From Nitrosospira sp. (GTDB lineage Bacteria; Pseudomonadota; Gammaproteobacteria; Burkholderiales; Nitrosomonadaceae), in contig JACDGV010000028.1 of the NCBI GenBank assembly GCA_013821425.1, forward strand, positions 1-32,580: a stretch of 32,580 nt of DNA, read 5' to 3'. Below are positions 1-32,580 of this stretch, piece after piece; within the stretch, counting starts at the first letter, position 1; every line of letters starts with the position of its first letter. The position numbers and the translations under genes are program-made. Under the pieces are notes generated by a model. It was not told the DNA's origin, did no database searches, and was given only the letters and a program-made list of their open reading frames with translations.

Positions 1-80
1 TGACGAATGGTAGCTGCGATGCGTTCTCCGAGTTTTATGTAGAGCTTAACCGCTCGGATGCGATCTTCGTGTGAATACAT
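1..80 (-). CDS. IS3-type transposase, N-terminal part (cut by left window edge)
   Basis: The reverse strand opens with ATG at 80-78 and reads MYSHEDRIRAVKLYIKLGER, then IAATIR, to the window edge. This matches the opening of helix-turn-helix transposase subunits of IS3-like elements as I remember them, where the domain binds the element ends. Only 26 codons are visible, so neither the catalytic DDE part nor the exact group can be judged. Upstream at 81-100 is a short inverted repeat (GGACTAC/GTAGTCC), consistent with the terminal region of the element. It lies back to back with the istA remnant, so two mobile elements meet here. Confidence 0.7.
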   Translation of the reverse strand, partial: MYSHEDRIRAVKLYIKLGERIAATIR

Positions 81-181
81 GGACTACCTCCAAGTAGTCC
101 AAGTTTTCCGCCGCATCCCCAGATTGCCGATTGAAAACTGATACACCGATTTGAGAAGATGGCCGTATTTTGGAAGCGGCC

Positions 182-460
182 GTGATTACAGACGAGGTGT
201 ATGTGGAAGTTGAATTATTGAGGAAGCATGGCATGAGTTTGCGCAAGATTGCCGAAGAGGTGGGGTGCGCAGTGAACACCGTACGCAGCCACCTGGAAGC
301 CGATACGTGGCCCAAATGCAGGCAACAAATCGCGCGTGACCAGGCTATCAACATTTGAGGATTACTTGCGGGAACGTCAGGCGGCAGCTCATTCGGCGTG
401 GATTCCGGCGACAGTGTTATTGCGCGAGATTGTGGCGCTGGGCTATACCGGAAGCCGTCA
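182..460 (+). pseudogene. istA: IS21-family istA transposase remnant, frameshifted and truncated
   Basis: A GTG at 182 begins MITDEVYVEVELLRKHGMSL followed by RKIAEEVGCAVNTVRSHLE, the N-terminal helix-turn-helix of IS21-family IstA. This frame stops at 356-358. The homologous reading continues in another frame from about 340 with FEDYLRERQAAAHSAWIPAT and VLLREIVALGYTG, then homology ends near 460. So there is at least one frameshift, and the catalytic DDE core and the istB helper gene are missing. It cannot be functional. It marks the mobile, AT-richer left arm of the window. The function and family come from recognised sequence; the break points are approximate. Confidence 0.8.
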
Positions 461-574
461 AACAACGTACCCCATCCCCCCGACCTTGAATAGATATTTT
501 CCTGGCGCGCTTTCGCTTCGTTGAATTCGTTGAGTTCACACAACAATAGCCTTAATCTCCTCTTTGTGATACAT

Positions 575-590
575 TGAATACATGCATTCA
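575..590. promoter_or_regulatory. Palindromic operator candidate of the toxin-antitoxin operon
   Basis: TGAATACATGCATTCA is an inverted repeat with 7 of 8 arm positions matched. It ends directly before the AAGGAG ribosome-binding site (591-596) of the antitoxin gene. Ribbon-helix-helix antitoxins usually repress their own operon by binding such palindromes. A weak promoter (TTGAGT at 530-535, TAATCT at 553-558) would start transcription just upstream. Its role is inferred from position and symmetry. Confidence 0.45.
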
Positions 591-604
591 AAGGAGAATA
601 ATTT

Positions 605-832
605 ATGGCAACTTCAATCCGCCTTGATCCTAATGTGGAGCAAAGATTAGACCGGCTTGCCAAGCAAACTAACCGCACTAAAGCTTACTACTTGCGTGAG
701 CTGGTCAATAAAGGCTTGGAAGATATGGAAGATTACTACCTGGCTGACGCAACGATGGAACGCATTTGCAGGGGTGAAGAGCGCACTTACACGTTAGAAG
801 AAGTGGAGCGGGCTCTTGGTTTGGAAGATTGA
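605..832 (+). CDS. RelB/StbD-type ribbon-helix-helix antitoxin
   Basis: This 75-residue acidic protein begins MATSIRLDPNVEQRLDRLAK, a ribbon-helix-helix DNA-binding N-terminus (about residues 1-45). A C-terminal part rich in Glu and aromatics (about 46-75) is expected to wrap the toxin. The start is set by AAGGAG at 591-596. Its stop lies 17 bases inside the following RelE-type toxin gene, the usual antitoxin-first arrangement that couples translation of the pair. By family it should neutralise the toxin and, with it, repress the operon through the palindrome at 575-590. Base composition is AT-richer than the rest of the window and the pair sits beside transposase remnants, which suggests acquisition by transfer. 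Confidence 0.85.
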   Translation: MATSIRLDPNVEQRLDRLAKQTNRTKAYYLRELVNKGLEDMEDYYLADATMERICRGEERTYTLEEVERALGLED

Positions 833-1082
833 ATTAACAGAAACAGCCGCAAAGCAACTCGGCAAGCTCGATAAAAGCCAGGCGAAACGTATTAGAGAAT
901 TTCTACGTGATCTGGCAAAACTTAAGGACTCCCGCAGCAAAGGTAAGGCCCTAATGGGCCCCCGACTTGGTGATTTTTGGCGATACCGTATTGGTGACTA
1001 TCGAATCATCTGTGACATCCAAGATACTCGACTCTGCGTTCTCGTAATTGAGATTGGTATTCGGGGCAATGTTTACCGATAG
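816..1082 (+). CDS. RelE/ParE-superfamily toxin
   Basis: The 88-residue protein starts with TTG at 816 and reads MVWKIELTETAAKQLGKLDK. A charged helical hairpin follows, then the beta-sheet core GDFWRYRIGDYRIICDIQD and a C-terminal strand ending RGNVYR. This is the compact RelE fold. Family toxins cut mRNA in the ribosomal A site, and the Arg and Tyr residues of the WRYRIGDYRI segment match the usual active face. The start overlaps the antitoxin by 17 bases, and the non-ATG start probably keeps toxin output low. The gene is full length and shows no damage. A ParE-like gyrase poison cannot be excluded from sequence alone, but RelE is more likely. Confidence 0.85.
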   Translation: MVWKIELTETAAKQLGKLDKSQAKRIREFLRDLAKLKDSRSKGKALMGPRLGDFWRYRIGDYRIICDIQDTRLCVLVIEIGIRGNVYR

Positions 1083-1312
1083 CTCGTACATATTTTACGT
1101 GCGCCGCTTCATCAGTTATGGGACTTTTTTACGGCCATTAAGGCGAGCTTTCGTGCATCTCGAGAGGAGAACAGTACTTGATCTTTCTTGTCATCGAGCA
1201 CCATGCGATAGTCTGGCAAGGTGTCAGCCTGATAATTCCACGCAATGTACGCTGAAACTCGAATAGGGCCGACTTGCTTCCATTTCTCTTGTAACAGATC
1301 AACACCAATTAC

Positions 1313-1549
1313 ATGGCTATTCGAGTGGAGTGCTACAGCGGCTATCGCGGCGAACAGGAGCCGCGTGCGTTCTGGCTCGGCGAGCGCCGGCTGGAGGTGC
1401 GCTCGCTGGCCGATCGGTGGTCCGCGCCAGAGCAGCGCTGGTTCAAAGTCGATGCGGATGATGGAAACCTATACGTGCTTCGGCATGACGAGGCAAGTGG
1501 CGACTGGGAAATCGCCGCGTACCGGGCCGCATATCGCGTATCACGTTGA
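1313..1549 (+). CDS. Small conserved hypothetical protein (78 aa)
   Basis: The protein MAIRVECYSGYRGEQEPRAF continues with a basic, Trp-rich segment (WLGERRLEVRSLADRW), then FKVDADDGNLYVLRHDEASG and DWEIAAYR. The pattern of short beta-strands around aromatic residues is typical of a small family of betaproteobacterial proteins of unknown function. A DUF6504-like fold is possible but I cannot establish it. There is no signal peptide or membrane segment, so it is probably cytosolic. No convincing Shine-Dalgarno precedes the ATG, which lowers confidence in the exact start. The gene stands alone, with about 230 empty bases before it and 310 after it. Confidence 0.6.
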   Translation: MAIRVECYSGYRGEQEPRAFWLGERRLEVRSLADRWSAPEQRWFKVDADDGNLYVLRHDEASGDWEIAAYRAAYRVSR

Positions 1550-1861
1550 GGAGCTTGACCAGGACAACCCCATCCCCGGCAGGCACCATTGAAGTATGTC
1601 CTGCCAAGCAGGAACTGGCAGGAATGGCAGCAGTCCTGTTTGTAGCCCGGGCCGCGAAAGGGATCTATTCGCATCCGCATTTTTCGCCCCCCAATTATTC
1701 TATCTGAAGCGGAAAACCTCTAGCACGACCATGGCTTCGGGCGGCAAGCAAGAAAAGCGGGGGGCGCAATGGAATGAAACTATCTTGTCGAAGACTGCGT
1801 CAGGCGTGCAAGACGACCCCGAGTTGCGAGCCTCACATGATCGGCGGCTGGAAAGAAACCA
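1550..1861. other. Stretch without a recognisable gene
   Basis: Open frames here, including one of 101 codons from 1596, have no ribosome-binding site, biased composition and no recognisable domain. An imperfect repeat of CAGGAA/CTGGCAGG lies around 1600-1640. I see nothing else. Confidence 0.5.
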
Positions 1862-2191
1862 CTATCGTGAAATTCCCTCTAATTGTCGCCGCACAATCTG
1901 ATTGAGGTCATTAGTGGCGAGTTCAGCCGTGCAGCTTCCACTTCCGGTTCTAGCTCTTTCCCCTAAAACATTCGCTGCCACGCTGCAAACCTCGGCTGCC
2001 ACATTCACCGGGATCTGAACTGTTTTTGGAATTTGAGCGGCCTCAACATTTATGCGCTCCGCAATAAGATTCGCAACGTTGCTGATATCAACGTTAACCA
2101 GTCCCGGACTCTCTTCAGCGATAGCTGCCGGTGCCATACTGAATATAGCGGCGGAGCCGATTGCTGTTAACACTATTCTGATATTTTTCAT
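1862..2191 (-). CDS. Secreted small hypothetical protein
   Basis: This is a 109-residue protein with a clear Sec signal peptide (MKNIRIVLTAIGSAAIFSMA, then PAAIAEES; cleavage expected near residue 25). GAGGAG lies about 8 bases before the ATG. The mature part repeats the theme VNVDISNVANLIAERINVEA, then IPKTVQIPVNVAAEVCSVAA and GSGSCTAELA. It carries two cysteines that could form a disulfide in the periplasm. Small exported proteins with the phrase IPxTVQxPVxVAAxVC occur in many beta- and gammaproteobacteria without an assigned role. It is transcribed separately from the lipoprotein gene downstream. Confidence 0.75.
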   Translation of the reverse strand: MKNIRIVLTAIGSAAIFSMAPAAIAEESPGLVNVDISNVANLIAERINVEAAQIPKTVQIPVNVAAEVCSVAANVLGERARTGSGSCTAELATNDLNQIVRRQLEGISR

Positions 2192-2365
2192 TCCGATACT
2201 CCTCTAATCAATGGAAGGACCGGGCTACCCCTGGTATTTGAACCCGAGCTGATTATCAGGCGGCCGGCGACTGAGCCCCCTGTCGGCAAGACAGGATTAC
2301 TGGATTTTTATATGGCATTTTCCGTACGCTGCCGCACGGAGCAGCACACGGTGCGAGACGCCGGG

Positions 2366-3094
2366 CTAGTCGTCGTGATTGATTACCAGATTAGCTGGCG
2401 AGGCGGCAACGGTTGCTGACTGATAATATATTTCGCTAGCCGCCTCGAATCCCGAATCGATCCCGAACATAAGCCACATGGAGCCGCCGGCGTCACTGGT
2501 AGCCTTGAGCAAAGTGGAACTGGCGAGGGTTTTCGACTCAAAAACCGGACGATCGCAATCGGTATTTGTACCAGCGATGTCGCCAAGGGCGATAGCGTCC
2601 TTCCCGGAGTTGACCTGTTCGCCCTTATCGATGTTCATCCGATACTCGCCATCAACCAGTATTGTCAAAGGCTCGATTGGAGTCGCTCCCGCCTTCAGGG
2701 TAACTGACTCTCCCGGTGGGCCTCCGACGCCGACGCACCCGGCAGGAGCATCGGTAAGGAATGTCACGCTGAAATTCAGCAAATAGTCATGGTTTGGCAG
2801 GAATCCGGGGAATTTCTTCTTTATGTAGATGAAAAGGTCATCGCTGCGGTTCGTGCCGGAGGTGTACAGCCCGTTGCCTGCAAAAGGTTCAGGCAGGCGG
2901 CGTGTCTCCACAATGACGTCGTCCGGTTGGGTGTCTGGCGCATAATCCGCGTATCCGCCGGCCCAGTCCGTCGAGGTGCCACTAAAATCCATATCGATCT
3001 TGAGCGGCGTTGTCTCCTCCTTTACCGGCCCATTACATCCGGGCAAGAGAAACGCCACCAAAGCGATGGAGAGCAGGGGATTCCTTGTATTCAT
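2366..3094 (-). CDS. Predicted lipoprotein of unknown function
   Basis: This 242-residue protein begins MNTRNPLLSIALVAFLLPGC. The LLPGC lipobox puts the lipidated cysteine at residue 20, so the mature protein should be anchored to a membrane facing the periplasm. The rest is a beta-rich secreted domain: DFSGTSTDWAGGYADYAP near the N-terminus, a cysteine-glycine segment GCVGVGGPPGESVTLK, and a C-terminal half that reads like a carbohydrate-binding or jelly-roll sandwich (WLMFGIDSGFEAASEIYYQS). I do not recognise a family with an assigned role. AGAAGG precedes the ATG by about 10 bases. Confidence 0.7.
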   Translation of the reverse strand: MNTRNPLLSIALVAFLLPGCNGPVKEETTPLKIDMDFSGTSTDWAGGYADYAPDTQPDDVIVETRRLPEPFAGNGLYTSGTNRSDDLFIYIKKKFPGFLPNHDYLLNFSVTFLTDAPAGCVGVGGPPGESVTLKAGATPIEPLTILVDGEYRMNIDKGEQVNSGKDAIALGDIAGTNTDCDRPVFESKTLASSTLLKATSDAGGSMWLMFGIDSGFEAASEIYYQSATVAASPANLVINHDD

Positions 3095-3199
3095 ATTGAT
3101 TGCCTTCTGCTGGAGAAAAATACATCTCCTGGCTGACAGTTCCGGGAAATGCGCGGACAGTAATAGTAGCCGTATGGCGTCAACCGTTTTTTTTCTGTC

Positions 3200-4201
3200 T
3201 CAGTCGCCTGCCTCGCTGCCTTTCCCGCCCGCGGGCCAGGTGGCCAAGCCCGATGCCGCCGGCAAGTAGCAGTTGCGATACATGCTGAACCACAGGCCGA
3301 TACTATGCTTATGGGCTTCTTCGTCGAAGGAGCCGTGCGCTTCGTACGAACCCGGCACAGGCTGCCACAGGTTTGCCGGCCGCCCGTCCGGAATCGGTTC
3401 ATTTGTTTGCTGGCCTTTGATGCCGGTGAGAGCGAGATATCGGTCAAACAGTCCCGGCGCCAGCTTGGCGGCAATAATGGTAAGCATGGACGGGCTGCCG
3501 ACATGGACTTCACGCCGGCGCGCATGGGCCGCCCAGACAATCGCTCGCGCCGCGACTTCCGGCTGGAAATACCTGCCCATTGGCTTCGGATGGCAAGACA
3601 AGGTGGTCTTGCACCATTCGAATTGTGGCGTGTTTATTCCCGGCATTTCCAGGCTCGTGATGTGCACCTTGCTTTTGTCATGCAGCAGTTCGGTGCGCAC
3701 TGAATCCGTAAATCCCTTGATTGCGTGCTTGGCGCCGCAATAGGGCGACTGCAGCGGGATCGAGCGATATGCCAGCGCGGAGGAAACCTGCACTACCGTT
3801 CCCCGGTTGCGGGGGCGCATGCGTTTCAGGGCCGCCATGGTGCCCCACACGAAACCATGATAAGTCACGTCGGTCACGCGTTTATAGTCCGCGGGCGATA
3901 TCTGGTCGAGCGGTGCGAGGATGGTTGTCATCGCGTTGTTGACCCAGATATCGATTGGCCCGAGCTCCTGCTCGGTTCGGTCCGCAGCCGCTTCCACCTG
4001 CGCGGCATCCGCCACGTCGGTGGGAATGGCGATTGCCTTCCCGCCCCGCTGTTCGACTTCGCGTCTTGTTTCTTCGAGGCGCTGCTCGTCACGAGCAAGC
4101 AAGGCCACATGTGCGCCACGCTGGGCAAACGCGCGGGCGGCGGCACGTCCAATACCGGCGTTTGCACCCGTGATAACGACCACTTCAGGGGTGTGAACCA
4201 T
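3200..4201 (-). CDS. Short-chain dehydrogenase/reductase (SDR family)
   Basis: This classical SDR with a long C-terminal extension has 333 residues from the ATG at 4201, which is preceded by GGAGG at five bases. An ATG at 4213 has no such site. The cofactor loop TGANAGIG is at residues 11-18, NNA at 88-90, and the catalytic triad is Ser141, Tyr154 and Lys158 (SPYCGAKHAIKGF). An Arg after the second strand (LLARDEQ) favours NADP(H). The substrate cannot be predicted. The last 80 or so residues, beyond the Rossmann core, are rich in Pro and Trp and lie outside the usual fold. The gene follows the GH15 remnant on the same strand, so the two may once have been an operon. Confidence 0.88.
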   Translation of the reverse strand: MVHTPEVVVITGANAGIGRAAARAFAQRGAHVALLARDEQRLEETRREVEQRGGKAIAIPTDVADAAQVEAAADRTEQELGPIDIWVNNAMTTILAPLDQISPADYKRVTDVTYHGFVWGTMAALKRMRPRNRGTVVQVSSALAYRSIPLQSPYCGAKHAIKGFTDSVRTELLHDKSKVHITSLEMPGINTPQFEWCKTTLSCHPKPMGRYFQPEVAARAIVWAAHARRREVHVGSPSMLTIIAAKLAPGLFDRYLALTGIKGQQTNEPIPDGRPANLWQPVPGSYEAHGSFDEEAHKHSIGLWFSMYRNCYLPAASGLATWPAGGKGSEAGD

Positions 4202-4334
4202 GGCGTCCTCCATTCCAAGAAAACGGCTATTGACCGCAAGTGAGCATCAGACCAGCCTTCGCTTTTTTCGACAAAAACGGAGGGGTTTGCGATAAATGCT
4301 TTCCGACAGGCTGCAAAACTTTCCGGGCAGCTTT

Positions 4335-4733
4335 TCAAACAAACAGCTTGGAGCGGGTGCCGCATTTGGCCTTTGCGTCATCCATCACTGCTTTCATGTG
4401 CTTGGAATGCGAAAACACAAGCGGGATATTCCCAAGCGCTGCCCCCGTGCGCGGGTCAGCTTCTTCCGGATAAACTCCAAGCTGACCAAATGCGACATCT
4501 ACCTTGTCCAGCATCTGTTCTGCTTCGTTAACCTCGCCGATACGGGCGAGCACGGAAGCCAGCCAGAAGGTACACGGCAGGAATGCACCCTCGGTACCTT
4601 CAAGCGGCATGTCTGGATATCCCAGGCTGCGCGGATGGAAGCGCCAGACAAGGCTGTCCCGCTCAAGATGTGTGCGGATCGCGGCGACCGTTGAGATGAT
4701 TCGGGGGTGCCTGGGATAAGCCCGGATTCCGCG
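4335..4733 (-). pseudogene. GH15 glycoside hydrolase (glucoamylase/trehalase-like), C-terminal remnant
   Basis: The reverse strand has an open frame of 132 codons bounded upstream by a TAA at 4736-4734, with no good start codon. It reads HPRIISTVAAIRTHLERDSL, then VWRFHPRSLGYPDMPLEGTE and GAFLPCTFWLASVLARIGEV, and ends with DPRTGAALGNIPLVFSHSKH. This is the C-terminal end of the (alpha/alpha)6 barrel of bacterial GH15 enzymes, which hydrolyse alpha-glucosidic bonds. The Glu of EGAFLPCTFW is probably the general base. Full-length relatives are about 600 residues, so roughly four fifths is gone. An octamer tandem repeat (4733-4756) sits exactly at the truncation point. The enzyme is dead. Confidence 0.8.
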
Positions 4734-4756
4734 TTAACTCGTTAACTCATTAACTC
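4733..4756. repeat. Octamer tandem repeat, unit GTTAACTC, three copies
   Basis: GTTAACTC occurs twice followed by ATTAACTC, with no gap. It lies at the broken upstream end of the GH15 remnant. Two other octamer triplets of similar form occur at 4921-4942 and 23008-23031. Confidence 0.85.
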
Positions 4757-4920
4757 TTGTAAGACGCCTGGCGTGTTTGCTGTGGCGTAGTCAGAAATCC
4801 ACCAGCGAGCGAAAGCTTGAGGGCCATGGCCGCTCGCCTAGCCAAGGTACGGGAGCGGCTTTATAGCACAGGCCCCCACTACCATGTGGATATTGCATGG
4901 GCCGTACCCGGTATGACGAG

Positions 4921-4942
4921 TCTCAGACTCTCAGACTCTCAG
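4921..4942. repeat. Octamer tandem repeat, unit TCTCAGAC, nearly three copies
   Basis: Two full copies are followed by a partial third (TCTCAG). Read in another phase the unit is TCAGACTC, sharing the ACTC end of the other two octamer repeats in this window. Its right end contains the stop codon of the 24-residue membrane protein. Confidence 0.8.
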
Positions 4943-5013
4943 CGCAACCCCAGGAAACTTAAAATAGCGATAACAATCACAATTGCACCAACCCACCAGA
5001 TAATGCTGTTCAT
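4939..5013 (-). CDS. 24-residue single-span membrane miniprotein
   Basis: ATG at 5013-5011 is preceded by a strong AAGGAGAG (5026-5019). The reading is MNSIIWWVGAIVIVIAILSF followed by LGLR and a TGA stop at 4941-4939. It is almost entirely one hydrophobic helix with a two-Trp interface at the N-terminal side and a positively charged last residue. Tiny proteins of this form (M-x-S-I-I-W-x-V-G-A then SF-x-GLR) recur in alpha- and betaproteobacteria, usually unannotated and without known function. The good ribosome-binding site, the family-like sequence and the hydrophobic design support a real gene. The stop lies within the octamer tandem repeat. Confidence 0.75.
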   Translation of the reverse strand: MNSIIWWVGAIVIVIAILSFLGLR

Positions 5014-5190
5014 GGTAACTCTCCTTGAATATCCTGTTGTCGATTTGAAATTCCACCCCGCTGATTCTCAGCTTGCATCCTCCCCCTGCCGGCCTTTTTT
5101 TTCTGCTCGGCAGCACACATAGCGCCGTAAAAGAATAGCTCGCGGTTTTATCGCGGGAACCCGCATCTATGAAACCAATGAATCCGTAGA

Positions 5191-5463
5191 TTGACGTTAT
5201 GGGTATTGAAAAAGGAGAGAAAGGGGGGAAATAAAAGCTGGCAATCCGACAAAGGCGTTCTCAGGAGCCGACCACAGTATGATCTGCAGGCTATTCGCGC
5301 AGAACAGCTTTCAGTCTATCCGCAGCTTGGCGTGCCGCTTGATGAGTTTGCTCCCCGCGATGTGAGACGGGTGATTGTCGGTGATTATGAGCTGCGTTAC
5401 GAACTAACCCCTGTGACCCTGATTTATATCCTTCGAGTGTGGCATGCCCGGGAGGACCGATAA
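5191..5463 (+). pseudogene. ParE/RelE-family toxin remnant, N-terminus degraded
   Basis: The C-terminal part of this frame (from about 5270) reads LQAIRAEQLSVYPQLG, then FAPRDVRRVIVGDYELRYEL and IYILRVWHAREDR to TAA. This is the typical end of a ParE-type plasmid-stabilisation toxin: last helix, then three strands with the conserved RxWHxRE(D/N)R tail. The first 25 or so codons are Lys/Gly-rich and do not resemble the family's first strand and helix. No ATG fits, and no antitoxin gene lies upstream or downstream. I therefore treat it as an orphan remnant; an N-terminal replacement that is still translated cannot be ruled out. Confidence 0.65.
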
Positions 5464-5643
5464 ATGACGCAGGCGTTGATGACGTAATTGGGGGCAGCGC
5501 TCCTGCCTCCAGTGTCACGCGCCCACCCCTGACGCGGACAAACCCTTCATCGATTCATCACTGCCAACCAGCCGGTATCGTGAGGCGCGCACATAAACAT
5601 CTCACGCCGGGAAGCTCAAACAGCGATAACACCAATACCTAAG

Positions 5644-5672
5644 TTGACGTTACGGGACATTTTGGTTACATT
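5644..5672 (+). promoter_or_regulatory. Promoter candidate of the mrfA-mrfB operon
   Basis: TTGACG (5644-5649) and TACATT (5667-5672) are separated by 17 bases, matching the sigma-70 -35 element at five of six positions and the -10 element at four of six. Transcription would start near 5679-5681, about 95 bases before the chosen start codon. The palindrome at 5681-5696 would then cover the start site. Confidence 0.5.
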
Positions 5673-5680
5673 GCACATCA

Positions 5681-5696
5681 CAGAACGAATGTTCTG
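5681..5696. promoter_or_regulatory. 16-bp perfect palindrome, operator candidate
   Basis: CAGAACGAATGTTCTG has six-base arms around GAAT. The core GAAC-N4-GTTC equals the core of the Bacillus LexA (DinR) box, not the CTGT-N8-ACAG box usual in beta- and gammaproteobacteria. It sits at the predicted transcription start of a DNA-repair-like operon, where a repressor would act. Binding by any regulator is inference. Confidence 0.45.
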
Positions 5697-5772
5697 GGTT
5701 GTGTAAAACGACCAGTGGACCAGTTCGCGCAGAGGGTGCGTGGCCTGGCGGAATTCCGTATCAGGAGCGAAC

Positions 5773-8274
5773 TTGAACGATCTGGTGGAACTCGCCCGGG
5801 AGCGGGGCGTTGTTGTGGCGGAGCCTGGCAGTGTGAGGGATCTGGTGCCCGCGCTCAAACGCCGTCACGCCCGGCGTATCACGGGTGAGCTTGTTATCCC
5901 GGCGCGCGCGGCTCGCCATGCCGCGTTCCCGGCCGAACTTGATTCCCGCATTGCGGAAGGTCTGGTACAGCGAGGCATTACGCAGCTCTACAGCCATCAG
6001 CGCGAAGCGTGGGATTACATCACGCAGGGCGAGCATGTTGTCATCGTCACGCCTACGGCATCCGGCAAGACGCTTTGCTACAACCTGCCGGTGATCCAGT
6101 CGGCCATACAGGACCGCTCGAAAGCGCTCTATCTTTTTCCCACCAAGGCGCTGGCCCAGGATCAGGTAACGGAGCTGCTGGAGCTCAACCAGGCGGGAAA
6201 TCTTGGCGTCCGGGCTTACACCTTCGATGGCGACACACCGGGCGATGCGCGTAAAGCGGTGCGGACGCACGGGGACATCGTCATCTCCAACCCGGACATG
6301 CTGCATCAGGCTATCCTGCCGCATCACACCAAATGGGCGCAGTTCTTCGAGAACCTGAAATTCGTGGTCATAGACGAGATGCATACCTACCGGGGCGTGT
6401 TCGGTTCTCATGTCGCCAACGTCATCCGCCGCCTGAACCGTGTCTGCGCCTTCTATGGAGTTAGACCCACCTATATTTTCTGCTCGGCGACAATCGCCAA
6501 TCCGGGCCAGCTCGCCAGCGGGCTTCTCGGGGCTCCGGTCGCGGTGATAGACCAGTCCGGGGCTCCGGCGGGCGAGAAGCACCTGCTGTTCTGGAATCCC
6601 CCGCTGATCAACGCCGACCTCGGGCTGCGCGCCTCTGCCCGCTCGCAGACCATGCGCATTGCCCGCAGCGCCATCAAGGCGGGACTGAAAACCATTGTGT
6701 TCGCCAATACCCGGCTTATGGTGGAAGTGCTGACCAAGTACCTGAAGGATGTGTTCGACAGCGATCCGCGACAGGCTCCGCGCGTTGCCGCTTATCGCGG
6801 CGGCTACCTGCCCACGGAACGGCGCGACACCGCCACCCGGCTGCGCGGCGGGCGGCTCGATTGCGTGGTGGCAACCAATGCGCTGGAGCTGGGAGTCGAT
6901 ATCGGCGCGCTGGACGTGTGCCTGCTCAATGGCTTTCCCGGCACCATTGCGGGCACATGGCAACGGCTGGGCCGGGCAGGGCGGCGCAACCGGCCTGCAC
7001 TGGGGGTGCTGATCGCCACCAGCGACCCGCTGGACCAATACATTATTCGCAACCCCGAATTCTTCACTGGAGCATCGCCCGAACGCGGATGCATCGATCC
7101 CGACCAGTTGCTGATCCTGATGGATCATATCCGCTGTGCTGCGTTTGAACTGCCGTTTCAGGACGACGAGCGCTTTGGCAAGGAGCCGCTGGCCGAGATG
7201 CTCGGTTACCTGGAAGCGCAGGGCTTGCTGCACCACGAGGCGAAGCGGTGGCACTGGATGGCGGACAGCTATCCCGCCAGCAGTGTCAGCCTGCGCTCGG
7301 TTGCGGACGGTAATTTTGTGGTGGTGGATGTGACCGGCGGCAAGCAGGACATCATTGCTGAAGTCGATTATTCCAGCGCCGCATTCACCCTGTACGAGGG
7401 GGCGATCTACCTCATCCAGGCGAACCCGTGGCAAGTGGAGAAGCTGGACTGGGAAGGGCGCAAGGCCTTTGTGACCCGGACGCGGGCCGATTATTATACC
7501 GACGCCATAGACTATACCCGGCTCAAGATCCTGGACTGCTTTGAAGAAGACAACCAGGAAGACAAATCGGACAAGGGCGAAGGCGAGCAGGCCAGGCAAC
7601 CGAATGGACCCGGCGGGCTGTGCAGCCGTGGCGAAGTGCACGTGGTGCGCCGTGTGGCAGGATACAAGAAGATACGCTACTACACTCACGAAAACGTGGG
7701 GTACGGCAAGGTCAACCTGCCGGACCACGAGATGCATACCACGGCGGTATGGTGGCAAGTGAGTCCGGATGCGCTGGAAGCCGCGTTTCACTCGCGCTGG
7801 CAGGCGCTGGACGGCTTCCTCGGCGCGGCGTACGCCCTGCATCACGTTGCGGCCTTGTTGACGCTGTCGGAACGGCATGATCTCGGAAGAGCAGTAGGCG
7901 ATGGCGGGGGAACCTGGTTTGCCGGCATGGACCAGAACGGCCGGGGGAATCCCAAAGACATATCCGGCGAAACGGTTGAGATCAATGACAGGCAATTCGT
8001 TCCCACCGTTTTCCTGTATGACAACTACGCGGGGGGCATCGGGCTTTCCACGCCGCTATTCGACCTGCGCCAAGAAATTGTTTCAAGGACAATTGAGCTG
8101 GTGGGGGACTGCGGCTGCCAGTCCGGCTGCCCCTCATGCGTCGGCCCGGTCCTTGCCTCGGATGAGAGTTTGGGCTATGCACCGAAGCAAGCCGCCCTGG
8201 CCGTCCTGGACCTGATCTCGCAACGGGGCGGGAGCCCCGGTCAAGCCCGCACACTGGATGCGGAGATGCCATGA
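5773..8274 (+). CDS. mrfA: MrfA/YprA-like DEAD/DEAH-box DNA repair helicase
   Basis: This superfamily 2 helicase has 833 residues from TTG at 5773, chosen because AGGAG lies five bases upstream. A GTG at 5740 is in frame but its purine tract is too close. Walker A TASGKT is at residues 95-100, the DEMH box at 201-204, and motif VI QRLGRAGR at 397-404. Long stretches such as VTPTASGKTLCYNLPV and NPDMLHQAILPHHTKW agree with B. subtilis YprA as I remember it. The C-terminal DUF1998 region carries C780, C782, C786 and C789, the Zn-type cluster of this family. In Bacillus, MrfA acts with MrfB in repair of mitomycin C lesions. Here it overlaps the mrfB-like gene by ATGA. Residues about 600-625 are a charged insert. 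Confidence 0.9.
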   Translation: MNDLVELARERGVVVAEPGSVRDLVPALKRRHARRITGELVIPARAARHAAFPAELDSRIAEGLVQRGITQLYSHQREAWDYITQGEHVVIVTPTASGKTLCYNLPVIQSAIQDRSKALYLFPTKALAQDQVTELLELNQAGNLGVRAYTFDGDTPGDARKAVRTHGDIVISNPDMLHQAILPHHTKWAQFFENLKFVVIDEMHTYRGVFGSHVANVIRRLNRVCAFYGVRPTYIFCSATIANPGQLASGLLGAPVAVIDQSGAPAGEKHLLFWNPPLINADLGLRASARSQTMRIARSAIKAGLKTIVFANTRLMVEVLTKYLKDVFDSDPRQAPRVAAYRGGYLPTERRDTATRLRGGRLDCVVATNALELGVDIGALDVCLLNGFPGTIAGTWQRLGRAGRRNRPALGVLIATSDPLDQYIIRNPEFFTGASPERGCIDPDQLLILMDHIRCAAFELPFQDDERFGKEPLAEMLGYLEAQGLLHHEAKRWHWMADSYPASSVSLRSVADGNFVVVDVTGGKQDIIAEVDYSSAAFTLYEGAIYLIQANPWQVEKLDWEGRKAFVTRTRADYYTDAIDYTRLKILDCFEEDNQEDKSDKGEGEQARQPNGPGGLCSRGEVHVVRRVAGYKKIRYYTHENVGYGKVNLPDHEMHTTAVWWQVSPDALEAAFHSRWQALDGFLGAAYALHHVAALLTLSERHDLGRAVGDGGGTWFAGMDQNGRGNPKDISGETVEINDRQFVPTVFLYDNYAGGIGLSTPLFDLRQEIVSRTIELVGDCGCQSGCPSCVGPVLASDESLGYAPKQAALAVLDLISQRGGSPGQARTLDAEMP

Positions 8275-9674
8275 CCTTGGCCCAGCGTCTGGCCCTGCTC
8301 AAGGGCGACAAGGCTGCCAGAGGCGGAGAGGGGCAAAAGAGCGTGCCTCAACCTCAGGTCGGCAGCCCGTCCAACGGCGGGGCAGGCGGAGCGGTCAATG
8401 CGCCTACTGGGCTAAATGGGCTGAACGCGGCAAGGGCGCCGCATGAGCCCGCCGGGCCGGTTTCTCCGATTTCCCCGATTCCCTCGATGCCTTTGAACGT
8501 TCGCCTGCAGCGCCTCGGCAGCCTTGGGGGCAGCGGCAATTCCCGCAATCCGGCCACGCGGGCGAAGCGCATGGATGCCGAAGTTGCGGCCCGCCTGCGC
8601 GGGGAAGTCGCCGCGCCGGGCGTGATCCAGGTGAGCCAGACGATTCCCCTTGCTAGCCGGCATGGCAAGGTTGCGTTTTCCGCCCTGGCCGGTGTTTCGC
8701 TCGGGGTCCTCGGCTTGCCTCACCAGGCAGCGGAACCACCGCTGGATGGGTTGCTGTTTCTGGATACCGAAACCACCGGCCTTGCCGGTGGCACCGGCAC
8801 TTTGCCATTCATGGTGTGTCTGGCGCGAATTCAGGGGGATCGCTTGCAGCTGGCGCAATGGATTCTGACCGGGTTCGCGGGGGAGGGTGCATTGCTGGAG
8901 ATAGTCTCTGGCTGGATCGAGCCCGCATCCCGGCTGGTTTCCTACAATGGCAAGAGCTTCGATGTGCCGCTTCTTGCCACGCGCTACCGGCTGGCGCGAC
9001 GGACGGATCCGTTTACCGATAAGGGTCATATCGATCTGCTGCATCTTACCCGCCGCGCCTGCGGGCAAGGTTGGGAAGATTGCCGCTTGCAGACGGCAGA
9101 GCAACGGCTGCTGGGATTCATCCGGGAGAACGATTTCCCCAGCTATCTCATCCCCCAGGCCTGGGGCGACTTTGTGAGGGGCGGCGGCACGGAATCGTTA
9201 TGCGCCATTGCCGAACACAACCGGCTCGATGTGCTGTCGCTGGCGGCGCTGCTGGCAATGCTTGCCAGAATCTATGCGGAACCCGGCCATGAAGCAGCGG
9301 ATGCCTTCCGGATCGCGCAGGTTCACGCCCGTCGGGGCCACCCGCAGCATGCCATCGAGCATCTAAGCAGTGCCAGCCGTCGGAGTGTCTTGGATGAGGC
9401 GGGGCTTTTATTCCTGGCGAGATTGCACCGGCTTCAACGGCAGGAGGAAAAGGCACTCGCCATCTGGCACCAGCTCAGGGAGAACAGCTGTATTGCCGGG
9501 ATTGAAGCCCTGGCCAAATACCATGAGCATGTGACGCGCGAGCTGGAGGCTGCGCTCGAACTCGCGGACGAATTGTCACGGCTGGAACCGGAGAACCAAC
9601 TCCATAACAAGCGCCAGGGGCGACTCCGCCGGCGGCTGGAAAAGCTGCAGGTAAAGAACAGCCCGCTTTCGTAG
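8271..9674 (+). CDS. mrfB: MrfB/YprB-like DEDD exonuclease with C-terminal helical repeats
   Basis: The 467-residue product starts inside the helicase stop (ATGA at 8271-8274), so the two are translationally coupled. Residues 1-130 are low-complexity and rich in Pro, Gly and Ala. An RNase H-like exonuclease domain follows: LLFLDTETTGLAGGTG with D165 and E167, SYNGKSFDVPLLATRY with D231, HIDLLHL with D255, and EHNRLDVLSL with H316 and D320. These fit exo motifs I to III of DEDD nucleases. Residues about 340-460 look like TPR-type helical repeats (FRIAQVHARRGHPQHAIEHL), also a feature of YprB. By family it is the nuclease partner of the MrfA helicase in excision of DNA lesions. The long N-terminal linker is the main departure from the Bacillus protein. 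Confidence 0.87.
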   Translation: MTLAQRLALLKGDKAARGGEGQKSVPQPQVGSPSNGGAGGAVNAPTGLNGLNAARAPHEPAGPVSPISPIPSMPLNVRLQRLGSLGGSGNSRNPATRAKRMDAEVAARLRGEVAAPGVIQVSQTIPLASRHGKVAFSALAGVSLGVLGLPHQAAEPPLDGLLFLDTETTGLAGGTGTLPFMVCLARIQGDRLQLAQWILTGFAGEGALLEIVSGWIEPASRLVSYNGKSFDVPLLATRYRLARRTDPFTDKGHIDLLHLTRRACGQGWEDCRLQTAEQRLLGFIRENDFPSYLIPQAWGDFVRGGGTESLCAIAEHNRLDVLSLAALLAMLARIYAEPGHEAADAFRIAQVHARRGHPQHAIEHLSSASRRSVLDEAGLLFLARLHRLQRQEEKALAIWHQLRENSCIAGIEALAKYHEHVTRELEAALELADELSRLEPENQLHNKRQGRLRRRLEKLQVKNSPLS

Positions 9675-9725
9675 CCCCGCTATCCTTGCTGTGTCATGTT
9701 ACCTGCCGGGCTTATCCGTGGCATA

Positions 9726-10283
9726 TCACTCGGGATCATCCTGCGGCTCCACCGGAGGAACCTGCTCCCATCCATCCGGACATTCCTGCACTTGGGGGTA
9801 GTAACCCTCCGATGCCCGGCAATAATGCCAATAGCTGGATTGTGGCGCGGGAGCAGGTTGCGCGGTGTCACCCCGTTGAATGTATACCGGCGGCGGAGCG
9901 GGCTGGACGACTCTCGGTGGATAACCGTAATAAGGGGACGGATAATAAGGGGCGCCGAAGCCGAAACCGAAAGTAGGCCCCCATCCCGGTCCCCATCCCG
10001 GTCCCCAACCCCATCCGCCATAGTGGTGATGATGCTGGCCTCTTCCGTGCCTGTGTCCGCGATCGTGCCCATCTTTATCCCCGTCATCGCCCCCATCGTG
10101 CTCTTCCCCTTCGCCGCCATCCTCGCCGTCTTCATCAAACCCGCCGTCATCGCCGCCGCCGTCGAACCCGCCGTCATCCCCTCCTCCGTCATCGCCATCG
10201 AACGCCCATCCGGGGCCGGTAGCAACAAGTCCCAGCAGGGCAGCAAAAAAGCAGGCAAGTCCCGATGATCTGATTCTTTTCAC
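9726..10283 (-). CDS. Secreted Asp/Gly-, His- and Trp/Gly-rich repeat protein
   Basis: I start this 185-residue protein at GTG 10283, where GGAGAGG lies six bases upstream, because MKRIRSSGLACFFAALLGLV then ATGPGWA is a standard signal peptide. The longer in-frame opening adds over 100 residues unlike a protein. After cleavage near residue 27 come three blocks. Residues 29-75 are Asp/Gly/Glu-rich (DDGG repeats), 73-88 are His-rich with HHHH at 84-87, and 89-103 are GWGPGWGPGWGP. A Pro/Tyr-rich linker then leads to a two-cysteine C-terminal motif, YWHYCRASEGYYPQVQECPD. That tail is shared by many exported betaproteobacterial proteins. The acidic and His blocks suggest metal binding at the cell surface, which is inference. 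Confidence 0.75.
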   Translation of the reverse strand: MKRIRSSGLACFFAALLGLVATGPGWAFDGDDGGGDDGGFDGGGDDGGFDEDGEDGGEGEEHDGGDDGDKDGHDRGHRHGRGQHHHHYGGWGWGPGWGPGWGPTFGFGFGAPYYPSPYYGYPPRVVQPAPPPVYIQRGDTAQPAPAPQSSYWHYCRASEGYYPQVQECPDGWEQVPPVEPQDDPE

Positions 10284-10659
10284 GTTGCCTCTCCAGTCGT
10301 GAGGGATGTCCAGTGCGATTGCCGAGATTGCTAAGACAGGCAGAGGATTGGAAAATTCTATTCCTGCACTAAATTCGGGGGGGTGCGCGGGGACCTGCCG
10401 TTGATTGCACAGCCCTGCATGGAAGGGTGCCCCGTCGTCTTCGGGGGACGCAACTCGTACTGAGTCCCTCACCATGCTTGCGCTCAACGGTACGAAGGCA
10501 AGGCTTCGAGACAGGCAATCAGGAATATTGGTAAATCGTACTAGCACCTTCGTCCAATGGCGGAACTGGCTGAAATCCGTAAGATGCAATCCTAGGAAGT
10601 GGGCTGCGGATGTCCACCCGTCTCGACGCCACCATCATTTTTTTACCTTTTAGGTTGCC
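10284..10659. other. Intergenic stretch between divergent genes
   Basis: This 376-base gap separates the Gly/Asp-rich protein gene (reverse) from the permease gene (forward), so both promoters should lie here. I could not single out convincing -35/-10 pairs. The open frames are short and look non-coding. Confidence 0.5.
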
Positions 10660-11715
10660 ATGAATTCCCCGGAGCTACAGCAAAAAGCTTTCCTGCTCCT
10701 GTTGATAGCCGTGTCCCTGGCATTTGTCTGGATCCTGCTGCCATTCTACGGCGCAGTGTTCTGGGGCGCCGTTCTCGCCATTATCTTTACGCCTTTCTAC
10801 CGGCGCTTGCTGGTCACCATGCACAAGCGTCAAAACCTGGCTGCATTCACCACGTTGTTGCTCTGCGTGGTCATGGTAATACTTCCGGTTACTCTTTTAT
10901 CGCTTTCGCTGCTGCAGGAGGGACAAGCCTTTTACCAGAAAGTCCAGTCGGGAGAGCTCCACTTTGGAGCCTATTTCCAGCAGGCCATTAGTATCTTGCC
11001 CCAGTGGATGGTGCATTTCCTCGGCAGCGTCGGGTTGGCAAATTTTGCGGAACTAAAGGATACGTTATCAAACGGTGCCGCAAAGGAAAGCCAGTTCATC
11101 GCGGCCGAAGGGATCAGGATTGGGCAGAATACGTTCGAGTTCATGATCAGCTTCGCCATCATGCTGTATCTGCTTTTCTTCCTGTTGCGAGACGGCGGTC
11201 TTTTGTTCGAGAGAATAAGGGGAGCAATTCCCCTTAGCCCTGAACACAAGCGGCACCTGTTCGACAAGTTCGCCACGGTCGTCCGTGCCACTGTCAAGGG
11301 CAACCTTGTCATCGCCGCCCTGCAGGGCACGTTAGGGGGGTTGATATTCTGGTTTCTCGGTATTCCGGGGGCAGTGTTATGGGGAACCGTAATGGCGTTC
11401 CTTTCGCTGGTTCCCGCTATCGGGGCAGCATTGATCTGGGCGCCAGTGGCGTTCTATTTCCTGCTTACAGGCGCTCTCCAGGAAGGCGTGACACTGATCC
11501 TCTTTGGCGTGCTCGTGATCGGACTGGTCGATAACATCCTGCGGCCCATACTTGTGGGTAACGACACGCAGATTCCGGATTACGTGATTTTAATCTCAAC
11601 GCTTGGGGGGATGGTTCTCTTCGGCATCACGGGGTTCGTCATTGGTCCGGTGATCGCCGCATTGTTCATTGCAGCGTGGGATCTCTTTGCTTCCTCCAGG
11701 CAGGTGGAACGATGA
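10660..11715 (+). CDS. AI-2E/PerM-family membrane permease
   Basis: The 351-residue polytopic protein opens with AFLLLLIAVSLAFVWILLPF and has about eight hydrophobic spans. It includes the C-terminal hallmarks of the AI-2E (TqsA/PerM/YdiK) family: GIPGAVLWGTVMAFLSLVPA, then IGLVDNILRPILVGNDTQIP and ISTLGGMVLFGITGFVIGPV. Members export small solutes; some act on autoinducer-2 or as Na+/H+ antiporters, so the substrate is not predictable. The loop around residues 120-150 is soluble. The ATG has only a weak AGG upstream. Its stop overlaps the start of the phospholipase-D lipoprotein gene (ATGA at 11712-11715), indicating co-translation and perhaps a shared envelope role. Confidence 0.9.
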   Translation: MNSPELQQKAFLLLLIAVSLAFVWILLPFYGAVFWGAVLAIIFTPFYRRLLVTMHKRQNLAAFTTLLLCVVMVILPVTLLSLSLLQEGQAFYQKVQSGELHFGAYFQQAISILPQWMVHFLGSVGLANFAELKDTLSNGAAKESQFIAAEGIRIGQNTFEFMISFAIMLYLLFFLLRDGGLLFERIRGAIPLSPEHKRHLFDKFATVVRATVKGNLVIAALQGTLGGLIFWFLGIPGAVLWGTVMAFLSLVPAIGAALIWAPVAFYFLLTGALQEGVTLILFGVLVIGLVDNILRPILVGNDTQIPDYVILISTLGGMVLFGITGFVIGPVIAALFIAAWDLFASSRQVER

Positions 11716-13172
11716 CAGGCAGAACGCTCGAGGCCATGAATCATCTTTCCTTGAATACCGATCCGGCTCTCCCTTGCGCCATTCCTGCGCGCGTGGCCGC
11801 GAAGTTGAACCGCATGGCGGGAAAATACGCAATAGCGGTCCTTGCCGTGGTGCTGGCCGGCTGTGGTTCGCTGCCAATGCCCGATAGGGCGAAACTCGCG
11901 AATCCTGTCGTACAGATGGAGGGCTCGCAGGGAACGCTTTCTACCGCCCGAAGCGCGCGCATTCTGGAACGGCGTGAAACCGGCAGCGTCGAGACCAGTA
12001 TTTTTACCAGGCACCTCAAGGATATGGAGGGCATAGCCGGCAGCCCGCTGGTGACAGGCAACAAAGTCACGCTGCTGCTTGACGGCCCCGTCACCTACCA
12101 ATCGATGTATGACGCGATACAAGGCGCCAAAGACAGTATCAACATGGAAACCTATAATATCGAAGATGACGAGGTTGGACGACGCTTCGCCGAGGCCTTG
12201 ATCGAGAAGCAAAAAAAAGGTGTGCAGGTCAATTTCATATACGATAGCGTGGGATCGGGCAATACCCCCGGAGCATTCTTCAAGTCTTTGGCGGATAGTG
12301 GCGTCAATGTCCTTGAGTTCAATCCCATTAATCCCCTGCTACTTCGGAAGAAGTGGGAGGCGGGCCGTGACCACCGCAAGTTGCTGGTCGTTGATGGAAA
12401 GATCGCCTTTCTCGGCGGGGTAAACATTAACAGTGTATATTCCAGCGGCTCATTCAGGTCACAGCCGCGTACCAGGGGCACGCAACCGTGGCGCGACACC
12501 CATTTGCGTGTTGAAGGGCCCGTCGTGGCGGAATTCCAGCAATTGTTTCTGGCCACCTGGCAGAAGCAGAAGGGTAAACAGCTAAACACAGAGTCATTTT
12601 TTCCCAAACAGGAGAGCAGGGGCAGCGCCCTGGTTCGTGCCATCGGCAGTTCGCCCGGCGAGCCCTACAACGCCATATATGTGACGCTCCTGTCCGCCAT
12701 TGATAGCGCTGAAACCTATGCCTACGTTACCACCGCATACTTTGTGCCCGACGAACGTTTACTGGCTGCGTTAAAAGGTGCCGCCCGGCGTGATGTCGAT
12801 GTGCGGCTGCTGTTGCCGGACAAGACGGATTGGAATCTGGTGTCTCATGCGTCGCACTCCTACTACGACGAATTACTAAGTTCCGGGGTCAAGATTTATG
12901 AGCGCCAGGAAGCCTTGTTGCATGCCAAAACCGCGCTTATCGACGGGGTATGGACTACAATAGGCTCGACAAATCTTGACTGGCTTAGCCTGGCCTATAA
13001 TCAGGAAATCAACGCCGTCATTCTTGGGCAAGAGTTCGGCGCCGAGATGAAGGCCATGCTCGACAAGGACATTGAATCTTCCCGGCGTATCACGCTTGAA
13101 CAGTGGCGGCAGCGTTCGATTGTGATGCGTTTAAAAGAATTGGGTGCACGGTTATTAGCTCGGCTGCTTTAA
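11712..13172 (+). CDS. Phospholipase-D-superfamily cardiolipin synthase-like lipoprotein
   Basis: From the ATG overlapping the upstream stop the product has 486 residues. A second ATG at 11814 gives MAGKYAIAVLAVVLAGCGSL, a perfect lipoprotein signal with lipobox LAGC, so either initiation occurs there or the signal is internal. Two HKD motifs are complete: H221, K223 and D228 in HRKLLVVDGKIAFLGGVNI, and H404, K406 and D411 in HAKTALIDGVWTTIGSTNLD. These form the shared active site of cardiolipin synthases and phospholipases D, which exchange phosphatidyl groups. ClsB/ClsC-type cardiolipin synthesis or phospholipid turnover at the membrane is most likely. Lipidation is unusual for Cls enzymes but known for PLD-family exported proteins. 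Confidence 0.87.
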   Translation: MTGRTLEAMNHLSLNTDPALPCAIPARVAAKLNRMAGKYAIAVLAVVLAGCGSLPMPDRAKLANPVVQMEGSQGTLSTARSARILERRETGSVETSIFTRHLKDMEGIAGSPLVTGNKVTLLLDGPVTYQSMYDAIQGAKDSINMETYNIEDDEVGRRFAEALIEKQKKGVQVNFIYDSVGSGNTPGAFFKSLADSGVNVLEFNPINPLLLRKKWEAGRDHRKLLVVDGKIAFLGGVNINSVYSSGSFRSQPRTRGTQPWRDTHLRVEGPVVAEFQQLFLATWQKQKGKQLNTESFFPKQESRGSALVRAIGSSPGEPYNAIYVTLLSAIDSAETYAYVTTAYFVPDERLLAALKGAARRDVDVRLLLPDKTDWNLVSHASHSYYDELLSSGVKIYERQEALLHAKTALIDGVWTTIGSTNLDWLSLAYNQEINAVILGQEFGAEMKAMLDKDIESSRRITLEQWRQRSIVMRLKELGARLLARLL

Positions 13173-13232
13173 TCAATCCCCCAAATGGCGGATGTAGAGG
13201 CTTGGCGATTACTTTCCGGGAGGGATGATGCA

Positions 13233-16076
13233 TCAGCTAGTGCTTTTGGCGCGCAGCCGCACTACGAGCTTGCTCAATTCACGCAGCCACAGCACCGAAC
13301 TCGCCACCAGCGCGCAAAATAGCCAGTCGTCCAGGCTGAGGCTCACGGTCGAAAACGCCTTTTGCAGAAAAGGCGTGTAGACCACCGCAAACTGCAGCAG
13401 TAGCGATAGCGCAATCGTGGCCCACAGCCACTTGTTGGAGAACAGCGCGACGAATGCGCTCTGCTCGTCCGATCGCGCGTTGAAGACATTGAAGAGGTTG
13501 AACAGCACCAGCGTGGTGAACGCCATCGTCTGGGCATAGCGCATGCTGCCGGAGCCTTCTATGAAACCTCCCGGCAGGCTGGCATCCAGCACCAGCAGTG
13601 TCCCGGCCCCCATGATCACGCCGACGAAGGCGATGCCGGACCACATTCGCGGCGTGATCACGCCTTCGCCTTTGGCGCGAGGAGGGTGGCGCATGATGTC
13701 CGGGTCGGGCGGGTCGACGCCCAGCGCGAGCGCCGGCGCGCCATCCGTCACCAGGTTGATCCACAGGAGCTGCGTCGCCAGCAACGGCAGCACGATCAAC
13801 TGGTCTTCCGCGTGCAGCCCGATGGCGCTCGCCATCAGCACGCCGAAGAAAACCGCCAGCACCTCGCCAATGTTCGATGAAAGCAGATAGCGCAGGAATT
13901 TTCGGATATTGGAGAAAATGGCGCGCCCTTCTTCGGCCGCCGCGACGATTGAAGCGAAATTGTCGTCGGTAAGCACCATGTCGGCGGCTTCCTTGGAAAC
14001 GTCCGTTCCCGTCATTCCCATTGCCACGCCAATGTCTGCCGTCTTCAGGGCCGGTGCGTCGTTCACCCCGTCGCCTGTCATCGCCACCACCTGGCCTCCA
14101 CGCTGCAGTGCCTTGACGATCCTCAGCTTGTGTTCGGGACTGACGCGCGCGTAAACGGACACTTCCTTTACTGTCTCGTCAAGCGCTTCGTCCGAAAGCT
14201 TCTCCAGTTCCGCGCCGGTAACCGCCCGCCCGTTTTCGACTATACCGAGCTTGGCGGCAATCACGGCCGCGGTGATGGGGTGATCGCCCGTTATCATTAT
14301 GGAGCGTATCCCCGCCGTTATTGCTCGCGAGACGGCCTCTTTCGCTTCTTCCCGCGGTGGATCGATCATGCCGATCAACCCGGCGAAGACGAGATCCTGC
14401 TCGACGCTTTCGTCAATTGTGTCGAGCGCGTCAGCGGGTAGGGAGCGGTAGGCAACGCCCAGTGAGCGCAACGCTTCGGCCGCCAGTTCTTCATTCGCCT
14501 TTAAAATCCCGGCACGGCGCTGCGCTGTCAGGGGTTTTTCCTCTCCCCCCACCAACTCGGACGAGCAGCGCCCAAGCAACAGGTCCGGCGCCCCTTTCGT
14601 GAATACAAGCAGGCGCCCCCTCCTTTCGGCGTCGGTATGGATGGTGGTCATCAGCTTGCGCTCCGAAGTGAAGGGCACTTCTCCGACGCGTTCGAAGCGC
14701 GCCTCCAGCGCTTCCGCTCCCAGCCCCGCCTTGCGCGCGGCAACGATGAGCGCCGCTTCGGTCGGATCGCCCCGAACCGTCCAGCCCCCATCCTGCTCCT
14801 GCAACATAGCATTATTGGCGCGCTCGGCCACGGCAAGCGCCCGTTCCAGCTCTATTCCAAGGGCGCCCGAAATCAACCCATTTTCGCCTCCAGACGTGCC
14901 ATCCGGGGCTTCTGCGCCTCCATCCCGGCGCACTTCGCCTTCCGGGGCATATCCCGTGCCGCTTATTGTTATGCGGCCGCTCGCGGTCACGACCGCGCGC
15001 ACTGTCATCTCGTTCCTGGTCAGGGTGCCTGTTTTATCAGAGGCAATGACGGTAGCGGAGCCCAGGGTTTCAACCGCCGGAAGGTTTCGCACGACTGCGT
15101 TTCTGCGCGCCATGCGCTGAACGCCGAGGGAAAGGACGGCTGTCACTACGGCCGGCAATCCCTCCGGTATTGCGGCGACAGCCAGTGCCACCCCCAGAAT
15201 AAGCGCATCGAAAGCCGCAGTGAACGTGCTGACATTCCCCACGAGCATAATGGTTGCGATCATGATCGCCGCGATGATGACAACGATTATTCCCAACAGC
15301 TTGCCCACGCGTGCGAGCTCCTTTTGCAGCGGGGTGATTTCTTTCGGCGTTTCATCCAGCATCCCGGCGATGCGTCCCATCTGGGTGTGCATCCCTGTCG
15401 CGACCACCACTGCCCGTCCTCGCCCGGAGGTGGCGGCGGTGCCGCTGAAGACCATGTTGTGCCGGTCGCCCAGTTCCGCTTCCCCGGTGATCGCAAGCGT
15501 ATCTTTCGATACCGGCACGCTCTCGCCGGTGAGAGCGGCCTCCGCCGTTCGCAGCGCAGTCGATTGAATCACCCGGGCGTCGGCGGGAATGGTGCTTCCC
15601 TCCTCGATCAGCACGATATCGCCGGGGACGAGTTCGGCCCCGGCGATATTTAGGCGCACCCCGTCCCGAGTGACGTCGGCCTGCGCCGCCGACATCTGCC
15701 GCAACGCCGCGACTGCTTCCTCCGCGCGCGACTCCTGGATATATCCCATGAAGGCGTTGAGCAGAACCACCGCAAAAATGGCGGTGGCTTCGTAAGGCCA
15801 GGCGGATTCGCGCTCATACAGCCACAGTGCGGCCGAGATCGCCGTTGCGATCAGCAGCAGGGCAACCAGCACATTTTGGAACTGGGCAAGGAATCTCCTC
15901 CACCCGGGAATCGGCTTCGCGGCCTCCAGCTCGTTCCGGCCATATCTTTCAAGCCGCGCCCGCGCTTCCTGTTCGCTCAAGCCGTGGCGCGCGTCGGTAT
16001 GCAGGGAGGCTAGCACTTCGTCCACGGATTGCCGGTATGGATATGCTTGACTCTGCGAAGGGTCCGGCATGCTCAT
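13233..16076 (-). CDS. SERCA-like P2A-type Ca2+-transporting ATPase
   Basis: I start this 947-residue pump at ATG 16076 (AGG seven bases upstream), since the family domain begins at SVDEVLASLHTDARHGLSEQ; an in-frame ATG at 16175 adds 33 unconserved residues. TGES is at 183-186, PEGLP at 304-308, and the phosphorylated Asp at 347 in DKTGTLT. TGDGVNDAPALK forms the hinge. All visible Ca2+ ligands of SERCA have counterparts: E305 (E309), N735 and E738 in SSNIGEV (N768, E771), and N774, T777 and D778 in NLVTDG (N796, T799, D800). It should therefore export Ca2+, or possibly Mn2+, from the cytosol. It converges on the PLD gene with a 60-base gap. Confidence 0.9.
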   Translation of the reverse strand: MSMPDPSQSQAYPYRQSVDEVLASLHTDARHGLSEQEARARLERYGRNELEAAKPIPGWRRFLAQFQNVLVALLLIATAISAALWLYERESAWPYEATAIFAVVLLNAFMGYIQESRAEEAVAALRQMSAAQADVTRDGVRLNIAGAELVPGDIVLIEEGSTIPADARVIQSTALRTAEAALTGESVPVSKDTLAITGEAELGDRHNMVFSGTAATSGRGRAVVVATGMHTQMGRIAGMLDETPKEITPLQKELARVGKLLGIIVVIIAAIMIATIMLVGNVSTFTAAFDALILGVALAVAAIPEGLPAVVTAVLSLGVQRMARRNAVVRNLPAVETLGSATVIASDKTGTLTRNEMTVRAVVTASGRITISGTGYAPEGEVRRDGGAEAPDGTSGGENGLISGALGIELERALAVAERANNAMLQEQDGGWTVRGDPTEAALIVAARKAGLGAEALEARFERVGEVPFTSERKLMTTIHTDAERRGRLLVFTKGAPDLLLGRCSSELVGGEEKPLTAQRRAGILKANEELAAEALRSLGVAYRSLPADALDTIDESVEQDLVFAGLIGMIDPPREEAKEAVSRAITAGIRSIMITGDHPITAAVIAAKLGIVENGRAVTGAELEKLSDEALDETVKEVSVYARVSPEHKLRIVKALQRGGQVVAMTGDGVNDAPALKTADIGVAMGMTGTDVSKEAADMVLTDDNFASIVAAAEEGRAIFSNIRKFLRYLLSSNIGEVLAVFFGVLMASAIGLHAEDQLIVLPLLATQLLWINLVTDGAPALALGVDPPDPDIMRHPPRAKGEGVITPRMWSGIAFVGVIMGAGTLLVLDASLPGGFIEGSGSMRYAQTMAFTTLVLFNLFNVFNARSDEQSAFVALFSNKWLWATIALSLLLQFAVVYTPFLQKAFSTVSLSLDDWLFCALVASSVLWLRELSKLVVRLRAKSTS

Positions 16077-16300
16077 CTGCCGGCCTGAGAGTGTTTTCGA
16101 GATGAACCGGGAGCGGAATAAATGGACAGGGAACGTGGCGCCGGAAAAGGAGAACGCTCCGAAGACGCGCGACATGCGCCGGTCGCCCGCCAGTTTGTGA
16201 TGCCGAAGTGCGTGATGCGGCAGGCGCCCTTATTTGCCACGGTGCGCTCCGGGGAACTTGTTTAGTATTTCCTGGCGTTCATCCCAGGTTCAAGGGTGGC

Positions 16301-16885
16301 CTACTTCAGCGTGCCCTGGATCTGCTGCGCATGCTCGAGGTGCTCGGAAAACGGCGCAAACAAATTGAACAGCAGCGCCTTCAACTCTTCATTCCTGACT
16401 TTGGGCATCAGCCTATCGTCGATCATATCGAGTGTATTCTGGTGGAGGACGACATCCTGATCGATGAACGCTTTGTCAAACTCTTCGCCGCGCAGCGTCT
16501 CTAGTCGGGCGATGTCTTTGGCGCCATCCGCCCGCAGTTCCCTGCTGAGGGAATTATCGCGCGGCGTCAGATTGAGCTTCGCCGCCAGTTCAGCTGCAGA
16601 CTGGCTGACATCCGCATGCCTGGCAACCACCTGCTGAGCATGTGCCTTGATTTTTTCGCTGGTGGATCGGGATTGCGCGAGCTTACCGGCATGGATGGCA
16701 ATGCCGTTCACGGTGATCATGGCGTCTACTATCTGCGCATCGTCCATATCCCGGGCCTCCGGTAATGCGGCGAGAGCGGGGGTCACCAACCCGTTCGCCA
16801 GCAGGAGGACCAACAGGACGAAAGGGAGCAGATGGGCGAGAGGAACAAGACGGATGGGATGGACGGGATGGACGAACCCTTTCAT
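16301..16885 (-). CDS. DUF4142-domain exported protein
   Basis: This 194-residue protein has a basic N-terminus (MKGFVHPVHPIRLVPLAHLL) and a long hydrophobic segment ending LVTPALA, a Sec signal with cleavage near residue 39. The mature part is the helical DUF4142 domain: DAQIVDAMITVNGIAIHAGK, then SEKIKAHAQQVVARHADVSQ and EEFDKAFIDQDVVLHQNTLD. This ferritin-like four-helix domain is common in soil bacteria and often linked to stress, but has no proven reaction. GAGGAAAT precedes the ATG. The N-terminal VHPVHPI comes from a short tandem repeat in the DNA. It lies 38 bases after the 115-residue gene on the same strand, so co-transcription is likely. Confidence 0.85.
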   Translation of the reverse strand: MKGFVHPVHPIRLVPLAHLLPFVLLVLLLANGLVTPALAALPEARDMDDAQIVDAMITVNGIAIHAGKLAQSRSTSEKIKAHAQQVVARHADVSQSAAELAAKLNLTPRDNSLSRELRADGAKDIARLETLRGEEFDKAFIDQDVVLHQNTLDMIDDRLMPKVRNEELKALLFNLFAPFSEHLEHAQQIQGTLK

Positions 16886-16923
16886 TCGGATTTCCTCGAA
16901 AAATCAGTTATGAAGGGCTTTGT

Positions 16924-17271
16924 TCAGCCCGGACCGTTCCTGGCATGCGATGCGGGAAGCGTGATGAGAATTTTTGGCGGACTGAGAACATGCACTTTAG
17001 CTAGTGCCGCCGTAAGTGGTTCAATGAGTGACGATAGCTCCTCCAGGCCTTTGACGCTTGCGACCTCCGCCAGGAGTTCCGGACCGCCTGAAGCGTCTAT
17101 ATTTTCGAGCTGGGCCGCAGGCTCGTCGGGGTGCAGCAGGGAAAACAGCGAGTGGTTATAGTTGGACGGCAAGGTAATTTCTATTTCCTGCGCGGTTTCC
17201 AGCAGCGAGGGTATCGATTCAATCGTTTCGTGGCCGTGCCAGGGTAACTTGACTAGAGGTTCTTTTTCCAT
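16924..17271 (-). CDS. Hypothetical protein (115 aa)
   Basis: GAGG lies five bases before the ATG. The protein begins MEKEPLVKLPWHGHETIESI and continues PSLLETAQEIEITLPSNYNH, with an acidic helical middle (GGPELLAEVASVKGLEELSS) and a Pro-rich end. It has no signal peptide, membrane span or recognisable domain, and I cannot name a family. Its position directly upstream of the DUF4142 gene, same strand with 38 bases between, suggests one transcript. Confidence 0.6.
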   Translation of the reverse strand: MEKEPLVKLPWHGHETIESIPSLLETAQEIEITLPSNYNHSLFSLLHPDEPAAQLENIDASGGPELLAEVASVKGLEELSSLIEPLTAALAKVHVLSPPKILITLPASHARNGPG

Positions 17272-17510
17272 TATTACCTCGCTTTATTGAGTCCTGGTAT
17301 CTGCTTTATCCAGCCCCCGAATTTCTTGTTTTTTGAGCGCTGTAAACTATACTGGGATTGCCACACGGCACCCGGTACCCGTTCAGGGTAGCATAACGGC
17401 CCGCATTATTGACGAAACTTCGATCTATTTGGAGTGTTGCAAGGGTTTGCTTTAAAGATGACGCTTATCCAGGAACTGTTCAAACCGATTATCGGAAAGG
17501 AGTGCTTGTC

Positions 17511-17783
17511 ATGAAACAAACAAGGACATTTATATTTACAGGGTTATTCGCGCTTACGCTTCTTGTATCCGGGTGCGCCACCCAGAGCCAGGATCGGATA
17601 CCTCCGGCCGGTACGGCCGTAGGCACCACATCCGATGTTTTCAGACAGGCTGCGAGGGGTCTCCAACCCGACTGTGGAAGATTTAGCAGTGGGTGCACAT
17701 GCATTCTCGACGGAATTCAGACATCCTGTGCTCTCGTTTTCGCGTGCCTGGACTCTGGCAATTGTCAGCGGGTGGCCAGGTAG
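17511..17783 (+). CDS. Small cysteine-rich lipoprotein
   Basis: A good ribosome-binding site (GGAAAGGA, 17494-17501) sets the ATG at 17511. The 90-residue product begins MKQTRTFIFTGLFALTLLVS and reaches lipobox VSGC at residues 19-22, so the mature protein is a membrane-anchored lipoprotein of about 69 residues. Its second half has six cysteines in two pairs of clusters (PDCGRFSSGCTCILDGIQTS and CALVFACLDSGNCQRVAR), suggesting two or three disulfides in the periplasm or metal binding. I do not recognise the family. A possible promoter, TTGTTT (17326) with TATACT (17348), lies far upstream. The stop is nine bases from that of the convergent cbpM gene. Confidence 0.65.
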   Translation: MKQTRTFIFTGLFALTLLVSGCATQSQDRIPPAGTAVGTTSDVFRQAARGLQPDCGRFSSGCTCILDGIQTSCALVFACLDSGNCQRVAR

Positions 17784-17792
17784 AGTCCGATT

Positions 17793-18173
17793 CTATCCTG
17801 CTGCTTCACTCGTCGCCCGTGTCCGGAGTTGCGCGTGGAGGTTATCGATCTCGTCCAGCAGTTGCAGGGCTAGCGCGACTCCCGCGAGATTGATGCCGAG
17901 ATCGGTTTGTAGACGCATTGCCGTCCGGGCGCGCCGCACCTGAATGCCGGTAAAGCGCCAGCGATGAGGGTCGTTTTCTTCCTGAGCAATTTCCGGAGCG
18001 AGGAGGCCCTCATCGACCAGTTCAATGATATACCCGGTCTGTACTGCGCAGGCATGGCTGAGTTCGGCCAGCGTCAGGGCATTGTGTTCGTCCAGAACGG
18101 TGCCGCTCAGCTCAGATGGTGCTCCGGCCGACGTTTCAGCCGGCTTATTGTTCAGCCTGTCTTTGCTGGTCAT
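17793..18173 (-). CDS. cbpM: CbpM-like chaperone modulator
   Basis: The 126-residue protein has a disordered N-terminal tail (about 1-30) followed by a MerR-like helical domain: [20 protein letters not shown], then [40 protein letters not shown] and [20 protein letters not shown]. This is the CbpM/YccK fold, which in E. coli binds the J domain of CbpA and blocks its co-chaperone and DNA-binding activities. The start codon overlaps the cbpA stop as ATGA (18173-18170), the conserved cbpA-cbpM order, so the pair is made at coupled levels. The N-terminal extension is longer than in E. coli CbpM. Confidence 0.87.
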
Positions 18174-19150
18174 GTGCCTACTCCCAATTTGACCCTCGGG
18201 TTAAAGGATTCGAACTGCCCGGCCATGCCGCGGTAAAACGCCTTCGCCGTTTCCTCGGTGGCGGGAGGCTGGACAATATGCAGCACGACATAAAGATCAC
18301 CTGGCGTTTTACCGGGTATCCCACGGCCCTTCAATCTCAGCTTGCGCCCGGTAACGGAATCAGGCGGAATCCGGAGTTCGACTACTCCGTCCGGGGTAGG
18401 AGTTTTTACCGTTGCGCCCAACGCGGCCTCCCAGGGCGCAACCGGCAGATCGAGATACAAGTCCGGATTCTCTACACGATAATATGGGTGTGGGCGAAAT
18501 TCAACCTCCAGATACAGGTCGCCAGGTTTGCCCTGGCCGTGGCCCCGCGCTCCCTGTCCGGCGAGCCGGATATACTGTTTGGGCCGGATACCGCGCGGGA
18601 TGACGACATTCAGCTTGTGTTCGCGTGTAGTCACGTGGCCTCGTGCGTCGACTCCCGGTACCTGCAAGGTAATGGCGCGGGTTGCCCCCGTGTAGGAGTC
18701 TTGAAGATCGATCATAACTTTGGCGTAGTGATCCTCGCCGGGCGCATGAAAGGCCGCGCTTCCCTGCCTCCGACTTGCAGCGCCGGGGCCGCCGGAAGCC
18801 GAACCAAAACCGCGGCCGAATAAGGATTCAAAAAAATCGCTGTATTGCGACGCATCGCCTCCCCCAAAACCACGGTCCGAAAACTCGTAACCCGCATTCC
18901 AGTCAGGTGGCGGGCGAAAATCCTGGTTTGCCTTCCAGTTGGTACCGAGTTGGTCATACGCGACCCGTTTTTCCGGATCCTTAAGCACTTCGTAGGCCTC
19001 GCCCAGTTCCTTGAAGCGGGCTTCGGCCTGCGGCTCCTTGCTCACATCGGGGTGATATTTCCGTGCCAGCTTCCGATAAGCGCGCTTGATCTCATCCTGG
19101 GAGGCATCGCGCGCAACGCCCATGATCTTGTAATAATCCTTGTATTCCAT
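18170..19150 (-). CDS. cbpA: CbpA-like DnaJ-family co-chaperone
   Basis: ATG at 19150 with AGGAAA seven bases upstream gives 326 residues. The J domain spans about 1-70 with HPD at 33-35 ([12 protein letters not shown]). A Gly/Phe-rich linker follows ([20 protein letters not shown]), then two beta-sandwich client-binding domains with [40 protein letters not shown] and [20 protein letters not shown]. It lacks the DnaJ cysteine zinc domain, as CbpA does. It should stimulate DnaK ATPase and, in stationary phase, bind curved DNA. The ATGA-coupled cbpM gene follows. An IS200-type element sits 98 bases upstream of the start and may have altered the promoter. Confidence 0.92.
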
Positions 19151-19247
19151 CAATGTTTCCTAATGCGATAAGGAGGTGTTGCAGAAGCGGTTCGCCCAAG
19201 CATAACCCGAATCCGGCGATTACCCGAGATCGCCTGGAACTCAACAA

Positions 19248-19267
19248 CCACCGGCTAAAGCCGGTGG
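19248..19267. repeat. REP-like hairpin, right (3' of tnpA) end
   Basis: CCACCGGCTAAAGCCGGTGG folds into an eight-pair stem with a TAAA-type loop. An almost identical hairpin occurs at 19795-19812 on the other side of tnpA. Confidence 0.8.
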
Positions 19268-19318
19268 GTTGGAATTACGGACTGAAAGTCCGGATACGCG
19301 TCAGCTGAACGACGCGTC

Positions 19319-19750
19319 CTAATCGGGTTCCATTTTGAAATCATCGTTCGGCCTCGGTTCAAAATGATGCTCCAAATACTGCTTGATCATCTCTTCCGTC
19401 ATCTGTCCCACTGTGGCACAAAAATACCCCCTCGCCCAAAAATGTCTTCCCCAATGCTTTTTCTTCAAGTGCGGAAACTCTTCAAACAACTTGCTCGACG
19501 TGCGCCCCTTGATTCGCCTCATGATCTCGCTTGGCGCCATCACAGGCGGACAACTCGCCAAAATATGCACGTGGTCCTTGCTCACGACACCTTTCACCAT
19601 CCTGATCTCAAAGGCTTCGCATGTCTCTCGTACCAGTTCTCGAACTCGCTCCGCCACCTCTCCAGTCAGCACCTTGTACCGGTACTTCGTTACCCATACA
19701 AAATGGTACTCAATTTGAAAAATAGTATGACTGCCATATCTGTAATCCAT
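19319..19750 (-). CDS. tnpA: IS200/IS605 Y1 HUH transposase TnpA
   Basis: This full-length 143-residue Y1 transposase reads MDYRYGSHTIFQIEYHFVWV, then TKYRYKVL. The HUH metal-binding pair is H60-V-H62 (SKDHVHILASCPP) and the nucleophile is Y125 (EEMIKQYLEHH). GGAGGTG lies about 6 bases before the ATG. The enzyme moves single-stranded DNA by forming a phosphotyrosine link at the element end. All key residues are intact, so the element may still be mobile. An alternative reading as a domesticated REP-associated transposase (RAYT) is unlikely because the element is compact and has its own pair of hairpins. Confidence 0.93.
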   Translation of the reverse strand: MDYRYGSHTIFQIEYHFVWVTKYRYKVLTGEVAERVRELVRETCEAFEIRMVKGVVSKDHVHILASCPPVMAPSEIMRRIKGRTSSKLFEEFPHLKKKHWGRHFWARGYFCATVGQMTEEMIKQYLEHHFEPRPNDDFKMEPD

Positions 19751-19794
19751 GCCGCACCTCCACCTCGTGCAGCATATTGTCGCAGCTAAAGCTG

Positions 19795-19812
19795 ACCGGC
19801 TAAAGCCGGTGG
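19795..19812. repeat. REP-like hairpin, left (5' of tnpA) end
   Basis: ACCGGCTAAAGCCGGTGG repeats the stem-loop found at 19248-19267. The palindrome GGTTTAAACC overlaps its right edge (19811-19820). Confidence 0.75.
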
Positions 19813-20053
19813 TTTAAACCTTGGAATGGAAAATTAAGGCTCGAACAATGACACCCCTCGTGGTGCCGGGTGCCATTGCTCGCATCAGCTTATCATCCTC
19901 TGTTTGCGGCCATACAGGCGGGGCGGATGCACGCATCCGCATGGCATCGACATCGGCATCAATTCGCACGCGGCCCAGCCGTTCCTCCCGCAGGCCCCGT
20001 ATCAGCCCGGATCAACGTTTCCCCGGTCTGTTACCGGTGTCCTGCAAACCCCC

Positions 20054-20648
20054 TTACGTAAGGCAAGGCTCAGCCGCGACCATGGGAAAGATCTCCGTGG
20101 GATGTCTCCCCGCCGCCATGTTTCCATTGCGAGCGCGTAAGGCCAACGCCAGGAGCAGCAACCCAGAGAAAATAGCATAAATGCTGATCAGCCACACCAG
20201 CGCCAAAGCTCTCGCTCCGGAAAGAAGAAAACAAATACCCCGAATGCCACTGAAATCATGCCATTGAGGAACAGGAGCACCTCGCCACGAATGACCTTGC
20301 GCAACCGGATCGCCATGATGATGTCCACCAGCCCGCTTGCGAAGACGGTTGCACCAATCACCAACACCAGCACTACCGCAGTCAAGGCCGGAAGCAGGAT
20401 GGCGATCACTCCAGCGCCAATCCCTATCAATCCCAGCAGGAGCAGCCATCAGTTACGGTTGCTTTTCCGGTTTCCCAGCGCTGCGGCAGCGGAACTCCCG
20501 CCCGCGATCAGCGCATAGGCGGCGAATATGACAAGCAGCCACATGAGTGCAATGCCGGGCCAGAGCGCACCAAAATGCCGAACAGCAGGGATGCAACGCC
20601 CCGTCAGGCCAGCGCGCCCCAGGATTTTGAAAACAACTCATCCATCAT
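20054..20648 (-). pseudogene. HdeD-family acid-resistance membrane protein, decayed
   Basis: GAGGTG precedes an ATG at 20648 and the reading MMDELFSKSWGALA stops at TGA 20606-20604. It continues in the same frame as RGVASLLFGIL, shifts near 20570 to LWPGIALMWLLVIFAAYALI, meets a second TGA at 20451-20449, and continues as WLLLLGLIGIGAGVIAILLP and ALTAVVLVLVIGATVFASGL. A further shift near 20210 leads to ALVWLISIYAIFSGLLLLAL and the end at 20054. Together these make the six-span HdeD/DUF308 fold. Two nonsense codons and two frameshifts show the gene is dead, yet its order and hydrophobicity are preserved, so decay is recent. Confidence 0.82.
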
Positions 20649-20838
20649 GTCACCTCACAATTTTCGAGTGTTGACACCATGATGGACGAGGGGGTTGGAG
20701 GCGCACCGTTCGCTATCGAACATACCGCAAACTCCCTGAAAGAGTCCTCCTTATGTGCGGTTGCGAACAGCCTGGGCAAGGCACCGGCAGTACACTCAAA
20801 AAATGGTGTTCTCTAATTCCCAATGAATAAGGAAAGCT

Positions 20839-21207
20839 ATGAGCAATTCCGAAGATAAGCCGGATTCGGGAAAGGAAACTCCCCCTTCTCCGCTATACCG
20901 CAAGGAAACAGGCATGCTGACAGAACGGGTTGAGCTGGCAGGACCGGATCCGGGGCAAAAACCCCTGAATCCGGAAGTGTCGAAGGAAGAAACACTATTG
21001 CCGCACGAGCGCGACCAGACAACGAAGCCCGCAGGTACCGGTCAGCCTACCGAACATGAGCATTCCCGCGCAGTAATTGGACAAGCGGCGGAAGATACCG
21101 AGCACGGCCTGAAAGATACGGATCGCCGGGGCGTACCATCGGATATTATTTCGTCGGACTTGCCTGCGGGAGGCAAGGTAGCAAAACGAACGACGGGCTC
21201 TAGCTGA
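20839..21207 (+). CDS. Hydrophilic, probably disordered hypothetical protein
   Basis: AAGGA lies about seven bases before the ATG. The 122-residue product is highly charged with no hydrophobic core. It reads MSNSEDKPDSGKETPPSPLY at the start, LLPHERDQTTKPAG in the middle, and AVIGQAAEDTEHGLKDTDRR, GVPSDI toward the end. The phrases LLPHERD and I-x-QAA-x-D-x-x-x-GL-x-DTD-x-RG-x-P recur in a small family common in beta- and alphaproteobacteria; members are uncharacterised. The composition suggests a stress-related hydrophilin, which is inference. Confidence 0.72.
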   Translation: MSNSEDKPDSGKETPPSPLYRKETGMLTERVELAGPDPGQKPLNPEVSKEETLLPHERDQTTKPAGTGQPTEHEHSRAVIGQAAEDTEHGLKDTDRRGVPSDIISSDLPAGGKVAKRTTGSS

Positions 21208-21283
21208 CGGGAGATGCCACTAGCCACGGCGTATCGCCGCGTTGCGGGGTGCGGCACGCTTTATTTTATCGAATCCTGCAACA

Positions 21284-21330
21284 GGGGAGTTTGAGCATTA
21301 TGAAAAAGGGGAGTTTGAGCATATGAAAAA
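21284..21330 (+). promoter_or_regulatory. Duplicated ribosome-binding/start region creating an 8-codon upstream ORF
   Basis: A unit of about 23 bases, GGGGAGTTTGAGCAT plus (T)ATGAAAAA, is present twice in tandem (21284-21307 and 21308-21330). Both copies carry GGGGAG and an ATG. The first ATG (21300) opens MKKGSLSI and stops at 21324-21326, overlapping the ATG of the main gene at 21323. Initiation at the first copy would thus be coupled to the second. Confidence 0.7.
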
Positions 21331-21799
21331 AATCCATTTCTCCCGCGTGTTCTCCCACCTGCTTTGCGCTTTCGCTTTTACGGCCGTGGTCTCCGCCTCG
21401 AGTTTTGCTGAAACCGGTTCCTCCTCCACGAATCCATCGCTCCCACCCGTGCAAACCCAGGGTCAAACCGAATTTCTTACCGGCGGCGTGGGGCTGGATG
21501 AGTCCGAAGCGATATTACGCGAAGGCAATTCGTGGCCATTGATGCTTGAGCTGGCCCAGGCGGGCAGTCAGCGCGGTGTATACATTGCTGATGTCCAGGT
21601 GACGATAAAGGATGGGTCCGGGAATACGGTTCTGGACGTTAATGCCGAAGGACCTTACCTGCTGGTAAAACTTCCACCTGGAAAGTATTCGCTCGAAGCT
21701 ATGTACGAATCGATAAAGTTGAATCGCAACTTGAACCTCCAGGAAGGGAGAAATCAGCGAATGACATTGCTCTGGCCCGTTCCTAAAAACGGCGAGTGA
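21323..21799 (+). CDS. Secreted carboxypeptidase-regulatory-like hypothetical protein
   Basis: The 158-residue product starts MKKIHFSRVFSHLLCAFAFT and continues AVVSASSFAET, a Sec signal cleaved near residue 29. The mature part includes TEFLTGGVGLDESEAILREG, a conserved GG(V/I)G-x-(D/E)E motif. A beta-sandwich follows (VYIADVQVTIKDGSGNTVLD, then GPYLLVKLPPGKYSLEAMYE) that resembles carboxypeptidase-regulatory or transthyretin-like domains. Related exported proteins are widespread in betaproteobacteria without an assigned role. I chose the ATG at 21323 because the signal peptide begins there and GGGGAG is suitably placed; it lies in a tandemly duplicated start region. Confidence 0.75.
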   Translation: MKKIHFSRVFSHLLCAFAFTAVVSASSFAETGSSSTNPSLPPVQTQGQTEFLTGGVGLDESEAILREGNSWPLMLELAQAGSQRGVYIADVQVTIKDGSGNTVLDVNAEGPYLLVKLPPGKYSLEAMYESIKLNRNLNLQEGRNQRMTLLWPVPKNGE

Positions 21800-21868
21800 T
21801 CTTCATAGCGGGGTTCCGTTCTTTTCCGTGGTCCCGCACTGACCCCCGGAGGTGCTCCCATACCGGAA

Positions 21869-22828
21869 TCATCCCCTGCGTAAGCGGTTGTGAATATCGG
21901 TGGCGGCAATTGCGGCATGTCCGGTCGCAACGCTGATCTGGTTCAGTTCATTGACCACGTCGCCGGCGGCATACAGGCCTGTTACAGTCGTGCGCTGGTG
22001 GCGGTCCACAATCAGGTTGCCAGTTTTATTGCACCGGGCTCCCAGTCCTGTTGCCAGTTCCGATCTTGGGCTCTCGCCCAGCATCGGATAGACCACGTCG
22101 AAATACAGCTCCTCTCCGCTTGAAAGGCGAACGGAGGGCTTCGATTGCCCGGTTACCCGGACTTCACCGCCAGCATCCTCAATGATGTCGACTTTTGCGC
22201 GGCCTAATTTGTCCCTTTCGGATTTGTCGAGGGGGGCTTCCGCGATATAAATGAGTGTGATCGCGTCGCTATAGGTTTTCAGAAAATACGCGTGGTTCAC
22301 TCCTTCCTTCGCCGAGGAGGATATTACTGCAATCTTTTTATCCGTTATCTCGTAGCCATCGCAAATGGGGCATAAGCGGATAAGACCGCGTTTGACGCCT
22401 GTCGCCCAGTCGGGAATATTTCGCATCGTGTCCGCGGTTCCCGCTGCCAGCAGTATTGTGGCGGCTCGATGGATGCGGACATTCTTAATTTCGCCACCGG
22501 GTGTATCCGCGCCATCAACCGCCTCGGCCTCGAACAGATTCCCCGTCCGCCTCAATGCCGTAATCCTGCCTGTTTCCACCCTGACGCCATAATGGGCCGC
22601 CTGCTGGCGAAGGCGGCACAGCAACTCTTCACCTGCAACCCCTTCAGGAAAACCTGGGCAATTATGGCTGGCGGGAATAAGCGATGCGCGACTGAATCCG
22701 CTATCCACCACGGCAATATGGCGCCGATAGCGGGCGAGGTAAATGGCCGCTGTCAGCCCGGCAGGCCCGGCGCCGATGATCAGGCAATCGACGGGCGTGG
22801 GTGGATCGTATTTGGAACGTTTCATCAT
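21869..22828 (-). CDS. Thioredoxin-reductase-like FAD-dependent oxidoreductase
   Basis: The 319-residue flavoprotein has the FAD-binding GAGPAG at residues 19-24, a redox-active C153-P-I-C156 ([10 protein letters not shown]), and the C-terminal FAD motif [20 protein letters not shown]. The layout is that of low-molecular-weight thioredoxin reductase. The nucleotide-binding loop after the CPIC segment, normally GGGxxA or GPGDHA, reads [13 protein letters not shown] (residues 164-176), so the glycines are replaced by serines. NADPH use is therefore doubtful; another electron donor or loss of reductase activity is possible. It stands alone on the reverse strand, divergent from the catalase gene across 338 bases. 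Confidence 0.85.
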
Positions 22829-23007
22829 TACCTGAACAGGGAGGCAAACCGATATCTACAGCACTTTCAGATGAGTTGAGGCGTGCAATACACATAACCC
22901 GGCCGAAGCATACAAGCCGTGTTTTCCAGGGTCTGTACGAAGCAGCACATAGAATGTACGGGGAGAGGCGCCGCGCAGCGGGTCCAGCCCCGGTGTTGCG
23001 ATCACAG

Positions 23008-23031
23008 GCAAACTCGCAAATTCGCAAACTC
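23008..23031. repeat. Octamer tandem repeat, unit GCAAACTC, three copies
   Basis: The second copy has one change (GCAAATTC). It lies about 135 bases upstream of katE. The unit shares its AACTC end with the repeat at 4733-4756. Confidence 0.85.
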
Positions 23032-23059
23032 ACTCATGCAGGGTTAAATTTTCCTTATG

Positions 23060-23076
23060 TTCGGTGTCGCACCGAA
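23060..23076. promoter_or_regulatory. Palindrome upstream of katE, operator candidate
   Basis: TTCGGTGTCGCACCGAA has perfect seven-base arms around TCG and lies 90 bases before the catalase start. It may be a regulator site or a stem-loop in the leader RNA. It does not resemble the OxyR consensus. Confidence 0.4.
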
Positions 23077-23166
23077 TGTACCTCGTAAAAAAATCATTAT
23101 TCCAATGTTTCGCCAGGGATCTCCGGCGAGTAATCCCAGATTCATTTTCTAAAAAAGGAATCAGTA

Positions 23167-25536
23167 ATGGAAAAAATAAATGACACTGACAATCGTTCGA
23201 CTGTCGGGGGTCCTTCGCACCAGGAAGGGGAGCCGGCAAATGAGTTTACTGCCAAGCTCGCCGCGACACAGAAACTCGCGGCCGCCATGCCGTATAACGT
23301 CAACAAGGCGCTGGAGTACGGGGAAGTATCTGCGGCGCCGGAGCAGGGCCAGACGGTTAAACCTTCCGACCCTGATGCGACTGGCAGCACACTGACCGAG
23401 GCCATCGGCTCCGACAAGGCCGGAATGGGTGAGCCGCAACTGGGGTTCAACCCTGGCAACGAGTCGCTCGACCGGGTCCGAGCCGATTCTAGCGACCAGG
23501 CCTTGACGACCAACCAGGGTGTGCCGGTCGCGGACAACCAGCATTCCCTGAAGGCGGGACTTCGCGGTCCTGCGCTGCTGGAGGATTTTATTCTTCGCGA
23601 AAAGATCACGCATTTCGATCACGAGCGCATACCCGAGCGGGTCGTCCACGCCCGCGGTTCTGCCGCACATGGATATTTCGAGTGTTACGAATCGCTGGAG
23701 ACCTATACCCGCGCATCCCTTTTTGCGGAGGCGGGCAAGAAAACCCCGGTCTTCGTGCGCTTCTCGACGGTATTCGGGGAGCGCGGCTCAGCCGACACCG
23801 TGCGCGACGCCCGGGGCTTTGCGGTAAAATTCTATACGGACGAGGGCAACTGGGACCTGGTGTCCAACAATATCCCCGTGTTCTTCATCCAGGATGCGAT
23901 GAAGTTTCCCGATCTGGTGCACGCCGCCAAACCCGAACCGCATTTCGCCATACCCCAGGCTTCGACCGCGCATGACACCTTCTGGGATTTCATTTCGCTC
24001 ATGCCGGAATCGATTCACATGGTGTTGTGGGTCATGTCGGACCGTGGAATTCCGCGCAGTTTCCGCATGATGCAGGGCTTTGGCGTGCATACTTTCCGGC
24101 TAATAGCCGCGAACGGCGATTCGCGGTTTGTGAAGTTTCATTGGCGGCCGCTCGCCGGCACCCATTCGCTCGACTGGGACGAAGCCGTCAAAATCTCCGG
24201 AGCCGACCCCGATTTCCACCGCCGCGACCTGTGGGAAGCCATCGAATGCGGCGCGTATCCGGAATACGAATTTGGCATGCAAATCTTTACTGAAGCGCAA
24301 GCGGAGGAGTTCAGTTTCGACGTGCTGGACGCAACGAAGATCGTGCCGGAAGAGCTGATACCGATCAGGCCCGTCGGTAAAATGGTCCTTAATCGCAATC
24401 CGGACAACTTCTTTGCGGAAACGGAGCAGGTTGCCTTCTGCGCCGCGCACATTGTGCCGGGACTGGATTTCAGCAACGATCCGCTGCTGGCGGGGCGCAT
24501 TCATTCCTACGTCGATACTCAGCTGTCACGCCTGGGCGGCCCTAATTTCCACGAGATTCCCATTAATTCACCCGTAGCCCAGGTGCACAACAACCAGCGC
24601 GACGGGATGCACCGTCAGGCCATAAACCGGGGCCGCGTCGCGTATGAGCCTAATTCCCTTGCCGGGGGCTGCCCCTTCCAGACCGGCACAGCGGGGTTCA
24701 CTTCGTTTCGTGAACCCATCGCCGGGGACAAGGTGCGTGGTAACCCGGAGCGGTTCGCGGACCACTACACGCAGGCGACATTGTTCTGGAACAGCCAGAC
24801 GCCCGTGGAGAAAGCGCACATCATCCGTGCTTTCCGTTTCGAGCTGACGCGAGTGCAGGCACCCGCGATCCGCGAACGCGTGGTCTCCGTGCTGGTAAAC
24901 GTGGCCGACGAGCTCGCGGAAGGTGTTGCGGAAGGGCTCGGCATCAACGTGCCGCCGGCCCAGCCAAAGGCCCTCCAGAAACAGGTCACGCCCGAGGTAG
25001 AGGTATCGCCCGCACTGTCGCTGTTTGCCCTTCCAGGAGACCGCAGCATCCGCACGAGGAAAATTGCGATCCTGGTCGCGGACGGGGTGGACGGTGCGAG
25101 CGCGAGGGCTATACATGCAGGGCTCTCCCGGGAGGACGCGGTGCCGCGTTTTGTGAGTTTCCGGCTGGGAAAGATGCAAAGCACGGATGGGAACCGGATT
25201 GAAGTGGATATCACCCTTGAAGCCATGCCTGCTGTACTTTTCGATGCGCTTGTGGTCCCGGGCGGTCACGAGGATATGGCGGTTCTGGCCACCAATGGAC
25301 AAGCGGTCGAGTTCATCCGGGAGCAATACCGGCACTGCAAGCCCATTCTCGTATTGGGTAGCGGAAAGAACCTGGTGGAGAGCGCGGGCCTGAAGTTGAT
25401 GCTGCCGTCCGGCCAGCCGGATCCGGGAGTGCTTTATTTTCCGGATAATAACTCTGGGGATGCGCTGCCGCAGTTCATCGAAGCCATTGCCGCCCACCGG
25501 CATTTCGAGAGGGAAACGGACCCTCCCCGGGTTTAA
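23167..25536 (+). CDS. katE: Large-subunit monofunctional catalase (HPII/KatE clade)
   Basis: At 789 residues this is slightly longer than E. coli HPII (753), with an extra hydrophilic N-terminal tail (about 1-105). The heme-catalase core starts at [20 protein letters not shown]. The distal His is H161 ([13 protein letters not shown]), the distal Asn lies at N234/N235 ([12 protein letters not shown]), and the proximal Tyr is Y448 with R444 ([16 protein letters not shown]). Residues about 640-789 form the flavodoxin/GATase-like C-terminal domain. At the position of HPII His392, which bonds to the proximal Tyr, there is C425, 23 residues before Y448, as in Neurospora CAT-1. It destroys H2O2, usually in stationary phase. 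The glgX leader ORF follows at 14 bases. Confidence 0.93.
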
Positions 25537-25550
25537 GGGGGAGATGTTGA

Positions 25551-25652
25551 ATGAAGGGATGCCCTGTTCTTGACGCGGCGTTCGAGGATATCGCGCTTAC
25601 CCTTACCCAGCGTTTGTGCGGGGCGCGGCTGCCTGGCCACTGCACCCGATGA
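25551..25652 (+). CDS. 33-residue leader ORF overlapping the glgX start
   Basis: GGGGGAG (25537-25543) lies seven bases before ATG 25551. The reading MKGCPVLDAAFEDIALTLTQ continues RLCGARLPGHCTR and ends at TGA 25650-25652, which overlaps the glgX ATG at 25649 as ATGA. glgX itself has no good ribosome-binding site, so coupling to this short ORF would explain how it is translated. The product has three cysteines and no known family. Translation is inferred from signals only. Confidence 0.55.
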   Translation: MKGCPVLDAAFEDIALTLTQRLCGARLPGHCTR

Positions 25653-27748
25653 AGGTGTGGCCGGGCAACGCCTATCCGCTGGGTGCCACTTACGGCGGAT
25701 CGGGAACGAACTTCTCGCTCTTCTCGGGGGTGGCTGAGCGAGTCGAGTTGTGCCTGTTCGATGAACTTGACCGCGAAACCCGCGCCGATCTGCCCGAAGT
25801 CATTGGGCATTGCTGGCATGGCTACTTTCCCGGCGTGGAGCCCGGGCAGCGCTATGGCTTCCGCGTACATGGGCCGTGGGCCCCCGGGCAAGGTCACCGC
25901 TGCAATCCCGCCAAGCTTCTGCTCGATCCCTATGCCAAGGGGATTGACGGCGACATCCGATGGGATGAGGCGGTATTTCCCTACCGTTTCAATGGCGACC
26001 CGGACGTACGCGATGACGGGGACAGCGCGCCCTTCATGCCCCGGTGCATCGTCCAGCAGCCTTTCTTCGATTGGGCGGGAGATCGCCAGCCGCAGCGGCC
26101 TTGGCACGAAACATTCATCTACGAGCTGCACGTCAAAGGCTTTACAACACAACACCCCGAGATACCCCCCGAACTGCGGGGCACCTATGCGGGTCTCGCT
26201 CATCCCGCCGCGATCGAGTATCTGAAACAACTCGGCGTCACCGCTGTCGAGTTGATGCCAGTGCACTATTTCCTGCATGACAAACACCTTGTCGACCGGG
26301 GGTTGAGCAACTACTGGGGCTATAACACCATTTCCTATTTCGCGCCGCATGGCGATTACGCGGCGGACAAGCGTCCAGGCGCCGCCAGCGCCGAGTTCAA
26401 GCAGATGGTCAAGGCCATGCACCAGGCGGGCATCGAAATCATCCTCGACGTGGTCTACAATCACACCGCCGAGGGCAATCACCTGGGGCCGGTGCTCTGC
26501 CTGAAGGGTATCGATAATGGCTATTATTATCAGTTGATGGAGGACCGGCGCTACTACAGGGACTATACCGGCACCGGTAACTGCCTCAATATGCGCCAGC
26601 CCCACGTGCTGCAACTGATCATGGATTCGCTCCGCTACTGGGTGCTGGAGATGCACGTGGACGGCTTCCGCTTCGATCTGGCCGCCGCGCTGGCGCGCGA
26701 ACTGCACGAAGTGCAGATGTTGTCCGCATTTTTCGATATCATTCACCAGGATCCGGTCATCAGCCAGATCAAGCTGATTGCCGAACCCTGGGATCTGGGC
26801 GAAAGCGGGTACCACGTTGGCAATTTTCCCGCCGGCTGGTCCGAATGGAACGGCAAGTATCGCGACTGCCTGCGCAACTTCTGGCGCGGCCAGGAAGAGA
26901 CCCTGGGTGAATTCGCCCACCGTTTTGCCGGAAGCCCGGACCTCTACGCGGGCAATTCGCGCCATCCTTTCGCCAGCATCAATTTCGTCACCGCACACGA
27001 CGGCTTCACCCTGCGCGACCTGGTTTCCTATAATGAGAAACACAATCTGGCCAATGCCGAGGACAACCGCGACGGCACCGACGATAATCGTTCCTGGAAC
27101 TGCGGGGCCGAGGGTCCCACTGACGACCCGGAAATACTTGCCCTCCGCGCCCGGCAGCAGCGCAATTTTCTGGCCACGCTGATGCTGTCGCAGGGCGTTC
27201 CCATGTTGCTCGCGGGAGACGAGCTCGGTCGGACCCAGCAGGGAAACAACAACGCCTACTGCCAGGACAATGAGATCTCATGGATTGACTGGGCCCACGT
27301 CGATAAGGATTTACAGGAATTTGCCGAACGTCTCATTGATTTCCGCCACGCTCACCCGGTCTTCCGCCGTCGCCGCTGGTTCCAGGGCCAGGTCATCCAT
27401 GGTACGGACCGCGACGATATAGCGTGGTTCAATCATACAGGCGACCAGGCAAGCGAGGAGTTATGGAGGGCAGGGTGTGCCAAGAGCCTCGGGATCTTCA
27501 TCAATGGCGACAACTTCCCCAACCCCAACGCCCGCGGCGAACCGGTTAGCGACGACAGCTTTTACCTCATCTTCAACGCGCACTTCGAGGCAATGGATTT
27601 CATCCTGCCTGCGGACCGCTGGGGCTTGCGCTGGCTGAAGCTGCTCGACACGGCCCAAGGCTGGGTTGATGATGCGTCACCGCTCAAGGCGGGCGCCGCC
27701 CTGGCGGTGGCGGCCCGGTCCACAGTAGTGCTGCAGCGCCAGGCATGA
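25649..27748 (+). CDS. glgX: GlgX-type glycogen debranching enzyme (GH13)
   Basis: I start at ATG 25649 (699 residues) because the family begins MKVWPGNAYPLGATYGGSGT and this ATG overlaps the leader ORF stop; a GTG at 25616 adds 11 residues. An N-terminal CBM48 domain (about 1-140) precedes the GH13 barrel. The catalytic nucleophile is D343 (VDGFRFDLAAAL), the acid/base E379 (LIAEPWDLGESGYHVGNFPA), and the third carboxylate D451 (VTAHDGFTLRDLVSYNEKHN). GlgX cleaves alpha-1,6 branches of phosphorylase-trimmed glycogen; TreX-like activity is also possible. No other glycogen gene is adjacent. The gene lies downstream of katE on the same strand, and both are typical stationary-phase functions. 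Confidence 0.93.
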   Translation: MKVWPGNAYPLGATYGGSGTNFSLFSGVAERVELCLFDELDRETRADLPEVIGHCWHGYFPGVEPGQRYGFRVHGPWAPGQGHRCNPAKLLLDPYAKGIDGDIRWDEAVFPYRFNGDPDVRDDGDSAPFMPRCIVQQPFFDWAGDRQPQRPWHETFIYELHVKGFTTQHPEIPPELRGTYAGLAHPAAIEYLKQLGVTAVELMPVHYFLHDKHLVDRGLSNYWGYNTISYFAPHGDYAADKRPGAASAEFKQMVKAMHQAGIEIILDVVYNHTAEGNHLGPVLCLKGIDNGYYYQLMEDRRYYRDYTGTGNCLNMRQPHVLQLIMDSLRYWVLEMHVDGFRFDLAAALARELHEVQMLSAFFDIIHQDPVISQIKLIAEPWDLGESGYHVGNFPAGWSEWNGKYRDCLRNFWRGQEETLGEFAHRFAGSPDLYAGNSRHPFASINFVTAHDGFTLRDLVSYNEKHNLANAEDNRDGTDDNRSWNCGAEGPTDDPEILALRARQQRNFLATLMLSQGVPMLLAGDELGRTQQGNNNAYCQDNEISWIDWAHVDKDLQEFAERLIDFRHAHPVFRRRRWFQGQVIHGTDRDDIAWFNHTGDQASEELWRAGCAKSLGIFINGDNFPNPNARGEPVSDDSFYLIFNAHFEAMDFILPADRWGLRWLKLLDTAQGWVDDASPLKAGAALAVAARSTVVLQRQA

Positions 27749-27851
27749 TCGGCCGCCCTGCGCCTCGACCGATGCCGGGAAGGAGGGCGAGATAAATCAG
27801 ACTACCGGACCAGGCCGCCGGTTTTCCCGGCACCGGAATTCCCGTAGCGTT

Positions 27852-28163
27852 TTATCGCGTCTCCGGGTTCTTGCCACTGCCGCTGCCGCTGCTGTTAACC
27901 GCAGCCTTAAGCGTTGCACCTGCTTTGAATGCCGGAATCCTGGATGCCGCAATCTTCAGCGGTTCGCCGGTCCTGGGGTTGCGGCCACGACGTGCGGGAC
28001 GCTCGCGTACTTCGAAAGACCCAAATCCGGGTAATGATAGAGAATCTCCTTTCTTTAGCGTATCGGAGATAATTTCGGTTAAAGCGGCGACGGCGAGGTC
28101 AGCATCCGCTTTGCTGGATCCCGTCTTTGTGACCATTGCGGCGATGAGTTCTTTTTTATTCAT
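27852..28163 (-). CDS. hup: HU-family DNA-binding protein
   Basis: The 103-residue protein starts MNKKELIAAMVTKTGSSKAD and has the dimer core KKGDSLSLPGFGSFEVRERP. The DNA-binding arm carries the signature GRNPRTGEPLKIAASRIPAF. HU dimers bend and compact DNA with little sequence preference. An extra 13-residue Ser/Gly-rich tail (SSGSGSGKNPETR) extends beyond the usual 90 residues. The arm's RNPxTG intercalating proline motif is intact. The gene is transcribed toward glgX and ends 103 bases from it. Confidence 0.93.
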   Translation of the reverse strand: MNKKELIAAMVTKTGSSKADADLAVAALTEIISDTLKKGDSLSLPGFGSFEVRERPARRGRNPRTGEPLKIAASRIPAFKAGATLKAAVNSSGSGSGKNPETR

Positions 28164-28457
28164 GGTTTGAAATCTCCGTTTCCAATAGGGGTTTCGAGTC
28201 TTACAGGGTTACACGCTTGATGAGCGAGAGCAATAGCCCTCTTGACCCATTTAGGCAAAGGCCGGTTTTTGGAAAGGGGGCCGTGGCCATCTCCCCCGTT
28301 CGGGGCAGGAAATTGGCGCCTGTTCAGCTTTTATTTATCCCACCGGAAGCTATGATGAAAATGGACCTTGCAACAACTACGAGTCTCGCGGGCTCCCGGG
28401 CCCACGCCATGAGGGCCAAGCTGTCATGCCTGTTTTTAGAACTGGGAGGGATTTCCA

Positions 28458-28862
28458 ATGCGGCACCTGTCTCGCTTTGATGATCTGGGTAAACTGATCG
28501 TGCGACTGATGGCGGGAGTACTGATACTGTTGCATGGCGTACATAAAATACTCAACCCCGGCTCTCTCGACTTCATCCGCAACCTGCTCGGGGCCATAAG
28601 CTTGCCGGCGGCGCTGGCCTATGGAGTCTATCTGGGCGAGGTTGTCGCAGCCATAATGGTCATCCTGGGTATATATTCGCGCATTGGCGGTTTGCTCATT
28701 GTCGGCAATATGCTGTTTGCCCTTGTACTGGCTCACCGCGCCGAGATATTCACTCTCACAGACACGGGCGGCTGGGCTCTGGAGTTGCAGGCATTTTTCC
28801 TCTTCTCCGGGCTTGCGATATTACTCCTCGGCAGTGGCCGCCTGGCTTTAAAACCGGATTAG
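28458..28862 (+). CDS. DoxX-family membrane protein
   Basis: GGGAGGGA lies directly upstream of the ATG. The 134-residue protein has four hydrophobic spans: LIVRLMAGVLILLHGVHKIL, SLPAALAYGVYLGEVVAAIM, RIGGLLIVGNMLFALVLAHR and LQAFFLFSGLAILLLGSGRL. The HGxHK motif after the first span is typical of bacterial DoxX proteins. They sit in the cytoplasmic membrane and have been linked to thiosulfate-quinone oxidation and thiol or oxidative stress, but most are uncharacterised. It stands alone. Confidence 0.87.
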   Translation: MRHLSRFDDLGKLIVRLMAGVLILLHGVHKILNPGSLDFIRNLLGAISLPAALAYGVYLGEVVAAIMVILGIYSRIGGLLIVGNMLFALVLAHRAEIFTLTDTGGWALELQAFFLFSGLAILLLGSGRLALKPD

Positions 28863-29094
28863 CAAACGGCCGGAACGATTGTGGCAAACGCCACGCTGCC
28901 GGTAATGGGTCGCGCTTTATACCCGAGGACGTTTTCCTTTCGACAGGCTGTTTAAATACTATGGCCTTGACCTGTTAGATCAATCCGGCCGGTCGAAGGC
29001 AGCGAGCAAGGTATTACCATCAAGCCGATCGTACGGTGGTTTCCGAACCCAGGGATTCTGCTTATCCTTCCGCAGCGAAACAGGAGACGTCAAT

Positions 29095-29754
29095 ATGAAG
29101 ATCAATAACGCAATACGAGGCCGTCGCACTATACTGAAGGCGTCTGCCGCCCTGCTTGTCGCGGGCTTGCTGCCGCCTATGGGATCGGCGCTGGCGCAAA
29201 TGGCCCTAAGGCGGACCCAAGATCAGATTCTCGGGCCTTTTTATCCCATCATGAGCAAACCCAATCGCAGCGGGGACCTGACGCGTGTACCGGGCTCGGG
29301 CCGCGCCATGGGGCAGCTTCTAATTGTCAAGGGGCGCGTGATGGATCTTGCCGGCAAACCGGTCGCGCGGGCCGATATTGAAATCTGGCAGGCGAATGCC
29401 ATGGGGCGCTACGCGCACCCGGACGACATGAATCCCGCGCCGCTTGATCCCAATTTCGAGGGCTATGGGGCGCTGACAAGCGGCACTGACGGCAGCTATG
29501 AGTTCCTGACGATAAAGCCCCCGCCCTATCCCATCAGCCCCACGCGGACGCGCCCGGCACACATTCATTTTGACGTAAGGGGCAGGCGCGACGAACTGAT
29601 TACCCAAATGTATTTTGAAGGCGATCCCTATCACAAGTCGGACTCCTTTTTGCAGAGCGTTCCGGATCCGGAAGCCCTGATCGTAAAACTGACTCCGTCG
29701 GCGGAGGAGCCCGGCTTGATGGTAGCCGAATTCGATATCATTTTCCGGGGCTAG
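29095..29754 (+). CDS. Tat-exported intradiol ring-cleavage dioxygenase-like protein
   Basis: CAGGAG lies about 7 bases before the ATG. The N-terminus MKINNAIRGRRTILKASAAL then LVAGLLPPMGSALAQ is a twin-arginine signal (RRTILK). The rest (219 residues in all) resembles the protocatechuate 3,4-dioxygenase beta-subunit: LGPFYP at 46-51, IWQANAMGRYAHPDD with Y106, PPPYPISPTRTRPAHIHFDV with Y145, H156 and H158. These are the four Fe(III) ligands. By family it splits catechol-type rings between the hydroxyls. Export with a folded metal centre fits the Tat route. No catechol-pathway genes are nearby; the following MDR oxidoreductase is 41 bases away and probably in the same operon. Confidence 0.85.
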   Translation: MKINNAIRGRRTILKASAALLVAGLLPPMGSALAQMALRRTQDQILGPFYPIMSKPNRSGDLTRVPGSGRAMGQLLIVKGRVMDLAGKPVARADIEIWQANAMGRYAHPDDMNPAPLDPNFEGYGALTSGTDGSYEFLTIKPPPYPISPTRTRPAHIHFDVRGRRDELITQMYFEGDPYHKSDSFLQSVPDPEALIVKLTPSAEEPGLMVAEFDIIFRG

Positions 29755-29794
29755 CGGGGCTAGCGGCTGGAACAACGAATAGGGGATCTATGCA

Positions 29795-30811
29795 ATGAAA
29801 GCTTTTCAACTCAGGAAAACGAGTGGCATTGATGCGCTGGTGTTGCGCAACGACGTGGAACAGCCTGAGCCCGGCCCGGATGAGGTGCTTATTCACGTGC
29901 GCGCCAACTCGCTCAATTTTCGGGATTTTATGGTTGCTCACGGCCAGTATCCGGCTGCGATAAAACCTGGCGTTATTCCGCTTTCGGACGGGGCGGGCGA
30001 TGTGGTCGCGGTAGGGAAGAAGGTAAGCACCACCAAGGTAGGCGACTGTGTCGCCGGCTCTGTTTTTCCTGACTGGGTTTCCGGTCCGTTGACCCAGGAG
30101 ATTTTCGAGCGGTCTCTGGGCGGTCCGCTCGATGGCATGCTCGCCGAGTATGTCGTGCTACCCGAACGAGCCGTTATACCCTATCCGGAGTATTTGAGTT
30201 ACGAGGAAGCCGCTACTCTCCCGAATGCGGGGGTGACCGCCTGGCATGCGCTGGTGGAATTGGGGCGAATCCGCGCTGGTCAGACGGTTTTGCTGTTGGG
30301 CACGGGCGGGGTCTGCATATTTGCTTTGCAGTTCGCCAAGTTGCATAACGCGACTGTTATTCAGACTTCGAGCAGCGACGAGAAGCTGGAACAGGCAAGA
30401 GCAATGGGTGCCGATCATCTCATCAACTACCGGCACATCCCGGATTGGGATCAGGAAGTGCTGAAACTTACCGGCGGCTGCGGGGTTGATATCGTCGTGG
30501 AGGTGGGGGGCGCGCAAACGCTGGAGCGGTCGTTGCGCGCAGTGCGGTTTGGGGGAGTCGTGGCCTTGATCGGGCTGGTTTCCGGTTTTGGGCAGATAGA
30601 TCCGCTGCCGCTTATGCAGCGCTCGATACGCCTGACAGGCATTAATACTGGTTCTGGCGACATGTTCCGGGCAATGAATCGGGCTATCTCGGCTACCGGC
30701 CTGCGCCCGGTTATTGCCCGGACCTATGAGTTTGAGCACGCGACCTACGCCTATCATTTTCTGCAGTCGGCGAAACATTTCGGGAAAATAGTCATTACCG
30801 GTGCGAAGTAG
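29795..30811 (+). CDS. MDR-family NAD(P)-dependent alcohol dehydrogenase/quinone reductase
   Basis: The 338-residue medium-chain reductase opens MKAFQLRKTSGIDALVLRND, has the GroES-like domain to about residue 120 (ANSLNFRDFMVAHGQYP) and a Rossmann domain with LLLGTGGVCIFALQFAK near 169-185. NSLNFRD, PLSDGAGDVVAVG and the absence of the Cys/His structural and catalytic zinc ligands point to a zinc-independent quinone-reductase-like member, although annotation often calls this subgroup zinc-binding. The substrate is unknown. AGGGGAT precedes the ATG. It follows the dioxygenase gene by 41 bases on the same strand. Confidence 0.87.
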   Translation: MKAFQLRKTSGIDALVLRNDVEQPEPGPDEVLIHVRANSLNFRDFMVAHGQYPAAIKPGVIPLSDGAGDVVAVGKKVSTTKVGDCVAGSVFPDWVSGPLTQEIFERSLGGPLDGMLAEYVVLPERAVIPYPEYLSYEEAATLPNAGVTAWHALVELGRIRAGQTVLLLGTGGVCIFALQFAKLHNATVIQTSSSDEKLEQARAMGADHLINYRHIPDWDQEVLKLTGGCGVDIVVEVGGAQTLERSLRAVRFGGVVALIGLVSGFGQIDPLPLMQRSIRLTGINTGSGDMFRAMNRAISATGLRPVIARTYEFEHATYAYHFLQSAKHFGKIVITGAK

Positions 30812-30870
30812 GGAGGTGAACCCTGTAACACGGTGGCCTGTAGGGGCCGATATGGATAGAGGATGGCGAT

Positions 30871-31105
30871 ATGCCTGCTCAAAGCATTCAGGATCGCGCC
30901 CGCGGCGCTATCCTGCGCGTCTTCATCGGTGATGCCTTGTGGGTCTGGGTCCTCATTGATACTATGATCTCGCCGAGCTTCGCCGCGACCAGGGCGACTG
31001 GATCGACGACTATCCCGATCCCCCATCAGATCGGAGCCAGGAAGGTTCAAGGCCGGTCAATTGTCGCAGGCGGGTTTCATCCTCGCTTTCATGTCCGCAC
31101 ATTCT
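30871..31105 (+). pseudogene. ADP-ribosylglycohydrolase (DraG-like), frameshifted and truncated
   Basis: AGAGGATGG lies before an ATG at 30871. The reading MPAQSIQDRARGAILRVFIG and DAL then shifts by one near 30940 to LGLGPH, meets TGA at 30957-30959 where Trp is expected, and continues YYDLAELRRDQGDWIDDYPD. A second shift near 31045 gives FKAGQLSQAGFILAFM. These pieces are the N-terminus of ADP-ribosylglycohydrolases (DRARGAxLGxxIGDALG, WYYDLxELRRD, LKAGQLSQ-x-G). Full members are about 300 residues, so two thirds is lost. It ran convergent to the epimerase gene. Such enzymes remove ADP-ribose from proteins. Confidence 0.72.
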
Positions 31106-31184
31106 GCGGCACATATACCCTGATCGCTCGCAGGGGAGCATCGAGCCTCATAGTCGGCCCGCTAAAGGGCCTGATTGCGCCGAG

Positions 31185-32168
31185 TCAGATCCAATGCTGC
31201 TGGCGATACCAGTTCACGCTATCCCTTGTTGATTCCTTGATGGGCCGCGGCTTCAAGCCAAGTTCAGCAAAGGTTTCTGAAGGATCGAAGTGCATGGAGC
31301 GTTTTGTAAGCCGCACACCGGTGACAGTTGCCATAGGCATGCAATGGGAGATGTGATCGGCCCACAACTCACTGAGCCAGCCGATCGCTAGCGCCGCTGA
31401 ATAGGGAATAGTCCATTTTGGCACTGAGCGATTCACGATATCCCCAAGAACTTCAAGCCACTCGATCAACCGATAGTTGTGCCCCCCGAGTAGATACCGG
31501 ACGCCAGGCCGGCCGCGGTGCATGGCACGCACCAATCCGTCAGCGGCGTCTCGAACATCGATCAGGTTCAATTGACAGTCAAGATATGCCGGAATCTTTC
31601 CTTGACAGAACGCAACTGCAAGACGAGTTGGAGGTGTTTGATTTCGATCGCCAGGTCCGACCGGCAATGTAGGGCTGCACACGATCACAGGCGCGCCCGC
31701 TTCGGCAAGCTTGAACACGGCTTGTTCCGCCCGGAATTTGCTCAAGCAGTAGGGGCCGATCATATCCTCTTCGCGAAAGCGGGCAGATTCAACGGCTCCA
31801 CCACCGGATTGATCCGACGTGAGAATGCTTTCGGTGCTTACATACAAAGCCCGGCTCGCTCCGCTGTCGAGTGCGGCACGCATGACATTGAGCGCACCGA
31901 TATGATTAACCTCGTCAAATTCGCGGCGATTGCGCCGCCAGAGATTTGGATCGGCGGCCAGGTGATAGACACGCTCGCAGCCGTGCGTCGCATTCCGCAT
32001 CGCACCCGAGTCGCGAATATCTGCTCGAACCAGTTCAATGCGTTCCAGGGGTAAATGATTTACTACCGCAGAGGGATGCTCAACCACCCGGACCGGGTCG
32101 CCGCTGTCCAGCAATTGCTGCACGAGATGCGAACCGATAAACCCCGCACCGCCTGTCACCAGATTCAT
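31185..32168 (-). CDS. NAD-dependent epimerase/dehydratase (extended SDR)
   Basis: The 327-residue protein has the extended-SDR signature MNLVTGGAGFIGSHLVQQLL (GGAGFIG at 6-12), HLAADPN and RALYVSTESIL in the core, and catalytic Y140-C-L-S-K144. It acts on a nucleotide sugar or a similar NAD-linked substrate. Resemblance to hopanoid- or flavonol-reductase-like subgroups is suggested by overall form but not provable here. Its ATG (32168) shares one base with the stop of the ketopantoate-reductase-like gene (TAATG), so the two form an operon. Confidence 0.87.
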   Translation of the reverse strand: MNLVTGGAGFIGSHLVQQLLDSGDPVRVVEHPSAVVNHLPLERIELVRADIRDSGAMRNATHGCERVYHLAADPNLWRRNRREFDEVNHIGALNVMRAALDSGASRALYVSTESILTSDQSGGGAVESARFREEDMIGPYCLSKFRAEQAVFKLAEAGAPVIVCSPTLPVGPGDRNQTPPTRLAVAFCQGKIPAYLDCQLNLIDVRDAADGLVRAMHRGRPGVRYLLGGHNYRLIEWLEVLGDIVNRSVPKWTIPYSAALAIGWLSELWADHISHCMPMATVTGVRLTKRSMHFDPSETFAELGLKPRPIKESTRDSVNWYRQQHWI

Positions 32169-32580
32169 TACAGAGATCCATCTTCAAGCGATGTCACGAG
32201 GTCGTGAAGGTGCGTTCGTGCCTGGGGAAGCCGTTCAAGAGAGATTCGATCAACCAGATTGATAACGGCAGTATTGATTGGACAGGGAAAGAGTCCTGCA
32301 AGTCGAATAAGGTGGCCGTTGTAGGCGTCTATTTCGGTGTGGCCGCTTCCCATATCCGGACTCATGGAGCAATAGGTTCCACGCAACGAAGGGCGGAAGA
32401 ATAGTCCCATGAGCCCGGGCAAGAACGGAGTTTGCAATATGCGCATGACCGTATCGGGATGAAATGGCCCAATCTTTTCCAGCGCACGACCGGCGTAACG
32501 CAGGATCGAATAATTTTCCCGCAGCAAAGCGAAGAACAGTTTTCGCGTAAGCGAATCGATGAGCAGTTCCGCATTATCCA
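32168..32580 (-). CDS. Ketopantoate reductase (PanE/ApbA)-like, C-terminal part, cut by right edge
   Basis: The frame is open from the window end and reads DNAELLIDSLTRKLFFALLR, then ENYSILRYAGRALEKIGPFH, and closes with GHTEIDAYNGHLIRLAGLFP and CPINTAVINLVDRIS before TAA. This is the all-helical C-terminal domain of ketopantoate reductases; EIDAYNGHLIRLA-x-x-x-x-x-CPINTA is its substrate-binding signature. The NADPH-binding N-terminal half lies outside the window. Paralogues with other 2-oxo-acid substrates are common, so pantothenate synthesis is only one possibility. The stop overlaps the next gene's start. Confidence 0.82.
   Translation of the reverse strand, partial: DNAELLIDSLTRKLFFALLRENYSILRYAGRALEKIGPFHPDTVMRILQTPFLPGLMGLFFRPSLRGTYCSMSPDMGSGHTEIDAYNGHLIRLAGLFPCPINTAVINLVDRISLERLPQARTHLHDLVTSLEDGSL

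Follow-up and report, generated by a model that had tools for sequence, protein, structure and literature searches.

The mrfA and mrfB genes of Nitrosospira stand behind a LexA-type palindrome

Two adjacent genes of Nitrosospira, a soil ammonia-oxidising bacterium, resemble those for MrfA and MrfB, a helicase and an exonuclease. MrfAB is known experimentally from Bacillus subtilis, as a mitomycin-specific pathway whose further partners are open (accessible text of PMC11194089). Are the Nitrosospira genes a true MrfAB pair, and what controls them? We analysed a window of 32,580 nucleotides (the whole stretch of DNA considered here) together with relatives of the pair.

An intact MrfAB pair

The first gene, mrfA (positions 5773–8274, forward strand), encodes a predicted 3'-5' helicase of the YprA/MrfA family, with 833 amino acids if translation starts at TTG 5773. 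The list of open reading frames (ORFs) gives GTG 5740 as the start (844 amino acids). TTG seems likelier because it is preceded by AGGAG (5763–5767, forward strand), a ribosome-binding site by sequence, and because the aligned Nitrosospira sequences agree from TTG and diverge 5' of it. The helicase matches B. subtilis YprA (6znp) at 704 bits, with long runs of identity in the alignment, while the next PDB protein reaches only 84.6 bits; its SF2 core is nearest to that of B. subtilis MrfA. The Pfam models DEAD, Helicase_C, WHD_HRQ1 and MZB all score above their cut-offs (45.7 bits for the winged helix, PF22982, with a cut-off of 27, and 54.2 bits for the zinc-binding MZB domain, PF09369, with a cut-off of 24.2). 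The MZB zinc domain has a four-cysteine cluster (C791, C793, C797 and C800 in the numbering of the 844-residue ORF; codons within 8110–8139, forward strand). By profile, the second-closest known kin are the mycobacterial SftH-type helicases (NCBIfam TIGR03817, which we take to represent SftH-like actinobacterial helicases), at 629 bits, under that model's cut-off of 874 bits.

The second gene, mrfB (8271–9674, forward strand), starts with an ATG that overlaps the stop codon of mrfA (ATGA). Its product of 467 amino acids is a predicted DEDDh 3'-5' exonuclease with a helical, TPR-like C-terminal part. A PDB search up to E = 0.1 gave a single match, MrfB (8un9, E = 2.1e-30), which is also the best fold match of the nuclease model. 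All five DEDDh residues align to 8un9: D165, E167, D231, H316 and D320, whose codons begin at 8763, 8769, 8961, 9216 and 9228 (span 8763–9230, forward strand). The roles of these residues in B. subtilis MrfB are described in the accessible text of PMC11194089. In the predicted structure, the C-terminal part has seven helices; Pfam TPR_14 matches it weakly (14.8 bits, cut-off 23.5). The Nitrosospira pair is like B. subtilis MrfAB (6znp, 8un9) in having a helicase with a winged helix and an MZB zinc domain, a DEDDh core in which the wedge leucine (L171) aligns as well as the five catalytic residues, and the helicase gene ahead of the nuclease gene. The predicted C-terminal helices may correspond to the helical repeats of B. 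subtilis MrfB.

At its N-terminus, the MrfB model has a helix at residues 3–10 (8277–8300, forward strand), followed by pLDDT below 50 across residues 12–71. This linker is longer than in B. subtilis, where 32 unstructured residues were removed (PMC11194089, accessible text). The N-terminal motif is present in 59 of 68 relatives (75 MrfB proteins minus seven without a start codon in range). M1, L3, L7 and L10 are invariant in the alignment, which is partly a selection effect, because the rows besides the window's MrfB were chosen from proteins with the strict form of the motif. From the predicted structure, we propose that the helix is a putative docking motif for MrfA.

The ORFs are a true and intact MrfAB pair, with a match far beyond chance. 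A first-pass annotation had described a YprA-like helicase with a four-cysteine C-terminus, translationally coupled to an intact, adjacent YprB-like DEDD exonuclease, and had suggested comparing both products to the YprA and YprB families; the comparisons above, which find MrfA and MrfB nearest, agree on family identity and coupling. As a whole, its interpretation is borne out in part: by analogy with B. subtilis, Nitrosospira MrfAB may be specific for mitomycin damage. Intact uvrA, uvrB and uvrC are encoded elsewhere in the genome, so its wording of a "second route" of repair also fits. As a gene pair, mrfAB is ordinary, and its broad distribution is already published. (According to the accessible part of a preprint, complementation requires alleles of close kinship.) For comparison with relatives, we used 80 loci, the best 80 of 471 matches to the window's helicase, which are biased to Beta- and Gammaproteobacteria. 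MrfB lies downstream of the helicase in 75 of these 80, and the remaining five run off their contigs.

We also considered that the pair might be a YprA-type antiphage system, akin to DISARM, Druantia or ARMADA, instead of a repair system. PADLOC models do match the helicase core (BrxHI is best, at 153 bits, with the two proteins scanned), and a PLD-domain protein is encoded at 11676–13172. But the score to MrfA is far higher, the partner is the MrfB exonuclease, and the genes are linked to lexA and imuAB-dnaE2 (see below). This makes an antiphage role extremely improbable, and we reject a defence system on scores and partner type. A Pfam scan of 20 other ORFs of the window found no DISARM, Druantia or ARMADA gene set. 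A phage- or plasmid-borne origin was rejected too: phage records gave no match at E = 1e-30, and the 42 plasmid records are all below 60% identity (those listed are mostly haloarchaeal).

The palindrome at the mrfAB promoter

Judging from its sequence, the stretch at 5644–5739 is promoter rather than coding. It begins with a predicted sigma-70-type promoter of mrfAB (5644–5672, forward strand), with a -35-like TTGACG (5644–5649), a spacer of 17 nucleotides and a -10-like TACATT (5667–5672). Nine of 12 consensus positions match, and shuffled sequences average 0.2 such sites. At the expected transcription start lies a palindrome, CAGAACGAATGTTCTG (5681–5696, no strand assigned), a putative operator of the LexA2 type. 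The first-pass annotation had not included this palindrome.

Among 23 Nitrosospira genomes, seven have mrfAB, and in all seven the exact 14-mer AGAACN4GTTCT is found upstream of mrfA. A TTGAC[GT] hexamer begins 37–38 nucleotides 5' of the box in each of the seven promoters, and in the aligned upstream sequences, the DNA flanking the box diverges while the position of the box stays. In the window's genome, the only other exact copies of the 14-mer precede a lexA2-imuA-imuB-dnaE2 cassette, on contig 51. In four Nitrosospira genomes, the exact 14-mer occurs two to four times; each of them has it once at mrfA and once or twice ahead of the LexA2 gene. In Nitrosospira that lack mrfAB, the 14-mer lies directly before a LexA2 gene whose product is 81–86% identical in six of seven stretches, which were hand-picked around 14-mer sites. 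At the level of sequence, the mrfA promoter has a LexA-type operator, as expected of a member of a LexA/SOS regulon. No box of any tested type was found at the uvrA and uvrB loci.

Could the palindrome be incidental, or belong to another regulator, with a plain MrfAB ortholog providing constitutive, housekeeping repair of adducts? Membership in the MrfA and MrfB families is certain under that explanation as well, and GAACN4GTTC is not over-represented in the window's genome (48 sites versus 83 for the reversed pattern). Nor is the 14-mer enriched across the 23 genomes (79 forward sites in sum versus 87 for a reversed control). The count of 48 versus 83 also rules out that the box is merely an abundant sequence, and the case for an operator depends on place, not number. 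However, the constant distance from hexamer to box in seven of seven genomes with diverging flanks, and the identical box at the lexA2 promoter, speak against constitutive expression.

LexA genes and boxes beside mrfAB in relatives

The motif list for the upstream regions, including GTTCN7GTTC, was fixed before we saw these sequences; it also included boxes that we take to be those of Xanthomonas and Pseudomonas putida. The boxes that it has for E. coli, Caulobacter and B. subtilis also appear in Table 1 of PMC9578287 (accessible part). Three of the 80 loci (L044, L046 and L054) have fewer than 600 upstream bases.

A LexA-family gene directly adjoins mrfAB in 30 of the best 80 loci, which is a further argument against constitutive expression, and most of the loci with such a gene have GTTCN7GTTC boxes. 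This Caulobacter-type box is present in 24 of the 80, as compared to 1.18 expected and 1, 0 and 0 for spacing controls (the 24 include one Nitrosospira, L004, whose match overlaps its other box). The whole lexA-imuA-imuB-dnaE2 cassette adjoins mrfAB in four of the 80 (L008, L066, L071 and L079), and lexA is divergently upstream in L007 and L008. In the nearest relatives outside Nitrosospira (L005, L006 and L050), lexA and mrfA are on the same strand, with GAACN4GTTC before lexA; the window groups with these three at an SH-aLRT of 97, in a quick-search tree with SH-aLRT support only. The contig-41 LexA-like protein of the window's genome matches the LexAs of L005 and L006 at 54 and 52%, versus 45 and 43% for the contig-51 LexA2. 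The repressor at the mrfA box is most likely the contig-51 LexA2, with the contig-41 protein as the other candidate.

Across loci, the type of the LexA recognition helix tracks the type of box (among the 6 loci counted for GAACN4GTTC are L002, which was entered by hand as its site is outside the 220-base stretch, and L005, L006 and L050, for which we searched upstream of lexA). Two Aquisalimonas loci (L033 and L042) have no linked lexA and an E. coli-type box, and one canonical LexA was found in each genome, as counted in assemblies of unknown completeness that include several MAGs. In the sister loci L028 and L047, by contrast, lexA occurs together with GTTCN7GTTC. In Rhodanobacter, the box at mrfA is unlike the palindrome at the promoter of the linked lexA (the latter judged by eye), so a neighbouring lexA is not in itself proof that its product controls mrfA.

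In sum, 35 of the best 80 loci have a LexA-type box or an adjacent lexA. The other 45 have neither, as constitutive repair would predict; 21 of the 80 have only CTCAN5TGAG, a post hoc motif first spotted by eye, and 24 have none of these features. With up to one mismatch, CTCAN5TGAG is found in 19 of 19 named Xanthomonadales loci (of 24 listed, L151, L192, L195, L197 and L199 are left out, as they were added after the motif was seen in them). TTAGT..ACTAA, GTACN4GTGC and GTTCN4GAAC are each upstream of mrfA in 0 of the 80. None of 12 loci of a phylum sample has a directly adjacent lexA or a LexA-type box; three of them repeat earlier loci (L188 = L016, L189 = L017 and L193 = L062), as do three of the nine in a class sample (L144 = L015, L145 = L013 and L147 = L020). 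On balance, we consider constitutive housekeeping repair with an incidental palindrome unlikely for Nitrosospira.

A proposed damage-inducible program

We are fairly confident that mrfAB is a true operon under damage control of the LexA type; LexA binding and induction are predicted from the sequences. Its regulation is probably shared with translesion synthesis, not with UvrABC. As long as the DNA is undamaged, a LexA2 that can cleave itself, most likely that of the contig-51 cassette, would occupy the box at the start of mrfA. Upon damage, RecA filaments would trigger its self-cleavage, and mrfAB and the mutagenesis cassette would be transcribed together. By analogy with B. subtilis, the zinc-domain helicase MrfA, of 3'-5' polarity, would open the DNA at a bulky adduct, and MrfB, held by its N-terminal helix, would degrade the lesion strand in the 3'-5' direction. 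We speculate that the gap might be filled by ImuB and DnaE2.

The Nitrosospira pair differs from that of B. subtilis in standing behind a LexA-type palindrome; to our knowledge, mrfAB is not in the B. subtilis LexA regulon. In the main text of PMC11194089, the words "SOS" and "LexA" are both absent. The Nitrosospira box, GAACN4GTTC, is close to the B. subtilis box (Table 1 of PMC9578287, accessible part). In P. putida, LexA2 heads and directly controls imuA-imuB-imuC (PMC3901139, accessible text). The window's genome has such a lexA2-imuA-imuB-dnaE2 (imuC) cassette, on contig 51, but here the cassette's palindrome recurs at a helicase-exonuclease operon. The accessible part of PMC9578287 cites Joseph et al. 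2021 for a report that, in non-dividing Caulobacter, ImuC acts to fill gaps in intermediates of nucleotide excision; this is a precedent for gap filling of this kind. Among open-access papers in which LexA occurs together with MrfA or YprA, we found no link between LexA and mrfAB in the accessible parts of PMC12345164, PMC13192584, PMC1976550, PMC13388538 and PMC6051672, and the others, judged by title, deal with yeasts, plant pathogens and Wnt signalling; regulation is the part of the mrfAB story that we did not find in print there.

We conclude from these comparisons that MrfAB is likely to be a damage-inducible excision pair in many Beta- and Gammaproteobacteria. More tentatively, and with well under even confidence, MrfAB may form one arm of a LexA2 program in many of these bacteria, namely inducible excision that is independent of UvrABC, with the ImuAB-DnaE2 mutasome as the other arm and as the filler of the MrfAB gap; at least three types of LexA (GAACN4GTTC, GTTCN7GTTC and CTGTN8ACAG) would take part, with an apparent swap to canonical LexA in Aquisalimonas, where no lexA is linked. 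Several lineages have mrfAB linked to LexA, with boxes that differ among them, which suggests that selection keeps the pair damage-inducible there. And control that is common to mrfAB and the translesion cassette would make the products of the cassette candidates for filling the gap made by MrfB.

The helicase and nuclease of the pair

The window is one contig from a Nitrosospira-like genome of 3.14 Mb in total. The mrfA helicase gene is listed at 5740-8274 (+ strand; 5773-8274 from a likelier TTG start), and the mrfB nuclease gene, at 8271-9674 (+), overlaps it at ATGA. In a search of the PDB, the mrfA product matches B. subtilis YprA/MrfA at 704 bits, and the next protein scores 84.6 bits. 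Lhr- and RecQ-type proteins lie far below MrfA's score. The DEAD, Helicase_C, WHD_HRQ1, and MZB domains are all above their cut-offs. For the mrfB product, the sole relative in the PDB (up to E = 0.1) is MrfB (8un9), and D165, E167, D231, H316, and D320 align to the DEDDh residues published for B. subtilis MrfB (D107, E109, D172, H258, and D262; PMC11194089). These results bear out the first-pass annotation, which had described a YprA-type helicase coupled by ATGA to a YprB-like DEDD exonuclease: the pair is one more representative of the already known MrfAB kind.

The predicted structure of MrfB (mean pLDDT 84.3; alignment of 25 sequences) has an N-terminal helix at residues 3-10 and then a stretch (12-71) with pLDDT below 50; the exonuclease core comes next, and after it seven C-terminal helices. 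The closest fold in the PDB is again 8un9. In a published AlphaFold-Multimer model, the N-terminus of MrfB wraps the winged helix of MrfA, with the N-terminal helix docked in a cleft (PMC11194089). Among the 68 relatives with a placeable start, 59 have hydrophobic-x2-[RKS]-hydrophobic-x2-hydrophobic within residues 1-22, and 46 have the stricter motif L..[RK]L..L[RKQ] (14 of 1,156 control windows inside the same proteins). A conserved short motif ahead of a variable linker would fit a docking role. Separately, the MrfBs of some Xanthomonadales (L057, L058, L060, L061, L063, L064, L066-L068, L071, L073, and L076-L080) have about 270-320 amino acids by our chosen starts and may be without the C-terminal repeat part.

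A 744-amino-acid open frame antisense to mrfA (5761-7995, - strand) is probably a shadow of codon bias. A gene for a Gly/Asp-rich, secreted-looking protein adjoins mrfB (9726-10589, - strand); a similar gene is also close to mrfB in L002 and L003, where most other tested neighbors from the window were not found.

A candidate LexA operator at mrfA and lexA2

By sequence scan, mrfA is preceded by a putative promoter on the + strand, TTGACG-17-TACATT. Eight bases past TACATT begins a palindromic candidate LexA-type operator, CAGAACGAATGTTCTG (5681-5696). In all seven mrfAB-bearing Nitrosospira, a TTGAC[GT] hexamer precedes the 14-mer AGAACN4GTTCT, with a start-to-start distance of 37-38 nt. This spacing also holds in G013, where 196 bases separate the 14-mer from the aligned start of the gene.

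The number of 14-mers is uninformative by itself, because the 23 Nitrosospira genomes together have 79 forward sites, versus 87 for the reversed-pattern control. Four Nitrosospira genomes have 3, 3, 2, and 4 copies (control: 1, 4, 4, and 5). In each of the four, one copy is at mrfA and one or two are directly before a LexA-like gene; the two remaining copies, both in G003, are at neither place. In the window's genome, this LexA-like gene (lexA2, contig 51) heads imuA-imuB-dnaE2, which we named from the products' position and start and from matches to cassettes elsewhere. LexA2 carries an Ala-Gly pair, GDSM, and FTLK, which are marks of self-cleaving LexA proteins. We also fetched seven stretches around 14-mer sites from 7 of the 16 Nitrosospira genomes that lack mrfAB. 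In six, the 14-mer is directly before a LexA2 (81-86% identical); in the seventh (L206), it is not.

The window's genome encodes a second complete LexA-like protein of 192 amino acids (L087 1434-2012; contig 41:97942-98505), after a gene with a partial match to the N-terminus of UvrC (contig 41:97263-97496). A search of this locus for the tested boxes found none. Besides the imuA-imuB-dnaE2 cassette (L112), three loci resemble UmuD/UmuC pairs, as named by eye (L088, L089, and L090, on contigs 13, 5, and 58).

In this genome, uvrA, uvrB, and uvrC are all intact. None of the three LexA-type boxes was found at the uvrA and uvrB loci. At the uvrC locus, a single unextended GAACN4GTTC lies within an open frame upstream, and a single GAACN7GAAC sits at position 2908, beyond the start of the uvrC match.

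Candidate operators and lexA linkage among relatives

Among the best 80 of 471 related loci, the closest named mrfA loci are from Nitrosospira NpAV, Nsp2, and Nsp14 (86% protein identity). A profile built from the two Nitrosospira LexA proteins detects a LexA-family gene as the immediate upstream neighbor of mrfAB at 30 of the 80 loci; 27 of these genes are divergent, and 3 point the same way as mrfAB. GTTCN7GTTC, the SOS box of Caulobacter (Table 1 of PMC9578287), is upstream of mrfA at 24 of the 80, where random windows drawn from these loci predict 1.18; with spacings of 6, 8, and 9, the counts are 1, 0, and 0 loci. Of these 24 loci, 22 have a linked lexA. E. coli-type boxes (at least 13 of 20 positions; 9 of 8,000 control windows) are present only in L008, L033, and L042 among 101 upstream stretches. 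At L008, L066, L071, and L079, a complete lexA-imuA-imuB-dnaE2 cassette adjoins mrfAB.

The type of LexA recognition helix tracks the type of box. SRGS[LM]HK is found at all 22 lexA-linked GTTCN7GTTC loci (and at L015, which is without the box), SPNAV goes with CTGTN8ACAG (L008), and AKSWTH or SK-type helices go with GAACN4GTTC (L050, L005, and L006). Three Rhodanobacter LexAs have yet another type.

In all, 35 of the 80 loci have a LexA-type box or an adjacent lexA, 21 have the palindrome CTCAN5TGAG alone, and 24 have none of these (among the 24 are L042, with its E. coli-type box, and five Xanthomonadales whose CTCAN5TGAG-type site has one mismatch). Exact CTCAN5TGAG is upstream of mrfA at 24 of the 80, versus 0.58 expected; other spacings give 0 or 1. 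With at most one mismatch, TCTCAN5TGAGA precedes mrfA in 19 of 19 named Xanthomonadales (L057, L058, L060, L061, L063-L069, L071-L073, and L076-L080), and CTCAN5TGAG-type palindromes also precede mrfA at L010, L022, L025, L030, L046, L053-L055, L070, and L075. (L046 is from a metagenome-assembled genome (MAG) titled Klebsiella pneumoniae; its mrfA groups with that of a betaproteobacterial MAG, L070, and the title is probably wrong.) In Rhodanobacter, the promoter of the linked lexA has a palindrome, noticed on visual inspection, that is unlike CTCAN5TGAG at mrfA. Some or all of the CTCAN5TGAG and box-less loci may answer to a different regulator, or to none at all.

Distribution and evolution of the proposed wiring

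An MrfB match lies 3' of mrfA at 75 of the best 80 of 471 loci, with an extrapolated start at most 340 bases past the mrfA stop; at the other five, at most 240 bases of DNA follow the mrfA match. MrfAB is an accessory pair: the helicase is in 7 of 23 Nitrosospira genomes and, in evenly drawn samples that include the window's own genome, in 11 of 229 genomes at class level (cut-off E = 1e-100) and in 14 of 299 at phylum level (cut-off E = 1e-80). No MrfB was found in about 1.5 kb downstream at 3 of 12 phylum-sample loci (L190, L191, and L196) or, in the class sample, at L149 and L153. (L153, on contig 2 of G146, is a divergent second MrfA-like helicase in one genome, 43% identical.)

Among nine class-sample loci from other genomes with visible upstream sequence, six have an adjacent lexA, six have GTTCN7GTTC, and seven have either; without three repeats from the first set, these are 3, 4, and 4 of 6. 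Adjacent lexA and the three LexA-type boxes were found at none of the 12 phylum-sample loci (three are repeats).

In the mrfA tree, the window is in a seven-member group (SH-aLRT 97). GAACN4GTTC seems to predate, or to have outlived, the physical lexA-mrfA link, because all seven share the box and four, all Nitrosospira, have no adjacent lexA; the other three are lexA-mrfA arrangements. Across the tree, a minimum of 15 changes is required for operator state and of 13 for lexA adjacency.

In Arhodomonas, Methylonatrum, and the genomes of L019 and L037, a LexA of 225-248 bits is encoded elsewhere, and the mrfAB-linked LexA (by coordinates) scores 160-168 bits. The genomes of L008, L049, and L066 have only one LexA. 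So do those of the Aquisalimonas loci L033 and L042 (232-235 bits), which have E. coli-type boxes at mrfA; no mrfAB-linked LexA was found in either, and L033 is from a MAG, so its absence there is weak evidence. Their sisters L028 and L047 have a linked lexA and GTTCN7GTTC.

In searches of a set of open-access papers, we found no description of LexA-mrfAB wiring or of its extension to the mutasome. The steps of the proposed mechanism that would follow transcription are carried over from B. subtilis by analogy. The proposed wiring of mrfAB to LexA, and through LexA to the mutasome, would be a variant of MrfAB.
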